From: Sinanaerobacter sp. ZZT-01
GTDB taxonomy: Bacteria; Bacillota; Clostridia; Peptostreptococcales; Anaerovoracaceae
NCBI RefSeq assembly: GCF_035621135.1
Contig: NZ_CP141728.1
Span: forward strand, 2,604,001-2,668,000
Length of the DNA stretch: 64,000 bases
Direction of reading: 5' to 3'
The translations under genes were made by a program, and so were the position numbers. Under the pieces are notes generated by a model. That model saw only the letters and a program-made list of their open reading frames with translations. It did no database searches and was not told the origin of the DNA. This document shows positions 1 to 64,000 of the stretch, piece after piece. Position 1 is the first letter of the stretch. Each line of letters starts with the position of its first letter.

Positions 1-462
1 ATTCCTGCTGGAGTGGATAATGACAGCGTCATTCCGATTCGAGGACAGGGAGAACCTGGTACAAATGGAGGGCCAAATGGCGATTTGTATTTAGTCATTG
101 CGGTTTCTCCTCATAAGCTCTTTAAACGAAAGGGCAATGATTTGTGGCTGGATATGCCAATCACCTTTACACAGGCAGCTTTGGGTGCGGAGATTACAGT
201 TCCGACTCTTTCGGATAAGGTAGCTTATAAGATACCTGCAGGAACACAGCCTGATACGGTATTTCGTTTAAAAGGAAAAGGTGTCAAGAGCCTTCGTTCC
301 GGGAAATACGGTGATTTATATGTGAAGGTCATTCTTGAGGTTCCAACGAAACTAAGTGGAAAGCAGAAAAAGATGATTGAAGAATTCGGAGAATCCTTAA
401 ATCATGATGGATATGCAAAAAGAAAAAGTTTTTCAGAGACAATGAAAGAGTTATTCAAATAA
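1..462 (+). CDS. dnaJ: Chaperone protein DnaJ, C-terminal part (5' end outside window)
   Basis: The reading frame is open from base 1, so only the last 153 residues of this Hsp40 co-chaperone are present. DnaJ stimulates the ATPase of DnaK and delivers unfolded clients. What is visible is substrate-binding domain II: a start resembling IPAGVDND, a GQGEPGTNGGPNGDLY segment, DMPITFTQAALGAEITVPT, then FRLKGKGV and GDLYVKV, all standard DnaJ signatures. The J domain and zinc-finger region lie upstream of the window. The next genes, prmA and rsmE, follow in the usual Firmicute order, which supports the call. The protein ends in a short lysine-rich tail typical of the family. Confidence 0.95.
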   Translation: MPAGVDNDSVIPIRGQGEPGTNGGPNGDLYLVIAVSPHKLFKRKGNDLWLDMPITFTQAALGAEITVPTLSDKVAYKIPAGTQPDTVFRLKGKGVKSLRSGKYGDLYVKVILEVPTKLSGKQKKMIEEFGESLNHDGYAKRKSFSETMKELFK

Positions 463-468
463 AAGGCT

Positions 469-530
469 TAAAAAGCAGCATTTCTTGTCCGTCTGTAGAG
501 CTACAGAGCCGGAGAAATGCTGCTTTTTTA
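469..530 (+). terminator. Intrinsic terminator after dnaJ
   Basis: A long stem pairs AAAGCAGCATTTCT with the complementary AGAAATGCTGCTTT and runs into a T-tract. An inner TGTAG/CTACA stem sits in the loop. It ends the dnaJ transcript before prmA. Confidence 0.85.
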
Positions 531-657
531 TCTGATAGGAAATATCGCAGAAGAATTGATATTTTTGTAGCTTTCAAAGAAATCGCTTTTCTGTAATAGG
601 GAAACGTTACAATTGCAATCATACATAAAACGGAAAGCAACCGGAAAGGAGTCTGAA

Positions 658-1620
658 GTGAGGTATTTTGAAATAAGGCTGTATACAAATCAAATCGGAC
701 TGGAAATGGCAAGCGGCATGTTGTTATCTATGGGGATTACCGATTTTGTTACGGAAAACCCAGACGATTTAAGGGATTTTTTAGACAAGAAAAACTCCTA
801 TGAATGGGACTATGTCGATGAAAGTGTATTGAATTTGTCAAATGTGGAACCCAATCTTACTTTTTATTTAGAGTGTTCCGAAGAAGGACAGAAGACGATG
901 CAATGCTTTCGACACGCATTAGAGACTGTAAAAAGAGATGCAGAAGAAGCCGGAACGGACTATGGAAGGCTGGAGCTTTCTGTAACGGAGGTTTGTGATG
1001 AAGACTGGCGTGATAAATGGAAAGAATATTTTAAACCGACGCACATTACAGATCGTTTTGTTGTAAAACCGTCTTGGGAAGATTACGAAAAAAAAGAAAA
1101 TTCGGAGCTTGTAATTGAGATTGATCCGGGCATGGCTTTTGGAACGGGAACGCATCCGACAACTACGCTCTGCATTCGTATGCTGGAGAAATATATTGCT
1201 TCTTCCGATGAAATTGTTTTGGACGTCGGCTGTGGTTCCGGCATTTTATCGATTGCTGCGGCTCTTCTGGGAGTCAAGACGGTAAAAGGTGTTGAAATTG
1301 ACCCGATTGCTGTGGATGTGGCAAAAGAAAACGTACAGATGAACTGTTTAGAGTCTCAGATTGAAGTGTTTCAAGGAGATTTGACGAAGGGTCTTGCAGT
1401 TCAGGCGGATATTGTGGTGGCAAATCTCATGGCTGATTTAGTTATGCTTTTATCAAAGGATGTATCCAAGCATTTGAAGGGGAGAGGGATATATATTTCT
1501 TCGGGAATTTTAGTTGAGAAAAAAAATCAGGTTTCTCATTCCATTCAAAATTGCGGATTTGAAATCTTAGAGATCGCAGAAGAGGGAGAATGGTGTGCCA
1601 TTGTAGCACAAAAACGTTAG
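658..1620 (+). CDS. prmA: Ribosomal protein L11 methyltransferase PrmA
   Basis: SAM-dependent methyltransferase that trimethylates ribosomal protein L11 in the cytoplasm. The C-terminal half carries the family signature DPGMAFGTGTHPTT (about residue 160), SAM motif I LDVGCGSGIL (about residue 188), and a VANLMADL motif matching the NPPY-like position. An in-frame start exists 45 bases upstream, but I chose GTG 658 because AAAGGAG lies about 6 bases before it and the N-terminus then begins with the usual RYFEIRLYT strand. The length of 320 residues is slightly above the roughly 300 usual for the family. Neighbours dnaJ and rsmE match the conserved dnaJ-prmA-rsmE order. Confidence 0.95.
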   Translation: MRYFEIRLYTNQIGLEMASGMLLSMGITDFVTENPDDLRDFLDKKNSYEWDYVDESVLNLSNVEPNLTFYLECSEEGQKTMQCFRHALETVKRDAEEAGTDYGRLELSVTEVCDEDWRDKWKEYFKPTHITDRFVVKPSWEDYEKKENSELVIEIDPGMAFGTGTHPTTTLCIRMLEKYIASSDEIVLDVGCGSGILSIAAALLGVKTVKGVEIDPIAVDVAKENVQMNCLESQIEVFQGDLTKGLAVQADIVVANLMADLVMLLSKDVSKHLKGRGIYISSGILVEKKNQVSHSIQNCGFEILEIAEEGEWCAIVAQKR

Positions 1621-1654
1621 ATAGAAAGTTTTATCTGGGAAAAAGGAGAACGGG

Positions 1655-2413
1655 ATGAGTCGATTTTTTGTAGAGAAGAGTGCCGTAAAAGAGAATTTCA
1701 TTGAGATTACGGATCAAAGCGATATCAGGCATATTATGAAAGTACTTCGGCTGAAAGCAGGTGATTTTATTGAGGTATCTGACTCTGAACAATATGAGTA
1801 TCAAGTTGAATTAAATGAAATCAGCAGTGAACAGATTTTAGGAAAGATTCATGATAAACAAAACTTCAGCAGGGAACCGGAAATTCAGGTAAGCTTATAT
1901 CAAGGCATTCCAAAACAAGGGAAAATGGAGACGATCATCCAAAAAGCGGTAGAACTCGGTATTTGGCGTATCATTCCGGTCTTTATGCAGCGGACTGTGG
2001 TTACGGAAAAGGGAAACTTCAAAAATAAATTGGTGCGCTGGCAGAAAATAGCGGATGAAGCAGTGAAACAGTGTAAAAGAGGAAGAATTCCTCAAATTGA
2101 AAGCCCGCTTTATACGAAAGATGTCTTTGCGCGTGTAATGAAGGAACATGATTTGGTTCTTTTCCTTTATGAAAATGAAGAAAAGATAACAATCAAACAA
2201 GTTCTTCGTTCTGCGGCAGCAAAAAAAGAAAGCAGAGCTCCTTTAAAAAAAATCGCTCTGCTCATTGGGCCGGAAGGTGGATTTTCAGAGGAAGAAGCTT
2301 GCACCTTTCAGGAAATCGGTGCAAGCTGTGCAACACTTGGAAAGACAATTTTACGTACGGAGACAGCTGGGATAGCAGCACTGGCTATGGTCATGTACGA
2401 GTTGGAGCTGTGA
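1655..2413 (+). CDS. rsmE: 16S rRNA (uracil-1498-N3)-methyltransferase RsmE
   Basis: SPOUT-class (alpha/beta-knot) methyltransferase that forms m3U1498 in 16S rRNA. It has an N-terminal PUA-like RNA-binding part (residues 1-70, including the RHIMKVLRLKAGD stretch) and a C-terminal knot with LLIGPEGGFSEEE (about residue 205) and LGKTILRTETA (about residue 228), which bind SAM. The length of 252 residues is normal. The start has an AAAAGGAG site 8 bases upstream and lies 34 bases after prmA, so the two are probably co-transcribed. It converges on the next gene with only 12 bases between stop codons. Confidence 0.95.
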   Translation: MSRFFVEKSAVKENFIEITDQSDIRHIMKVLRLKAGDFIEVSDSEQYEYQVELNEISSEQILGKIHDKQNFSREPEIQVSLYQGIPKQGKMETIIQKAVELGIWRIIPVFMQRTVVTEKGNFKNKLVRWQKIADEAVKQCKRGRIPQIESPLYTKDVFARVMKEHDLVLFLYENEEKITIKQVLRSAAAKKESRAPLKKIALLIGPEGGFSEEEACTFQEIGASCATLGKTILRTETAGIAALAMVMYELEL

Positions 2414-2425
2414 GAACTCTGCCTC

Positions 2426-4324
2426 TTATTGAATGCCGTTTTTTTGGAAGAAATCCGCACTGGAACAGTTTGGTTCACGTAAAAAGCGTCCCAAACGGTA
2501 TAATTCATCTGGATTTCTTTCTTTTTTTGAAATGTAATTAATTCTTCCTTCGCAGATTAATGTAGCGTCAAATCCAAAGGTTTTCATAAATTCTTCTGAA
2601 TTTTTATTGTAAAAGCCAAACGGGTAAGTAAAGGTGTTTGGCTTTGTGCCTGTCTTTTCTTCAATATGCTTTTGCAGATAACCAATATCTGAATCTAATA
2701 CAGCACCGTAAGCTTCGACGGATTCTCCGCCTTTTTGAAGTGAACCCTTTCGACCGGCATCATAAGTGTGCATATCGTAAGTATGATTTTGAATTTCGAC
2801 ACAGCCTGATTCGATCATCTCGTTGATTTGATCCCAAGTCACATGAGAATAATTTGGTTGCTCCACGCCGTTTTCGCTGTATTCGTCGGTATATCGTCCA
2901 ATGATGGAAATTACGGCTTTCATATTATTTTTTTTCAAAGCAGGAAAAGCATATAAGTAATTGTTGTAATAACCGTCGTCAAAGGTGAGTATGATCGGCT
3001 TTTTCGGAAATGCCTTTCCCTTTTTTACACATTTAATCAAATCAGAGACAAACATAGTTGTATATCCTTTTTCTTTTAGATAAGTCAAATCAGACTCAAA
3101 AAGGGATGGATCAATCATAAATTTATTTTGGACGGATTTATCTTTGACAAGCCCATGGTACATGATGATCGGAACGGCAATTTTATCTTCCGGTGTGCTG
3201 GATTGATTCATTGTCAAAGCCGTTTCGTCTTCTAACTTTGGATCAGATGTTGTTTTATTTTTTTCATCTTTATCTATTTCATAGAACGCATATTTTCTTG
3301 TAAATTCTTTTGAATCTTCTACTTTTACTACGTCAGCTCGATGGTTGGATAAAAGACGTGTAATATCATAAAGATTGATCCATATTTGAGTTGGACTGTC
3401 TTTTTTATCTTCATCGAAAACCAGCTGCATACCATAGTGCAGGTGAGGGGTATCAATATTATTCGTGTTTTCTTTGCGGCTGTATCCGGTTTGACCGGAA
3501 TAACCGATGACATCTCCTGCGGTAACTGCTTTTCCGATATATAAATTAGATGCGTAGGGGTGATTTTTTTGCAGGTGTGCATAGTAATAATACCGAACGC
3601 CGTCAAAGCTTCGAATGCCAATGCGCCATCCACCGTATTGATTCCATCCCAGCGCTTCTACAATGCCGCTCTCGACGCAGATGATCGGTGTACCGCTTCC
3701 TATCATTAAGTCGTGACCTAAGTGACGTCTTGCGTATCCGTAAGTTCTGCCATTTCCAAAGTCGTCAAAATCACTGTAATAATATCCGGCAGCGACCGGT
3801 GAGAATGCTTTCAATCCATATTTTTTTTGCCAAATCATTTCGGATTCCCCGGAATCGCTGTCTTTTTCTTTATTTTTTGGAAGTTTGACTTTATATTCAC
3901 CGAGAAATTCTCCTAAAATTGCGGAATACGCTTTGTGATAATATTGATAAAGAGCAGCGTTCATTTTTTTGGCAAGATGCTCCGTGTATTCTCCTTTGTT
4001 AAGTTCTTCAACAAGCTGGTCCATATCAGAAGCTTTATATTGTTTGAAATTACCGCCATATTTTGCAGCGAGATAAGATAAAACTTCAATCCAATCGATA
4101 TGTGTTTCTGATTCATACGTCTGAATATCAATCTTCATTGCTTTTTCCATCACGGTATAAGGGACGTTAAATTCCACCCACTTAATCGGTTCCTTTTTTG
4201 CAGGGGAAAACACGTGGATACCAAAAGGAAGAATGGATACACTGCATAAAAATAAGAGTATGAAAAAAAGAAGCGGCAATAAAAATTTCTTTTTTATAAC
4301 AATCTGTTTTTTATTGTGTCGCAA
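2426..4324 (-). CDS. Membrane-anchored M23 peptidase / polysaccharide deacetylase fusion
   Basis: Two cell-wall hydrolase domains in one 632-residue protein. Residues 14-34 form an uncleaved N-terminal membrane anchor. Residues about 195-310 are an M23/LytM metallopeptidase with all zinc and catalytic positions: H201-x3-D205, H250 and H294-L-H296. Residues about 383-610 are a NodB-type carbohydrate esterase (CE4) with TFDDG (447-451) and the metal histidines H514 and H519. The predicted role is cutting peptide cross-links and removing N-acetyl groups from peptidoglycan or another glycan outside the membrane. It stands alone between rsmE and the divergent 88-residue gene. A role in spore cortex or wall remodelling is plausible but not shown. 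Confidence 0.85.
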   Translation of the reverse strand: MRHNKKQIVIKKKFLLPLLFFILLFLCSVSILPFGIHVFSPAKKEPIKWVEFNVPYTVMEKAMKIDIQTYESETHIDWIEVLSYLAAKYGGNFKQYKASDMDQLVEELNKGEYTEHLAKKMNAALYQYYHKAYSAILGEFLGEYKVKLPKNKEKDSDSGESEMIWQKKYGLKAFSPVAAGYYYSDFDDFGNGRTYGYARRHLGHDLMIGSGTPIICVESGIVEALGWNQYGGWRIGIRSFDGVRYYYYAHLQKNHPYASNLYIGKAVTAGDVIGYSGQTGYSRKENTNNIDTPHLHYGMQLVFDEDKKDSPTQIWINLYDITRLLSNHRADVVKVEDSKEFTRKYAFYEIDKDEKNKTTSDPKLEDETALTMNQSSTPEDKIAVPIIMYHGLVKDKSVQNKFMIDPSLFESDLTYLKEKGYTTMFVSDLIKCVKKGKAFPKKPIILTFDDGYYNNYLYAFPALKKNNMKAVISIIGRYTDEYSENGVEQPNYSHVTWDQINEMIESGCVEIQNHTYDMHTYDAGRKGSLQKGGESVEAYGAVLDSDIGYLQKHIEEKTGTKPNTFTYPFGFYNKNSEEFMKTFGFDATLICEGRINYISKKERNPDELYRLGRFLREPNCSSADFFQKNGIQ

Positions 4325-4415
4325 GACGCTACCTCCATAGTTGATACTTTATGTAAAAACATATGCAAAATAACTTGGTTTCATGTATAATAGACAAGAC
4401 GAAGGAGGAACTTAT

Positions 4416-4682
4416 ATGGCACTTTTAGATAAAATGACGGATTTCAGCCGAAGCGCAATGAAAAAATCCGAAGAAGTAATGGAAACAGCTAAAATCAATT
4501 TAAAAATCAGTCAGAAAAAGTCCGTTATAAAGGAGTATCAGATTGAGATAGGGGAAAAGGTTTATACATCATATAAAAATGGAGTGGAATTGGAAGGAGA
4601 GCTTGCTTTGCTTTGTGAGAAAATCAAAGCAGAAGAAGAGGAGATAAAAGCTTTGCAGGAATCTCTTGAATCTAAGGTTTAA
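4416..4682 (+). CDS. Small helical protein of unknown function (88 aa)
   Basis: I do not recognise this as a named family. The start at ATG 4416 has a strong AAGGAGG site 7 bases upstream, and TATAAT lies at 4386-4391. The protein is almost entirely charged and helical, with no membrane segment. The N-terminal part (DKMTDFSRSAMKKSEEVMETAKINLKI, residues about 5-31) is amphipathic, and the C-terminal part (LALLCEKIKAEEEEIKALQESL) is predicted coiled coil. Small proteins of this shape are often encoded next to zinc-ribbon or membrane proteins in Clostridia, but no zinc ribbon is present here. It is transcribed away from the peptidase/deacetylase gene. Confidence 0.7.
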   Translation: MALLDKMTDFSRSAMKKSEEVMETAKINLKISQKKSVIKEYQIEIGEKVYTSYKNGVELEGELALLCEKIKAEEEEIKALQESLESKV

Positions 4683-4747
4683 TATAAAACTAAAATAGAA
4701 CGATTTTATTTCACTTGTTTACTTGGAAATTTTTTCTTTAAAATAAT

Positions 4748-4788
4748 AACAGCCTTCTGGGATGATTCACTGATCCTGGAAGGCTGTT
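4748..4788. terminator. Bidirectional hairpin between convergent genes
   Basis: A 16-pair stem (AACAGCCTTCTGGGAT with ATCCTGGAAGGCTGTT, two G-T wobbles) has A/T-rich flanks on both sides. It separates the 88-residue gene (+) from the first Kelch gene (-) and can serve both. Confidence 0.7.
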
Positions 4789-4807
4789 GTATTTGTATTA
4801 TTTTGTA

Positions 4808-6190
4808 TTATTCATTGACTCTGACGTATATCCGATATGATGTTCCGTCAAGTTCTCCTTTGATAATGGCTAACCCTTTCTTTACAGCAGTAACTTTGCC
4901 ATCTGCTGACACAGAAGCAATGCTGTCATCCATCGAGCTCCAGGTTACTGTGCCGGGATCATCTGCTAAATATAAGTTAGCGGATTCTGTGCTTTTTAAA
5001 TGAACCGCCAATCGTAATTCATCCGCAATGCCGTCAACTACTTTGATCGGAATGTACTCTTTGAAACTGCCATCTGCATTTTGTACATAGATATTTGCAG
5101 TACCTTCTGAAACCCCCGTGACTTTGCCGTTTTCGTCAACTACAGCGACTGCTTCATTTGTGGAACTCCAAGTGAAGTTTTTGTTGTTGTCTAAATCATA
5201 AGAAGTGCTGAGCTGCACCGTCTCTCCAATGTTAAGTAAAACCGACAACAAGGAAGAATTTTCTGTACTGCCAACCTCTAAAGATTCCACGGTTGCTAAC
5301 AAATTATTATCGTTATCTCTTCCGCCAATAGCATAAATTTTATTTCCAACTACGGAAGAAGTTAATTTACTTCTTGCAGTAAGCATAGATTCACCAGTGG
5401 AACAAGTATCAGTTTCGGTATCATAAATTTCCACACTATTAAGATATGTACCATTATATCCGCCAATAGCATAAATTTTATTTCCTATTAGGGAAGAAGT
5501 TAATTCATATCTTGCAGTCATCATGGATTGGGCCACAGACCAAGTGTCAGTCTTGGTATCGTAAATTTCTACTGTATCCATGTAACTTGTTGAATTTTGT
5601 CCACCAATCGCATAGATTTTATCTCCTAACGCTGAAGATGTTAAACCATACCTGGTGGTGGGCATAGATTGTCCTGTAGACCAAGTGTCAGTTTTGGTAT
5701 CATAAATTTCAACGGTATCAACTATTCCTTGTTGGCTGTTATGCCCACCGATTACATAGATTTTATCTCCCACTACGGAGGAGGTTAAAACAGCCCTAGG
5801 CGTGGGAATGGATTGCCCTGTAGACCAAGTGTCAGTTTTGGTATCATAAATTTCCACACTATTAAGATACGTACCATTAAATCCGCCAATTGCATAAATT
5901 TTATCTCCTACTGCAGAACAAGTTAAGCGATGTCTCGCAGTGGGCATAGATTGTCCTGTAGACCAAGTGCCGGTGTTGGTATCATAAATTTCCACACTAT
6001 TAAGATATTTACCATTATTTCCGCCGAACACATAAATTTTATTTTCTACAGTACAAGCTCCTCCCCAAGCTCTTCCAGTAGGCATAGGTGTTTCTTCTTG
6101 CCAGGTGGGTTCTTCTGTCGCCCAGGCACTCATGCTCGTTAGTCCAAATACCAGGCATACTGTCATAAAAATTGCTAAAATTCGTTTCAT
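4808..6190 (-). CDS. Secreted Kelch-repeat / Ig-like (BIG2) protein, copy 1
   Basis: 460 residues. Residues 1-25 are a signal peptide ending near SMSAWATEE. Residues about 30-310 contain six Kelch beta-propeller blades, each with the KIYxIGG, VEIYDTxTDTWS and TARxxLTSS elements. Residues about 315-460 hold two Ig-like BIG2-type modules, with WSSTNEAVAVVDENGKVTGV in the first and a matching WSSMDDSIASVSADGKVTAV in the second. No sortase motif or C-terminal anchor is seen, so it is probably released or held non-covalently. The predicted role is an extracellular binding protein, perhaps for glycans. It is a close paralogue of the gene at 6500-7891, and AGAAAGAAGG precedes the start. Confidence 0.85.
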   Translation of the reverse strand: MKRILAIFMTVCLVFGLTSMSAWATEEPTWQEETPMPTGRAWGGACTVENKIYVFGGNNGKYLNSVEIYDTNTGTWSTGQSMPTARHRLTCSAVGDKIYAIGGFNGTYLNSVEIYDTKTDTWSTGQSIPTPRAVLTSSVVGDKIYVIGGHNSQQGIVDTVEIYDTKTDTWSTGQSMPTTRYGLTSSALGDKIYAIGGQNSTSYMDTVEIYDTKTDTWSVAQSMMTARYELTSSLIGNKIYAIGGYNGTYLNSVEIYDTETDTCSTGESMLTARSKLTSSVVGNKIYAIGGRDNDNNLLATVESLEVGSTENSSLLSVLLNIGETVQLSTSYDLDNNKNFTWSSTNEAVAVVDENGKVTGVSEGTANIYVQNADGSFKEYIPIKVVDGIADELRLAVHLKSTESANLYLADDPGTVTWSSMDDSIASVSADGKVTAVKKGLAIIKGELDGTSYRIYVRVNE

Positions 6191-6308
6191 GTTATTCCTT
6201 CTTTCTTTGCTATAGTTTAGTTAAATTGTTACATGCTGCGAATCGAATTACAATTCTGTTTTTTCATATTTTTCCATTATATAATTAAAGTTTGGAATTT
6301 AGTGAAAG
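6191..6308. repeat. Duplicated upstream region, copy 1
   Basis: This stretch is nearly identical to 7892-8011, differing by a two-base gap and a few substitutions, and the similarity stops abruptly after AGTGAAAG. It contains the ribosome site and a TATAAT-like -10 (minus strand, 6276-6281) of Kelch copy 1, so both paralogues probably share control signals. It marks the edge of a gene-plus-promoter tandem duplication with a period of about 1.7 kb. Confidence 0.85.
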
Positions 6309-6452
6309 AAATAACGCATTACCAATAAAGGGTTAGAGGGCATGATTTCTTTTTCAGCCTTGACTTGATAATTTTAAGAATAAAAATAGTAGAGGAGATA
6401 GAGGAAAAGTAACTTCATCATTTCCTGATTTTTTATAATATTTACTATTAGA

Positions 6453-6481
6453 CAAAAAAATAGAGCAGGAAAGTCCCACTC
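6453..6481 (-). terminator. Intrinsic terminator of Kelch copy 2
   Basis: On the minus strand GAGTGGGA-CTT-TCCTGCTC forms an 8-pair stem with two G-T wobbles and a three-base loop, followed by TATTTTTTTG. The remaining bases from 6309 to 6452 show no gene. Confidence 0.75.
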
Positions 6482-6499
6482 CATTTATATTATTTTGTA

Positions 6500-7891
6500 T
6501 CAATTATTCACTCTGACATATATCTGATATGACGTTCCGTCAAGTTCTCCTTTGATAATAGCTAAGCCTTTCTTTACAGCAGTAACTTTACCATCTGCGG
6601 AGACAAAAGCAATGCTGTCATCCATCGAGCTCCAAGTTACTGTGTTGGGATCATCTGCTAAATATAAGTTAGCGGACTCTGTGGTTTTTAAATGAACCGC
6701 CAGCCGTAATTCATCCGCGATACCGTCGACTACCTTGATCGGAATGTATTCCTTAAAGCTTCCATCTGCATTTTGCGCATAGATATTTGCAGTACCTTCC
6801 GCTATTGCGGTGACTTTGCCGTTTTCGTCAACCACAGCGACTGATTCATTTGTGGAACTCCAAGTGAAGTTTTTGTTGTTGCCTAAATCGTAGGACGTGC
6901 TGAGCTGTACTGTCTCGCCGATATTGAGCAATACCGACAGTAAAGGAGAATCGACTTTGGTACTGCCAACCTCTAAAGATTCTACGGTTGCTAAAGAATT
7001 ACTTTTATTGCTGCCGCCAATTGTATAGATTTTATTTCCGACGACGGAAGACATTAAATAACCTCTTGCAGTAGTCAGGGGTGTGCCTGTAGACCAAGTG
7101 TCTGTTTGTACATCATAAATTTCTACAGTATCAATCGCTTGATTTGATACATTTAATCCACCGATTGCATAAATTTTATTTTCTGAGACAGAAGACGTTA
7201 AGTGAAATCTTGCAGTAGGCATGGGTGCGCTGGTAGACCACGTGTCGCTTTGAAGATCATAGATTTCTACGGTATCATATATAGTTGTTAAATCATACCC
7301 GCCAATTGCATAAATTTTATTTCCTATTACGGAGGATGTTAAATTCTGTTTTGCAGTAGGCATTGATTGACCGATGGACCACGTGTCGGTCTTGGAATCA
7401 TAAATTTCTACGACATCAACTGTCCCTTGTTGACTGTCATATCCACCGATTACACAAATTTTATCTCCTACTACAGAAGAAGTTAAACCAAATCTTGCAG
7501 TAGGCATGGGTTGACCGGTAGACCACGTGTCAGTAGTTATATCATAAATTTCTATAGTATTAAGGTATTTACCATTATATCCACCAATTACATAAATCTT
7601 ATTTCCTATTACAGTGGAGGTGAAACCATATCTTGCAGTAGGCATTGATTGGCATGTGCTCCACGTGTCGGTTTTGGTATCATAGATATTTACAGTTCTT
7701 TTTATCTCGTCTATTTCTCTTCCACCAATCACATAGATTTTATCTCCTATGGTGCAGGAAGTTCCCAATTGTAACCCTGCAGGCATAGGTGTTTCTTCCT
7801 GCCATGTGGGTTCTTCTGTCGCCCAGGCACTCATGCTTGCCAGTCCAAATACCAAGCATACTGTCATAAAAATTGCTATCAATCGTTTCAT
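6500..7891 (-). CDS. Secreted Kelch-repeat / Ig-like (BIG2) protein, copy 2
   Basis: 463 residues with the same plan as copy 1: signal peptide (residues 1-25), six Kelch blades (about 30-310), and two BIG2-type modules (about 315-463). The signal peptide and C-terminal modules are almost identical to copy 1. The Kelch blades differ more, mostly in the loops between the conserved KIYxIGG and VEIYD strands, where a propeller would contact a ligand. This suggests duplication followed by binding-specificity drift. It has its own duplicated promoter region and its own terminator. It lies inside the otherwise conserved rsmE-mtaB interval. Confidence 0.85.
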   Translation of the reverse strand: MKRLIAIFMTVCLVFGLASMSAWATEEPTWQEETPMPAGLQLGTSCTIGDKIYVIGGREIDEIKRTVNIYDTKTDTWSTCQSMPTARYGFTSTVIGNKIYVIGGYNGKYLNTIEIYDITTDTWSTGQPMPTARFGLTSSVVGDKICVIGGYDSQQGTVDVVEIYDSKTDTWSIGQSMPTAKQNLTSSVIGNKIYAIGGYDLTTIYDTVEIYDLQSDTWSTSAPMPTARFHLTSSVSENKIYAIGGLNVSNQAIDTVEIYDVQTDTWSTGTPLTTARGYLMSSVVGNKIYTIGGSNKSNSLATVESLEVGSTKVDSPLLSVLLNIGETVQLSTSYDLGNNKNFTWSSTNESVAVVDENGKVTAIAEGTANIYAQNADGSFKEYIPIKVVDGIADELRLAVHLKTTESANLYLADDPNTVTWSSMDDSIAFVSADGKVTAVKKGLAIIKGELDGTSYQIYVRVNN

Positions 7892-8011
7892 GTTATTCCT
7901 TCTTTCTTTGCTATATAGTTTAGTTAAATTGTTTCATGTTACGAATCGAATTACAATTCTGTTTTTTCATATTTTTCCATTATATAATTAAAGTTTGGAA
8001 TTTAGTGAAAG
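7892..8011. repeat. Duplicated upstream region, copy 2
   Basis: Partner of 6191-6308. It holds the ribosome site and likely promoter of Kelch copy 2. Bases 8012-8125, between this and mtaB, show no gene. Confidence 0.85.
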
Positions 8012-8140
8012 TATTTGCTGCTGATAAGTGCCTAAAACGGATTTCATTACTGCGCCGCTTGCAACTTGATTCATAGAAGAAGTTGAAAATTCAGTTGAGA
8101 TACGATATGATAAATAAAGCATACAATGGAGGAAATTTAC

Positions 8141-9622
8141 TTGAGTGAAAATAAAGAGAGAACAAATGAAATTGAGATAAATGATGCTTGGTCGGATATG
8201 GCGAAAGACTTTGCGAGCAAGCATGGCAGAAGGATCCTGATTGGTATCAAAACCTTGGGATGCAAGGTGAATCAATATGAAACGCAGGCTTTAAAAGAAA
8301 AATTTACAGACCTAGGATATGAGATTGTCGAAGATACCGAATTTGCGGATGTGTATGTAATCAATACCTGCACAGTAACGGGCCTTGCAGACCGAAAGTC
8401 ACGGCAGTACATTCGTCGGGTAAAACGCATCAATCCGCACTGCATTACTGCGGTGATCGGCTGTTATGCGCAAGTCAATCCGGAGGAAGTCGGAGCCATT
8501 TCCGGCGTTGATATTGTAGCGGGTACTAATGAGAAAAATAAGCTTCCGCTTTATGTGGAAGAAGCGATGGAACAGAAAAGCACTGCTCCCATTTATCATG
8601 TCAAGGATTATCATGATCTTTGCGAGTACGATGAAACCGGAAGCATCACTTCCATGGAGTCACGCACAAGGGCATTCATAAAAATTCAGGAAGGGTGCAA
8701 CCGTTTTTGTTCTTATTGTGTCATACCTTATGCAAGAGGTGCGGTGCGAAGCCGTACAAAGGAAGAAATCCTTGCAGAGGCACAAAGCTTACTGAACCAG
8801 GGATTTAAAGAGCTCGTACTAACTGGAATCAATACCGCATTGTACGGAAGCGAGCCGGGATTCGTTTCAGAGGAAGAGTTTGTTACGGATCATGAGGGCT
8901 GCAAAAGAAAGCTTTACGGTGTAGAGATTGTGATAAAGGCATTAAATGAATTGCCGGGTCATTTTCGAATTCGCCTCAGCTCACTGGAACCAACGGTGGT
9001 CAATGCAGAATACGTAAAGCATTTATTGAATTACAAGAAGCTTTGCCATCACTTCCATCTGTCCATTCAGAGCGGGAGCAACGAGGTGCTTAATAAGATG
9101 AATCGCAATTACAGCAGAGAAGACTATTATAAAATGGTAGAAGAACTGCGGAAAACAGATCCGGGCTTTGGATTTTCTACGGATATCATTGTGGGATTTC
9201 CGGGAGAGACGGAGCGTGATTTTCGAGATAGTGCAGACATGGTTGAGAAAGTACATTTTTGTAAGGTACATGTTTTTAAATATTCAAAGCGTCCGATGAC
9301 GAAGGCTGCACAGATGAAAGGACATCTACCGCCGGAAGTAAAAAGTAAACGAAGTGAAGAGCTGATACGGATTGCTGAATCTACAGCACGGGAATTTTAT
9401 ACTTCTCTATCCGGCAGCCGACGGATGGTTTTATTTGAGGAATATAATCCGGAAACAGGGTATTACAGGGGACATAGCGATAATTTTATAGAAGTATTCT
9501 GCAAGAGTGAACAGGACATTTCCGATTCCTTTGCATGGGTGAGCCTAGAACGCCCTTATCGTTCTGGCATGCTTGGGATTTTAGAGCAGGATTCTGTTTT
9601 AAACCCGGTTGACTTTTTTTAA
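8141..9622 (+). CDS. mtaB: tRNA t6A37 methylthiotransferase MtaB
   Basis: Radical-SAM enzyme that converts t6A37 to ms2t6A37 in tRNAs reading ANN codons. An N-terminal MTTase domain starts at IKTLGCKVNQYET with its first cluster cysteines. The radical-SAM motif CNRFCSYC lies near residue 187, and a TRAM-like end covers the last 60 residues. I prefer TTG 8141 because GGAGGA lies 7 bases before it. ATG 8126 is in frame but has no ribosome site and itself overlaps that GGAGGA. Either way the protein has about 30 acidic residues before the first conserved strand and a short insertion near FVSEEEFVTDHEGC, making it longer (493) than the usual 430-450. Confidence 0.93.
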   Translation: MSENKERTNEIEINDAWSDMAKDFASKHGRRILIGIKTLGCKVNQYETQALKEKFTDLGYEIVEDTEFADVYVINTCTVTGLADRKSRQYIRRVKRINPHCITAVIGCYAQVNPEEVGAISGVDIVAGTNEKNKLPLYVEEAMEQKSTAPIYHVKDYHDLCEYDETGSITSMESRTRAFIKIQEGCNRFCSYCVIPYARGAVRSRTKEEILAEAQSLLNQGFKELVLTGINTALYGSEPGFVSEEEFVTDHEGCKRKLYGVEIVIKALNELPGHFRIRLSSLEPTVVNAEYVKHLLNYKKLCHHFHLSIQSGSNEVLNKMNRNYSREDYYKMVEELRKTDPGFGFSTDIIVGFPGETERDFRDSADMVEKVHFCKVHVFKYSKRPMTKAAQMKGHLPPEVKSKRSEELIRIAESTAREFYTSLSGSRRMVLFEEYNPETGYYRGHSDNFIEVFCKSEQDISDSFAWVSLERPYRSGMLGILEQDSVLNPVDFF

Positions 9623-9636
9623 TACTGTGTTATGAT
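9609..9636 (+). promoter_or_regulatory. Candidate sigma-A promoter for the HIT gene
   Basis: TTGACT, a 16-base spacer, then TATGAT. The -35 overlaps the last codons of mtaB, and the start codon of the HIT gene follows about 58 bases downstream. Confidence 0.5.
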
Positions 9637-9693
9637 AGGAACCATAGTCAAATCCTTTTTAAGGAATTTGATCGAATAAGCAAGGAATAGGAG

Positions 9694-10047
9694 ATGGAAA
9701 ACGACATGTCGGATTGTATTTTTTGCAAGATTGCAAATAAAGAAATTCCGTCGAATATGGTATATGAGGATGATGTGATTGCCGTATTTCACGATTTAGA
9801 GCCTCAAGCACCGGTTCATGTTTTACTGGTACCAAAGAAACATATTGCATCGCTTGATGCCGCAGAGTTTGAGGATATGGAAGCGATGGGGTGGTTGCTG
9901 CATAAGGTAAAAGATGTGGCCAAGCTTTTGAATCTTGAAAATGGATATCGTTTGGTTTGCAATTGCGGAGAGGACGGATTGCAGACGGTACCGCATTTAC
10001 ATTTTCACCTTTTAGGTAAACGCAAGATGACCTGGCCTCCAGGTTGA
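9694..10047 (+). CDS. HIT-family nucleotide-binding hydrolase (histidine triad)
   Basis: Small cytoplasmic nucleotide hydrolase/transferase of the HINT branch, acting on adenosine phosphoramidates or similar nucleotides. It has the typical DCIFCKIANKEIPS N-terminus with the CxxC pair, the APVHVLLVPKKHI strand, and the catalytic triad in PHLHFHLLG near the C-terminus. The length of 117 residues is normal for HinT. Two starts are possible, ATG 9694 (AAGGAA about 6 bases upstream) and ATG 9706 (MSDCIF). It sits between mtaB and rpsU, a common position in Clostridia. Confidence 0.93.
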   Translation: MENDMSDCIFCKIANKEIPSNMVYEDDVIAVFHDLEPQAPVHVLLVPKKHIASLDAAEFEDMEAMGWLLHKVKDVAKLLNLENGYRLVCNCGEDGLQTVPHLHFHLLGKRKMTWPPG

Positions 10048-10101
10048 TAAATGATGCAGAGTTCAAGTGTTTATGGGAAAAAATCTTTCTATAAAAAGAA
10101 C

Positions 10102-10130
10102 TTGATTCTTTCTGTGAAAAAATGTATAAT
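10102..10130 (+). promoter_or_regulatory. Sigma-A promoter for rpsU-yqeY
   Basis: TTGATT, exactly 17 bases, then TATAAT. The ATG of rpsU is about 75 bases downstream. Confidence 0.75.
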
Positions 10131-10204
10131 ATTTATGTTATAGACTGACCCGTTTGGATAAGCATCTATGTGATTTCAGGATATGGAGGGAGGGGAATGA
10201 ATAT

Positions 10205-10384
10205 ATGGCACAAGTAGTTGTAAGAGAAAACGAAAGCTTGGAAAGCGCATTAAAAAGATTTAAGCGGTCTTGCGCAAGAGATGGAGTAATGTCCGAATTG
10301 CGTAAGAGAGAGCATTACGAAAAGCCAAGTGTAAAAAGAAAGAAAAAGTCAGAAGCCGCAAGGAAAAAGGCTAAAAAGTTCTAA
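10205..10384 (+). CDS. rpsU: 30S ribosomal protein S21
   Basis: 59-residue basic ribosomal protein of the 30S platform near the anti-Shine-Dalgarno region. It starts [19 protein letters not shown] and ends in a lysine/arginine-rich tail ([17 protein letters not shown]), exactly the family form. I chose ATG 10205 because a purine-rich GGAGGGAGGGG block precedes it. An upstream in-frame extension would add 17 residues foreign to S21. It is co-transcribed with yqeY 19 bases downstream and has its own promoter. Confidence 0.97.
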
Positions 10385-10403
10385 CACAAAAGAGGTGTAG
10401 ACT

Positions 10404-10850
10404 ATGTCTATAAAAGATCAATTATTGCTCGACTTCAAAGAGTCTATGAAGGCTCATAATGGAGTGAGGAAAAATACCATAAATTTAGCTCGTGCTGCCA
10501 TTAAGCAGTATGAGGTTGATAACCGAAAAGAACTTGACGATCAAGGTATTATTGAAATCTTGACCAAACAAGTAAAAATGAGAAAAGATGCCCTCTCTGA
10601 TTTTGAAAAAGCGGGAAGAACGGATCTGTCAGAGTCTTATAACGAAGAAATCAAGATTTTAATGGAATACTTACCGGCACAGCTTACACAAGCTGAGATT
10701 TTTGAGATTATCAAACAAACGGCAGAAGATTTAAAAATCGAAGCTGACCGAAAAAACTTTGGTAAATTAATCGGAGCAGTTATGGGTAGAGTCAAAGGTA
10801 GAGCCGATGGCGGCGATGTTAAAAAACAAATTGAAGATTTTCTGAAATAG
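10404..10850 (+). CDS. yqeY: GatB/YqeY domain protein
   Basis: 148-residue cytoplasmic protein of the YqeY family, whose fold matches the tRNA-binding tail of the GatB amidotransferase subunit. Visible family elements are the LLLDFKESMKAHNGVRKNTINLARAAIK N-terminal helix region and the MGRVKGRADGGDVKKQIEDFLK end, with a conserved LPAQLT in the middle. It probably binds tRNA, but its precise role is unsettled in the family. It follows rpsU in the conserved order and is closed by a strong terminator. Confidence 0.93.
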   Translation: MSIKDQLLLDFKESMKAHNGVRKNTINLARAAIKQYEVDNRKELDDQGIIEILTKQVKMRKDALSDFEKAGRTDLSESYNEEIKILMEYLPAQLTQAEIFEIIKQTAEDLKIEADRKNFGKLIGAVMGRVKGRADGGDVKKQIEDFLK

Positions 10851-10880
10851 AAATCGTTATGACATAGAAGAAATAGAAAT

Positions 10881-10920
10881 AACCTGATGATACATCAGGT
10901 TATTTTTTTTTCTTTTTTTT
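10881..10920 (+). terminator. Intrinsic terminator after yqeY
   Basis: A perfect 9-pair stem AACCTGATG-ATA-CATCAGGTT is followed by long T-runs. Confidence 0.93.
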
Positions 10921-10953
10921 CATAGGATACTAGGAAGGAAGGAGGCCGCAGTT

Positions 10954-11208
10954 ATGAGTTTTCAGGAAGAATTTTTATTTGATTTCAGCTTGCATATGCC
11001 ACGCATTCTGGTTAGCGGAAAGACGGCGGTGGTGGACAATGTAAAAAAAATCGTGATGGTCGGCAATGATGAAATTATTGTTGACTGCGGCAGTCGCTAT
11101 TTGGCGTTGTACGGAACTGAATTAGTCGTAGAGCAGTTGGAGGAAGAACGAATGCTGGTAAACGGAAATCTCACGTCCGTTGAATTTTATGGGGAGAAGA
11201 AAGAATGA
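10954..11208 (+). CDS. yqfC: Sporulation protein YqfC
   Basis: 84-residue YabP/YqfC-family protein, usually expressed in the mother cell during sporulation. It shows the family pattern: two short beta segments (PRILVSGKTAVVDNVKKIV and NDEIIVDCGSRYLALYGTEL), then LTSVEFY near the end. AAGGAGG precedes ATG 10954. The stop overlaps the start of yqfD by four bases (ATGA), so translation is coupled. No clear sigma-E promoter was identified. Confidence 0.92.
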   Translation: MSFQEEFLFDFSLHMPRILVSGKTAVVDNVKKIVMVGNDEIIVDCGSRYLALYGTELVVEQLEEERMLVNGNLTSVEFYGEKKE

Positions 11209-12458
11209 GAAGCAGGGGGAGCTTTTTTGCATATACAAAGGTAATTCGAGTTGAAGGTTTTGAGCAGCAGAAATTGCTGTCGCAGTGTTTGAGAAAAAAG
11301 ATAATATTGCGAAGGATTCGCTTTGAAAACAATTTATCTATGACGATGGAAATTCGTAATCAGGACTGGGATGCATTTCTGGGGATTGTGAAGCGTCGCT
11401 ATCGTGTGACTATTTTGCGGGAAAATGGATATAGACCCCTTATTTTCAGAGCTTTAAAAAGAAAGAGCACGCTGGTAGGGGTTCTTTTATTTCTATTGAT
11501 TTTAATATATCAGGCAAGCTTTATTTCAGAAATTCGTGTGCAGGGCTATGAACGGATTGAAGAAGCGACAATCAGGCAAGCGTTGAAAGAAGTCGGATTT
11601 TATGAAGGATGCAAAAAAAATGTAGATATTAATGAAATTAAAACACAAATGTTTCAAAAATTAGATAATATCTCTTGGATTGGGATAAAATATAATGGAA
11701 GCATGGCAGAGGTTACAATTGTGGAGGGTACAAAGGAAACTGAGCCTGTGGACGCAAGTACACCGGTTAATATCGTCGCTTCGAAAGATGGATATATTGA
11801 GAAGGTGATTGCCAGAGAGGGAACCGTACAAGTTCAGAAGGGAGCATCCGTAAAAAAAGGAGATGTTATCATCAGCGGGGAACAGTTGATAGAAGATAAG
11901 GCATATGCGAACCGTTCAGAAGATGAATTAGTTCGGTATGTTCATGCAAATGGAGAAGTAAAAGCTCGCATATTGTATCGTTTCCAGCGCTACCAAGAAA
12001 AGTATTCCCTTATAAGAAAAGACACAGGAAAGCATTTTTATGGATTCGGCATTCAGATAGGAACCTTTGAATTCAATACTGCAAAATGGTTTTGGCCTTA
12101 CGATTCCTCAAATTATGAAGAAAAGAATGTCATAAACTCAATTCGCCCACTTCCTGTAAAGCTTTCAGTCATTAAATTGTCAGAGGTTGAGCTGTACCGT
12201 AAAAAACGAACCGATGAAGAGATCAAAGAATATGCAAATTTGCAAGTTCGTAGATTCCAAAAAGAAAAAATACCGGAAAAAGCGCAAATTATAAATAATA
12301 GTTTGAAGTTTGAGGAGAAAGAAAATATAATAGAAGTAACTGTAATGCTTCATGCCTTGGAAGAGATTGGATGCGAGGCGCCGATTGTAAAGAAGGAACC
12401 GCAGACAGATGAGCAGGAAGCGGAGGGAGGAATGAATCCGATTGGAGAACCTAATTGA
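11205..12458 (+). CDS. yqfD: Sporulation membrane protein YqfD
   Basis: 417-residue YqfD-family sporulation protein. A soluble N-terminal segment (1-90) is followed by one membrane helix (about residues 92-110, VGVLLFLLILIYQASFI) and a large extracytoplasmic part beginning SEIRVQGYERI, which resembles a POTRA/FtsQ-like strand order. It is translationally coupled to yqfC. The partners act in the mother cell during sporulation in Bacilli, but their biochemical role is not known. The C-terminal tail is acidic and low-complexity. The 3' end overlaps the phoH start by 17 bases. Confidence 0.92.
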   Translation: MRSRGSFFAYTKVIRVEGFEQQKLLSQCLRKKIILRRIRFENNLSMTMEIRNQDWDAFLGIVKRRYRVTILRENGYRPLIFRALKRKSTLVGVLLFLLILIYQASFISEIRVQGYERIEEATIRQALKEVGFYEGCKKNVDINEIKTQMFQKLDNISWIGIKYNGSMAEVTIVEGTKETEPVDASTPVNIVASKDGYIEKVIAREGTVQVQKGASVKKGDVIISGEQLIEDKAYANRSEDELVRYVHANGEVKARILYRFQRYQEKYSLIRKDTGKHFYGFGIQIGTFEFNTAKWFWPYDSSNYEEKNVINSIRPLPVKLSVIKLSEVELYRKKRTDEEIKEYANLQVRRFQKEKIPEKAQIINNSLKFEEKENIIEVTVMLHALEEIGCEAPIVKKEPQTDEQEAEGGMNPIGEPN

Positions 12459-13455
12459 AGAACTTAAGATAAAGATTGGTCATGAACAAGATACGAATGA
12501 ATTGTTTGGAAATCTGGATATTAATTTGAAGATTATCCAGGAAAATTATGAGGTGGATATCGTACAGAGGCAGGATGAGCTGATATTAAAAGGAAAAGAA
12601 GCGTCAAAGGCACAGCAGGTTCTTTTAAATTTAATCTCAATTTTAGAATCCGGCGAGAAACTGGATGAACAGAAGGTGAATTATGTTATCAGCTTGCTTG
12701 AAAGAGGAATTTCGTATCAAGACAGCAAGGTAAATAAGGACACGATTTGTTTTACACATAGAGGAAAGCCGATTAAACCAAAAACTTTAGGACAAACTGC
12801 TTATGCAAAAAGCATGAAAGCAAATGATGTTGTATTTGGAGTCGGACCGGCAGGAACCGGAAAAACATACATGGCAGTTGCTATGGCAATCAATGCATTT
12901 AAAAACAAAGAAGTTGAAAAAATTATTTTAGCAAGACCTGCGGTGGAAGCAGGGGAGAGACTTGGGTTTCTTCCGGGAGACTTACAAGAAAAAGTAGATC
13001 CATATTTACGTCCGCTTTATGACGCTTTATATGATATACTGGGAAGAGATAGTACGCTTCGTTTAAAAGAAAGAGAGACGATTGAAGTGGTACCGCTTGC
13101 ATATATGAGAGGGCGTACACTGGATAATTCTTTTATTATTTTGGATGAAGCGCAAAATACTACAAAAGAACAAATGAAAATGTTCCTAACACGTCTTGGC
13201 TTTGGTTCCAGAGCCGTCATTACCGGAGATGCAACGCAGATTGATTTGCCTCGAGGGAAGCGGTCTGGATTACTGGATGCTATTGAGGTGTTGAAAGAGG
13301 TAGAAGGTATTGAATTTTGTTTTCTGAAGGATGCTGACGTTGTTCGGCATCCATTGGTTCGACGTATTATCAATGCCTACGATGTTTATTCCACAAAGAA
13401 TCCGGAAAAAAATCCGGAGAAAGAGTATGAGGATTCGAATGAATATCATTTTTAG
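12442..13455 (+). CDS. phoH: PhoH family P-loop ATPase
   Basis: 337-residue cytoplasmic ATPase of the PhoH family, thought to act on RNA with YbeY during ribosome maturation. Residues about 1-100 carry the N-terminal RNA-binding-like part. Walker A is GPAGTGKT near residue 135, and Walker B is FIILDEAQN near residue 230. The likely start is TTG 12442, preceded by GGAGGGAGG. It overlaps both yqfD and ybeY, so the cluster is tightly coupled. A membrane HD hydrolase gene (yqfF), common between phoH and ybeY in Bacilli, is absent. Confidence 0.93.
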   Translation: MENLIEELKIKIGHEQDTNELFGNLDINLKIIQENYEVDIVQRQDELILKGKEASKAQQVLLNLISILESGEKLDEQKVNYVISLLERGISYQDSKVNKDTICFTHRGKPIKPKTLGQTAYAKSMKANDVVFGVGPAGTGKTYMAVAMAINAFKNKEVEKIILARPAVEAGERLGFLPGDLQEKVDPYLRPLYDALYDILGRDSTLRLKERETIEVVPLAYMRGRTLDNSFIILDEAQNTTKEQMKMFLTRLGFGSRAVITGDATQIDLPRGKRSGLLDAIEVLKEVEGIEFCFLKDADVVRHPLVRRIINAYDVYSTKNPEKNPEKEYEDSNEYHF

Positions 13456-13891
13456 TGAAGAACGTATGCCTGGTGAAGTGGTTGTAAACCATATGAATCA
13501 AGCGGGTGCTCTTTGTGTTCAAGAAGAAGGTTTGGACCCGCAAACGATAACTGTGAGCGTAACCTTTGTAAGTACTGAAGAAATCAAAGAGCTCAATCGC
13601 GTTTATCGCAATAAGGATGCTGTAACGGATGTTCTATCGTTTCCACAGTTTGAGGATTTAAATGAAGTGAAAGAGGCAGAGGAAGTATGTTTAGGCGATG
13701 TTGTCATCTGTCCGGAACAGGCTTTGCTTCAAGCGGATGAATACGGTCATTCCGGTGAACGGGAACTCGTGTATCTTTTTGTTCACAGCATGTTCCACCT
13801 GTTGGGGTATGACCATATGAACGAAGAAGAAAAAACAGAAATGAGAAAACAAGAAGAAAAAATTATGAATCAAATCGGGCTTGGCCGATAA
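13427..13891 (+). CDS. ybeY: Endoribonuclease YbeY
   Basis: Zinc-dependent rRNA-maturation and ribosome quality-control nuclease. The metal site H-x3-H-x5-H is visible as HSMFHLLGYDHM near residue 116, and the TDVLSFP motif lies upstream. ATG 13427, with GGAGA about 7 bases before it, gives 154 residues, the usual size. A longer in-frame reading inside phoH is out of line with the family. It overlaps phoH by 29 bases. Confidence 0.95.
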   Translation: MRIRMNIIFSEERMPGEVVVNHMNQAGALCVQEEGLDPQTITVSVTFVSTEEIKELNRVYRNKDAVTDVLSFPQFEDLNEVKEAEEVCLGDVVICPEQALLQADEYGHSGERELVYLFVHSMFHLLGYDHMNEEEKTEMRKQEEKIMNQIGLGR

Positions 13892-13931
13892 AATTGAAGA
13901 ATAGGACATAGTGGCTGATTGGAGTAATAAA

Positions 13932-14309
13932 ATGAACGAAAAAGACTTATATCGAAAGGCGAAAGAAGCCTTAGAGCATTCGTATGCTCCGTATTCAAAG
14001 TTTCATGTGGGTGCCGCCTTGCTTACGAGTTCAGGAGAAGTTTTTACGGGAGTTAATGTTGAGAATTCAAGCTTTGGAGGGACGATTTGTGCAGAGCGGA
14101 CGGCATTTGTTAAGGCAATTTCCGAAGGCTTTCGGGATTTTACCGCTCTAGCAGTGACTTCTTCTGAGGGTGAAGTTTCCCCTTGCGGTATTTGCCGCCA
14201 GTTTATGTATGAATTCGGTGATGATTTAAAAATTATAATGGGAGCAGATGAAGAGCATTTGGTTGTTACCAAGATTACGGAGCTATTGCCAAAGGGATTT
14301 CGATTATAA
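13932..14309 (+). CDS. cdd: Cytidine deaminase
   Basis: Homotetrameric zinc enzyme of pyrimidine salvage (cytidine/deoxycytidine to uridine/deoxyuridine). Residues SYAPYSKFHVGAAL form the substrate strand, C-A-E-R carries one zinc cysteine and the catalytic glutamate, and SPCGICRQ supplies the other two cysteines. ATG 13932 has GGAG 7 bases upstream and gives 125 residues. GTG 13911 is in frame but adds nothing conserved. The diacylglycerol kinase gene usually found between ybeY and cdd is missing. Confidence 0.96.
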   Translation: MNEKDLYRKAKEALEHSYAPYSKFHVGAALLTSSGEVFTGVNVENSSFGGTICAERTAFVKAISEGFRDFTALAVTSSEGEVSPCGICRQFMYEFGDDLKIIMGADEEHLVVTKITELLPKGFRL

Positions 14310-14364
14310 TTTTTTGAAAGCGATTTTTTTATAGGCAAAGCATAGTTGAAGATTAGGAGTTGGA

Positions 14365-15258
14365 ATGAAATCAGGATTTGTTGGAATTATTGGAAGGCCG
14401 AATGTTGGAAAGTCTACGCTTTTGAATGCAATTTTAGGAGAAAAAATTGCGATTGCTACAGATAAACCACAGACGACGAGAAATAGCATACGAGGTATTT
14501 TTACTCGAAACAGGGGTGAGGCAGATGACTGCCAGTTGATCTTTATTGACACGCCGGGCATTCATAAGCCAAGGAATAAGCTTGGCGGCTATATGACGGA
14601 AATGGCAGCAAATACGTTGAAAGAAGTGGATGTGATTGTCTTTATTGTAGATGATGCGTTGTCTTCTGGACCGGGGGATACCTATATCCTGGACATGCTG
14701 AAGGAAACAGAGACACCGAAACTGCTAATGATTAATAAAATAGATAAGCTCTCACCAGACGTATTTCGAAGCATTTATGAAGAATATGATAAAACCGGTA
14801 TGTTCGATGGCATTTACGGGGTTTGTGCATTGGAAGGGAAAAATGTAGAGGTACTTTTACAAAAAATTGAGACCTTAGTATCAGAAGGGCCGATGTATTT
14901 CCCGGAGGATATGGTGACGGATCATCCAGAACGTTTCTTGGTCAGCGAGCTGATTCGCGAAAAAGTTCTTTTATATTTAAATGACGAAGTTCCGCACGGA
15001 GTAGCAGTTGAAATTGAAACTTATAAGGAAACGGATAAAATTACGAAAATTGGGGCAGTTATTTATTGTGAGAAAAAATCTCATAAGGGAATTATTATCG
15101 GGAAAGAAGGGAAGAAGCTTAAAGGAATTGGAAAGAGCGCTCGTTTGGAAATAGAAGGACTTCTCGGAACGAAGGTATTTTTAGAACTTTGGGTAAAAGT
15201 AAAAGAAAATTGGAGAGATAACGACTTTATCATCGGTAATTTTGGGTATAAGGAATAG
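14365..15258 (+). CDS. era: GTPase Era
   Basis: Essential GTPase that binds the 3' end of 16S rRNA and assists 30S assembly. G-motifs are in order: GRPNVGKST (G1, about residue 10), DTPGIH (G3), NKID (G4). The C-terminal KH domain has GIIIGKEGKKLK near residue 235. The length of 297 residues is normal. AGGAG lies 8 bases before ATG 14365. The stop is two bases before recO, so the two genes are almost certainly one transcript. Confidence 0.98.
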   Translation: MKSGFVGIIGRPNVGKSTLLNAILGEKIAIATDKPQTTRNSIRGIFTRNRGEADDCQLIFIDTPGIHKPRNKLGGYMTEMAANTLKEVDVIVFIVDDALSSGPGDTYILDMLKETETPKLLMINKIDKLSPDVFRSIYEEYDKTGMFDGIYGVCALEGKNVEVLLQKIETLVSEGPMYFPEDMVTDHPERFLVSELIREKVLLYLNDEVPHGVAVEIETYKETDKITKIGAVIYCEKKSHKGIIIGKEGKKLKGIGKSARLEIEGLLGTKVFLELWVKVKENWRDNDFIIGNFGYKE

Positions 15259-15260
15259 AT

Positions 15261-16019
15261 ATGTACACAGATACGGAAGGAATCATATTCAAGCAAATTA
15301 AAACAGTGTCTGGACGCAGAATGGTGATTTTATTTTCAAAAAAATTTGGAAAAATCAGTGCGGGCACCAGTATTAATGAGAAGGGAAAGGGAAAGTCTGC
15401 TTTGGCGATGCGCCCCTTTACCTATGGGAAGTATGAACTTTATAAAAATCGCGATACTTACCATATCAATGGTGCTGAAGTTATAAAAAGCTATTACCGT
15501 ATTGGTGAAGATATCGAAAAATATATGTGTTGTTCTTATATTTTGGAATTAACGGAACGAGTTTTGGCCGAAGATGCAAAAGCGACGGAAATATTTTATT
15601 TGCTTTTGGATTTTCTTTCTCTTATGGAAGAGAGAAAGAAAAAATTCGAGACATTGGTGCTTGCCTATCAAGTAAAATTATTACAATTATTTGGAAGCAT
15701 GCCCAGAGTCGACGCTTGTGTTCGTTGCGGCAGCAAAGAAAATTTAACAAATTTCAGTATTAAAGACGGAGGCGTTGTTTGTAAGGCATGTCTTTTGCAA
15801 GAGAATGCGAATGATGGATTGATTTATGAATTGAATTTTGCTATAGTAGATATATTGAGATATTTTTTGCAGCATTCTTTAAAAGCATTAAAAAACTTAG
15901 CTTTAGAAGAAGCTGTTCAGGGGCAGCTACAGAAGATTTTAAAGGATTACTTTGCCTATCATTTGGATATTAAAACATTAAAAAGTGAGGGGTTTGTTAT
16001 GGATCTTTCACAAAAATAG
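15261..16019 (+). CDS. recO: DNA repair protein RecO
   Basis: Recombination mediator that loads RecA at gaps with RecR. It has an N-terminal OB fold (residues 1-80, beginning TDTEGIIFKQI) and a C-terminal helical domain carrying a four-cysteine zinc site (CVRCGS and CKAC, about residues 152-175). The length of 252 residues is normal. It is in the conserved era-recO pair. Confidence 0.95.
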   Translation: MYTDTEGIIFKQIKTVSGRRMVILFSKKFGKISAGTSINEKGKGKSALAMRPFTYGKYELYKNRDTYHINGAEVIKSYYRIGEDIEKYMCCSYILELTERVLAEDAKATEIFYLLLDFLSLMEERKKKFETLVLAYQVKLLQLFGSMPRVDACVRCGSKENLTNFSIKDGGVVCKACLLQENANDGLIYELNFAIVDILRYFLQHSLKALKNLALEEAVQGQLQKILKDYFAYHLDIKTLKSEGFVMDLSQK

Positions 16020-16056
16020 TAGAATTTATTTAGGAAAAGAAAAGGTGGTGTTTTTT

Positions 16057-16695
16057 ATGGAAATTACATTAGAAAAGATTGAATTGGTAAAAGACAGAAC
16101 TGGGGTTAGCTACAAAGAGGCGAAAGAGGCATTGGAAGCAGCTGAAGGCAGTGTGGTAGATGCGATTATTAATATCGAAGAATCCATTGATCTCAGCAGT
16201 AAGAGCAAACTTGGCGAACAGGGTGCCGAGATTATCGACTTAATTAAGGATATGGTTCGCAAAGGAAATATTGCAAAGATTATTATCAAAAAAGAAGATG
16301 ATGTATTGTTAAATCTTCCTTTGAATGTAGGGATCATCGGCACGATTATATTCCCTTGGACTGCTGTGTTTGCAACCATTGCAGCATTTGGAACAAAGTG
16401 CCGTATTGAGCTTGTAAAGGACAACGGGGAAGTTGTGAATGTAAGCGGAATGGCAACGGATACTTTTGAAAATATGAAGGAAAAAAGCTCTGTCATTGCA
16501 GATGAAATGAAAGTAAAAGGCACAGATGTCTTCAATAATGTCAAGGAAAAAGCAAACGAAGCTTTACGAAAAAATACTGAGACAGAAGACTTTGAAAAGA
16601 CAGGAGAGGAAGACGATTCCAATTGTACCTGCGGATGCGGTGAGCCAGTTGAAACCTGCGGTTGTGAGAGCAGCTGTAATGACGAAGAAGAGTAA
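16057..16695 (+). CDS. UBA-like / DUF4342 protein with cysteine-rich tail
   Basis: 212 residues from ATG 16057, chosen because AGGTGGTG lies just upstream; longer in-frame readings run back into recO. Residues about 1-48 resemble a UBA/TS-N helical bundle (VSYKEAKEALEAAEGSVVDA). Residues about 75-120 match the DUF4342 type, with a hydrophobic segment LPLNVGIIGTIIFPWTAVF that may cross or touch the membrane. The last 27 residues are acidic and hold eight cysteines (CTCGCGEPVETCGCESSC), consistent with a metal-binding tail. The function is unknown. Its place between recO and glyS is common in Clostridia, but the Cys tail is unusual. Confidence 0.75.
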   Translation: MEITLEKIELVKDRTGVSYKEAKEALEAAEGSVVDAIINIEESIDLSSKSKLGEQGAEIIDLIKDMVRKGNIAKIIIKKEDDVLLNLPLNVGIIGTIIFPWTAVFATIAAFGTKCRIELVKDNGEVVNVSGMATDTFENMKEKSSVIADEMKVKGTDVFNNVKEKANEALRKNTETEDFEKTGEEDDSNCTCGCGEPVETCGCESSCNDEEE

Positions 16696-16729
16696 TACAG
16701 AATAGAAGAAACAGAAATGGTAGGGTGAG

Positions 16730-18133
16730 ATGAAGAAAGAATTTTCAATGGACAAAATTGTAGCATTAGCAAAATCGCGCGGCTTTGTGTATCCAGGATC
16801 AGATATCTATGGAGGACTTGCGAATACTTGGGATTATGGTCCGGTAGGAGTCGAATTAAAAAACAATGTAAAAAAAGCATGGTGGAAAAAATTTGTGCAG
16901 GAATCTAAGTATAATGTAGGCTTGGATGCCGCTATATTAATGAATCCGAAAACTTGGGTTGCTTCCGGTCATGTTGGTGGCTTTGCGGATCCTCTGATTG
17001 ATTGTAAAAGCTGTAAAGCAAGATTTCGTGCAGATAAGCTGATTGAAGCTTATATGGTTAAGAAGGATGGGGAAGCACTTGCAGTTGACGGTTGGTCCAA
17101 CGAAAAGTTAGAAGCGTATATAAAAGAAAAAGAAATTGCTTGCCCGGAATGTGGTAAAAACGATTTTACAGGAATTCGTAAATTTAACTTGATGTTTAAA
17201 ACCTTTCAAGGCGTCACGGAAGATTCAAAGTCAGAAATTTTCTTGCGTCCTGAAACGGCACAGGGCATCTTTGTAAACTTTAAAAATGTAGCAAGAACAA
17301 CTCGCAAAAAAATGCCATTTGGCATTGCACAGATTGGTAAATCTTTCCGAAACGAGATTACACCGGGTAATTTCACTTTCCGCACACGGGAATTTGAACA
17401 GATGGAGTTGGAATTCTTCTGTACACCGGGAACTGATCTGGAATGGTTTGATTATTGGAAAAATACATGTGTAGAGTGGTTGAAGTCTTTGCAGATGAAT
17501 ATGGAGCACATTCGTCTTCGAGATCATGAAAAAGAAGAACTTTCTCATTACAGCAATGCAACCACGGACATTGAATTTTTATTCCCATTTGGATGGGGAG
17601 AACTATGGGGAATTGCAGATCGGACTGATTTTGACTTGAAACAGCATCAGGAACACTCCGGTCAAGACATGAGTTATATGGATGCAGTTACCAATGAAAA
17701 ATATGTTCCGTATTGTATTGAGCCGTCGTTAGGTGCAGATCGTGTGACTTTAGCATTCTTAGTAGATGCTTACCATGAAGAGACGATCGTTGATGGAAAA
17801 GGACAAGAAGATACTCGAGTAGTTATGAAATTCCATCCAGCGTTAGCACCGTTTAAAGCTGCAGTTCTTCCTTTAACGAAGAAACAGGCTGCTGCTGCTG
17901 AAGAACTCCATGCTGAACTTTCCAAGTATTTTATGATTGATTATGACTTACCGGGAAGTATCGGGAAACGATACCGCAGACAGGATGAAATAGGAACTCC
18001 TTTTTGCATTACTGTTGACTTTGACACAGAGAGTGACCAATCGGTTACTATACGAAACCGTGATACGATGCAGCAGATTCGTCTGCCGATCAGTGAATTG
18101 AAAAGCTATATTGAAGAACAATTGATTTTTTAA
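16730..18133 (+). CDS. glyS: Glycine--tRNA ligase (single-chain, homodimeric type)
   Basis: Class II aminoacyl-tRNA synthetase charging tRNA-Gly. The 467-residue one-chain form replaces the alpha/beta GlyQS type found here in Bacillus. Visible are [16 protein letters not shown] near the start, a [14 protein letters not shown] cysteine pair set that can bind zinc, motif 2 around [15 protein letters not shown], motif 3 around [15 protein letters not shown], and a C-terminal anticodon-binding domain. No T-box leader fits in the 34 bases before it, so it is transcribed with upstream genes. Confidence 0.97.
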
Positions 18134-18141
18134 ATTTTATA

Positions 18142-18190
18142 GGGCAAGCTTATAAGAGCTTGTCCTTGTTACTAGGTTATTTTTTTATTT
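18142..18190 (+). terminator. Probable terminator after glyS
   Basis: GGGCAAGCT pairs with AGCTTGTCC (one G-T wobble, six-base loop). The T-run (TTTTTTTA) is about 15 bases further on, so termination may be weak or Rho-assisted. Confidence 0.5.
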
Positions 18191-18279
18191 CGTGATCAAA
18201 TCTATCATTTTATGATTTAAATAATCATTTAATTGAACAAAAAACTACAATATTAAAAAATGAAAAGGAGAGATGAAAG

Positions 18280-20910
18280 ATGGGAAAGAAGTACGTTTAC
18301 CTTTTTAAAGAGGGTAATGGAAACATGCGCGAATTATTAGGAGGTAAAGGTGCAAATTTAGCGGAAATGACAAATTTGGGTATGCCAGTTCCGCAAGGAT
18401 TTACAATTACGACTGAAGCTTGTACGCAATACTATGCGGATGGGAAAAAGATTAATGAAGATATTCAAAAAGAAATTTTAAATTACATAACAGAGCTTGA
18501 AAAAAATTCAGGTAAAAAATTTGGTGATTTAGCAAATCCGCTACTGGTTTCTGTTCGCTCTGGTGCCAGAGCTTCTATGCCTGGTATGATGGATACAATT
18601 TTGAACCTGGGATTGAATGATGAAGTTGTGGAAAGCTTTGCGGAAAAGACAGGAAATCCCCGATTTGCATATGATTCTTATCGCCGATTTATCCAAATGT
18701 ACTCTGATGTAGTAATGGAAGTTGGAAAATCCTATTTTGAAAAATTGATTGATGAAATGAAAGAAAAGAAGGGTGTGACTCTAGATACAGAGTTGGAAGC
18801 AGGAGATTTAAAAGAGCTTGCGAAACAATTTAAGTCAGAGTATAAGAACAAAGTTGGAGAAGAATTCCCTTCTGATCCGATAGAACAGTTGATGGGAGCT
18901 GTCAAGGCTGTTTTCCGTTCTTGGGATAATCCTAGAGCGATCTATTATCGCAGAATGAATGACATCCCTTCTTCTTGGGGAACCGCAGTTAATGTTCAGA
19001 CGATGGTATTTGGTAACATGGGAGATACCTCCGGAACAGGTGTTGCTTTTTCAAGAAACCCAGCGACTGGGGAAAAGAAACTGTATGGAGAATTCTTGAT
19101 GAATGCGCAGGGTGAAGATGTAGTTGCAGGAGTAAGAACTCCGCAGACGATCGATCAGCTGAAAGAGCAGAATCCGGCTGTTTATGAAGAGTTTTATAAA
19201 ATCGTATATACTTTAGAGAAACACTATAGAGATATGCAGGATATGGAGTTTACCATTGAAGAGGGAAAACTTTATATGCTTCAAACGAGAAATGGAAAAC
19301 GTACTGCAGCAGCGGCACTTCAAATCGCATGTGATCTGGTAGATGAGGGAATGATTAATGAAAAAGAAGCAGTGAGCATGATTGATCCAAAGCAGCTCGA
19401 CGCTTTGCTTCATCCGCAATTTGATGCAGATGCATTAAAGAAGGCCGTGCCGGTTGGCGAAGCATTACCAGCTTCTCCGGGCGCTGCATGCGGTCAGGTT
19501 GTATTTACGGCAGAAGATGCAACGGAATGGGCGACCAAGAAAGGTGCAAAGGTTATTTTGGTTCGTTTGGAAACATCTCCGGAAGATATTGAAGGAATGC
19601 ATTATTCACAGGGCATTTTAACTGTTCGCGGAGGTATGACTTCACACGCTGCTGTAGTTGCAAGAGGTATGGGCACTTGCTGTGTATCCGGTTGTGGAGA
19701 AATTAAGATCAATGAAGAGAAAAAAGTTTTCACACTTGGCGGAAAAGAATTTCATGAAGGAGATTTTATATCCTTAGATGGTTCTACCGGTAAGATTTAC
19801 GGAGAAGCAGTTAAGACAGTAGATGCTTCTATATCCGGTAACTTTGACCGCTTAATGAAATGGGCAGATAAATATCGTGTCTTGAAGGTTCGTACTAATG
19901 CGGATACACCAAAAGATGCAAAACAAGCAAAGAGCTTTGGTGCAGAAGGTATTGGTTTGTGCCGTACAGAGCACATGTTCTTCGATTCCGCAAGAATTTC
20001 TGCTATGCGGGAGATGATTGTGTCCAATAACGAAGAGCAGAGAAGAGAAGCATTAGCAAAGCTTTTGCCAATGCAGCGAAGTGACTTTGAAGGCATATAT
20101 GAGGCGATGGAAGGATTCCCGGTTACGATTCGTTTCTTAGATCCTCCGCTTCATGAATTTCTGCCAACCGATCAGGATGATATTGAGGAACTTGCAAAAG
20201 ACATGAAGATGGAAGTCAGCGAATTGCATGCGGTGATTACTTCTTTGCATGAAACGAATCCGATGATGGGGCATAGAGGCTGTCGTTTGGCGGTTTCTTA
20301 TCCGGAGATTGCAGAAATGCAGACAACTGCCGTAATTGAAGCAGCGCTTGCGGTACAGAAAAAGCATCCGGATTGGAAGATGGTTCCGGAAATTATGATT
20401 CCATTGGTTGGAGAGATCAAAGAATTACAGTATGTTAAAAATATAGTAACGGAAACAGCAGATGCAATCATTGCAAAATCTGATGTTGATATGAAATATA
20501 TGGTTGGAACGATGATTGAAATTCCGCGTGCAGCTTTGACTGCGGATGAAATTGCAAAAGAAGCAGAATTTTTCTCTTTTGGTACAAATGATTTGACACA
20601 GATGACATTTGGATTCAGCAGAGATGATGCGGGTGCATTTTTAGGTTCCTATTATGAAAAGAAAATTTATGAAAACGACCCGTTTGCAAAATTGGATCAG
20701 GTCGGAGTCGGTAAATTGGTAGAAATGGCAGTAGAATTAGGCCGAAAAACAAGATCAGATTTAAAGCTTGGAATTTGCGGTGAGCATGGTGGTGATCCTT
20801 CCTCCGTTGAATTCTGTCATAAGATTGGATTAAATTATGTATCTTGTTCTCCGTTCCGTGTGCCGATTGCACGACTGGCAGCCGCCCAGGCAGCAATTAA
20901 ATTTTCTTAA
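18280..20910 (+). CDS. ppdK: Pyruvate, phosphate dikinase
   Basis: 876-residue cytoplasmic enzyme interconverting pyruvate + ATP + phosphate with phosphoenolpyruvate + AMP + diphosphate. The N-terminal ATP-grasp part begins KYVYLFKEGNG and GGKGANLAEM. The swivelling phosphohistidine domain carries GGMTSHAAVVARGMG (histidine near residue 456). The C-terminal TIM-barrel has GFGTNDLTQ-like SFGTNDLTQMTFG and a terminal CGEHGGDP motif with the catalytic cysteine. It allows PPi-linked glycolysis or gluconeogenesis in anaerobes. It is monocistronic, between two terminators. Confidence 0.98.
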   Translation: MGKKYVYLFKEGNGNMRELLGGKGANLAEMTNLGMPVPQGFTITTEACTQYYADGKKINEDIQKEILNYITELEKNSGKKFGDLANPLLVSVRSGARASMPGMMDTILNLGLNDEVVESFAEKTGNPRFAYDSYRRFIQMYSDVVMEVGKSYFEKLIDEMKEKKGVTLDTELEAGDLKELAKQFKSEYKNKVGEEFPSDPIEQLMGAVKAVFRSWDNPRAIYYRRMNDIPSSWGTAVNVQTMVFGNMGDTSGTGVAFSRNPATGEKKLYGEFLMNAQGEDVVAGVRTPQTIDQLKEQNPAVYEEFYKIVYTLEKHYRDMQDMEFTIEEGKLYMLQTRNGKRTAAAALQIACDLVDEGMINEKEAVSMIDPKQLDALLHPQFDADALKKAVPVGEALPASPGAACGQVVFTAEDATEWATKKGAKVILVRLETSPEDIEGMHYSQGILTVRGGMTSHAAVVARGMGTCCVSGCGEIKINEEKKVFTLGGKEFHEGDFISLDGSTGKIYGEAVKTVDASISGNFDRLMKWADKYRVLKVRTNADTPKDAKQAKSFGAEGIGLCRTEHMFFDSARISAMREMIVSNNEEQRREALAKLLPMQRSDFEGIYEAMEGFPVTIRFLDPPLHEFLPTDQDDIEELAKDMKMEVSELHAVITSLHETNPMMGHRGCRLAVSYPEIAEMQTTAVIEAALAVQKKHPDWKMVPEIMIPLVGEIKELQYVKNIVTETADAIIAKSDVDMKYMVGTMIEIPRAALTADEIAKEAEFFSFGTNDLTQMTFGFSRDDAGAFLGSYYEKKIYENDPFAKLDQVGVGKLVEMAVELGRKTRSDLKLGICGEHGGDPSSVEFCHKIGLNYVSCSPFRVPIARLAAAQAAIKFS

Positions 20911-20927
20911 TTGATAAATCAGACTTT

Positions 20928-20960
20928 AGCCGTTTGTTGTACAACAAACGGCTTTTTTCT
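20928..20960 (+). terminator. Intrinsic terminator after ppdK
   Basis: AGCCGTTTGTTG and CAACAAACGGCT form a near-perfect stem with a very short loop, followed by TTTTTCTT. Confidence 0.93.
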
Positions 20961-21111
20961 TAATTTATGATGGTTTTTATAAATTTACTGTTGAATGAGG
21001 AAAGATATATTTCTTAGACTTTATTCTTTTAAATGAAAGCATTGAAAATTTAGAATAATAGGAATAGAATAAATATGAATCTTATTTTTAACAGATGAAA
21101 GGATTGGAGAA

Positions 21112-22584
21112 GTGGAAAATATGGAATATAAAATTACAGGTTATGAACCAAAGGCATTGTTTCAGTACTTTGAAGAAGTTAGTGCAATCCCAAGAGGCTC
21201 TGGAAACGAAAAGGGGATTAGCGAATACTTGATTAGCTTTGCAAAAAAACGGAATTTACAATGTTATCATGATGAAATACATAATGTAGTTATAAAAAAA
21301 CCTGCGTCAGAAGGCTATGAAAAAAGCCCTGCTGTTATGTTGCAGGGACACATGGACATGGTATGCGAAAAAAACAACGATGTGATTCATGATTTTGAGA
21401 AAGACGGCATTGACCTTATTGTGAAGGATGGCTTTGTAACAGCAAATGGGACGACTTTGGGTGCAGATAATGGCATTGCAGTAGCAATGATGTTAGCGGT
21501 CCTTGATGCAGAAAATTTGAAGCACCCACCATTGGAATGTGTTTTTACGGTTGAAGAGGAGATTGGTTTAAACGGTGCGGCTGCATTGGATCCATCAGTG
21601 CTCGATGCTAGAATTATGATTAATCTAGATTCGGAAGAAGAGGGAATTGCAACGGTGAGCTGTGCTGGTGGAATGCGATTCACAATGAAAAAGACTTCCG
21701 ATTTTGAAACGATAGAAAAGCCATATCTTCTTTCAGTTGAAGTCAAAGGACTGCTAGGCGGGCATTCCGGGTCTGACATTCAGCTAGAGCGAGGAAATGC
21801 AAATAAGATCATGGGGCGTCTGCTTCAAGCGGTTTTAAAAGAAGTGAAAGCACAGTTAGTTTTTATTAAAGGTGGCAATAAAGATAATGCGATACCAAGA
21901 GAAGGTAATTTTGAGCTTTGTTTTTCTAATGAGAGAGAAAGAGCGCATGGTGTAAATATCTTAAATAGAATAAAAGAAGAGATTTTAAAGGAAATTCATA
22001 CAGATGAACCTTCTTTCACAATCGGTCTGAAAACATTTGAGAAAGAGCGTATGCAGGTATGGACTCAAAAGGAGACAGAAAATATTGTAAAACTGATCTT
22101 TCTTGCACCGGACGGCGCACAAAAACGAAATGTGCGGCAGGGCGGATTTATTGTTGCATCTTTAAATATGGGTGTAATTGAAAGCAGTCAAAAAGAAATT
22201 GCAATTGTATTTGCGCCTAGAAGCTCGGTTGCATCTTTACAAGATGAAATTGTAGAACGACTGATGCTGCTTGCAGGCGAATTCGGGTTCACTTACGAAA
22301 TAGCCGGAGCTTATCCGGGGTGGAGTTTTGCAGAAAAATCTAAAATTCGGGATGAATTTATAACTTGTTTTCATCGCTTGTTTCAGAAAGAGTTACGCAT
22401 TGAAGCGATTCATGCTGGATTGGAATGCGGCATTTTTGCTGGAAAGCTACCTGACTTAGATGCTATCGCAGTAGGCCCTACGATAAATAATTGCCATACA
22501 CCGGACGAAATTATGGACTTGGCTTCCTGCGAACGGACATGGTTGCTGCTGACTGCTGTGCTAGAAAAGCTATATGCTGCATAA
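21112..22584 (+). CDS. pepD: Aminoacyl-histidine dipeptidase (PepD family)
   Basis: M20-family metallopeptidase that hydrolyses Xaa-His and other dipeptides in the cytoplasm. The metal motifs are GHMDMVCEKN (about residue 85), LGADNGIAVAM (about residue 120) and the catalytic EEE in FTVEEEIGLNG. GLLGGHSGSDI marks the lid domain, and LECGIFAGK the last metal region. The length of 490 residues is normal. GTG 21112 (AAAGGA 8 bases upstream) or ATG 21121 can start it. It lies directly before the OPT oligopeptide transporter, so uptake and cleavage of peptides are adjacent functions. Confidence 0.94.
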   Translation: MENMEYKITGYEPKALFQYFEEVSAIPRGSGNEKGISEYLISFAKKRNLQCYHDEIHNVVIKKPASEGYEKSPAVMLQGHMDMVCEKNNDVIHDFEKDGIDLIVKDGFVTANGTTLGADNGIAVAMMLAVLDAENLKHPPLECVFTVEEEIGLNGAAALDPSVLDARIMINLDSEEEGIATVSCAGGMRFTMKKTSDFETIEKPYLLSVEVKGLLGGHSGSDIQLERGNANKIMGRLLQAVLKEVKAQLVFIKGGNKDNAIPREGNFELCFSNERERAHGVNILNRIKEEILKEIHTDEPSFTIGLKTFEKERMQVWTQKETENIVKLIFLAPDGAQKRNVRQGGFIVASLNMGVIESSQKEIAIVFAPRSSVASLQDEIVERLMLLAGEFGFTYEIAGAYPGWSFAEKSKIRDEFITCFHRLFQKELRIEAIHAGLECGIFAGKLPDLDAIAVGPTINNCHTPDEIMDLASCERTWLLLTAVLEKLYAA

Positions 22585-22722
22585 AATAGAATAGGTGGTC
22601 ACCATAATATTTTCTAGTTTATCATATATTATCAAAATATAGATAATACTGGAATATTTTAAAATTTTATGGTACAATAGCTTTGTTATTTTACTATTAT
22701 TTAACGAAAGGAAGAAAAAAGT

Positions 22723-24636
22723 ATGGCAACGAACAAAAAAGATTTTAAGCCTTTCATTGCAGCGGACAAGATAGTACCTGAATTCACTTTCACATCAATT
22801 TTTCTAGGTATTATTTTAGCCATCGTATTTGGTGCAGCAAATGCATATTTAGGCTTAAGAGTTGGAATGACTGTATCTGCGTCTATTCCGGCTGCTGTTA
22901 TTTCCATGGGAATCATTCGTTTGATTCTAAAAAAAGAATCCATATTGGAGAATAATCTAGTACAGACAATCGGTTCTGCCGGTGAGTCGGTAGCGGCAGG
23001 AGCTATTTTTACATTGCCGGCTATCTTCTTATGGGCTGGGGAGGGGCTTGTAGAGACGCCTACATTGATAGAAATTTTCCTAATTTCTTTAGTCGGCGGT
23101 TTACTGGGAGTTCTTTTCATGATTCCGTTGCGTAAAGCTTTGATTGTTGAGGAGCACGGTGTACTGCCTTATCCGGAAGGAACTGCGTGTGCAGAAGTGC
23201 TTTTAGCAGGAGAAGAAGGCGGTGCAAAGGCTTCTACCGTATTTGCAGGACTTGGTGTCGCTGCTGGCTACAAATTTGTTTCGGACGGTCTGAATGTTTT
23301 TCCAAGCTCTGTAGAGTCTGAAATTTCTGGATATAAGGGCTCTATGATTGGAATGGATATCTTACCGGCACTGCTTGGGGTAGGTTATATTTGCGGTCCT
23401 AAAATTTCAGGCTATATGTTAAGCGGTGGTATTTTAGGATGGTTTGTATTAATGCCGTTGATCAGCTTATTTGGCGGAGATGTGGTTATATTCCCGGCAG
23501 AAGATCCGATCAGTATATTAGATCCATGGGGACTATGGGGCTCCTATGTAAGATACATCGGTGCAGGTGCAGTAGCCGCAGGTGGTATTTTAAGCTTGAT
23601 TAAGTCACTGCCTCTTATTATAAAGACATTTTCACATGCGATGAAAAGTTTTTCTAAGGCTGGTGGAAATTCTGATATTAGAACAGAGCAAGATTTACAT
23701 ATGCCTACGATTTTAGGGTGCATTGCTATTATTGCGGTCGCTATTTGGCTGCTGCCGGTATTCCCTGTTACATTGCTCGGCGCTATTATTATCGTACTCT
23801 TTGGATTCTTCTTTGCAACCGTTTCTTCGAGAATGGTTGGTCTTGTCGGAAGCAGTAATAACCCGGTTTCCGGCATGGCAATTGCGACTTTGCTGATTGC
23901 TACCACTTTGCTGAAGGTAACTGGAATAAATGGAGCAGATGGCATGGTTGGTGCAATCGCAATTGGTTCAATCATTTGTATTGTTGCTGCAATTGCAGGG
24001 GACACTTCCCAAGACTTGAAAACAGGTTTCCTGTTAGGGGCAACTCCGAAAAAGCAGCAAATTGGTGAAATTATAGGTGTTTTTGTATCAGCAGTAACAA
24101 TCGGAGGCGTACTTTATTTATTAAATGAGGCGTGGGGCTTTGGATCAAAAGAGATACTTGCACCGCAGGCTAGTATGATGAAGATGATCGTCGAGGGCGT
24201 TATGAATGCAGAGCTTCCTTGGACTTTAATTTTTGCTGGAGTAGGGATTGCAATTTTAATCGAGGTTCTTGGGGTTCCGGTTCTGCCTTTCGCAGTCGGC
24301 CTTTACCTTCCATTGGGATTATCGACTGGCATTATGGTAGGTGGTCTTGTGAGATTATATATCGATAAGAAAAAGAACATTTCTGAAGAGGAACGTAAGG
24401 ATAGTACCGAACGCGGAATCTTATATACTTCCGGATTGATTGCGGGAGAAGGTTTAGTCGGTGTATTGCTTGCAATTTTCGCTGTTATAAAGTTTGCAGA
24501 CAAAGAGACTTTGGCAGATAAAATTGGAGTGGTAGGTAATTCATTTAATATCGGGCAGATCGGCGGAATCATAATCTTTGCGTTATTAACGCTTTCTTTA
24601 GTCTATGTTATTGTAGGTAAGAAGAGAAATAGCTAA
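22723..24636 (+). CDS. OPT family oligopeptide transporter
   Basis: 637-residue integral membrane protein with about 14-16 hydrophobic segments along its whole length. The family N-terminus is present: ELTFTSIFLGIILAIVFGAANAYLGLRVGMT-like, here written PEFTFTSIFLG and AANAYLGLRVGMTVSASIP, plus LPYPEGTACAEVL near residue 150 and SSNNPVSGMAIATLL in the second half. Bacterial members import di-, tri- or oligopeptides, probably proton-coupled. GAAAGGAAG precedes ATG 22723. It is closed by its own terminator and paired with pepD. Confidence 0.92.
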   Translation: MATNKKDFKPFIAADKIVPEFTFTSIFLGIILAIVFGAANAYLGLRVGMTVSASIPAAVISMGIIRLILKKESILENNLVQTIGSAGESVAAGAIFTLPAIFLWAGEGLVETPTLIEIFLISLVGGLLGVLFMIPLRKALIVEEHGVLPYPEGTACAEVLLAGEEGGAKASTVFAGLGVAAGYKFVSDGLNVFPSSVESEISGYKGSMIGMDILPALLGVGYICGPKISGYMLSGGILGWFVLMPLISLFGGDVVIFPAEDPISILDPWGLWGSYVRYIGAGAVAAGGILSLIKSLPLIIKTFSHAMKSFSKAGGNSDIRTEQDLHMPTILGCIAIIAVAIWLLPVFPVTLLGAIIIVLFGFFFATVSSRMVGLVGSSNNPVSGMAIATLLIATTLLKVTGINGADGMVGAIAIGSIICIVAAIAGDTSQDLKTGFLLGATPKKQQIGEIIGVFVSAVTIGGVLYLLNEAWGFGSKEILAPQASMMKMIVEGVMNAELPWTLIFAGVGIAILIEVLGVPVLPFAVGLYLPLGLSTGIMVGGLVRLYIDKKKNISEEERKDSTERGILYTSGLIAGEGLVGVLLAIFAVIKFADKETLADKIGVVGNSFNIGQIGGIIIFALLTLSLVYVIVGKKRNS

Positions 24637-24661
24637 CAAAGTAAGGTGATTTTTATGCTAT

Positions 24662-24718
24662 AATTTCATGGAGTGGAGCGTTAGATATGAAGCATCTGCT
24701 CCATGAAATTTTTTTTAT
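24662..24718 (+). terminator. Intrinsic terminator after the OPT gene
   Basis: AATTTCATGGAG pairs with CTCCATGAAATT across a 25-base loop, followed by TTTTTTTA. Confidence 0.85.
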
Positions 24719-24735
24719 GATGTTGGAGATGATAT

Positions 24736-25095
24736 ATGGGAAGACGATCAGAAATAAATTATTTGGATTACATTCCGAAGCGAAACGATGATTATGTATG
24801 GAAAATCAATGAAAATGACAAGGTAGTAGTAAGTGTAACATGGACAGGATTTTATCATCGATTTGCACAGAAAGTTTTTAAGAAACCGGAATCCAGCCAT
24901 ATAGAATTAGATGAATTCGGTAGTTTTATTTGGCTTCAAATTGATGGAAAAAAAACAATATTTGATATTTCTCAGATTGCAGAAGAAAAATTTGGAGAAA
25001 AAATATATCCATTGATTGAGAGAATGATTCAATTTTTTGAGATTCTGAAGGAACATAAATTTGTTACATTAAAGGAGAATCATTTGCATGCTTAA
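24736..25095 (+). CDS. Orphan PqqD-family protein
   Basis: 119-residue protein with the PqqD (RiPP recognition) fold signature: a basic N-terminal beta segment (VWKINENDKVVVSVTWTGF), then LDEFGSFIWLQIDGKKTIFDI and a winged-helix-like IAEEKFGEKI...MIQFFEILKEHKFVTL. Classical PqqD domains bind the leader of a modified peptide and present it to a radical-SAM enzyme. No radical-SAM partner or precursor peptide is nearby. Its stop overlaps the following membrane-protein gene by eight bases, so the two are translationally coupled. A RiPP role is inference only. Confidence 0.75.
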   Translation: MGRRSEINYLDYIPKRNDDYVWKINENDKVVVSVTWTGFYHRFAQKVFKKPESSHIELDEFGSFIWLQIDGKKTIFDISQIAEEKFGEKIYPLIERMIQFFEILKEHKFVTLKENHLHA

Positions 25096-25444
25096 ATATT
25101 TACCTTATGTTTTACTCACTGCTCTGGCTACCATGTTTATTTACGGATGGGGTCTGATAAAAATGCAGCGCCAAACCCGGGATTTGCTGTCAATGCTTTA
25201 TTCAAAGTGTGAGCGAAAGGTTAGAAAACAGCTGCAGAAAAAGGGGAAAATGACTCTCAAGGAAATTGAAGGATTAATAAAAGGTACGCAAGTGAGTTTT
25301 TTTTACAGCAAACAGAGATTAGGTGTTACTGATGAGAAAACATTTGCAAAATCAATGCTTTCTCATATGAAAGAAAACGGAATGCTTACAGAAAACTATG
25401 AGAAAGGCAAGCGTACTTACAGCTTGGCTGAGAAAACAAAGTAG
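25088..25444 (+). CDS. Membrane-anchored winged-helix-like protein of unknown function
   Basis: 118 residues. One N-terminal membrane helix (residues 5-22, LPYVLLTALATMFIYGW) precedes a basic cytoplasmic part. Residues about 55-110 look like a small winged helix (LKEIEGLIKGTQVSF..., LSHMKENGMLTENYEKGKRTYSLA). I do not recognise a named family. AAAGGAG lies 10 bases before ATG 25088, inside the end of the PqqD-like gene. The pair may form a membrane-associated binding complex. Confidence 0.7.
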   Translation: MLKYLPYVLLTALATMFIYGWGLIKMQRQTRDLLSMLYSKCERKVRKQLQKKGKMTLKEIEGLIKGTQVSFFYSKQRLGVTDEKTFAKSMLSHMKENGMLTENYEKGKRTYSLAEKTK

Positions 25445-25492
25445 GTGTATCTAGCAGTGGAAAAAATTAGAAAATTTAAAAATGGACAGATC

Positions 25493-25521
25493 AGGCAAGG
25501 AATCATTTGATATCCTTGCCT
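25493..25521. terminator. Bidirectional terminator
   Basis: AGGCAAGGA pairs with TCCTTGCCT and is followed by TTTTATAATA. It lies between the end of the membrane-protein gene (+) and the end of the ymxH-like gene (-). Confidence 0.75.
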
Positions 25522-25542
25522 TTTATAATATCTATCTACATG

Positions 25543-25782
25543 TTATAATTCTGCTTCGAAAATAATGATATCTTCTCCGATTTTTTTTATGGAGCTCCAC
25601 GGAAGCTGTATATAGTCCCGGCTTCCCATAAAATTTAGGCGTTCTGTAATTTCAGGAACCATGAGTCCCTTTATTTTTCCCTGCTTTGGATCAAAAAGCA
25701 ATTCTGCATCAGCAAGCTGACCGTGACGACTTCCATTATAAAGATTAATAATTTCCTTATCGCCTAATTCACTTAAACGCAA
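25543..25782 (-). CDS. YlmC/YmxH family PRC-barrel sporulation protein
   Basis: 79-residue protein of the YlmC/YmxH family. It has a PRC-barrel: MRLSELGDKEIINLYNG, LADAELLFDPKQGKIKGL and YIQLPWSSIKKIGEDIII. Such genes are widespread in endospore formers and often sporulation-controlled, but the molecular role is unknown. GGAG lies about 8 bases upstream of its ATG. It is divergent from the ClpP-fold gene. Confidence 0.88.
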   Translation of the reverse strand: MRLSELGDKEIINLYNGSRHGQLADAELLFDPKQGKIKGLMVPEITERLNFMGSRDYIQLPWSSIKKIGEDIIIFEAEL

Positions 25783-25884
25783 TCAAAACAACTCCTTTAT
25801 GAAAATAGTGATACTGGTTATATAAAAAAGTATATTTTGGTTAAACTATTTTTATGACCAATGACCGAAAGGAGATAAAAAAGA

Positions 25885-26646
25885 ATGAATGAAACAAAAA
25901 ATGATGTAGAAACAGATAAAGATCGTGAGGATAATAAGGAAAGAGAAAAGATGGATGAAAAATCTGAAGTTAAAAATTCCATTGATGACTTTGGAGTCAT
26001 CAATAATGCATTTAATTTTCCGAGCAACATTCAGTATCTAACCATTATTGGGAGTGTAGAAGGACATACGGTTCTTCCTCCACAAAATAAAACGACGAAA
26101 TACGAAAATATAATTCCGCAATTGGTGGCTGTTGAAGAAAATAAAAATATCAAAGGGCTTTTGACAATACTTAATACCGTAGGTGGTGATGTAGAAGCAG
26201 GCCTGGCTATTGCAGAATTGATTTCAACCTTATCGAAACCGACCGTATCCTTGGTGCTAGGAGGGGGACATAGCATTGGAATTCCACTTGCCACTGCCAG
26301 TGATTATTCTTTTGTTGCAGAGAGTGCAACGATGACACTACACCCAATTCGGATGGCAGGTTTAATCATCGGCGCAGAACAAACCTATGAATATTTTCGA
26401 AAAATGCAGGACCGTATCGTTGATTTTATAGTACGTACCTCTCATTCTGAAAGAGAAACGGTAACGAGGCTTATGAATGCAACAGACGATATGGCTAACG
26501 ATGTGGGAACCATACTTTATGGGAAAGATGCAGTAGAAATTGGTTTAATGGATGAAATCGGAGGTCTAAATATGGCCTTGTCTAAGTTAAAATCAATGAT
26601 TGAAGAAAAAGAAAAGGAAGAAAAGGAAGAGAAGCAGGAAAAATAA
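25885..26646 (+). CDS. ClpP-fold serine protease (TepA/YmfB-like)
   Basis: 253 residues. A charged, disordered N-terminal 35 residues precede a ClpP/crotonase fold. Catalytic serine S130 lies in GGGHSIGIPLA and histidine H153 in TLHPIR, with a candidate acid near residues 201-206. Oxyanion glycines are visible in NTVGGDVEAGLAIAE. It ends in a long glutamate/lysine tail that may form a coiled coil. B. subtilis TepA (YmfB) is a related protease acting during early sporulation on small spore proteins. No membrane segment is seen. AAAGGAG precedes ATG 25885. Confidence 0.88.
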   Translation: MNETKNDVETDKDREDNKEREKMDEKSEVKNSIDDFGVINNAFNFPSNIQYLTIIGSVEGHTVLPPQNKTTKYENIIPQLVAVEENKNIKGLLTILNTVGGDVEAGLAIAELISTLSKPTVSLVLGGGHSIGIPLATASDYSFVAESATMTLHPIRMAGLIIGAEQTYEYFRKMQDRIVDFIVRTSHSERETVTRLMNATDDMANDVGTILYGKDAVEIGLMDEIGGLNMALSKLKSMIEEKEKEEKEEKQEK

Positions 26647-26655
26647 TGAAATAAG

Positions 26656-26690
26656 AAAACAGCATGTCTGAATGAAACATGCTGTTTTTT
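26656..26690 (+). terminator. Intrinsic terminator after the ClpP-fold gene
   Basis: AAAACAGCATGT pairs with ACATGCTGTTTT around a nine-base loop, then TT and A/T. Bases 26691-26825 before the Tad operon are A/T-rich and carry no gene; the operon promoter is probably there. Confidence 0.93.
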
Positions 26691-26825
26691 ATGCGGATAC
26701 AGGCTTATAGATAGAATTTATTTTTGTCGAAAAAAGTCGACACTTTTGTGTTGTAAAAAATTGTAAGATAAGGTAGTATTATATTATAAAAAAGTAAAAA
26801 TTATACAATAAAAGGATATAATGGT

Positions 26826-27902
26826 ATGAAGAGAATAACCATAGCAATTATAGAAGAAGACGCTGCTTATGGGAGGGCTTTGTCGAAGGCCATTGCGTTG
26901 ACGAAGGGACAGTTTGAAGTATATGTTTCACCACCCTCATCAGACTGGAAGCAGTATGACTTACTTTTAATGAATGAAGAAAATATTAGTTGTCTGCCAG
27001 AAGAGTTAAAGAAACAGACTGTTATTTTGACAGAGCAAAAGTGCAGTGTATCGTGGAGCGGAGATTCCAGCGAGCCATTGCAGATATATAAATATGAACG
27101 AGTTTCGATTATGACTTCTGCTTTGCAATATTATTATTCAAAGATTTATCAATGCATCAACCCATTTTCATCCTTTGGAAGCCAGCCATTTGTGGTGGGA
27201 ATATTCAGCGGGAGCGGAGGCATTGGATGCACTTCGACAGCAATTTTACTTGCGCGGGAATTAACACAGAAAAAGAAGAAGAAAGTTTTGTTTCTTTCTT
27301 TAGAGGAAATGGAATCCACTTCCTTTTACTTTCGTTTTCCACAAGGACATCCTTTTATGGGGGATTATTTATTTTACCTTTTTTCTGATGATGCAAAGAG
27401 AAAAACAGCCACGTTTTACAGCAGTTTTCAATATCAAGATTCTTATGGCGTGGAACTTTTTTATCCCTCTCTTGGCAGAAATGAGTTATGTGAGTTATCA
27501 ATAAAAGAAACACAGGTCTTTATTGAGAGCATCTCTAAAATAGGGCATTATGATTATATTGTCTTAGACTGTGGAAATCATTTTTCAGATAAAATGGTTC
27601 TATGGTTAGAGCATTGTAGCCAATGTGTTCTTTTAAGAAACCATACTCTTTTATCAGCGGAAAAAAATAAAAAGAGATTGGAGTGCTTATATAAGCAGCA
27701 TTATTTTGATGGTTCGTTGCTTTTTGATTATTGCATCTCAAAAGATGAGGAAAGCTTTATTGAAAAAGATAGAAAAATAGAGATTCGTAGTAATTACACA
27801 TTAGGATCGGAGGTAAAAAGCCTTGCTAATAGAATCAGAAGTGCAAACCCAAAGGAAAGTGACCATAAAAGAAATCACGAATGCTGTACGAGCTGTGATT
27901 AA
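26826..27902 (+). CDS. CpaE/TadZ-like ATPase of the Tad locus
   Basis: 358 residues and first gene of the Tad-like operon. Residues 1-100 resemble a receiver-like or atypical N-terminal domain (ITIAIIEEDAAYGRALSKAI). Residues about 120-320 are a MinD/ParA-type P-loop with a deviant Walker A (IFSGSGGIGCTSTAILLA) and a VLDCG motif. CpaE/TadZ proteins mark the site of pilus assembly at the cell pole or membrane. Its 3' end overlaps the next gene by 80 bases, which is unusually long. Confidence 0.8.
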   Translation: MKRITIAIIEEDAAYGRALSKAIALTKGQFEVYVSPPSSDWKQYDLLLMNEENISCLPEELKKQTVILTEQKCSVSWSGDSSEPLQIYKYERVSIMTSALQYYYSKIYQCINPFSSFGSQPFVVGIFSGSGGIGCTSTAILLARELTQKKKKKVLFLSLEEMESTSFYFRFPQGHPFMGDYLFYLFSDDAKRKTATFYSSFQYQDSYGVELFYPSLGRNELCELSIKETQVFIESISKIGHYDYIVLDCGNHFSDKMVLWLEHCSQCVLLRNHTLLSAEKNKKRLECLYKQHYFDGSLLFDYCISKDEESFIEKDRKIEIRSNYTLGSEVKSLANRIRSANPKESDHKRNHECCTSCD

Positions 27903-29049
27903 TACTAGAACGGAAGAAATTACAGATGAGGAGGTTCTATCCATAATTGAGGATTTTGTTCTGCATGATAGCAGGACGAAGTGGTATCCGTATGCAAAAA
28001 AAATAAAATTGACTGAGACGGTATTTAACATAACACGTCGAGAACTGGATATTTTGCAGCCTTATGCCGATGACAATGAAGTAAGTGAGATAATGGTAAA
28101 TGGTGCAAAAAAGATATTTGTAGAGCGAAACGGGAAGATTGAGAAGCTGCCGATCTTATTTGAAGACAGAGAAGATTTGGAGGAAATCATTCGGCGTCTG
28201 GCAGCGAAGGTACATAGAGAGATCAATGAGTTAACCCCAATTGTAGATGCACGATTAGAAGATGGATCGAGAATTAACGCTGTTTACCGTAATGTAGCGT
28301 TAAATGGACCCATTCTCACAATAAGAAAATTTCCCAAGAAAAAAATTACGATGGAAGAATTAATTCTTAAAGACTCTATATCAGAGGAAGCTTCTGCGTT
28401 TTTAAAGAAGCTTGTAAGGAGTGGTTATAATATTTTTATTTCCGGGGGAACAAGTTCGGGAAAGACCACCTTTTTGAATGTATTGTCCGATTGCATCCCA
28501 AGAGAGGAGCGTGTAATTGTGATTGAAGATTCGGCGGAACTTCAAATCACAAAAATTGATAATGTGGTTCGTATGGAAACGAAAAATGCCAATGTGCAAG
28601 GGAAGGGGGAAGTAACCGTACGGGATCTGATTAAAGCATCATTACGTATGAGACCGGATCGAATTATTGTAGGAGAAGTAAGGGGAGGTGAAGTTGTAGA
28701 TATGATACAAGCTATGAACACGGGGCATGATGGTTCTTTATCGACCGGACACGGGAATTCACCGGAAGGGATGCTTCGCCGTTTGGAAGCGATGTTTTTA
28801 TCGGCAGCAGATTTTCCTATGGAGGCAATACGGAGTCAAATTCTAGAAGCAATTGATATTATTGTACACTTGGGGAGGCTGCCGAACAAGTCCAGAAAAA
28901 TTCTGCAAATTGTAGAGATTGCAGGATATAAAAATGAAAAATATATCATAAACCCTCTGTTTCAGTATCAAATTAGTCGCGGACTCATTGCAACAGGAAA
29001 TCCTTTAAACAATCAAATAAAGTTAGAGATGCGAGGAGGTGAGTTATGA
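27823..29049 (+). CDS. CpaF/TadA-type secretion ATPase
   Basis: 408-residue hexameric ATPase that powers Flp-pilus assembly. Walker A is SGGTSSGKTT near residue 210, and the GEVRGGEVVDMIQAMNTGHDGSL block (about residue 285) carries the Walker B/His box elements. STGHGNSPEGMLRRLE follows, all typical of CpaF. The start is TTG 27823 with CGGAGG 9 bases upstream, which places it inside cpaE. It is followed, with a four-base overlap, by the TadB-like gene. Confidence 0.95.
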   Translation: MLIESEVQTQRKVTIKEITNAVRAVINTRTEEITDEEVLSIIEDFVLHDSRTKWYPYAKKIKLTETVFNITRRELDILQPYADDNEVSEIMVNGAKKIFVERNGKIEKLPILFEDREDLEEIIRRLAAKVHREINELTPIVDARLEDGSRINAVYRNVALNGPILTIRKFPKKKITMEELILKDSISEEASAFLKKLVRSGYNIFISGGTSSGKTTFLNVLSDCIPREERVIVIEDSAELQITKIDNVVRMETKNANVQGKGEVTVRDLIKASLRMRPDRIIVGEVRGGEVVDMIQAMNTGHDGSLSTGHGNSPEGMLRRLEAMFLSAADFPMEAIRSQILEAIDIIVHLGRLPNKSRKILQIVEIAGYKNEKYIINPLFQYQISRGLIATGNPLNNQIKLEMRGGEL

Positions 29050-29801
29050 ATATTCCTAAGACATACCGTGAATACAAATTAAACCCAAAAGAAAGGAAAA
29101 CTTATTACATATGCAGCGGTTTCGCCTGCTTTTTTCTAGGATATTTGTTTTATGAAAGCCTTATCATGGGATTAATTTTTTGTGCATTGGCCATTAAAGG
29201 TGAAAGTGTTTTCAGTCATTACCTGGCAGAGAAAAGGCGCATTGAACTTACGGAACAGTTTCGCGATTTTCTATATTCAATTTCTGCATCCGTATCAGCT
29301 GGACGACAGATGCCGGAAGCTTTGCAGGAAGCAAAAGAAAACCTTCTATTGATTTATTCAAACGATGCGATCCTATGCAGAGAATTGGATTACATTGTAA
29401 GGGGTATTTTTGAAAGTAAAGAATCGGCTGAAACGCTGCTTAAGGATTTTGCAGAGCGTACGGAGCTTCCGGATATTTGTCAATTTGTCGAAGTCTATTG
29501 CATCTGTAAAACTACCGGAGGTAATTTTCAGCGTGTCATAGAAAAAACAGTGAGCATCATGCTTGATAAAATGAACATTAACCGTGAAATACGTGTCCTT
29601 ACGGTTCAAAAACGTTTGGAGGCTAATATTTTAACTGCAATTCCATTAACTGTGATTGCTTTCTTAAATGTAGTATCTCCGGGATACTTAAAAGTACTTT
29701 ATACAACGATTGAAGGAAGGCTGCTAATGACGGTAGCGTTGTTTGGCATTGGAGGCGCCTATGCATGGGGCATGAAGCTTACTAGAATTGAATTACATTA
29801 A
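29046..29801 (+). CDS. TadB-like pilus platform membrane protein
   Basis: 251 residues with the type II secretion F (T2SF) domain. Two N-terminal membrane segments lie around residues 25-60 (FACFFLGYLFYESLIMGLIF), and two more at about 195-245. The cytoplasmic core has DFLYSISASVSAGRQMPEALQEA and FVEVYCICKTTGGNFQRVIEKT, the T2SF hallmarks. It forms the inner-membrane platform with TadC. ATGA overlaps with cpaF show translational coupling. Confidence 0.85.
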   Translation: MNIPKTYREYKLNPKERKTYYICSGFACFFLGYLFYESLIMGLIFCALAIKGESVFSHYLAEKRRIELTEQFRDFLYSISASVSAGRQMPEALQEAKENLLLIYSNDAILCRELDYIVRGIFESKESAETLLKDFAERTELPDICQFVEVYCICKTTGGNFQRVIEKTVSIMLDKMNINREIRVLTVQKRLEANILTAIPLTVIAFLNVVSPGYLKVLYTTIEGRLLMTVALFGIGGAYAWGMKLTRIELH

Positions 29802-31131
29802 TAAAAAAATTTTATTATTATTAGACAAATTACCAGATTGGTGTACTGGGAAAAGAGAAGTATTTGATAACGGCTTTCGACCGAAATACGGAAACAGAGA
29901 TTGCTCACCTAAAATTCAAGAAGAAAAAATCTATCTGCTTAAATGCTATCTGGTGACGCTATTATTTTTAGTTCTATTATTAACTGGATTTGCCGTTAAA
30001 ACTCTCTTGCTTCAAAATAATGCATTAAGCAGCTTGGAACGACCGAATTACGGAGAAAATGCCAATCTTATTCCGCTTAAAGCAGAAATCAGACATGGAG
30101 AAGTAACACATCAGAAAAAAATAACAATAAAGATTCAGCCTCAAAGTCTTACAATTCCTGAAAAGAAATCTCTTATAAAAGAGTGCGAGGATAAGATTGA
30201 GGAAGAAATGCTCGGTAAAAATAAAGACGCCAAACATATTTTATATAAATTAAATTTACAGCGACAGGACAGCGTCAATCCGATCCAGATCGATTGGATT
30301 TCCAGTGAGCCGCAATTTATAGAAGAGGATGGTACTGTTCACAGGCTAGAACTGGAATCTTCTTTAGAAGTTGATTTAACTGCAAAATTTACTTTATATG
30401 ATTATGAAGAAGCACACACGTATCAAGTGACGCTTCTTCCCAAAGCGGAGGAAAAACTGGAAGGGGAATTCAGTGCCGTGATTGAAGATCTGAGAGGGCA
30501 GTTAAGCAGTAATACATATGGGGATAAATTAGTGCTGCCTAAAAATCTCACTCAAAATATTACATTAAAATGGTATGTGCAAAATACCATTCCGTTTTTT
30601 CCATTGGTGATAATGGCCTGTTTATTGTTGTTTCTAATTTATAAAAAAAGATATTACCGGATGGAAAGAGAAATTCAAAATTATAGAGAATCCATGAAAA
30701 AAGAATATCCGGACTTTATTAATAAGGTAGTTTTGCTGCTTAATGCAGGACTTGTTATTACAAGTGCATTGGAACGCATTGCTTTAGATGCCAAGGAAAA
30801 AAAGGACCATCCATTAATGGAGGCAATTGGAGAGATTTCTGATAATGTGAGAGAATCGAATGCTTCCTTTTCGAAGGAGCTAAAATTATTTGCAAGGAGA
30901 AGTGGTATAAGAGAGTTGATGCGGTTTGCTGCGATTGTATGTGAGAATCTGGAGAAAGGAAGTTCTTTAGCAGAAAAACTGGAGGCGGAAGGAGATCTGC
31001 TTTGGATGACAAGAAAGAAACAAGTAGAAGAAGAAGGAAGAAAGGTAGAGACAAAGCTGATTTTACCATTAATGATATTGCTTTTGATATTGGTTCTGAT
31101 TACGATTTCACCAGTATTGATAGAGATTTAA
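29788..31131 (+). CDS. TadC-like pilus platform protein with large extracytoplasmic domain
   Basis: 447 residues. A T2SF-like core is at the C-terminus (residues about 290-447: NKVVLLLNAGLVITSALERI, MRFAAIVCENLEKGSSLAEKL, and a final hydrophobic LPLMILLLILVLITISPV). The N-terminal half has a membrane helix (residues about 52-72) and a roughly 200-residue extracytoplasmic beta-rich part, longer than in proteobacterial TadC. The start is TTG 29788, overlapping tadB by 14 bases, without a clear ribosome site, so translation is probably coupled. Confidence 0.8.
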   Translation: MNYINKKILLLLDKLPDWCTGKREVFDNGFRPKYGNRDCSPKIQEEKIYLLKCYLVTLLFLVLLLTGFAVKTLLLQNNALSSLERPNYGENANLIPLKAEIRHGEVTHQKKITIKIQPQSLTIPEKKSLIKECEDKIEEEMLGKNKDAKHILYKLNLQRQDSVNPIQIDWISSEPQFIEEDGTVHRLELESSLEVDLTAKFTLYDYEEAHTYQVTLLPKAEEKLEGEFSAVIEDLRGQLSSNTYGDKLVLPKNLTQNITLKWYVQNTIPFFPLVIMACLLLFLIYKKRYYRMEREIQNYRESMKKEYPDFINKVVLLLNAGLVITSALERIALDAKEKKDHPLMEAIGEISDNVRESNASFSKELKLFARRSGIRELMRFAAIVCENLEKGSSLAEKLEAEGDLLWMTRKKQVEEEGRKVETKLILPLMILLLILVLITISPVLIEI

Positions 31132-31150
31132 GAAATAGGAGGAAAAAAAT

Positions 31151-31339
31151 ATGAGTCAATTGATTAAAAAATGGTGCAGGGTGCAAAGCAGAATGATGTG
31201 TCCCAATAAAAAGGGGATGGAAATGGTACAAGTAGCAATTCTCGTAGCGATTGCAGTCGGCTTGGGGCTTATTTTTAAAGAACGAATCGGTGAATTTGTA
31301 ACGAATACATTCGATGGACTGATGAACAGTGGATTTTAA
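31151..31339 (+). CDS. Flp-type (type IVb) pilin
   Basis: 62-residue pilin precursor. A basic leader (MSQLIKKWCRVQSRMMCPNKKG) is followed by the hydrophobic assembly helix MEMVQVAILVAIAVGLGLIF and a short polar end. Cleavage by a prepilin peptidase is expected after KKG. The glutamate in the second position after the cut fits Flp pilins, where E5 is more usual. GGAGG lies before ATG 31151. No prepilin peptidase gene occurs in the window. The last bases overlap the next gene's GTG start. Confidence 0.88.
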   Translation: MSQLIKKWCRVQSRMMCPNKKGMEMVQVAILVAIAVGLGLIFKERIGEFVTNTFDGLMNSGF

Positions 31340-31847
31340 TGCAGGGAAAAACAAAAAGGGAAGTACCTTTGTAGAAGCTGCGCTTGTTTGGCCATTTTTA
31401 ATTCTAGCTGTCCTGGCTGTTCTTACGATGCTCATGAGTTTATTTTCAGAAGGGGTTATTTTATCCTGTGCACATATGAGCCTAAGAGAGATTGCGGGAC
31501 AATGGTCGAAAACGGTATCTTTTGATATAGATGGAACACCGTTTGAGAGCAAGCTTGCTTCAAAAAATATATCCGAACGATTACAGCTGGAAGAAAAAAG
31601 TCGAATGAGTAAAAGCGGAATTCCGATACCGAGAGAAGCGGTAGAGGGAAGCTTTACATTTCATTGCTTGTACCCGAACCTGTTATTGCGGATAGAAAAG
31701 AGCTATGGGGGATATGGTTTATTGGAGCAGAAAATTCAAAGAGAAATGAATTGTTCCTATCAAAGTATTGACGAAGCGCAATTAGTTCGTAACTTAGATT
31801 ACATAATAGAGATCGCAGAAGAGGTAAAAAGGAATGAGAATAAATAA
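31329..31847 (+). CDS. TadE-like pseudopilin
   Basis: 172 residues. The N-terminus NKKGSTFVEAALVWPFLILAVLAVLTML is the TadE-type prepilin segment, with glycine before the cut and glutamate at position 5. The rest is a soluble extracellular part. It probably starts at GTG 31329, overlapping the pilin stop by 11 bases, with no strong ribosome site, so it depends on translation of the pilin. It is likely a minor pilin or assembly factor. Confidence 0.8.
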   Translation: MDFNAGKNKKGSTFVEAALVWPFLILAVLAVLTMLMSLFSEGVILSCAHMSLREIAGQWSKTVSFDIDGTPFESKLASKNISERLQLEEKSRMSKSGIPIPREAVEGSFTFHCLYPNLLLRIEKSYGGYGLLEQKIQREMNCSYQSIDEAQLVRNLDYIIEIAEEVKRNENK

Positions 31848-33603
31848 GAAAGGAGGAGCATCTGTTTTTTTAATGATGGCTTTTGTAAGCATATTACTTG
31901 TAATTGTACTGTTAACAGAAGCCATATCATCTTCCGCAGCGCGTAGTTATGCGATGGCAGTCATAGAATTGGCTGGCAGGTCGACATTATCCAATTATAA
32001 TCAGAGTTTAAAAGAAGACTATGGGCTATTTGGTATATCGATGGAGGATGAGAAAATTAAAGAGGAACTTTTATATTATTGCGAACAGACAATACATCCA
32101 ACCCAAGAGTCAGAAAGTGTAATGAAACTCATTAATTTGCAGCTGAAAAATTTTGAAGTGGAATCGGATGAATATGCGTTAACCAATTGTGATGTTTTTG
32201 AAAATCAGATTGTGGACTATATGAAATATCGAGTGTTAGGTGATATTTTAATAGATTGGAGTGAAAAACAAGCGGATGATATTATTACACAAGGTCAAAA
32301 GCAGATTTCTGATATGGCACAGGGCGCAGAAGAATTAGAAAAAGCAGGACAACTTATGGAAAAGATAAAGCCGGTTCTCCTCTTGTATGAAGATGCTTTG
32401 GATAAAACAAAGAAATTAGAGAAAGTTTATCAAAGTTGGATGGAGTTGAAAGATTCTGATTCCGAAAATGCAGCAGAGGAGGCTGATAAATTAAAGCAGC
32501 GTCTATTCAGAGAGTGGTCAAGTATACAAAAGACATTTTATTCAATAAAAAAGCAGGTTGATGAGATCAAACAGTATTATGGGAAGGGGGAATCATTTGG
32601 AGAAAACGGAGAAAATATGATGAAGCAGGTCTATGCGATCGAAGAAAAAATCTTTTATTTTTTATCAGTCGCGGTCGATGATTTAGAAGATGTTTTTATG
32701 CTTCTTAAAGAAAAAGAGGGAAAATCAAAACGTTCTTCGTTTTGGAAACAAATAAAGAAACATTCTGCATTTGAAAGTGATGACAAAGAGCAAGGTAACA
32801 GAATACTTCAAAATAAAAGCGTCATTGCTTACCTGCCATCACAACAAATGGAACAAAGTATTTGGGAATTTAATGGATTTCAATCGGATAACAAAGAGAA
32901 TTTTTTAACGGAAGCGAAAAATAAATTTTTAATAAATCAATATATTTTCGATGTCTTTAAGACGCAATTAACAGAACAAGGAAGAGATACTTTTTTTGAA
33001 AATGAGGTGGAATATCTTCTATTCGGTAACTTTAAAGATGCGACTAACCGTAAAAAAGCTGAGTCACGTATCTTTACAGTACGTGCATCTTCAAATTTAA
33101 TTTATCTATACAGCAATCCTAAAAAACAAAAAGAGTTAGCAGCGGCTGCGGCAAGTTTGACCCCAGGACCGGAAGCCGTGATTACACAATTTGTGCTGGC
33201 CGCTTTATGGAGCAGTGCAGAGGCCAAAAATGATTTGAAAATTTTGCTTGACTCGGGTAGCGTTCCGTTTTTTAAAGACGATGATTCATGGATGCTCAGC
33301 TTGGATTCCATTTTATCCGGTAAATATGGAAGTACAAAAAAGAAAGAGGTTTCAAATGGGTTAAATTATAGTCAGTATCTGAGTTTGTTTCTTTTTTGTT
33401 CATCGAAACAGGTTATATTAGTTCGAATGATGGATTTGATTCAGATTAATTTACAGGGACGCTGCAACAAAGGATTTCTTCTCTGCAGTTGCAAAGGTGG
33501 TTTCCTTTTACATGGGGAAGTTTGGAAGAAGCGTGTTTTAGGCAAACAGGGGAAACTGAAAATGGTTCGTAAAGGTAAGGTGGTTGTTCGTCATGCCTAT
33601 TAA
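31834..33603 (+). CDS. DUF5702-like Tad-locus surface protein
   Basis: 589 residues. An N-terminal hydrophobic segment (MNKKGGASVFLMMAFVSILLVIVLL type, residues about 5-28) resembles TadG/TadE leaders. A long acidic helical stretch (residues about 100-310) is likely coiled coil. The C-terminal region with GLNYSQYLSLFLF and RMMDLIQINLQ matches what I know of DUF5702, which is confined to Clostridial Tad loci. The protein is the largest of the operon and probably extracytoplasmic. The last 40 residues are very basic, unlike the rest. Confidence 0.7.
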   Translation: MRINKKGGASVFLMMAFVSILLVIVLLTEAISSSAARSYAMAVIELAGRSTLSNYNQSLKEDYGLFGISMEDEKIKEELLYYCEQTIHPTQESESVMKLINLQLKNFEVESDEYALTNCDVFENQIVDYMKYRVLGDILIDWSEKQADDIITQGQKQISDMAQGAEELEKAGQLMEKIKPVLLLYEDALDKTKKLEKVYQSWMELKDSDSENAAEEADKLKQRLFREWSSIQKTFYSIKKQVDEIKQYYGKGESFGENGENMMKQVYAIEEKIFYFLSVAVDDLEDVFMLLKEKEGKSKRSSFWKQIKKHSAFESDDKEQGNRILQNKSVIAYLPSQQMEQSIWEFNGFQSDNKENFLTEAKNKFLINQYIFDVFKTQLTEQGRDTFFENEVEYLLFGNFKDATNRKKAESRIFTVRASSNLIYLYSNPKKQKELAAAAASLTPGPEAVITQFVLAALWSSAEAKNDLKILLDSGSVPFFKDDDSWMLSLDSILSGKYGSTKKKEVSNGLNYSQYLSLFLFCSSKQVILVRMMDLIQINLQGRCNKGFLLCSCKGGFLLHGEVWKKRVLGKQGKLKMVRKGKVVVRHAY

Positions 33604-34438
33604 AATACAGAATAAAAAGGGGCATGTTATTGTAGAGGCAGCTATTTTTCTGCCGATTTTTATCATAGCACTAATCACGATTGGATACGTGCTGCGCGGA
33701 ATTGGGATGACTGAAACGGTTATGCACTGTCTTTCTAATCAAGGGCGCAAACTGTCTATAGAAGGATATATAAAAGATAAAAGCTACGATACTTTCTTAC
33801 AAGAAGGTGAATCTTCTCAGTCAGAAAATTTGAAAAAGGCAGCAGCTGAGTGGGTCTCTCAAGAAACATTTTATTGGCGTGTGCAACATCAATTAGAGGA
33901 AGAAGTGGGAAGTAAGATTCATGATTTAGATTTAGTGGAGTATCAAGAAGATTACACGCAGGGTGATAGAGATGCATTGACAAAAGTTTCATTTGAATAT
34001 CATTTGCCGATTCCTGTACTGCCTGTTTTTGCTTCAGAGTTGAACTTACAGGAGACCTTAGTTTTACGCTCTTTTATAGGGAAGAATTCTTATGGGAAGA
34101 CAAGAAGTTTTTCCAGTATGGAAGAAAAGGAGAGTTTGCAGACCGTATATGTGTTTCCGAGAGCAGGGGAGCGTTACCATAATAAAAATTGCAGAGTTCT
34201 ACGTGACGGAGCTAAAAAAGTAATTCTGAATTCGAAGATAAAGAAAAAATATGGACCTTGTAAACTGTGTCATCCTGAATTGCTATCTACTGGAAGTTTC
34301 GTCTATATTTTTGAGGGCAGCGGAGAAGCCTATCATAAAAAAAGCTGTGCTTCTATAGAACGTTTTTTTGTGAGCATGGAAAAGGAGGAAGCAGAGGACA
34401 AGGGATATACTCCTTGCCACATTTGCGGAGGTAAATAA
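33593..34438 (+). CDS. TadE-like protein with two C-terminal Cys/His modules
   Basis: 281 residues from ATG 33593, which has AAGGTGG about 9 bases upstream. It begins KNKKGHVIVEAAIF-like (QNKKGHVIVEAAIFLPIFI), a TadE-type prepilin leader. Residues about 190-281 hold two tandem modules, each with Y-H-x3-C near its start and C-x2-C near its end (YHNKNC...CKLC and YHKKSC...CHIC). Such H/C3 modules resemble small zinc-binding motifs of Ada or nuclease tails. A pilin leader fused to this is unusual. The function is unknown. Confidence 0.75.
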   Translation: MPIKIQNKKGHVIVEAAIFLPIFIIALITIGYVLRGIGMTETVMHCLSNQGRKLSIEGYIKDKSYDTFLQEGESSQSENLKKAAAEWVSQETFYWRVQHQLEEEVGSKIHDLDLVEYQEDYTQGDRDALTKVSFEYHLPIPVLPVFASELNLQETLVLRSFIGKNSYGKTRSFSSMEEKESLQTVYVFPRAGERYHNKNCRVLRDGAKKVILNSKIKKKYGPCKLCHPELLSTGSFVYIFEGSGEAYHKKSCASIERFFVSMEKEEAEDKGYTPCHICGGK

Positions 34439-34440
34439 AA

Positions 34441-35028
34441 TTGATTGAAAACGTAAAGATACTAAATGAAACGATAAATGGAAAACAGGCAATAAAGAGA
34501 GAACTACCGAAAGAGCAGATTCCTTGGTATCAAAAACAAATACTGAGTTTGTCCTCCACAGGTTTCTTTCTTCCGATGCGATTTGTATTTTCAGAAATAA
34601 TGTGTGAGATTTATTATGAATGCTCTCAGAGAACATCTTTGAAAGAGTATTTGCAACAAAAAAAAGAGGTTGGAATACATTCCTTTGTTGAAGAAGGGAT
34701 TCACCTGCTTGAACACTTGATTGAACAGATCCAACAGGGAGAAGACCATTTATTGTTTCTAGAAGACTATACACTGTCTTTTGATTTACTTTTTGTTTAT
34801 GAAAGCGAAAAGAGAGTGGAATTGTTGTTTTTGCCCAAAGAAGATAAAGTTGATTTCTTAGAAGAATGGGAAGATCTCTTAAATGCAATTGATGCAGAAG
34901 TGAATGACAAACAATGGAGCGTCTACAGTCAAAAACTGATTCAACTTTCAAAGGATCAAAATTGGGGAACAGAAGCAATTCTTTCTTATATTAGAGAGCT
35001 GAAAGGAGAAATTTTTTATTCAAGCTAG
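34441..35028 (+). CDS. DUF6382-like protein, last gene of the Tad operon
   Basis: 195 residues with no membrane segment or signal peptide. It starts at TTG 34441, two bases after the previous stop. It resembles DUF6382 regions found at the N-terminus of FHA-domain proteins in Clostridial Tad loci: an LSLSSTGFFLPMRF-like segment, acidic helices LEHLIEQIQQGEDHLLFLEDY, and FLPKEDKV. No FHA domain follows; the gene ends and is closed by a terminator. It is probably cytoplasmic and regulatory or scaffolding. The family assignment is moderate. Confidence 0.65.
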   Translation: MIENVKILNETINGKQAIKRELPKEQIPWYQKQILSLSSTGFFLPMRFVFSEIMCEIYYECSQRTSLKEYLQQKKEVGIHSFVEEGIHLLEHLIEQIQQGEDHLLFLEDYTLSFDLLFVYESEKRVELLFLPKEDKVDFLEEWEDLLNAIDAEVNDKQWSVYSQKLIQLSKDQNWGTEAILSYIRELKGEIFYSS

Positions 35029-35045
35029 ATACTGTGAACATAAAA

Positions 35046-35071
35046 AGCCGGGCTTTAAGCCCGGCTAGTTT
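35046..35071 (+). terminator. Intrinsic terminator of the Tad operon
   Basis: AGCCGGGCT-TTA-AGCCCGGCT, a 9-pair GC-rich stem, then AGTTTTTGC. Confidence 0.9.
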
Positions 35072-35089
35072 TTGCTGTAAACAATAATA

Positions 35090-35257
35090 CTATCTGTCGT
35101 TTCTGAATTGTCTACGTTCGTTTTTCTTTGCGTCTCTGCATTCTTTACATCTTTTTGGTTCGTTGTCAAAACCCTTTTCTTTGTAAAATTCCTGTTCACC
35201 CGCAGTAAAAATAAATTCTTTGCCACAGTCTTGACATACGATTGTTTTGTCTTCCAT
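35090..35257 (-). CDS. Small zinc-ribbon protein (55 aa)
   Basis: Short gene with GGAGGG before its ATG. The product starts MEDKTIVCQDCGKEFIFT, continues EQEFYKEKGFDNEPKRCKEC and ends in an arginine-rich tail. Two C-x2-C pairs (CQDC and CKEC) form a zinc ribbon of a family conserved as roughly 50-100-residue stand-alone proteins in Firmicutes. The function is unknown; nucleic-acid binding is suggested by the basic end. It faces the Tad operon, sharing its terminator region. Confidence 0.88.
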   Translation of the reverse strand: MEDKTIVCQDCGKEFIFTAGEQEFYKEKGFDNEPKRCKECRDAKKNERRQFRNDR

Positions 35258-35479
35258 TGATTTCCCTCCAGAATAATAAAAAAAGAATATACCTACAATA
35301 TTTAAATAAACTCATGGGGGCGATTTTCCAAAAAGATGATCGAACCATTGGCATTTAAATATCTTATTGGTAGTATAACCTATTTAATATAAGCTGTCTA
35401 TAAATTTTTTGAAAAATCTTTAAATTACAATTTGTAATATAAAATTTTTTATTATTCCTATTTTTTTGCATGTAATTCT
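35258..35479. other. A/T-rich intergenic region with a 15-base inverted repeat
   Basis: No gene and no riboswitch-like fold was seen. A perfect inverted repeat ATTACAA-T-TTGTAAT lies at 35424-35438, about 42 bases upstream of the metN -35. It could be an operator for metN or a small structure only. Confidence 0.5.
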
Positions 35480-35508
35480 TTGACTGAAAGACATACAAGC
35501 TATATAAT
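35480..35508 (+). promoter_or_regulatory. Sigma-A promoter of metNIQ
   Basis: TTGACT, exactly 17 bases, then TATAAT. The metN start is 55 bases downstream. No SAM (S-box) riboswitch fits in that leader. Confidence 0.85.
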
Positions 35509-35562
35509 ATATAAGATTATATACTCATGATTCTTAAAATAAGGAAGGAGGATTGTAATTTT

Positions 35563-36582
35563 ATGGAAAACAACGCAATCATTCAAATAAATAATTTAAC
35601 AAAGATATATAAAAATGGAACTTCCGAAATAAAAGCATTGGATGGAATTGACCTGACGATTCACCGTGGCGATATTTTTGGAATTATAGGAATGAGCGGA
35701 GCAGGAAAGAGTACTTTGGTCCGCTGTATGAATTTATTAGAACGGCCTACTTCTGGTGAGGTACTCTTTAATGAGATGAATTTGGCGGCTTTAAATGATC
35801 GAAAGCTTCGTATGGTGAGACAGAAAATAGGGATGATATTTCAGCAATTTAATTTACTGATGCAGAGAACCGTAGAGAAAAATATTTTATTTCCTATGGA
35901 AATCGCAGGAATGGATCGGGAAACTGCGAAAAAACGTGTAGATGAGCTGTTAGAGATCGTTGATTTAACGGATAAAAAAAATACTTACCCTGCCCAGCTT
36001 TCAGGGGGACAAAAACAAAGAGTTGCGATTGCAAGGGCACTGGCAACAAATCCAGAAGTCCTGTTGTGTGATGAGGCTACGAGTGCATTGGACCCGAAAA
36101 CGACACGAGCTATTTTATCTTTACTCAGAGATATCAATCATAGATTAGGTATTACGATTATAATAATTACGCATGAAATGAGTGTGATAGAAGAAATATG
36201 CAGTCATGTTGCAATTATTGACGAAAGTAAGATTGCAGAGACTGGAACCGTGCAGGATATCTTTTCACATCCCAAAACGGTATCTGCGCAAAGACTTGTT
36301 CATCCAACAAATCAATGTGTTGACTTTGGATCGGAAAAAGGAGGAAAGCATCTGCGAATCGTATTTAATGGAAATTCTTCGTTTGAACCGGTAATTGGAA
36401 CAATGGTGATGAGCTGTAAATGCCCTGTTAATATTATGTTTGCAGATACGAAAAACATTGATGGCAAAGCGTTCGGACAGATGGTCATTCAATTGCCGGA
36501 TGATGAAGCTGCCGCAGATAAAATGATCCAATTTTTATCTACACAGAATGTTTCGGTAGAGGAGGTACAGGACTTTGTTTAG
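35563..36582 (+). CDS. metN: Methionine ABC transporter ATP-binding protein MetN
   Basis: 339-residue ATPase of the methionine importer. Walker A GMSGAGKST (about residue 47), the Q-loop FQQFNLL, signature LSGGQKQR (about 147) and Walker B LLCDEATSALD are intact. The C-terminal residues about 250-339 form the NIL domain that senses methionine and inhibits transport. ATG 35563 has AAGGAGG upstream, making the longer in-frame start unnecessary. Its stop overlaps metI by eight bases. Confidence 0.93.
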   Translation: MENNAIIQINNLTKIYKNGTSEIKALDGIDLTIHRGDIFGIIGMSGAGKSTLVRCMNLLERPTSGEVLFNEMNLAALNDRKLRMVRQKIGMIFQQFNLLMQRTVEKNILFPMEIAGMDRETAKKRVDELLEIVDLTDKKNTYPAQLSGGQKQRVAIARALATNPEVLLCDEATSALDPKTTRAILSLLRDINHRLGITIIIITHEMSVIEEICSHVAIIDESKIAETGTVQDIFSHPKTVSAQRLVHPTNQCVDFGSEKGGKHLRIVFNGNSSFEPVIGTMVMSCKCPVNIMFADTKNIDGKAFGQMVIQLPDDEAAADKMIQFLSTQNVSVEEVQDFV

Positions 36583-37261
36583 CGATTTTTTCATAAATAT
36601 GAACGAAACAACAATCCATATGATACAAATAGGCATTTTGGAAACACTATATATGACACTGGGTTCCACCCTCATTGCATATATAATCGGACTACCTGTT
36701 GGTGTTGTTCTGGTTATTACTGACAAAGATGGATTTTATCCAATCAGATGGTTAAATACAGTATTAAATGCAATTGTGAACATTCTGCGCTCAATACCGT
36801 TTCTTATATTACTCTTCGCATTGATCCCATTTACGAGAGCGGTTGTGGGTACGTCAATCGGACCAACGGCAACGCTGGTGCCCCTGGTTGTGTCAGCAGC
36901 ACCTTTTATTGCAAGAGTGGTAGAGCAGTCTATTAAGGAAGTGGATGCAGGTGTGATTGAAGCTGCCCAAAGCATGGGAGCTTCTCCGATGACCATTATC
37001 TGCAAAGTGCTTCTTATGGAAGCAAGACCTTCTTTGTTAGTGGGTTCTGCAATCGCTGTAACTACCATTTTAGGCTATTCTGCAATGGCTGGTGTAGCTG
37101 GAGGGGGAGGCCTAGGTGATATTGCGACGAGGTTTGGATTTATTCGCTACCAAAAGGATATCATGCTGGTAACCGTAGCACTTCTGGTAATTATTGTCCA
37201 GGTGTTGCAGGGAATCGGAATGTATATGGCCCAAAAAGTCGATAGGAGAACCATTGGATGA
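36575..37261 (+). CDS. metI: Methionine ABC transporter permease MetI
   Basis: 228-residue permease with five membrane segments. The family EAA loop is EAAQSMGASPMTIICKVLL near residue 128. The start is TTG 36575, with GGAGGT 8 bases before it inside metN, so translation is coupled. The end GGGGLGDIATRFGFIRYQ is typical of MetI. It forms a dimer with MetN in the membrane. Confidence 0.93.
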   Translation: MFSDFFINMNETTIHMIQIGILETLYMTLGSTLIAYIIGLPVGVVLVITDKDGFYPIRWLNTVLNAIVNILRSIPFLILLFALIPFTRAVVGTSIGPTATLVPLVVSAAPFIARVVEQSIKEVDAGVIEAAQSMGASPMTIICKVLLMEARPSLLVGSAIAVTTILGYSAMAGVAGGGGLGDIATRFGFIRYQKDIMLVTVALLVIIVQVLQGIGMYMAQKVDRRTIG

Positions 37262-37306
37262 CCATGGTCTCTTCATATATATTAAAATAGAAATGGAGGA
37301 ATTTAG

Positions 37307-38134
37307 ATGAAAAAAATAGTAGGAATTACTCTTGCGGTACTGTTGCTGGTTGTTGGGTTGCTTGCAGGCTGCGGAGAAAAAAAAGAAGCTTCCGATGAAA
37401 AATTAACTGTGATTAAGGTAGGGGCTTCTACAACGCCTCATGCAGAAATCTTAGGCGCAATAAAAGATGATTTGAAGGCAGAGGGCTATGATTTGCAAGT
37501 GAAGGAATTTACTGATTACGTATTACCAAACTTGTCCTTAAATGACGGATCATTGGATGCAAACTACTTTCAGCATCAGCCTTACTTAGATGATTTCAAT
37601 AAAGAAAGAGATATGGACCTTGTAGCTGCTGCAAAAATTCATTATGAGCCATTGGGGATATACTCCGGAAGGAAAGATTCTTTAGATAAATTAGAAGAAG
37701 GCGACTCCATTGCGATACCAAATGATGCAACGAATGAAGCAAGAGCACTTCTCCTTTTGCAGGATTTAGGATTATTAAAACTAAAAAAAGATGCAGGCAT
37801 GCTTGCAACACCATATGATATTGTTGAAAATCCGAAAAATTTGAAAATTGAAGAGTTGGATGCAGCGCAGGTTGCGAAGGCGCTTCCGGATGTTGCTTTT
37901 GGCGTGATTAACGGAAACAATGCATTACTTGCAGGATTAAATGCCTCAAAAGATGCGATTGCAATGGAGGCAAAAGATTCTTTAGCGGCGGATACGTTTG
38001 CAAATGTTCTGGCGGTTCGAAGCGGAAGTGAAAATTCTCCGGAAATTCAGGCTTTGGTAAAAGCTTTACAGTCTGATACCGCAAGAAAGTTTATTGAAGA
38101 TACCTATGAGGGAGCAGTCGTTCCTGTATTTTAA
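37307..38134 (+). CDS. metQ: Methionine-binding lipoprotein MetQ
   Basis: 275-residue NlpA-family substrate-binding protein. A lipobox LLAGC gives lipidated Cys22 after a typical signal peptide. GASTTPHAEIL, the NYFQHQPYLDDF motif and GNNALLAG are NlpA/MetQ signatures that contact methionine. It is anchored to the outer face of the membrane and delivers methionine to MetNI. GGAGG lies upstream of ATG 37307. D-methionine or other thioether amino acids may also be bound. Confidence 0.93.
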   Translation: MKKIVGITLAVLLLVVGLLAGCGEKKEASDEKLTVIKVGASTTPHAEILGAIKDDLKAEGYDLQVKEFTDYVLPNLSLNDGSLDANYFQHQPYLDDFNKERDMDLVAAAKIHYEPLGIYSGRKDSLDKLEEGDSIAIPNDATNEARALLLLQDLGLLKLKKDAGMLATPYDIVENPKNLKIEELDAAQVAKALPDVAFGVINGNNALLAGLNASKDAIAMEAKDSLAADTFANVLAVRSGSENSPEIQALVKALQSDTARKFIEDTYEGAVVPVF

Positions 38135-38173
38135 TATTGAACGACATGAAACACGAAGCTTGGGAGGTTTAGT

Positions 38174-38434
38174 ATGAGAAATTTTCTTATGAATTGGAAT
38201 TATAGAAAACATGCAACAGCAGTCAGTGGCTTTTATCTGGGATTGGCAGTTTTAGGGAATGCTTTTTTTGGAAAAAAGGTTCCTTCTGACGAAAAATCAA
38301 TGAGCCCGATTACTGTTTGTAAGCAGATGACGAATAAACAGCATATCTTTAATGGGATTTTGACATTTTTTTATTCTATTGACATGACGCTTTCGTTTTT
38401 TCTACTGAGCTATTGGAAAAAGCAGTATAAATAG
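38174..38434 (+). CDS. Small membrane protein of unknown function (86 aa)
   Basis: I do not recognise a family. GGGAGG lies before ATG 38174. Two hydrophobic segments are predicted (residues about 17-33 and 61-82), with a basic N-terminus and a short polar loop. It starts 40 bases after metQ and may be co-transcribed with it. Its last 59 bases overlap the 3' end of the opposite-strand gerAB-like gene, which is rare and makes the pair mutually antisense. Confidence 0.6.
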   Translation: MRNFLMNWNYRKHATAVSGFYLGLAVLGNAFFGKKVPSDEKSMSPITVCKQMTNKQHIFNGILTFFYSIDMTLSFFLLSYWKKQYK

Positions 38435-39290
38435 AGGTGATTGCTTCTTTGCACATCATAAGAAGTAAGCTGAATTTTATGAATGCAGAGAATAGAAATA
38501 CAGCAAGTAGGATGACTTCAATTCGTTCTAAGTATTCTGCTGTTTGAGTAAGGCCAGGAGGGTAATATACCGGATAGGTCAATTGTTCAAATACTTCCGG
38601 TCCAAGAGCTAAAACCGTCACGAGATAGGTGATTGCCAATAAAGCTACACTTATAAAAAGTCCTTTTGTTGTATCCTTATATACAAAAGGGCTTTTTTTA
38701 TGCAAAGAAAGCAAGGTTATAAGGACGAAACCCTCTGTAAAATAAATAACAAAAAATAAGAGTGTTGAGGTCCAAAAATTATTGGAAGTAGGATGAAGCA
38801 GACCATCAAACATTAGAAAGTCATAAGTATAAGGCAGTTCAATCTTTGAGATGCTGGAGAAATTGGCTAAGAGTAGGAAAAATAAAATAAAGGGGCCGAG
38901 TAATCTAGAGAATAACTCCAAAACATGAATCTCTTTTTTAGCCATCCATAGGCAGAGAAGAATAAAAGCAGATGGAAAGAGCCATGTAGGTGAATCATTG
39001 AGTACACAGGTATGAAAGAAATCAGAAAAGCAATAAAATGTACTAATGCCTGCAACTACAGAGATAAGAGTGGAAATTATCAGTGTCCAATTACCGATTT
39101 TACAGATATTTAAATATTGGTAAAAAGTATATAGAAGTATACTTGCGGCGATGGCTGCAAGTAAGAAAGAAAACCACACCATTCTATGCAACGGAATCAA
39201 CCGTCCGATAAAGAAAAAAGTACTCAGATAATAAAGAAAAGCGAGGTATCCCATATATCGTGTTTGTTTTTTTTCACGTAATCCATTCAT
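38376..39290 (-). CDS. GerAB-type spore germination permease (short)
   Basis: 304 residues, about 8-10 membrane segments; the family (GerAB/ArcD/ProY, amino-acid-permease-like) usually has about 360. It is the third gene of the ger operon and follows gerAC with no gap. It binds the amino-acid germinant in the inner spore membrane in known systems. No obvious frameshift was found, so the short length may be natural divergence. Assignment rests on context plus hydrophobic profile and is weaker than for its two partners. Confidence 0.75.
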   Translation of the reverse strand: MNGLREKKQTRYMGYLAFLYYLSTFFFIGRLIPLHRMVWFSFLLAAIAASILLYTFYQYLNICKIGNWTLIISTLISVVAGISTFYCFSDFFHTCVLNDSPTWLFPSAFILLCLWMAKKEIHVLELFSRLLGPFILFFLLLANFSSISKIELPYTYDFLMFDGLLHPTSNNFWTSTLLFFVIYFTEGFVLITLLSLHKKSPFVYKDTTKGLFISVALLAITYLVTVLALGPEVFEQLTYPVYYPPGLTQTAEYLERIEVILLAVFLFSAFIKFSLLLMMCKEAITSIYTAFSNSSVEKTKASCQ

Positions 39291-40397
39291 CTAATGTGTT
39301 TCTCCTATCTGTAATTTTACCTGTGTTTGAAGTTCAAAAGGAAGCGTCGTAAATTGTTGCGTATCCCAGTCCTTTCGCAGCAATTCCCACAAGTCGGAAT
39401 TTTCTTCTTTAATGCATTTTCCAAAGCCTAAGGCATCCGATTTTATTTCCTGCTGCAATTTTAAAATTACTTTTTGACACCCATCAAAAATTGTTTTATC
39501 CAGAATTGATTCCAACTCTTTTGAAGTATATTTTTCAGAGGATGAAAGCTGTGAAACGGAAGCTTTTGTTTTGATTTTAATTTGAATTGTCGTTTTCCCA
39601 TTCTCTGTTTTTGCACTTAATTTTGTTTTATTGCCTTCGATTCGAAACGTAATTTTTCCATCTGGTGTGGAAAGGTTTCCACGATCGACACGGTTTTGTA
39701 AAAAGAGAAAATAAATCGTCTCTTCTTGCCCTAAGGTTCCAACTAATTTATCATCGGAAAAGATTGCAGTACCGTTAACGATAGCCATATCTTCCCTTGC
39801 ACTTACAATAGGTACCGACAATTGCACACCGTCACTTTTCAAAATATCAACCGCCTGATATACTTTTGTTGAAGCTGCAGTAGCAACGCCTTCAGTGGTT
39901 AGGAGCATCTTATCCAAATCTAAAAATTTGATATTGGTAGAAGAAGTTTTTAAATCCAATACTTGCGAAGCGTTTGGCAAATCTGAAATGAGAAGATTGA
40001 TGGAAAGCCGCATCTTATAATTTCTGAGAACGTAATCCAGAAAAGGGGCAATCCCTTGTTCTTTCGCGATGGAATTGCTGATAACGAATGTTTTTGCGTG
40101 ACTCCAGTATGTTTCACGACTATCCACTTCATTGCAATTTTCAATGGCTTCTGCCATAGATTTTCCATTGGCATAAATGGTTTCCACAACATTATCTTCT
40201 GAGGCAGTGCTAATACTTTTATTAATGATTTCTCCGGTAACACGGTAGCGCTTACTCACTGTATCGTAATCAATTGCAGCACCGGATAAAATTGACATAT
40301 CATTGATTTCTTTCATGCTTTTGCAGCCGGTCAGTGTCATGCAAGAGAATAAAAGAAAAACTGAAAGCAGCACAGCTGCTAAATTACGTCTTTTCAT
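39291..40397 (-). CDS. Ger(x)C family germination lipoprotein
   Basis: 368 residues. A signal peptide with lipobox LTGC gives lipidated Cys25. The GerAC pattern follows: KEINDMSILSGAAIDYD, ETYWSHAKTFVIS and a C-terminal domain of roughly 140 residues (EGNKTKLSAKTENGKTTIQIKIK). It sits in the inner spore membrane as the C subunit of the nutrient receptor. It overlaps gerAA by four bases (translational coupling) and touches gerAB. Confidence 0.9.
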   Translation of the reverse strand: MKRRNLAAVLLSVFLLFSCMTLTGCKSMKEINDMSILSGAAIDYDTVSKRYRVTGEIINKSISTASEDNVVETIYANGKSMAEAIENCNEVDSRETYWSHAKTFVISNSIAKEQGIAPFLDYVLRNYKMRLSINLLISDLPNASQVLDLKTSSTNIKFLDLDKMLLTTEGVATAASTKVYQAVDILKSDGVQLSVPIVSAREDMAIVNGTAIFSDDKLVGTLGQEETIYFLFLQNRVDRGNLSTPDGKITFRIEGNKTKLSAKTENGKTTIQIKIKTKASVSQLSSSEKYTSKELESILDKTIFDGCQKVILKLQQEIKSDALGFGKCIKEENSDLWELLRKDWDTQQFTTLPFELQTQVKLQIGETH

Positions 40398-41941
40398 ATT
40401 TGACTCCTTTGCCGTTTTCGATTATAAGGTGAAATATACGAAGGGCGTAATTTCATCTTATACCAAGGGGAACGGATAAAGGTATCCTGGCATTTTTGAG
40501 GAAAGCTGGTCGAAAGCGACGACATGTATGGAAAACCAAAGCTTTCAATGGAACATAAGTGAATCATAACACCGATCATACCTAAAATATATCCAGGGAA
40601 CCCCAATATAGAAGCTAGGATCAGCCATAAAATTCGAAATAGGATAGCAGGGCTTTTTAAGTGTGGAATCATAATTCCGGTAACTCCGGTAAATGCAATA
40701 ATGATTACAACCGGTATGCTTACTAATTTTGCATCTACTGCTGCCTGACCGAGAACCAATCCTCCTAAGATAGACAGTGTCTGCCCAAAATTATCAGGAA
40801 CTTTTGAACCGCCTTCTAAGATCAATTCAAATGAGAAAATAAGCAGAATCATTTCAAACAGTGTTGGAAATGGAAGCTCTAGCCTGGATTCTGAAAGATT
40901 CAGCAAAAATCGGGTTGGGAGAAGATCTGGATGAAACGTCACCAATGCTAAATAAATGGCGGGAAGACTCAGGGTGGTAAAAAAACCGAGCATGCGAAGC
41001 CAGCGGCCGAAGGTTCCGACATAAAAATTAGTATAATAATCGTCATTTGACTGAAAATATTCAATGAAGAAAAATGGAGCTGTGAGGACGACAGGCGTTC
41101 CGTCTACAACAAGAGCAACACGTCCTTCTAGAAGCTTAGCTGCGACAATGTCCGGGCGTTCGGTTGAACCGGTTGTTTTAAAAGGAGAGCGTGGCGCATC
41201 CTTAATTAATTCTTCAACGTAGTTCGTATCTAAAATACCGTCGATGGAAATAGATTTTAGCCTTTTTCTTATATTTTTTAAAACATTTTCATTTGCAATA
41301 CCGTCAATGTAGCAAAGAGCCACCTTTGTCTGCGTTTGTTTCCCTATGCTCATAAATTCAAACTTTAAATCAGGGCTGCAAATTTTTCTTCGTATCATAG
41401 ATAGATTGACAATGATTGTTTCGGTGAAGCCTTCTCGTGGACCGGATAATACTTTTTCTGCGGTCGGCTCAGCGATGGAACGCACCGGCCAGCCTTTTGT
41501 AGAGAGGGACAAGCCGTAGCTGCATCCATCGATTAACAAAATGGTATTCCCTGAGAGTAACTCAGAAATGAGTTTAGTCATCTGATTACTTTTGATAACC
41601 TCATTGCTAAAAAGAACCTTTTCTTCAAAGGTTTTCAGTAAGTTATCTTTATCGTGCAGATGTTGATTTAACATTATCGGTTCTATGATGTGTTCGTTTA
41701 TTAAAATATTATCGATCATGCCGTCTACAAATAAAATACAGCATCTTATTTTTGGATTTTTTTGATTTTGAAATTTACGAAATTTAATTGTCGTATCTTC
41801 ACCAAATATTTTATGAAATTTTGTAATGTTGTCATCTAGAGACAGGCTGACATTTTCATCAAAAGCCGCGCTGGATTGTCCAGCAGCAGCTGTACGGGAT
41901 TTTTCTTTTGTATTATAATTTTTTTTGAATAAAAAGTTCAT
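40394..41941 (-). CDS. GerA-type spore germination receptor, A subunit
   Basis: 515 residues, GerAA family. A soluble N-terminal domain (residues 1-280, with GCSYGLSLSTKGWPVRSIAEPTAEKVLSGPREGFTE-type wording, here SYGLSLSTKGW and AEPTAEKVLSGPREGFTE) precedes 5-6 membrane segments in residues 310-480. The FETTGSTERPD-like stretch is present as FKTTGSTERPDIVAAKLLEGRVA. It forms the nutrient-gated channel of the spore receptor. A candidate sigma-G promoter lies 80 bases upstream (42021-42050). Confidence 0.93.
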   Translation of the reverse strand: MNFLFKKNYNTKEKSRTAAAGQSSAAFDENVSLSLDDNITKFHKIFGEDTTIKFRKFQNQKNPKIRCCILFVDGMIDNILINEHIIEPIMLNQHLHDKDNLLKTFEEKVLFSNEVIKSNQMTKLISELLSGNTILLIDGCSYGLSLSTKGWPVRSIAEPTAEKVLSGPREGFTETIIVNLSMIRRKICSPDLKFEFMSIGKQTQTKVALCYIDGIANENVLKNIRKRLKSISIDGILDTNYVEELIKDAPRSPFKTTGSTERPDIVAAKLLEGRVALVVDGTPVVLTAPFFFIEYFQSNDDYYTNFYVGTFGRWLRMLGFFTTLSLPAIYLALVTFHPDLLPTRFLLNLSESRLELPFPTLFEMILLIFSFELILEGGSKVPDNFGQTLSILGGLVLGQAAVDAKLVSIPVVIIIAFTGVTGIMIPHLKSPAILFRILWLILASILGFPGYILGMIGVMIHLCSIESFGFPYMSSLSTSFPQKCQDTFIRSPWYKMKLRPSYISPYNRKRQRSQI

Positions 41942-42020
41942 ATAATAATCTTCCTTTTTTTATATATAATAATCCTCTTTGTTGGTTTAGTATGGTACTT
42001 TTCACTGTTTATTATTCTTA

Positions 42021-42050
42021 GATTATGGTAAAATATAGGCATACTTCTCA
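42021..42050 (-). promoter_or_regulatory. Candidate forespore (sigma-G) promoter of the ger operon
   Basis: Read on the minus strand: TGAGAA, 17 bases, then CATAATC. The -10 fits the sigma-G type CATAMTA-like form well, the -35 only partly. It lies 80 bases before gerAA. Confidence 0.3.
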
Positions 42051-42101
42051 AGCTCGTCTCATAAAAATTATTAATATGAATTTGAAAAGAGGGGGATTGC
42101 T

Positions 42102-42680
42102 TTGAGAAGACGCGGTCGTTATGGAAAGAGTATTAATGGATTGTTGTTTTTACTTGTTATTATTTTTTTATCAGTGTTTTCTGGGTACATGGGAACAAAG
42201 TATGTAATTGCGCCGATTCTTTACTCAGAACAGGAAGAACAGCAGGCAACGGATCAGGAAAAGGATAAGGAAAAGCTTGATACACAGGGAGCGGATTCGC
42301 CAGAAAATGGGGCGGATAAAGGTGACGGGGTAAATGCAGATAGTAATGAGAATAAAAAGAGGGAAGATGTGGTATCTGGGAAGCAGGAGGTAAAGGACCT
42401 GCCGAAAGACTCGAAATCATCTGAGGAACCCGAAAAGAGCGTTTCTGCGCAGGGAAACACAAGCGGGCTATTTTGCTTACAGTTTGGAAGCTTTTCAAAC
42501 AAGAATGCAGCAGAAACCTGTGTACAGGAATTGACGCAAAAGAATATTTCAACTTTTGTGATGGAGAAGGATGGAAGCTTTAAGGTATTGAGCATTCCTT
42601 ATGAAACGAAAGAAAAGGCGAAAGCGGCAGCAGAACAGCTGCAATCAATTGTAGAGGACACTTATGTTGTTTCAATGTAA
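42102..42680 (+). CDS. Membrane-anchored SPOR-domain protein
   Basis: 192 residues. A basic N-terminus and one membrane helix (residues about 12-32) precede a low-complexity acidic/lysine-rich linker (residues 45-118). A SPOR domain (residues about 120-192) begins LFCLQFGSFSNKNAAETCVQEL. SPOR domains bind denuded peptidoglycan at division septa or spore walls. The start is TTG 42102 with GAGGGGG just upstream. It is the first gene of the rarA-ispH group. Confidence 0.85.
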   Translation: MRRRGRYGKSINGLLFLLVIIFLSVFSGYMGTKYVIAPILYSEQEEQQATDQEKDKEKLDTQGADSPENGADKGDGVNADSNENKKREDVVSGKQEVKDLPKDSKSSEEPEKSVSAQGNTSGLFCLQFGSFSNKNAAETCVQELTQKNISTFVMEKDGSFKVLSIPYETKEKAKAAAEQLQSIVEDTYVVSM

Positions 42681-42773
42681 TCTGTTTATTGATGGAGAAT
42701 ATCGTTGCAAAAATAAATGAAAAATAGAGAAATCACAAGAACAAAAGATAAAAAGTAGAAAGGGTATAAGGAT

Positions 42774-44051
42774 ATGATTCCGTTATCAACCAGAATGCGC
42801 CCAAAACATTTGGATGAATTTTTTGGACAGCAGCATTTTTTATATAAGGACTCCTTGTTGTATAATGCAATAAAAAATAAAACATTTGATTCTGCCATAT
42901 TTTTTGGGCCGTCCGGTACGGGGAAAACAACGTTAGCACGTATTGTGGCAAGAGAAATGGATGCTGAATTTTATGAATTAAATGCCTCATCTACGGGGAT
43001 AAAGGAATTAAAAGAGATTATAGAGAAATCTAAGTTGAAATTCTTTGGACTGCAAAAACAGACAACCTATGTCTATGTGGATGAGTTTCACCGCTGGAAC
43101 AAGCTGCAGCAAGATTCTTTGCTGCAGGCTTTGGAAGAAGGCGTAATCCGATTTATTGGAAGCACGACAGAGAATCCATATTTTGCAGTAAATAATGCGA
43201 TCTTGAGCCGCGTGCGTTTGATTTATGAATTTAAGGCTTTGGATCAAGAAAGCCTTTTTCAAATCTTAAAACGTACGATGACGGAAAGAGAGAAAGGCTT
43301 GGGAAATCTAAATTTAAAGTGGGATGAGGAAGCTCTCTATATGTTGGCAGACCGAAGCGGGGGCGATGCCAGAGTCGCATTGGATACGCTGGGATTTATT
43401 GCGGAAAATATAAATGCATCTGCGAAAATCGACTTGAAAATTGTAGGAGAAGCAATGCAGAGGCAAACAAGCTTTTATGATAAAAGCGAGGACAAGTATA
43501 ATTTACTATCCGCATTGCAAAAATCGATACGTGGCAGTGATCCAGATGCTGCAATCCATTATTTGGCAAGGCTGATGCAGGCAGATGCGGATATACTGAT
43601 GATTGGAAGAAGACTCATGGTGATTGCAAGTGAAGATGTCGGACTGGCCTATCCGAGCGCAATCTCAATTGTAACATCTTGTATTCAGGCAAGTCAGATG
43701 GTTGGTTATCCGGAAGCACAAATTATATTGTCACAAGCGGTACTTCTGCTTGCATCCTGTCCGAAATCTAATTCTTCAATCCTTGCAGTCTCGCAGGCAA
43801 CGGAAGATTTGAAACGGCGTAAGATCAAAGATGTTCCGAGCCATCTAAAAGACAGCCATTATAAAGGTGCGAAGGAACGTGGACTTGGACAAGGGTATCA
43901 ATATCCTCATAACTTTGGAGGATATGTCAAACAGCAGTATTTACCGGATGATTTATATAAGGATCAGGTTACTTATTATCATCCAACACAAAATGGAAAG
44001 GAAAATGCCTTTAAAAAATTTTTAGAGACATTAGAAAAGAAAGAACGATGA
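42774..44051 (+). CDS. rarA: Replication-associated recombination protein A (RarA/MgsA)
   Basis: 425-residue AAA+ ATPase acting at stalled replication forks. Walker A GPSGTGKTT lies near residue 48. The C-terminal RarA part contains DEAALYMLADRSGGDARVALDTL-like and HYKGAKERGLGQGYQYPHNFGGYVKQQYLPD (here in pieces YKGAKERGLG and QYPHNFGGYV). The length is normal. It overlaps the following ispH-rpsA gene by four bases, so they are translationally coupled. Confidence 0.95.
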   Translation: MIPLSTRMRPKHLDEFFGQQHFLYKDSLLYNAIKNKTFDSAIFFGPSGTGKTTLARIVAREMDAEFYELNASSTGIKELKEIIEKSKLKFFGLQKQTTYVYVDEFHRWNKLQQDSLLQALEEGVIRFIGSTTENPYFAVNNAILSRVRLIYEFKALDQESLFQILKRTMTEREKGLGNLNLKWDEEALYMLADRSGGDARVALDTLGFIAENINASAKIDLKIVGEAMQRQTSFYDKSEDKYNLLSALQKSIRGSDPDAAIHYLARLMQADADILMIGRRLMVIASEDVGLAYPSAISIVTSCIQASQMVGYPEAQIILSQAVLLLASCPKSNSSILAVSQATEDLKRRKIKDVPSHLKDSHYKGAKERGLGQGYQYPHNFGGYVKQQYLPDDLYKDQVTYYHPTQNGKENAFKKFLETLEKKER

Positions 44052-46039
44052 CGATTACAATTGCTGAGCATTCTGGTTTCTGCTTTGGAGTCAAAGAGGC
44101 TATGCGTAAAGCAGAAGAAACGATTGAAAAACGAGAAAATATAGGGAAGATATTCACATTCGGTCCATTGATTCATAATGACAATGTAATTGAGGAGTTG
44201 GCGCAAAAAGGAATTGCTGTCATTTACGATTTTTCGGAGACGAAACCCGGAGACACGGTTATTATTCGGTCTCACGGCGAAGGAGAAGCTTTTTACGAGG
44301 AAGCGGAAAAACGTCAGGTGAAAGTTGTAGATGCGACATGTCCTTTTGTAAAGAAAATTCATTTACTTGTAAAGGATGCAGTAGAACAAGGATACCAAGT
44401 GATTATCGTAGGTGATCCGGATCACGCTGAGGTGCGAGGGATCAAAGGATGGACAAAGGATCGTGCAATCGTGGTTTCTACGGTAGAAGAAGCAAGTATG
44501 GTAAAGGGTGAATTTCTTTTTATTGTGGCACAGACGACGATTCGTGAATCCTACTTTGAAGAGATTATTAAAGAATTAGGAAATAAAAAAGAGATTTTGG
44601 TTAAGAATACAATATGTAATGCAACGCAGGATCGACAAAAGAGTTGTATGGAATTGGCGCAAAAGTCGGATATGATGATTGTAATTGGAGGAAAAGACAG
44701 CTCTAATTCAAAGAAATTATATGAGATAGCCAAAAAAAATTGTGAAAAAACCTATTTTGTTCAAAATAAAGAAGATTTACCATTGAAAGAAGTCGCAAAA
44801 TGTAATAAAATAGGTATTGCGGCAGGAGCCTCGTCTCCTGAACGTATAATTAAGGAGGTTATTGCTGCTATGAGTGATGCTATTGCTAACAAAGAACTGC
44901 GCGAAGAAGAAATGAACGGAATGGACGCTTTGATGGATGAAATCGAAAAATCTTTACGATTACCATCAAGAGGAGAGGTCGTAACAGGAGAAATCGTTCA
45001 CGTAACAAATCGGTATATTGTCGTTAATTTAGGTTGTAAGAAAGACGGCATTATTCCAAAAGAAGAATTGACTTTAGATGGAGATGCGGAGCTGACGGAC
45101 TTATTCCAGGAAGGTGACGAAATCCAGGCAAAAGTTATCAAAACTGATGACGGAGATGGAAATATTTTATTGTCCAAGAAAAAGCTTGAGGTAAATGAGC
45201 ACTGGGATGAGATTAATGAAGCTCTTGAAAATAAATCAGTTGTAAATGCTAAGATTGTAAAGGAAGTAAAAGGCGGCGTAATTGCTGTTTATAAAGAAGT
45301 ATCCGGATTTATTCCGATGTCTCAGCTTTCCGACCATTTTGTTGAAAAAGCAGATGAATTTATAGGGAAAGTATTACCGGTAAAGGTAAGTCGTGTGGAC
45401 CAAAGAAGAAATAAGGCTGTTTTTTCTCATAAGGCTTATTTGGCAGAGGAGAAGGCTAAGAAAGTTGCTGAGATTTGGGAAGGTTTGAATGTAGGAGATA
45501 TCGTAGAAGGTACTGTAATGCGTTTCACTGATTACGGCGCATTTGTAGATATCGGCGGATTGGATGGACTTCTACACATTTCCGAGATTTCTTGGGGCAA
45601 GTTAAAGCATCCGCAAGAAGCATTGGAAATTGGACAAAAAGTAAATGTAAAGATTTTATCTATGAACACGGAAAAAGGCAAGATTTCTCTTGGATTAAAG
45701 CAAAATCAGCCTGAGCCATGGTCTGTGATTGATGAAAAATATCAAGTTGGACAGGTAATCAAAGGCAAAGTAGTTCAGATTAAGGATTACGGTGCATTTG
45801 TAGAGTTAGAACCAGGATTAGATGGACTGGTTCATATTTCCGAAGTTGCTTACAAGCGTGTGACAAACATCGCTGATGAGATTTCTGTAGGTGAGGAAGT
45901 GGATGCAAAGATTCTTGAGATTGATAAGGAAAGAAAAAGAATCAGCTTAAGCATCAAAGAGACATTAGAACCACCTATTTTTGAAGAGAATACAGAAGAA
46001 GCAGAAGAAGAAGCGGAAAGCTTTTCTGAAGAAGAATAA
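44048..46039 (+). CDS. ispH: IspH (HMBPP reductase) / ribosomal protein S1 fusion
   Basis: 663-residue two-part protein. Residues 1-280 are 4-hydroxy-3-methylbut-2-enyl diphosphate reductase, last step of the MEP isoprenoid pathway, with three cluster cysteines C12 (SGFCFGVKEA), C98 (DATCPFVKKIH) and C190 (NTICNATQ). Residues about 300-650 are S1-type RNA-binding repeats: four copies beginning RGEVVTGEIV, NKSVVNAKIV, VGDIVEGTVM and VGQVIKGKVV, the last two with the strong DYGAFV motif. This fusion is known in Clostridia. It joins isoprenoid synthesis to ribosomal mRNA binding. An internal start may also give S1 alone. Confidence 0.95.
   Translation: MTITIAEHSGFCFGVKEAMRKAEETIEKRENIGKIFTFGPLIHNDNVIEELAQKGIAVIYDFSETKPGDTVIIRSHGEGEAFYEEAEKRQVKVVDATCPFVKKIHLLVKDAVEQGYQVIIVGDPDHAEVRGIKGWTKDRAIVVSTVEEASMVKGEFLFIVAQTTIRESYFEEIIKELGNKKEILVKNTICNATQDRQKSCMELAQKSDMMIVIGGKDSSNSKKLYEIAKKNCEKTYFVQNKEDLPLKEVAKCNKIGIAAGASSPERIIKEVIAAMSDAIANKELREEEMNGMDALMDEIEKSLRLPSRGEVVTGEIVHVTNRYIVVNLGCKKDGIIPKEELTLDGDAELTDLFQEGDEIQAKVIKTDDGDGNILLSKKKLEVNEHWDEINEALENKSVVNAKIVKEVKGGVIAVYKEVSGFIPMSQLSDHFVEKADEFIGKVLPVKVSRVDQRRNKAVFSHKAYLAEEKAKKVAEIWEGLNVGDIVEGTVMRFTDYGAFVDIGGLDGLLHISEISWGKLKHPQEALEIGQKVNVKILSMNTEKGKISLGLKQNQPEPWSVIDEKYQVGQVIKGKVVQIKDYGAFVELEPGLDGLVHISEVAYKRVTNIADEISVGEEVDAKILEIDKERKRISLSIKETLEPPIFEENTEEAEEEAESFSEEE
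44852..44872 (+). promoter_or_regulatory. Candidate internal ribosome site for an S1-only product
   Basis: TAAGGAGG at 44851-44858 sits 11 bases before an in-frame ATG at 44870 (codon 275), exactly at the IspH-S1 junction. Translation from here would give a 389-residue S1 protein. This is inference from sequence only. Confidence 0.35.
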
Positions 46040-46071
46040 TTCACATTTAGATTTTTCAAATGTAAGATGAG

Positions 46072-46097
46072 CAGAGCCTTTTTGGCTCTGTTTTTTT
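46072..46097 (+). terminator. Intrinsic terminator after the ispH-rpsA fusion
   Basis: CAGAGCC-TTTTT-GGCTCTG followed by TTTTTTTA. Confidence 0.93.
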
Positions 46098-46256
46098 ATC
46101 TAATAGGAAATATTATTGTAAAATCAATTTTTTTATGTTTCAAGGAAAAGGTCTTGACCGTTGTCATCTTGGGCAATCGCTGGAAATAAGAATTTTGGTT
46201 TTGAAAGATCCCTTTTTTTAACATAGGAAAGATGAGAATTAATAGAGGATTTGGTT

Positions 46257-46748
46257 ATGAGTAATATTATTTTAGTCGGAATGCCGGCTTGTGGAAAGAG
46301 CACGGTAGGCGTCATATTAGCAAAGACCGTAGGAAAAAACTTTATAGATACCGATTTGTTGATTCAGGAAAAAGAAGGTGCATTATTGCAGGAAATCATC
46401 AACGAAAAGGGAAATGATTATTTCAAAAATCTAGAAGAAGCAATTCTTTCAAATCTCCAAGCACAAAATGCAGTGATTTCTACCGGAGGAAGTGCGGTGT
46501 ATTATGAAGAAGCGATGGAGCATTTGAGAAAGAGCGGCAAGATTATTTACCTTAAACTCCCATTATCCGTTATTGAAAGTCGATTAGATAATATCGGCAC
46601 AAGAGGTATTACCATGGCAAAAGGTGACACACTAGAAAGCTTATACCAAAGACGGGCTGCTCTCTATGAAAAAGAGGCAGATGTGGTTTTGGAGTCAGAA
46701 GGGATGACGGTCGAAGAAACGGTCGAAGAAATTCTTAGGCAGTTGTAG
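46257..46748 (+). CDS. aroK: Shikimate kinase
   Basis: 163-residue P-loop kinase forming shikimate 3-phosphate in the aromatic amino-acid pathway. Walker A is GMPACGKST near residue 8. FIDTDLLIQ and ISTGGSAVYY (Walker B-like) bind shikimate, and RGITMAKG is part of the lid. ATG 46257 is preferred over TTG 46251 because AGAGGAT lies 6 bases upstream. It is the only aro gene in the window, so the rest of the pathway lies elsewhere. Confidence 0.93.
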   Translation: MSNIILVGMPACGKSTVGVILAKTVGKNFIDTDLLIQEKEGALLQEIINEKGNDYFKNLEEAILSNLQAQNAVISTGGSAVYYEEAMEHLRKSGKIIYLKLPLSVIESRLDNIGTRGITMAKGDTLESLYQRRAALYEKEADVVLESEGMTVEETVEEILRQL

Positions 46749-46762
46749 CAGGAGAAACGGAA

Positions 46763-47524
46763 TTGAGTTATTTTGAAATGATAGTAGTTGTTTGCCCGCT
46801 GATTTTTTTATCTAGTTTTGTAGACAGCATTGCCGGAGGCGGTGGTCTAATCAGTTTACCTGCCTATATGATTACAGGCATCCCGGTACATTCCGCTTTT
46901 GGATGCAATAAATTTTCAGCCAGCATTGGTACGTTTATTTCGACGCTGCGTTATTATAAAAATGGAAAAATAAATGTAAAAAGTGCGGCAGTTTCGGCGA
47001 TTCTTTCTTTGGCAGGAGCGGCCATCGGATCAAAGATAAATTTGCTGATTTCAACAATGCTTTTAAAACAGATTTGCATTTTCCTTATACCGGCGGTTGC
47101 TGTTATCGTGCTTTTTGGGGGGAACAAGCTACACCTGCGAGAGCAGCTCTTGGAGGGACCGATGCTTTATGTCACCTGCGGCCTGATTGGTTTTTTTGTG
47201 GGCATGTATGATGGATTAATTGGTCCGGGCACCGGGACGTTTTTTATTCTTGCATATACTTCCTTGATCGGTTTTGATTACGTGACTGCCAGCGGGAATG
47301 CGAAGGTAGCGAATCTGGCATCTAATGTATCCAGTCTGATGGTTTACCTTTTTGCAGGAAAAGTCTATTTTGCCTTAGCGGTTCCTGCTACTTTATGCAG
47401 TATACTTGGAGGCTGGATCGGCAGCGGAATGGCGATTCGGAATGGTGCGCCATTTATTAAGCTTGTTTTAGTTCTTGTATTAATTGGAATTGTATTAAAA
47501 CTAATTTGGGATATGTATTTATAA
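46763..47524 (+). CDS. TSUP/TauE-family permease
   Basis: 253-residue membrane protein of the sulfite-exporter/TauE family (DUF81), with about 7-8 hydrophobic segments. Family motifs: FVDSIAGGGGLISLPAYM in the first half and GLIGPGTGTFFILAYTSL in the second. It starts at TTG 46763 with CAGGAG about 8 bases upstream, 14 bases after aroK. The substrate is unknown; relatives move sulfite, sulfonates or organic acids. A terminator follows. Confidence 0.88.
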   Translation: MSYFEMIVVVCPLIFLSSFVDSIAGGGGLISLPAYMITGIPVHSAFGCNKFSASIGTFISTLRYYKNGKINVKSAAVSAILSLAGAAIGSKINLLISTMLLKQICIFLIPAVAVIVLFGGNKLHLREQLLEGPMLYVTCGLIGFFVGMYDGLIGPGTGTFFILAYTSLIGFDYVTASGNAKVANLASNVSSLMVYLFAGKVYFALAVPATLCSILGGWIGSGMAIRNGAPFIKLVLVLVLIGIVLKLIWDMYL

Positions 47525-47541
47525 TTTTTACGATTTGACGG

Positions 47542-47582
47542 AAATTGCAACCATAATGTAACTGGATTGCAATTTTTTTTAA
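47542..47582 (+). terminator. Intrinsic terminator after the TSUP gene
   Basis: AAATTGCAACC pairs with GGATTGCAATTT (one bulged base), followed by TTTTTTAATTTT. Confidence 0.75.
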
Positions 47583-47789
47583 TTTTGATTATATTGTTCG
47601 TATTGGTAAGCTGGCACTTGACAGTCTTTTTGTCAGTGAAATTGCTTTGCTGGAAAAGAGTGGAGAGCAAGCAGCTTTATAGTATATTGCTCTGCGGACA
47701 TCGCACAACAAATTGTTGTAGATCAAGAGCGGCTTTTTTATGTAGACCAAAATGGAAAGGTCTGTTTAGTAGATCTATCATCTAAATGA
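47581..47789 (+). pseudogene. Frameshifted gene remnant
   Basis: Two frames read like one protein broken by a frameshift. Frame A (47581-47682) gives DYIVRIGKLALDSLFVSE and LLEKSGEQAAL before a stop. Frame B (to the stop at 47787-47789) gives CSADIAQQIVVDQERLFYVD then QNGKVCLVDLSSK. The pattern of short hydrophobic strands with polar turns resembles the end of a beta-propeller protein. There is no start codon with a ribosome site. An intact homologue is not seen in the window. Confidence 0.4.
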
Positions 47790-47798
47790 AGCAAACTA

Positions 47799-49481
47799 TC
47801 ATTTTTGTGATAGAGAAAGAAGCTCTTCTGCACTTTTTATGGTGGTGTCTGTGATATTGATACCACCTAAGAGTCTGGCAATTTCCTTTACCCGTTCTTT
47901 GTGAGACAGGGGCAGAACTCTGGTTTGTGTAATATTATCTTTTGTAGTTTTTTGAATTTGATAATGATATTGCCCAAATGCAGCAATTTGAGGTAAATGA
48001 GTGATACAGATAATTTGATGATCCTGAGCAATTTGACTCAACTTTTTACCGACAATGCTTGCTGTAATTCCGCTGATCCCACTATCAATTTCATCAAAAA
48101 TCATGGATGGGATATGATCGAGTTTTCCTATAATTCTTTTAAATGCCAGCATAATACGAGAAATTTCACCGCCGGAAGCAATCTTTGCCAGCGGTTTTTC
48201 TTCTTCCCCTTTATTTGCAGAAATTAAAAATTCCACTTGATCGATCCCTTCAGGAGTAAATGTGAGTTCCGTTTGCGGCTCTTCACTTTTAAAGGCAATG
48301 GACAGCTTTGCATCATTAAAATTGAGCTCTTTTAATTCTTGGTTGATTTGAGCTTCCATTTTTTTTGCAGCCGCCTTGCGCAGAGAGGAAAGTCTCTGAC
48401 TGGCATGCAGCAATTCATCTTCTAAGATAGAAAGCTGCTGCATCAGATCTTCTTTTTTCGTATCAACATCTTCAATGAATTCTAAATCAGCTTTCAGTTG
48501 TTCCTGGTATTCTAGGATTTCTTCAATGGAGTTTCCATACTTGCGTTTTAATGCGTCGATTTGATCGATTCGAACGACTGCTTCATCCAATTCCTGTTCG
48601 GAAAAGGACATAGAATCCAAATAACGGCGAATCTGTGAAGAAAGATCTTCCAGCTTATAATAGCAATCAGAAAGCAATTCCGTATATTCTGAAATATCTT
48701 TTGAAAATGAAGAAACTTCATCTAAATTCTGCATGCTTTTTCCAATCCCATCTAAAGAAGAAGGGGTACTGTCATATAAGAGTGAATAGGAGGCAGATAA
48801 GTTTTGGTAAATGCGTTCGCTATTTTGAAGAAGTACAATTCGTTCTTGTAATTCTTTGTCTTCACCGACAGAGAGCTGCGCAGATGTAATTTCTTGCAGT
48901 TCAAATTGCATAAAATCACGTTTTCTTTTTGCATCCTTTTCTGAACGCGAAAGAGCAGACAGAGTCTGCTTTACCTTCTGGTATTCATTAAAAAGTGAAG
49001 CAACGGTTTCTTTCATCGGCGAAATACTTCCTTCATCATAGAGATCAAGCAAGGTAATATGAAGATCTGGATTTAATAGGGATTGATGGTCATATTGTCC
49101 GTGAATGTCTGCTTCGTGTTTACATAATTTGTTGAGAAAAGAGACCGAAACCAAGGAGCCGTTGATGCGACAAGTACTCTTACCATTTGAAGTAATCTCT
49201 CTTCGGATGATTAGTTGTTCATCCTCTTGCAAGCCGTTTTCTTTCAGAAGTGTGGATACCATTTCATTATTTCCTTCAAGAACCAGTTCGATCGTGGCTC
49301 GTTCTTTTCCAGAACGAATAAAAGCAGTATCCGCACGGCTTCCAAGTGCAAGACTGACTGCTTCTATTATAATGGATTTTCCTGCTCCGGTTTCACCTGT
49401 GATTACATTAAAGCCAGGGTGGAAATCTACATCTAATTCATTAATAATTGCAAAATCTCGAATATGGATATGAGAAATCAT
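47799..49481 (-). CDS. recN: DNA repair protein RecN
   Basis: 560-residue SMC-like ATPase of double-strand-break repair. It begins ISHIHIRDFAIINELDVDFHPG and has Walker A GETGAGKS near residue 31. A long central coiled coil covers residues about 150-380, and the C-terminal signature region contains KIASGGEISRIMLAFK and a Walker B in MIFDEIDSGISG. It is co-transcribed with argR, 11 bases downstream of it; argR-recN is a standard Firmicute pair. Confidence 0.96.
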   Translation of the reverse strand: MISHIHIRDFAIINELDVDFHPGFNVITGETGAGKSIIIEAVSLALGSRADTAFIRSGKERATIELVLEGNNEMVSTLLKENGLQEDEQLIIRREITSNGKSTCRINGSLVSVSFLNKLCKHEADIHGQYDHQSLLNPDLHITLLDLYDEGSISPMKETVASLFNEYQKVKQTLSALSRSEKDAKRKRDFMQFELQEITSAQLSVGEDKELQERIVLLQNSERIYQNLSASYSLLYDSTPSSLDGIGKSMQNLDEVSSFSKDISEYTELLSDCYYKLEDLSSQIRRYLDSMSFSEQELDEAVVRIDQIDALKRKYGNSIEEILEYQEQLKADLEFIEDVDTKKEDLMQQLSILEDELLHASQRLSSLRKAAAKKMEAQINQELKELNFNDAKLSIAFKSEEPQTELTFTPEGIDQVEFLISANKGEEEKPLAKIASGGEISRIMLAFKRIIGKLDHIPSMIFDEIDSGISGITASIVGKKLSQIAQDHQIICITHLPQIAAFGQYHYQIQKTTKDNITQTRVLPLSHKERVKEIARLLGGINITDTTIKSAEELLSLSQK

Positions 49482-49492
49482 AAAAAGACCTC

Positions 49493-49942
49493 TTATTTCA
49501 TCATGTCATTAAATTTTTGTATAATAAGCGGAACATTCTCCGGATCGTCAGCAACAAGCATAAAAGTATTATCTCCTGCGATGGAGCCAATTATATTTGG
49601 AAGGTTTAGTGTATCGACTGCTTCTGCTGCGGCTGGTGCACACCCACTTAAGGTTTTTACCAAGATTATGTTTCCGGAAGCGGAAATGTTTTGAATGGTT
49701 TCTTTAAAAATCTTGACAAATCGATCTGAAATAGGGGGGTCTAGATTCACACTGACCGCATATTTGTAGTGTCCTTTAGAAGATAGTGTTTTCACTAATT
49801 GCAGTTCTTTAATATCTCTGGAAATGGTAGCTTGCGTAACTTGATATCCTGCTTCTTTTAACAACTCAACGAGTTTGTCTTGGGTTTCAACTTCGTGCTG
49901 ATTGATAATATCAAGAATTTTGTTTTGTCTTGAATAGCGCAT
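49493..49942 (-). CDS. argR: Arginine repressor ArgR
   Basis: 149-residue regulator of arginine synthesis and breakdown. A winged-helix DNA-binding part (residues 1-70, with VTQATISRDIKELQLVK) is followed by a C-terminal hexamerization and arginine-binding part (GTIAGDNTFML-like, here IIGSIAGDNTFMLV, with the aspartate pair). The length is normal. No clear ARG box is visible in the divergent region before ruvC. Confidence 0.95.
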   Translation of the reverse strand: MRYSRQNKILDIINQHEVETQDKLVELLKEAGYQVTQATISRDIKELQLVKTLSSKGHYKYAVSVNLDPPISDRFVKIFKETIQNISASGNIILVKTLSGCAPAAAEAVDTLNLPNIIGSIAGDNTFMLVADDPENVPLIIQKFNDMMK

Positions 49943-50012
49943 AAAATTCTCCTTAAAGCATTGCTTAAAATCAAGAAATAGCCTGCCTTTTATTTATTTA
50001 GCTAATTAATTT

Positions 50013-50040
50013 ATTATACCATATATTTACCTTGTAGCAA
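50013..50040 (-). promoter_or_regulatory. Promoter of argR-recN
   Basis: On the minus strand TTGCTA, 16 bases, then an extended -10 TGGTATAAT. Confidence 0.6.
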
Positions 50041-50138
50041 GGAAAAGAAGCCAAGTTTTCAAAGACAAGTCTATAAAAATATGCTACAATATATGAGAAC
50101 AAAAGAGAAGAAAAGAAATATAACAGGATGGATAAAAA

Positions 50139-50636
50139 ATGAAAATTTTAGGAATTGATCCCGGTTATGCCATCATGGGTTATGGGATTGTTGAAATGAA
50201 AGGAAATCATTTTAAACCAATTGCTTACGGTGCAGTTACAACAGATAAAGATATGGCAATGCCGGATCGATTGAAGCATTTATATGCAGGCCTTATGGAA
50301 GTCATCGCAGAGTATAATCCAGAAGTGGTTTCGATTGAGCAATTGTTTTTTAATACGAATACAACTACGGCGATTTTAGTTGGACAAGCGAGAGGTGTGG
50401 CAATATTAGCTTGTGCCAATTCCGGTCTTGAAATATTTGAATATACGCCACTTCAAATTAAGCAAGGGCTAATTGGCTATGGAAGAGCGGAAAAAAAACA
50501 GATACAGCATATGGTGAAAACGATCTTAAACTTAAAGCAGATACCGAAATTAGATGATACAGCAGATGCGTTGGCTGCTGCAATTTGTCATGGCCATTGT
50601 GCTGATTTTCATAGTCGATTTTCAAAGCTGAAATGA
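50139..50636 (+). CDS. ruvC: Holliday junction resolvase RuvC
   Basis: 165-residue endonuclease cutting four-way junctions delivered by RuvAB. Catalytic acids D7 ([12 protein letters not shown]), E67 (VSIEQLFF), D140 and D143 ([12 protein letters not shown]) are all present. The length is normal. It starts the ruvC-ruvA-ruvB group; the gap to ruvA is 95 bases, so a separate promoter for ruvAB is possible. Confidence 0.96.
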
Positions 50637-50731
50637 TATTTGCATGCTCTCCTTTACAAAACAGGTTGGATTTGTCGCAGGAGGCAGTCTATATTGAATT
50701 CAATTATAAATAACAGAAGTGGAGGCATACT

Positions 50732-51316
50732 ATGCTGCATTACATAAAAGGAACCGTTGCTATGAAATTTCCCGGCGGAATTGTTATTGAAAATAACGGA
50801 ATTGGATATGAAGTTTTCGTACCGGATAATTCTGCACTCTATTTGGCTTCTGCAGGAGAAGCCGTCTCTGTCTATACGGCGATGATCGTTCGTGAGGACG
50901 ACATCAGTCTTTATGGTTTTTCAGATGAAGAAGCAATCGATTTGTTTCGTAAATTTATGACTGTGAGCGGGGTTGGCGCAAAAGCAGCGATGGCATTGCT
51001 TTCAGCGATGTCGGTAGGGGAGTTGAAAAAGGCAATTGCATTTGAAGATGCAAAAACTTTGACAAAAGCTAACGGTATCGGAAAAAAGACAGCGCAGCGA
51101 ATTGTTTTGGAACTAAAAGACAAAATAGGCGGTGCCGGTGAATTGAATGATGCGGTGGAAGTGATTCATGCGGACAATGGAAGAGCTGAGGCGACCAATG
51201 GTTTAATTGCTCTTGGCTACAGTAAAGGAGAGGCAGTCAGTGCGGTAGCATCTATTGAGGAAAATGATTTGACCGTTGAGGAATATATAAAGATGGCGCT
51301 GAAAAAACTATTTTAA
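50732..51316 (+). CDS. ruvA: Holliday junction branch-migration protein RuvA
   Basis: 194-residue junction-binding tetramer. An OB-fold is at residues 1-62, two HhH motifs lie around TVSGVGAKAAMALLSAM and KANGIGKKTAQRIVLELKDK, and a flexible linker and C-terminal RuvB-contact domain (AEATNGLIALGYSKGEAVSAV) follow. GGAGG precedes ATG 50732. It is 16 bases before ruvB. Confidence 0.96.
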   Translation: MLHYIKGTVAMKFPGGIVIENNGIGYEVFVPDNSALYLASAGEAVSVYTAMIVREDDISLYGFSDEEAIDLFRKFMTVSGVGAKAAMALLSAMSVGELKKAIAFEDAKTLTKANGIGKKTAQRIVLELKDKIGGAGELNDAVEVIHADNGRAEATNGLIALGYSKGEAVSAVASIEENDLTVEEYIKMALKKLF

Positions 51317-51332
51317 TGAAAGAGGGATGTAA

Positions 51333-52343
51333 ATGGAATTTGAAGATAGAATTACGGCCGCCGATTTAAATCTTGAGGAAGAAGAGATGGAATTGAGTCT
51401 TCGTCCAAAACGTCTTTCAGAATACATCGGACAAAAAAGTGTTACGGAGAATCTTAAAATCTTTATTGAAGCGGCGCAGATAAGAAAAGAGCCGTTAGAC
51501 CATGTTCTGTTTTATGGACCTCCGGGACTAGGGAAGACAACATTGGCAGGAATTATTGCCAATGAACTTGGTGTAGATTTACGGATTACTTCTGGACCTG
51601 CGATTGAGCGGGCCGGCGATCTGGCTGCAATCTTAACAAATCTAAAGGATGGGGATGTGTTGTTTATTGATGAAATTCATCGTCTGAATCGTTCGGTTGA
51701 AGAGGTCTTGTATTCTGCTATGGAAGACTATGCCCTAGATATTATTATCGGGAAAGGTCCGTCAGCACGTTCGATTCGTCTGGATTTATCAAGATTCACT
51801 TTGATTGGTGCGACAACGAGAGCGGGCAGTTTATCTGCACCGCTTCGAGACCGTTTTGGTGTAATCTGCAAATTTGAAATGTATCAAAATGATGAGCTGG
51901 CTGAGATTATAAAGCGTTCCGCTGAGATTTTAAATGTGTCCATCAAAGCAGATTGTCTTGTTGAACTGGCACGCTGCTCAAGAGGAACTCCTCGTGTAGC
52001 AAACCGTTTATTAAAGCGTGTTCGTGATTTTAGTCAGGTGAAGGGCACTGGTGTAATTGATCGTGAAATCACGGAAAAAACACTGCATTCTCTAGGAATT
52101 GACGCATTGGGGCTGGAAGGGCTTGACCGTGAAATTTTAAGGATTATCATCGAACGCTTTAAAGGTGGTCCGGTAGGAATAGATACGATTGCAGCGTCGA
52201 TTGGTGAAGAACGGATTACGATAGAGGATGTCTATGAACCGTATCTAATTCAATCAGGATTGCTGCACCGCACACAAAAAGGAAGAATGGTTTCGGAAGA
52301 TGCTTATAAACATCTTGGCATTGTACAACCGTCGGAAGGGTAG
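51333..52343 (+). CDS. ruvB: Holliday junction helicase RuvB
   Basis: 336-residue AAA+ motor of branch migration. Walker [10 protein letters not shown] (about residue 65), Walker B LFIDEIHR, sensor [18 protein letters not shown] and a C-terminal winged helix ([30 protein letters not shown]-type, visible as [10 protein letters not shown] and [10 protein letters not shown]). Normal length. It is followed after seven bases by the SpoIID-like gene. Confidence 0.97.
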
Positions 52344-52350
52344 GTAGATT

Positions 52351-53730
52351 ATGGATCGAACGAAAAAAGTTTTTCACTGCACGTTATGTCTGTTGCTTAT
52401 CTTTGCTTTTTTCTCATCACCAATGCTTGTATTTGCATCGCAGGTACCGGATTACATAAAAGTTGGGTTAAAGTATGGGAGTACGGCTGTTTCATCCTGC
52501 CGGCTGACGAGTGAAACGGGCTTTCAAATTATTAATGTTGAGGATGATGCGTTTGAAGAGACGCTTCCTATTTCCGCATATACAGATTTAACCGCCTCAG
52601 TGGAAAATGGGATGGTGGTACTTCGCAGTGAAGATGGGTCTGTGATTTCAACAAGTCTAGGAAAAGATGACTGCATCATGACGATGGACTATGAAAAAGA
52701 TGGTTTGATTTATTATGAAGGTAAGCCATATCGTGATGGAATACAGTTGATCCCAGATGGAAATAATAAAATAATGGTGCTTAATTATATCACAATGGAT
52801 CATTATCTCTATGGTGTTTTACAAGGAGAAATGGGACAGGCCGCACCGTTGGAAGCTTTAAAAGCACAGGCAGTTGCCGCAAGAAGCTATGCGATGACAA
52901 ATTTATATGTACATAAGAGCTATGGATTCCATGTTTGTGCTACAACGCATTGTCAGGTATATAATGGTTATTCTTGGGAAAAAGAAAAAACGAACCAGGC
53001 AGTGGATGAAACTAGCGGAAAAATTCTTTATTCGGACGGAAAGCCAGCGGCGGCTTACTATCATAAAAATAGTGGGGGGTATACTCAAAACAGCAAGGAT
53101 GTGTGGAGTACGCAACTACCATATTTAGCGGCGGTAAAGGATGAGTACTGTCCTGATTATTCGTGGACGGCGACAATGAGCTTTGATCAAATTCAATCTC
53201 GCTTGGAAGTCTGCGGATACGATCCCGGAACGGTTCAATCCGTAAGTATAAGTGCCCGTAATGAATCCGGCGCAGTTTCTGAATTGACGATTGTGGGAAA
53301 TAAAAACACAATTACTTTGAAGAAGGAATCGGTACGTACTGTTTTAGGCGGAAGTTCATTAAAGTCAACGCAATTTTCTATTTCGAGCGATTCGTCAAAA
53401 AATACATCAAATGGCAATGCATTATCGGTAAGCAATGGATCACAGTCGGCAAATGTCAATCAGTCACTTGTGATTATTTCTTCTTCCGGCAACAAGCAGG
53501 TACATAATGTGGATGGCTTAGTCGTATCAAACGGTGGCTCTAAGCAAACGATTTCAGGCAAAAGTTCTTCGGTGACAGAGACAGTTACTAATGGAAGTGT
53601 CACGTTTGAGGGAAAAGGGTACGGCCATGGAATCGGTATGGCACAAGACAGTGCAATCGCTATGGCAAATCAAGGCATGCGTTATGATGAAATATTAAAA
53701 TATTTTTATACGGATGCAGAAATCTATTAA
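52351..53730 (+). CDS. SpoIID/LytB-domain protein
   Basis: 459 residues. A signal peptide or anchor covers residues 1-30 ([19 protein letters not shown]). SpoIID catalytic-type motifs follow: [44 protein letters not shown] and the end [13 protein letters not shown]. SpoIID is a lytic transglycosylase for engulfment, so related peptidoglycan cleavage outside the membrane is expected. A Ser/Asn-rich insert (residues about 340-415) separates the last core motif. Placement between ruvB and queA is common in Clostridia. Confidence 0.88.
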
Positions 53731-53759
53731 AATCAAGTAAAATAGGAAGGTTAGAAAGT

Positions 53760-54800
53760 ATGCAAGTAAGCGATTTTGAATATTATTTGCCGGAGAAACT
53801 AATTGCACAGCATCCCACAGACAAACGGGATGCTTCGCGGCTTTTGGTGCTTCATCGCAAGAATGATACAGTTGAAGATAAACATTTTTATGACGTGGTT
53901 GATTACCTAAATGCCGGAGATTGTCTGGTTATGAACAACTCGAAGGTGATTCCGGCCAGATTATTTGGCGTGAAGAAAAATACAGGGGCAAAGATCGAAT
54001 TTTTATTGATAAAAAGAAAAGCGGGAGATATATGGGAAACTCTGGTGAAACCAGGTAAAAAGCTGCATCCAGGTGATTCGGTTTTATTTCAAGGCGAACA
54101 CGGAGAAGAACTGGAAGCAGAGGTTTTAAGTTATGGAGAGGATGGAACTCGCATGGTACAGTTCCACTATTCCGGAGATTTTCTAGCTCTGTTAGATGAA
54201 ATCGGAACCATTCCGCTTCCACCTTACATTGATCGAAAAAGTGAAGCGGAAGATAAAGAGCGCTATCAGACGGTTTATTGTCAGGAAGAAGGTTCTGTTG
54301 CTGCACCAACAGCAGGACTGCACTTTACGAAGGAGCTTTTAGAGAAGGCAAGAAAAAAAGGGGTACAGATTGCTTATGTTACACTTCATGTTGGAATTGG
54401 CACATTTCGTCCTGTAAAATGTGATGTGGTAGAGGAACATCGAATGCATTTTGAAGAATATCACATTGATGAAGAAAATGCACGATTAATAAATGATACG
54501 AAGAAAAATGGAGGCAGGATTGTTTCTGTTGGGACAACTTCAACCAGAACTTTGGAGAGTGCGGCACAGGAGAATGGGCTTGTAAAAGCAGGGCATGGGA
54601 ATACCGATATCTTTATATATCCGGGTTATCAATTTCAAGTCATTGATTGCTTGATTACGAATTTTCACTTGCCGAAATCTACGCTCTTAATGCTGATTTC
54701 CGCACTTTATGATAAAGATAAGATGATGAAGATTTATGAGGATGCTGTAAAGAAAGAATATCGTTTTTTTAGCTATGGTGATGCGATGTTTATTGAATAA
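53760..54800 (+). CDS. queA: S-adenosylmethionine:tRNA ribosyltransferase-isomerase QueA
   Basis: 346-residue enzyme of queuosine synthesis that moves a ribosyl group from SAM to preQ1-tRNA, giving epoxyqueuosine. Motifs: [40 protein letters not shown] and [23 protein letters not shown] precedes ATG 53760. It is immediately upstream of tgt, the preceding pathway step. Confidence 0.96.
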
Positions 54801-54931
54801 CAGTGACTTAAACTCATTTCTAAAAAGATGGAATGCAATTGAAAAGATTGTGAAAAATAGATTGTAAGCAGGGCGTTCTGAAGAAACAAATTCTAATAAA
54901 AAGCTGACTGTTAAATAGAAAGGGAAAATAA

Positions 54932-56056
<1,125 letters not shown>

Positions 56057-56215
56057 AGAAAAGGATTTAGAAAAGATTTATTACAATAAAGTAGATTGAA
56101 TTAGTGAAAATCTGAAACAACAAGGACGCTATTCAAAATAACACAATTTATGATAAGGTAAGGAATCTGTCAGAATACATTGTAACATATTTGAAAAAGG
56201 AAAGGGAGGATTGTC

Positions 56216-57139
56216 ATGCCAATATTAGTACCAAAAGGATTGCCTGCTTATAGAACATTAAGAGAAGAGAATGTATTTGTCATGTATGAGCATCGGGCAC
56301 AAAAGCAGGACATTCGTCCTCTGAGCATTGCAATTGTGAATTTGATGCCAACAAAGGAAATTACGGAGACTCAAATGATTCGTTTGCTTGCGAATACACC
56401 GCTTCAAGTGGATCTGAATTTACTGACAATGGGAAGTCACGAATCAAAAAATACGGATTCTAAACATCTGGAAAATTTCTATAAAACTTATGAAGGCATA
56501 AAAAATCGGCGTTTTGATGGAATGATTATCACGGGAGCACCGGTTGAAACTTTGCCATTTGAAAAGGTGGATTATTGGAAAGAGCTTTCTGAAATTATGG
56601 ATTATACAAAGGATAATGTATTTAGCACATTACATATCTGTTGGGGAGCACAGGCTGCGCTTTACCATCATTACGGCATTCCGAAGTATGAGCTGCCTGA
56701 AAAGCTTTTCGGTGTATTTGAGCATGTAGTGAAAGACAAAAAATCCGAATTGGTTCGAGGGTTTGATGAGATATTTTATGCGCCACATTCTAGACGTACA
56801 CAAGTTAAGAAAGAGGATATTCTTACTATACCGGAATTAAAGATTCTAGCGGAATCAAAAATTGCCGGACCGCATATTACTGCAACGAAAAATAAGCGAA
56901 TGATTTTTGTGCAGGGGCATGCGGAATATGATTGGGACACTTTAAAGTTGGAATATGAACGTGACGTTGCAAAAGGAGCGAATGTCAAGGTACCGCTGAA
57001 TTACTTTAAGGACGATAATCCGAAAAAGAAAGTAGTTGTGAAATGGAGCGGGCATGCCAATTTGTTTTTCGCAAATTGGTTGAATTATGTATATCAAGAG
57101 ACTCCTTATGATTTGAATGAATTGGATTCTATGAAATAA
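56216..57139 (+). CDS. metA: Homoserine O-acetyltransferase (MetA family)
   Basis: 307-residue enzyme that activates homoserine for methionine synthesis. Catalytic Cys142 (HICWGAQAA) and the H235-x-E237 pair (GHAEYDW) are present. Residue 111 is glutamate (GAPVETLPF), which in characterised MetA proteins selects acetyl-CoA rather than succinyl-CoA, so the product is predicted to be O-acetylhomoserine. GGGAGG precedes the start. No SAM riboswitch was visible in the 159 bases upstream. Confidence 0.93.
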
Positions 57140-57213
57140 AGAAATTAGTTTCTTTTGAGGTGGAATTCCGTTCTTTCATGAAGAGAAGCGAGTCGGATAG
57201 AAGGAGTAAGAGA

Positions 57214-58383
57214 GTGGAGATATGTAGACACAATGCCGATTGCGGTGGTTGTATTTATCAAGAATTAGATTATCAAGATCAATTGAACTTAAAAGGTAAA
57301 GAGGTCATACGGCTTTTGGAAAACAAAAAAGTAATGCCACAGAAGTTCTTAGGTATTGAGGGAAGTCCCTTGCAGTATGCTTATCGAAATAAAATGGAGT
57401 ATACCTTTGGAGATGAGGTCAAGGATGGACCGATGACTTTAGGGATGCATAAGCGTGGACGCTTTATGTCTATCATTACAGTAGATGAATGCCAGCTGGT
57501 CGATCCGGATTTCAATATAGTCTTAAAGGCAAGTCTGGATTTTTGCAAAGAAAAGGAATATTCGTTCTATCATAAAAAATCACATAAAGGTTTGATGCGC
57601 AATCTGATTGTAAGAAAAGGTCAGCACACGAATGAGCTTTTAGTTAATATTGTGACGACTTCACAGTTTGCGTTTGATGATGAGGCATTTGTTGCCTGTT
57701 TACAAGCATTACCTTTGCAGAATCAACTGGTAGGGGTATTACATACCTATAACGATGGGATTGCTGATGCAGTAAAATGTGATCGCCTGGAAGTTTTATA
57801 TGGGCGAAATTATTATAATGAAAAAATTATGGGATTAAAGTTTAAAGTCAGTGCTTTTTCTTTTTTCCAGACGAATGTATTGGCAGTTGAAAAACTTTAT
57901 TCTGAAGCGATAGCAATGATTGATTCGATCGAAGGAAAAACAGTCTTTGATCTCTACTGCGGAACTGGAACAATCACACAAGCGTTGGCATTACGTGCGA
58001 AAGAAGCGATTGGTGTAGAACTTGTGGAAGAAGCAGTTGAAGCGGCGAGAGAAAATGCACAGGAAAACGGTCTTGAGAATTGCAGTTTTATTGCCGGAGA
58101 TGTTTTTAAGGTATTGGAGCAGTTAGAGCAAAAGCCAGATGTTATCGTTGTAGATCCTCCACGTGTTGGCATTCATCCCAAAGCCATGCAAAAGATTTTG
58201 AGCTATGGGGTAAAACAAATTGTCTATATCTCTTGTAATCCAAAAACTTTAGCTGAAAATCTGGATATGGCTAGGCTTGGCGGCTATGAGGCAAAGATAG
58301 GCAAAGTATTTGATAATTTTCCACACACGAAACATACAGAGGTAGTTTGTTTGTTGGAGCGTAGCAAAATCATTGAAAAATAA
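57214..58383 (+). CDS. 23S rRNA (uracil-5-)-methyltransferase, RlmCD type
   Basis: 389 residues from GTG 57214, chosen because AAGGAG lies 7 bases upstream and the protein then starts with the iron-sulfur cysteines (CRHNADCGGC). Longer in-frame starts at 57160 and 57178 lack good ribosome sites. SAM motifs: DLYCGTGTITQALA (about residue 250), DPPRVGIHPKAM, and YISCNPKTLAENL with the catalytic cysteine. It makes m5U in 23S rRNA (747 and/or 1939). The 3' end is duplicated further downstream. Confidence 0.9.
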   Translation: MEICRHNADCGGCIYQELDYQDQLNLKGKEVIRLLENKKVMPQKFLGIEGSPLQYAYRNKMEYTFGDEVKDGPMTLGMHKRGRFMSIITVDECQLVDPDFNIVLKASLDFCKEKEYSFYHKKSHKGLMRNLIVRKGQHTNELLVNIVTTSQFAFDDEAFVACLQALPLQNQLVGVLHTYNDGIADAVKCDRLEVLYGRNYYNEKIMGLKFKVSAFSFFQTNVLAVEKLYSEAIAMIDSIEGKTVFDLYCGTGTITQALALRAKEAIGVELVEEAVEAARENAQENGLENCSFIAGDVFKVLEQLEQKPDVIVVDPPRVGIHPKAMQKILSYGVKQIVYISCNPKTLAENLDMARLGGYEAKIGKVFDNFPHTKHTEVVCLLERSKIIEK

Positions 58384-58514
58384 GGGGTTTGTGGCGATTT
58401 TGACATATTCGGAATTTGGGAAACCCTTGAGGTGATAAAAAAGATGACAAAATATGGTTCTGATAATAAATAACGAAATATAACTGCAATATGTTGTGGG
58501 TTTTAAGAAAATGC

Positions 58515-58556
58515 GGGGCAAAAATCGAGTAGAAAATAGCGGTTTTGCCCCTTTAA
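58515..58556 (+). terminator. Intrinsic terminator after the RlmCD-type gene
   Basis: GGGGCAAAA pairs with TTTTGCCCC, then TTTAAAA. A diverged copy of this terminator occurs at 62516-62561. Bases 58384-58514 carry nothing recognisable. Confidence 0.8.
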
Positions 58557-58601
58557 AATAGGCAAAAATATTCTGCCTATTTGTTATTTCAAAAAATCAG
58601 T

Positions 58602-58660
58602 AAGGGAGGAATATAAAGATTTTATTGTTTGGCTCAAGATATGGGAGCTTGAATAATTAA
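58602..58660 (+). pseudogene. Possible flavodoxin-like 5' remnant
   Basis: AAGGGAGGA is followed by a frame reading KILLFGSRYGSLNN and then a stop, preceded by ATA where a start codon would be expected. KILLxxGSRYGS resembles flavodoxin N-termini. This is a short, tentative remnant. Nothing else was seen up to the minus-strand gene at 58688. Confidence 0.25.
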
Positions 58661-58687
58661 TGATGTCTAGTACTTTCAATTTCTAAA

Positions 58688-60142
58688 TTAGGACATCAAA
58701 TTTAATTCCTCTAGCATACACTGCTTAAGCAACAGTAAACTGCATTCTAGGTCTCTTAGCGGGAGATATGAATAGGAAATCCTAATTGAATTATTCGCAT
58801 GACTTGAATATATATCTCCTGGACAAAACAGAACTTTGTTTTTCAGACATCTCTGAAAAAGTTTAGAAACGGATATATTGGGGTTGATACTAAGCCAAAT
58901 GTACACACCACCTTTTGGGATACTCCAACTGCAGAGTCCATGGAAATTGCGATTGAGGATATCAAGTACAAAGTCGCGCCGCTCTCTGAGGCATCCTCTA
59001 ATGTGTTCTAGATGCTGTGAATAATAAGTACTCTCCACTAGAAAGTTCATTAGTCTTTGTGAAAGTGTATTTGTTCCCAAATCAATCTGAGTTTTGATGT
59101 CTGCAAGCCTATCGATAACGGGTTTCGTTCCTACTATCCAGCCAAGTCTGAATCCTGGAAACAAAACCTTTGAGCAGCTTCCAACAAGTAGAATAAGCTC
59201 ATTCGTATCATAAAACTTAAGTGGAATTGGTTTGCGCTCTGTAAAATACAATTCACGATAGGTATCATCCTCTATCACTGGAAGTTTTCTGTTTTGGCAA
59301 AATTGATAGAGCCTTTTCTTTCTTTCCTCACTCATCAATATTCCAGTTGGGTTGTTGAAATTTGGAATGCTGTATAAAATAGAGGCATTCGTCTGTGAGT
59401 GAGTTTTTTCAAGATTAGCTATACTAATACCATTCTCATCGGCTGGAATTCCAAACAACCTCATACCAGCAGATTGAAAAACATTAACACTATAAATATA
59501 AGATTGGGCCTCGGTCAAAATCGCCGAGCCTCTAAATAAGATGCCAGCCGAGATAAGGTATAATGCTTGCAATGCACCTGATACTATTAGAATTTGATCA
59601 GGGTTTACCTTTACGCCAAGATCGGCATAATAGCTGCACAAGTTCTCTCGTAACAAAAAATTGCCATTTGGGTGATCGTATCCGAGAGAATCGGGATCTA
59701 GCGCATTATACATTCGCATTTCCTTCAGCATTTCTGGTATGAACAATTCTTTTGATAGCTCTGGACGAGTCAAGGCGTAGATATCGGTACGATGTTCGTT
59801 ATTATTAATCAGTTGAACGGTACTTTTATTTGGATAGTGACTTCCTGCATGGATATAGGAAGTCCAGTTCGGTGGTGGTGGCGCGTTAAGAGAAGAAGCA
59901 TTATTCTTGACAATTGTGCCTCCTTTGCCATTACTTTTTATAAGATCGTCCGCAGCAAGTAATTCGGTAGCCGTAACTACTGTACTTCTATTAACGCCAA
60001 ATTGGATAGCGAGCTCTTTTTGAGTCGGTAACTTTGTTCCAATGGGTAAGGTCCCAGAAAAGATACAGCTCTTTATATAACTATAAATTTGTAAATAGCA
60101 GGGAGTGCTACTTTCAAAATTAAGACTCCATTCTTCAAACAT
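58688..60142 (-). CDS. MocR-type transcription regulator (GntR winged helix + aminotransferase fold)
   Basis: 484 residues. Residues about 10-78 form a GntR winged helix (KLPTQKELAIQFGVNRSTVV). Residues about 115-484 are a fold-type I aminotransferase domain with PLP lysine K325 (GSCSKVLFPGFRLGW). MocR regulators bind PLP plus a small amino compound and usually control a neighbouring operon. It is divergent from the dehydratase/cyclodeaminase pair across 156 bases, as EnuR is next to the ectoine utilisation genes, so it probably controls that pair. It lacks amino-transfer partners of its own. Confidence 0.9.
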   Translation of the reverse strand: MFEEWSLNFESSTPCYLQIYSYIKSCIFSGTLPIGTKLPTQKELAIQFGVNRSTVVTATELLAADDLIKSNGKGGTIVKNNASSLNAPPPPNWTSYIHAGSHYPNKSTVQLINNNEHRTDIYALTRPELSKELFIPEMLKEMRMYNALDPDSLGYDHPNGNFLLRENLCSYYADLGVKVNPDQILIVSGALQALYLISAGILFRGSAILTEAQSYIYSVNVFQSAGMRLFGIPADENGISIANLEKTHSQTNASILYSIPNFNNPTGILMSEERKKRLYQFCQNRKLPVIEDDTYRELYFTERKPIPLKFYDTNELILLVGSCSKVLFPGFRLGWIVGTKPVIDRLADIKTQIDLGTNTLSQRLMNFLVESTYYSQHLEHIRGCLRERRDFVLDILNRNFHGLCSWSIPKGGVYIWLSINPNISVSKLFQRCLKNKVLFCPGDIYSSHANNSIRISYSYLPLRDLECSLLLLKQCMLEELNLMS

Positions 60143-60225
60143 GGTATACTCCTTATATTTACGGTTGGGTAGTTAAAAAAAATAGTGATGTGGACGAACG
60201 TGTTTATTTTAATTAGTATATAGCT

Positions 60226-60275
60226 ATAATTATAACAGTTGGTCATAATTATGCAATTTATTGTTGGTAATTATA
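60226..60275. promoter_or_regulatory. Candidate MocR operator repeats
   Basis: Three similar A/T-rich boxes, ATAATTATA (60226), ATAATTATG (60245) and GTAATTATA (60267), lie between the regulator and the enzyme pair. TATAAT at 60225-60230 may also be the -10 of the pair. Confidence 0.35.
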
Positions 60276-60298
60276 CCTGTAGTTTAAGGAGGAAAAAA

Positions 60299-61267
60299 AT
60301 GTTTATACAATTTACAGACATACTTGGTGCAAAAAAGAGAATTGATTCGTTTATCAGGAAAACGCCATTTGAATATTCACCTAAATTATCAGAATCACTT
60401 AATGCGGAGATCTATTTAAAACTTGAGTCGTGTCAAACCACAGGATCATTCAAACTGCGTGGCGCTGCGAACAAAATATTACAATTGACACAAGAAGAAA
60501 AATCAGCAGGGATTATCACTGCTTCGGCGGGTAACCATGCTCAAGGCGTGGCATATATCGCAAGAGCACTCAATGTCGATACTGTAATTGTCATTCCAGA
60601 GAGTGCACCAGAGACTAAAATTGAAAACACAAAACGATATGGAGTTACTGTGGTAGTCAAGGGAAAGGATTATGATGATAGTGAACGAATAGCTCATGAA
60701 ATGGAGAAGCAAACTGGCAGAACTTACATCCCTGCTTATGATGATCCGATGATAATGGCCGGTCAAGGCACTGTTGGATTAGAAATGCTCCAAGAGGAAA
60801 GTGATCTTGATATGGTAATAGTTCCTGTCGGCGGTGGGGGACTTATGACGGGTGTTGCAACAGCAGTTAAGGGCATAAATCCAAATGTTAAAGTAATTGG
60901 TGTTCAACCTCAAGTATCGAAGCCGTGGTTTGAAGCTTTTTATCAAAAAAAATATATTAAAGAAGTGTTTGGTGATTCTTGGGCGGATGGGCTTACAGGT
61001 GATATCAGTGCTAGCATGATTAATGATTTTAATGCTGTTGTTGATGACATGGTGCTTATTGACGAAGAGTCGATACAGCAGGCAATATTTTATATGATTG
61101 ACAAGCATCACCTTATCGTAGAAGGTTCTGGAGTTGCTGGCATAGCAGCTTTAATATCTGAGAAGATCGAAGTTAAGGATAAGAAAGTCGGAATAGTTGT
61201 AACCGGAAGTAATCTTGACACAAAACGTGTCAAGACCATTGTTGATAAATATGTGAAGGAGGACTAA
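60299..61267 (+). CDS. PLP-dependent threonine/serine-type dehydratase (EutB/BhcB-like)
   Basis: 322 residues from ATG 60299 with AAGGAGG 6 bases before it. Fold-type II PLP enzyme: lysine K52 in TTGSFKLRGA, phosphate loop PVGGGGLMTG (residues 177-185), SAGNHAQGVA near residue 77, and a C-terminal TGSNLD. It lacks the ACT-like regulatory tail of IlvA. Its stop overlaps the next gene (TAATG). Family possibilities are threonine ammonia-lyase, EutB or beta-hydroxyaspartate dehydratase (BhcB). The pairing with a cyclodeaminase-like enzyme favours the last two. Confidence 0.85.
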   Translation: MFIQFTDILGAKKRIDSFIRKTPFEYSPKLSESLNAEIYLKLESCQTTGSFKLRGAANKILQLTQEEKSAGIITASAGNHAQGVAYIARALNVDTVIVIPESAPETKIENTKRYGVTVVVKGKDYDDSERIAHEMEKQTGRTYIPAYDDPMIMAGQGTVGLEMLQEESDLDMVIVPVGGGGLMTGVATAVKGINPNVKVIGVQPQVSKPWFEAFYQKKYIKEVFGDSWADGLTGDISASMINDFNAVVDDMVLIDEESIQQAIFYMIDKHHLIVEGSGVAGIAALISEKIEVKDKKVGIVVTGSNLDTKRVKTIVDKYVKED

Positions 61268-62262
61268 TGATGAACACACTTCTATTGAATCTGAATGAGG
61301 TGCAATCACTACTTACAATTGAAGATACTGTTGAAGCAGTTAAAGCTGGATACATGGCGTTTAATAGGGGAGTAGTGCAAATGCCACCTGTTGTATCGTT
61401 AATGGCTCATAAGTTTAATGGAGAAATGGACTTCAAGATGGGGTATTCAGAGCAAGAAGATATAATTGGAATAAAGATGGCGGGGGGATATTGGGACAAT
61501 CCAAAAAAATACAATCTCCCATCGGGTTTAGCAATGATATGTTTGTTTGATGCTGCAAACGGTGTCCCGATATGTATACTGGATGGGACATTGATAACTG
61601 GATATAGGACAGCCGCTGCAGGAACAATCGGCGCTCTTTGTCTGGCAAGAAAGGATGCTGAAAATATTGCTATGATCGGCACGGGGATGCAAGCGCGATT
61701 ACAGGTTATGGCTCTATCAAAATATTTCAACATTAAAAATGTTAGAGTATACGGGATTGAGGGTCAAGAAAAATATGTCGAGGAGATGCAAAGTCAACAT
61801 CCTGACATCCATTTCAGTGCCACATCTGCTCAGGAGGCCGTTGAGAATGCTGAAATTGTTATTACTGCGACAGCCAGTCACAATGCACTTGTATACGATC
61901 AATGGGTAAAGCCGGGGACACATATCAATGCGATAGGATGCGATATGGAGGGTAAGCAAGAACTTGATCCTAGTATTTTCATGAGGGCAAAAATTGTCAA
62001 CGATAGTAGAATGGAATGCAAAAAAAGAGGTGATACTCAGCATCCATTCAAGGCAGGTCATATTACTGACGATAACATACATGCTGAGATAGGTGAAATA
62101 CTGCTTGGCCAAAAGTGTGGTAGAGAAAATGAGAACGAGATTACCATTTTTGATGCTACCGGCTTATCAGTGCAGGATATTAATACGTCACTATTTGTAT
62201 ACCGAAAAGCTATCAAAAATAACGTTGGAAAGAATATTGAGGTTTTTGATGTAAATATCTAA
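61267..62262 (+). CDS. Ornithine cyclodeaminase family protein (EutC/BhcD-like)
   Basis: 331 residues. A Rossmann motif GTGMQA (138-143) binds NAD(P). K70 and D226 match the catalytic pair of the family, and DNPKKYNLPSGLAMI plus ITGYRTAAAGTIG are typical. Members include ornithine cyclodeaminase, alanine dehydrogenase and the imine-reducing BhcD/EutC. GGAGGA precedes ATG 61267, which overlaps the dehydratase stop by one base. Together the pair could turn a hydroxy amino acid into an enamine/imine and reduce it. Confidence 0.85.
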   Translation: MMNTLLLNLNEVQSLLTIEDTVEAVKAGYMAFNRGVVQMPPVVSLMAHKFNGEMDFKMGYSEQEDIIGIKMAGGYWDNPKKYNLPSGLAMICLFDAANGVPICILDGTLITGYRTAAAGTIGALCLARKDAENIAMIGTGMQARLQVMALSKYFNIKNVRVYGIEGQEKYVEEMQSQHPDIHFSATSAQEAVENAEIVITATASHNALVYDQWVKPGTHINAIGCDMEGKQELDPSIFMRAKIVNDSRMECKKRGDTQHPFKAGHITDDNIHAEIGEILLGQKCGRENENEITIFDATGLSVQDINTSLFVYRKAIKNNVGKNIEVFDVNI

Positions 62263-62367
62263 TATCATTTTGACATACATCTGTGTTTTTACTTTACATC
62301 CCCATCTTCGTTTTTTGTGTCAGCCTGCGTAGATACGAATCAGTTTTAAGAAGTATATAAAAAGTAA

Positions 62368-62472
62368 ATTGTCGAGAAAAATCCTTCCGCCAAGAAATCA
62401 GTGGATTCTGACGTCATCATTATTGTCTATTCAAGGCATACGGAATGTGTTTGTTTGTTGGAGAAGAGATAA
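62368..62472 (+). pseudogene. Diverged 3' remnant of an rlmCD-like gene
   Basis: An open stretch ends SRHTECVCLLEKR and stop, matching HTEVVCLLER at the end of the RlmCD-type gene. GTTTGTTTGTTGGAG is shared exactly (58345-58359 and 62449-62463). The N-terminal part reads DVIIIVYS and does not match. It has no start codon of its own. The rest of 62263-62515 shows no gene. Confidence 0.55.
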
Positions 62473-62515
62473 TTAAATAGATGAAATCAAAGACTATGTG
62501 ATTTGAAAGTGAATT

Positions 62516-62561
62516 TAGGGCAAAAACTGGACAGAAAAAGGACGGTTGCTGCCCTTTTTAA
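62516..62561 (+). terminator. Diverged copy of the rlmCD terminator
   Basis: AGGGCAAAAAC pairs imperfectly with GTTGCTGCCCT, followed by TTTTTAAA. It aligns with 58515-58556 over most of its length. Bases 62562-62859 hold no gene. Confidence 0.6.
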
Positions 62562-62859
62562 ATAGAGTGAATATGTGAATTACACATTCCTACGGAAAGT
62601 TAAATTAACTTAAATGGTCTTATTCTTTGTGGTATACTGCATAAAGGAACGAGTAATTGAAAGTTATATTTTGAAAATATCGGGAAATTTTAGTCTATTA
62701 ATATTTTTAGAGGAGATTAATCAATTGTTGCTCTGTAGAAGGGGCTAATGCAAATAAAAATAACGTTTTCAATCAAAACATTTGTTGGAATGATATATGC
62801 TATATAAATTGTTATGGAACGAAAGCTCTAAAGAATTAAAAGATTGAGAGGAAAAGGAT

Positions 62860-63693
62860 ATGGTAAAAAATCATATGAATTTATTTTTCCCACAATGGCA
62901 GGGAGCAGGAAGAAACAAAATCCTTTTAACGGGAGCGCAAGAAATAAAAGAAAAGTATCTTGAGAACTACCATTTATCTGAGATTGAGGTGGATGATGAA
63001 GAGATTGATGAGATAGTTAATGACATTTTAGGCTATTCAAAAATTCTTACGCAACTAAAAAATGCCAGCTTAATGGTTTCAGCGGAAGAGCCGGAAAGTA
63101 TCTTTACCATTGGTGGAGGTTGTGATGTAGAAATAGTTCCGGTGTCATATTTGAATAAAAAATTTAAAGGGGATATGACTGTTTTATGGATTGATGCTCA
63201 TGGTGATTTAAATACCCCTGAATCATCTCCTAGTAAAAATTTTCATGGCATGCCTTTAAGGACACTATTGGGGGATGGAGACTCGAAGATAGCGGAGATA
63301 TTATTTTCACAATTATTGCCTTCACAAATTGTCCTAATTGGGCAAAGAAGTTTGGATGAACCTGAACGTAAATATATAGAAGAGCGTAAAATTAATCAAA
63401 TGAGCATAGAAGAGATAGTTAACAATATTGAACATGTTATCAGTATAATTAAAACAAAAAATTCAAACAACATCTACATACACATTGATTTGGATGTTTT
63501 AGATATGAATGAATTCCCATATGTTATGGTGCCGGAGCCAAATGGGTTAGAATCACAATTGCTCTTTGAGTTATTAACGCAGCTAAAAGAAAATTTCAAT
63601 ATTGTGGGCTTGAGTTTATTGGAATATATTCCATCAGATGAGAAGAATATAAAAATATTATCGGATATCATACAACTAGGCTTGAACCTATAA
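62860..63693 (+). CDS. Ureohydrolase (arginase/agmatinase superfamily), atypical
   Basis: 277 residues. Metal motifs: GGGC (85-88) where most family members have GGDH, D112-A-H114-G-D116, and D210-L-D212. HGMPLRTLLG (129-138) follows. The first ligand histidine is thus a cysteine, and the preceding aspartate a glycine; a GGxC variant exists in some Firmicute branches. The probable substrate is a guanidino compound, but the exact one is unknown. It has its own GAGGAAAAGG ribosome site and lies 597 bases after the dehydratase/cyclodeaminase pair. An arginine-to-ornithine role would link it to a cyclodeaminase. Confidence 0.8.
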   Translation: MVKNHMNLFFPQWQGAGRNKILLTGAQEIKEKYLENYHLSEIEVDDEEIDEIVNDILGYSKILTQLKNASLMVSAEEPESIFTIGGGCDVEIVPVSYLNKKFKGDMTVLWIDAHGDLNTPESSPSKNFHGMPLRTLLGDGDSKIAEILFSQLLPSQIVLIGQRSLDEPERKYIEERKINQMSIEEIVNNIEHVISIIKTKNSNNIYIHIDLDVLDMNEFPYVMVPEPNGLESQLLFELLTQLKENFNIVGLSLLEYIPSDEKNIKILSDIIQLGLNL

Positions 63694-63698
63694 AATAG

Positions 63699-63794
63699 TT
63701 AAAACTATTCCATAAGGCACAACTAGATTCGTATGACATCGTTATTGCAGCATCACGGCATACGGAAGCAATCGTGAAGCTGGGAAAATGCTAA
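63699..63794 (+). pseudogene. Short coding remnant related to the 62.4-kb fragment
   Basis: An open stretch reads LDSYDIVIAASRHTEAIVKL then GKC and stop, without a start codon. SRHTE and the DNA GGCATACGGAA (11 bases) are shared with the fragment at 62368-62472. The origin is unknown. Confidence 0.35.
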
Positions 63795-63845
63795 AACCTA
63801 ATTTCAAAAATAATACAAAAGTAAGTCAATGCAAATACATCTAAG

Positions 63846-63894
63846 CTTAATTCAAGTTAAACAATTCTTGATACAATTTTTAACTTGAGTTAAG
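63846..63894. repeat. Inverted repeat before the GyrI-like gene
   Basis: Arms CTTAATTCAAGTTAAA and TTTAACTTGAGTTAAG (16 bases, one mismatch) flank a 17-base centre. Each arm is itself nearly palindromic (TTAACT-TG-AGTTAA). The spacing and the TCAAGTTAA half-sites resemble MerR/SoxR-type operators. It is probably an operator rather than a terminator, since no T-run follows. Confidence 0.6.
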
Positions 63895-63924
63895 TTTATA
63901 GAAAAAGAGATAGAGGTTAAATAT

Positions 63925-64000
63925 ATGAAAAATCGTATAGAAATTATCGGGAAAAAGCTCTTGGTAGGCAAACGTACAGAAATGTCTTACATCAATGATA
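63925..64000 (+). CDS. GyrI-like small-molecule-binding domain protein (3' end outside window)
   Basis: Only the first 25 residues are present. ATG 63925 is preceded by AGAGG. The sequence begins MKNRIEIIGKKLLVGKRTEM, which resembles the start of GyrI/SbmC-like AraC effector-binding domain proteins. These bind drug-like ligands, sometimes as partners of MerR regulators. The rest lies beyond base 64000, so family membership is tentative. Confidence 0.55.
   Translation, partial: MKNRIEIIGKKLLVGKRTEMSYIND

Follow-up and report, generated by a model that had tools for sequence, protein, structure and literature searches.

A dehydratase and OCD-family reductase pair with a divergent MocR gene, proposed to dehydroxylate 3-hydroxy amino acids in Sinanaerobacter sp. 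ZZT-01

Among the described systems, the closest to the locus considered here are the ectoine-degradation pair EutB/EutC and the BhcB/BhcD pair of the beta-hydroxyaspartate cycle; in both of them the reductase, EutC or BhcD, has a PLP dehydratase as its partner. In the ectoine clusters, a PLP dehydratase gene overlaps that of an OCD-family reductase, a MocR regulator (EnuR/EhuR) is found in many clusters, and a dehydration-reduction step that removes a hydroxyl group has been proposed, with the proposal itself stated to be untested (PMC5924519). The Bhc pair follows the same logic of a dehydratase joined to an imine reductase. In a third precedent, trans-3-hydroxyproline dehydratase acts with pyrroline-2-carboxylate reductase, and dehydration of a 3-hydroxy amino acid is followed by ketimine reduction by an OCD-family enzyme (PMC4113996); in contrast to the window pair, this dehydratase belongs to the proline-racemase family, is not PLP-dependent and gives a cyclic product. 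In addition, a survey of MocR regulons lists threonine dehydratases and PhzF among the targets of unknown pathways (PMC5320631), so such associations have already been glimpsed.

The window, that is, the whole 64,000-nucleotide stretch analysed, belongs to a genome of 3.37 Mb in a single contig and carries a comparable unit (Table 1). The layout first read from the letters, a divergent MocR gene facing a dehydratase gene that overlaps an OCD-family reductase gene, was confirmed: all three ORFs are intact in the window sequence, and their domains were matched. The regulator combines PF00392 (GntR HTH) with PF00155 (aminotransferase), the HTH and fold-type I aminotransferase domains of the MocR class, and its PLP-lysine sequence is GSCSKVLFPGFRLGW. 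The dehydratase belongs to PF00291 (265 bits) and the reductase to PF02423 (273 bits). The dehydratase ORF was listed with 342 aa from a TTG start at 60239; a Shine-Dalgarno sequence, aaggagg, stands immediately 5' of the ATG at 60299, and the true start is therefore placed there. The TAA stop codon (61265-61267) shares one base with the reductase ATG (61267), and aaggagga lies close upstream of this ATG. An Rfam scan gave no match, and a scan for sigma-70 promoters and terminators gave signals no better than those of shuffled sequences. Our best reading, with a probability of roughly 0.6, is a MocR-controlled two-enzyme module in which a 3-hydroxy amino acid would be dehydrated and the resulting imine reduced by the OCD-family partner.

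Table 1. Coordinates and strands of the features at the locus, numbered within the window
Feature	Coordinates	Strand	Remark
MocR-type regulator (GntR HTH + PLP aminotransferase-like domain), 484 aa	58688..60142	-	divergent from enzyme pair
Divergent promoter region between MocR and dehydratase	60143..60298	.	
PLP fold-type II dehydratase, ~322 aa, without ACT domain, closest to TdcB/IlvA type	60299..61267	+	
OCD/mu-crystallin family NAD(P)H reductase, 331 aa	61267..62262	+	predicted
Arginase-family (ureohydrolase) gene	62860..63693	+	600 bp downstream of reductase; reckoned outside unit

The best PDB match of the dehydratase is TdcB, and its NCBIfam scores, given with the cut-offs in bits, are 350/379 for ilvA_1Cterm, 324/453 for TdcB, 291/413 for EutB and 227/550 for BhcB. 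The protein covers positions 1-298 of 380 in ilvA_1Cterm and ends before the ACT domain, and the catalytic features of PLP fold II are kept, namely the lysine of SFKLRGA and the GGGGL loop. With these catalytic residues present and the regulatory ACT domain missing, the enzyme would be expected to work like a catabolic threonine dehydratase. Together with the proteins of two further loci (L035 and L058, described below), it forms its own lineage, lineage A. The AU tests rejected the grouping of lineage A with BhcB (p=1.6e-5), TdcB (p=0.001), IlvA (p=0.002) and clade C (p=0.007), and less sharply that with EutB alone (p=0.016); in the best dehydratase tree, lineage A, a Priestia protein (L086) and EutB were grouped (84/85). 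Elsewhere in the genome, a separate IlvA-like protein of 402 aa is encoded between ilvD-like and ilvE-like genes, in an ilv-type operon, and the window dehydratase is thus probably dispensable for isoleucine. At the position of Ser84 in serine racemase, the window dehydratase carries Ala and the L035 protein Ser. A structure model of the dehydratase (two sequences) reached a pLDDT of 49 and hence was unused. Diaminopropionate synthesis of the SbnA/SbnB type was considered and rejected, since the dehydratase scores far better against threonine dehydratases than against cysteine synthases and SbnB gave 137/327 bits.

None of the NCBIfam cut-offs was reached by the reductase, for which the scores are 299/409 with ala_DH_arch (the best), 248/408 with cyclodeaminase, 227/472 with EutC and 201/500 with BhcD. 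The nearest solved structures, by sequence and by fold (AlphaFold model, pLDDT 78), are the A. fulgidus alanine dehydrogenase (1omo), the T. litoralis pyrroline-2-carboxylate reductase (6t3e) and the P. denitrificans iminosuccinate reductase BhcD (6rqa), and the P. putida ornithine cyclodeaminase ranks behind all three on both measures. In the P. putida enzyme, Arg45, Glu56, Lys69, Arg112 and Asp228 are required for ornithine (PMC3840593, PMC3497308). When these residues are mapped through an alignment to rhizobial OCD, they correspond to V42, K57, K70, R114 and D226 of the window reductase, so that two of the five are missing. It is predicted from these residues that ketimine chemistry is kept and ornithine recognition lost. 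If the overall reading of the unit is right, many annotations of 'ornithine cyclodeaminase' in this reductase clade would seem to be wrong.

These replacements bear directly on an arginine/ornithine route, in which the arginase-like gene would provide ornithine, the OCD-family protein would cyclise it to proline, and the dehydratase would be incidental. True rocF-ocd pairs exist (L089), and an arginase-family gene does lie downstream of the unit. On the other hand, the ornithine-binding R45 and E56 are replaced by V42 and K57, and the arginase-family gene, 600 bp off and not conserved with the unit, scores 118 bits against a rocF cut-off of 228. Arginases usually carry the metal-binding GGDHS; the window gene reads GGGCDV. 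The route is therefore very improbable, and a true ornithine cyclodeaminase working with an arginase was rejected on the residues together with the gene context.

The residues at the two replaced positions separate the reductase types. An aliphatic residue at position 45 with Lys at position 56 is common to EutC, BhcD and the window reductase and is absent from alanine dehydrogenase, pyrroline-2-carboxylate reductase and ornithine cyclodeaminase, in a comparison of one to three sequences per type; EutC and BhcD may share one weakly supported superclade (88/85), in which case their patterns are not independent observations. This pattern matters for the view that the two catabolic enzymes act independently: the dehydratase as a threonine/serine deaminase producing 2-oxobutyrate or pyruvate, and the reductase as an alanine dehydrogenase-like enzyme drawing on the oxo acid pool, co-regulated and with no imine hand-off. 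Its net chemistry would be identical to that of the coupled module, and the closest relative of the reductase in sequence and fold is indeed the A. fulgidus alanine dehydrogenase, with ala_DH_arch as the best model even though its cut-off is missed. The genome has two RidA proteins encoded at other places, and imine disposal is thus not unique to the reductase. Nevertheless, the grouping of lineage A with alanine dehydrogenase was rejected (AU test, p=0.009), and K57 and V42 match EutC/BhcD and not alanine dehydrogenase, which has R and K at these positions. We consider two independent enzymes unlikely.

The same divergent arrangement of MocR, dehydratase and reductase is present in Bacilliculturomica massiliensis (L035, the same locus as L041) and at L058, in a genome from another family of the order, so the unit is spread over three genera and two families. 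B. massiliensis is assigned to the family Anaerovoracaceae by NCBI. The window proteins share 58-62% (dehydratase) and 49-62% (reductase) identity with these relatives, and in the maximum-likelihood trees the reductase, the dehydratase and the MocR protein all show the topology (L058,(window, L035)), each time with starred support. Three congruent protein histories in genes that are kept together argue against a chance neighbourhood, and the arrangement is more than chance. The exact unit was seen in 3 of about 1,500 genomes searched, a lower bound given thresholded searches and flanks inspected for part of the matches; the genome-contig scan returned two loci only. At L035, about 50 bp separate the dehydratase and reductase genes, so the overlap is not universal. 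At the homologous loci, no transporter or further catabolic gene was seen conserved alongside the unit, nor was an arginase-family match found beside it. The sequence-only reading had named a threonine deaminase and an ornithine cyclodeaminase acting independently as the competing explanation; the congruent trees, the gene overlap, the separate IlvA and the missing Arg45 and Glu56 all weigh against it.

The clade of the window reductase (94/91) takes in two further kinds of unit, with EutC outside it; the grouping of lineage A with EutC gave p=0.08 in the AU test. In the B type, the reductase stands with a related MocR and a PLP enzyme of fold type I, the latter being closest to PRK07324/GntC/VioD, and usually a PhzF-family isomerase accompanies them. 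Clostridia yielded about a dozen such loci, including one from the genome of the window itself (1,814-1,819 kb). These PLP enzymes are relatives of hydroxyarginine cyclodehydratase and capreomycidine synthase, and the GntC/VioD family dehydrates hydroxyarginines. In the C type, the reductase is paired with a dehydratase of a different lineage, either under LysR control (L064, L038, L099) or, in rhizobia, near an Lrp-type regulator (L083-L085). The pairing with a PLP enzyme thus recurs while the PLP partner changes. Since the clade also takes a different PLP enzyme as partner, its imine may be something other than a plain product of dehydration, which counts against the coupled reading. The recurrence of the dehydratase and OCD-family pairing in clade C and in rhizobia, with another dehydratase lineage, was counted in its favour. 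Literature searches on dehydratase with OCD and MocR, and on PhzF with OCD, found nothing.

The B-type partners also bring in the question of a specialised substrate, such as 3-hydroxyaspartate, 3-hydroxy-arginine/ornithine, phenylserine or a hydroxyectoine-like compound, which would be deoxygenated in place of threonine or serine. The substrates in the BhcBD and EutBC precedents are unusual hydroxy amino acids, a GntC/VioD-like enzyme serves in the sister B-type units, and the arginase-family gene lies downstream. However, neither uptake nor downstream genes are conserved with the unit, lineage A stands apart from BhcB (p=1.6e-5) and from EutB, the latter less sharply (p=0.016), none of EutD, BhcA and BhcC exceeds its cut-off in the genome, and no counterpart of the arginase-family gene was seen at the homologous units. 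A specialised substrate thus appears doubtful, and the lack of a conserved transporter or catabolic gene favours an amino acid that is common inside the cell over an exotic one.

The B-type promoters and L058 share a direct repeat, TTGGTTGG-N14/15-TTGGWTGG, found in 12 of 14 regions and equalled by 0-2 of 200 shuffles. In genome scans, it gave one or two matches in five of six genomes, and the reversed control gave none. In the window, the divergent promoter region has one half site, GGTTGGG, close to the start of the MocR gene, together with a loose direct repeat of GTTGGT with a 25-bp period, which resembles this operator of the related units and is scored equally by 9 of 200 shuffles. The window and L035 promoters hold half sites only, and therefore no operator is claimed for the window; the motif is weak at these two loci and not convincingly conserved.

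Based on the EutB/EutC, BhcB/BhcD and trans-3-hydroxyproline precedents, the window pair is read as carrying out a net dehydroxylation, a mechanism that is moderately supported. MocR would respond to a PLP-linked amino acid signal. The dehydratase would use its PLP to eliminate water from a 3-hydroxy amino acid and release an enamine/2-imino acid, and the reductase, probably made from the same transcript, would use NAD(P)H to reduce the imine (or the 2-oxo acid with ammonia) to the deoxy amino acid. Such co-production would allow the intermediate to be captured and NAD(P)+ to be regenerated. In sum, the amino acid would lose its hydroxyl at the cost of one reducing equivalent, with the amino group kept and the reactive intermediate disposed of. 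The enamines released by threonine/serine dehydratases are reactive and harm PLP enzymes if they are not cleared, a task that usually falls to RidA (PMC4433059, PMC12188003).

Judging from the L073 sequences, the genome also has apparent enzymes of ornithine fermentation, so the host is most likely an amino-acid fermenter. In C. sticklandii, threonine is converted to 2-aminobutyrate by a dehydratase and reductive amination (PMC3091704). The likeliest reactions of the window pair may be threonine to 2-aminobutyrate, serine to alanine, or both, as an electron sink in such a fermenter, an assignment that we make tentatively and at somewhat less than even odds. A bolder combination seems rather doubtful as a whole: that the coupled pair is dedicated to turning L-threonine into L-2-aminobutyrate (or serine into alanine) with no release of ammonia, as an unrecognised anaerobic electron sink and, in some clostridia, as the genetic basis of the 2-aminobutyrate long known among their products, and that the wider clade is a general family of imine reductases with PLP partners, in which the partner, dehydratase or GntC/VioD-like enzyme, is exchanged to change the substrate. 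If the coupled reading is right, it would add a further lineage in which a PLP eliminase and an OCD-family imine reductase remove a hydroxyl group with the nitrogen retained, and would show that PLP partners are exchanged like modules. It would also provide a genetic handle on 2-aminobutyrate/alanine formation in amino-acid-fermenting anaerobes, and the reductase clade might be useful for amine synthesis.

Finally, the unit can be set against the known systems. The profile comparison with BhcB/BhcD and EutB/EutC that had been suggested was run, and all model cut-offs were missed. The window pair resembles EutB/EutC in its gene overlap, in the reductase motif GExDxK...GFFDNPK and in the Lys at the E56 position. 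On the other hand, the scores are 291/254 bits against the EutB cut-off of 413 and 227/248 bits against the EutC cut-offs of 472/408, the EhuR cut-off is missed as well, and the clades appear separate in the best trees, apart from the grouping of lineage A with L086 and EutB noted above. The absence of other ectoine genes and of BhcA/BhcC was first noted for the window; in the whole genome, EutD, BhcA and BhcC were likewise not found above their cut-offs: the best hit to the ectoine hydrolase EutD/DoeA reached 51 bits (cut-off 613), and BhcA and BhcC reached 38/650 and 29/690 bits. No ectoine transporter genes were seen beside the unit. Membership of EutBC was rejected on the missed cut-offs and the lack of an EutD above its own. 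The Bhc pair comes from the same protein families, and BhcD is among the nearest structures; its cut-offs lie far above the window scores, and its regulator BhcR is an IclR protein, so that the MocR precedent claimed in the sequence-only reading is right for the ectoine clusters and wrong for the Bhc cycle. Membership of the beta-hydroxyaspartate cycle was rejected on the cut-offs, the lack of BhcA and BhcC in the genome and the BhcB grouping test. The A. fulgidus alanine dehydrogenase has the chemistry expected of the window reductase, its imine arising from an oxo acid plus ammonia, and differs in its 37% identity in the structural alignment, the rejected grouping and the missed cut-off. TdcB and IlvA share the catalytic Lys and the glycine loop with the window dehydratase, which differs from them in lacking an ACT domain, in the rejected groupings and in being paired with a reductase. 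The label 'undescribed system' is fair for the lineage, on which the literature searches found no paper, but the kind has precedents in BhcB/BhcD, in the proposed EutB/EutC step and in the trans-3-hydroxyproline pathway. The two-step dehydratase and imine reductase unit proposed at the outset is upheld as the best reading. Judged from its proteins, it would work like both EutBC and the Bhc pair, belongs to neither, and represents a distinct lineage.

The genome that contains the window also carries a B-type operon, encoding a MocR regulator, a PhzF-family isomerase, an OCD-family reductase and a GntC/VioD-like PLP enzyme, and the conserved predicted operator is present there. This cluster type is recurrent, with approximately 12 loci in Clostridia. 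Elsewhere in the same genome (G000:C1:2,691,173), a RidA gene lies immediately upstream of a tryptophanase/tyrosine phenol-lyase-like gene.

The predicted direct-repeat operator of the B-type units, TTGGTTGG, also occurs in a genome whose locus matches Bacilliculturomica massiliensis (L101, G008:C21:1,775,790). There, the repeat has another MocR gene of the same family on one side and a gene of the Na+/H+ antiporter family (PF03553) on the other, which suggests that the MocR subfamily also controls transport.

Coordinates of the features described
Feature	Location	Genome
B-type operon	L036 8103-12668 (G000:C1:1,814,100-1,818,670)	window's own genome
Arginase-family protein, divergent ureohydrolase	window 62860-63693	
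Reductase-dehydratase pair, related clade	L083 12001-13961	rhizobial plasmid
Reductase-dehydratase pair, related clade	L084 10001-11961	rhizobial plasmid
Reductase-dehydratase pair, related clade	L085 8001-13298	rhizobial plasmid

The arginase-family gene downstream in the window is not conserved alongside the MocR/dehydratase/reductase unit, and its product has GGGCDV in place of GGDHS, the usual metal-binding motif of arginases. The gene is bracketed by two mutually similar, non-coding-looking stretches (62400-62450 and 63720-63790), whose translation yields ...VII..SRHTE... fragments; these are possibly gene remnants or a duplication.

The rhizobial pairs neighbor a peptide-type ABC transporter, an FAD oxidoreductase and an Lrp regulator. 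In L085 (S. meliloti ml47), the reductase and dehydratase genes are not adjacent: an IS element lies between them, together with a gene for a group II intron reverse transcriptase. Annotations of these pairs are limited to ornithine cyclodeaminase and threonine/serine dehydratase.
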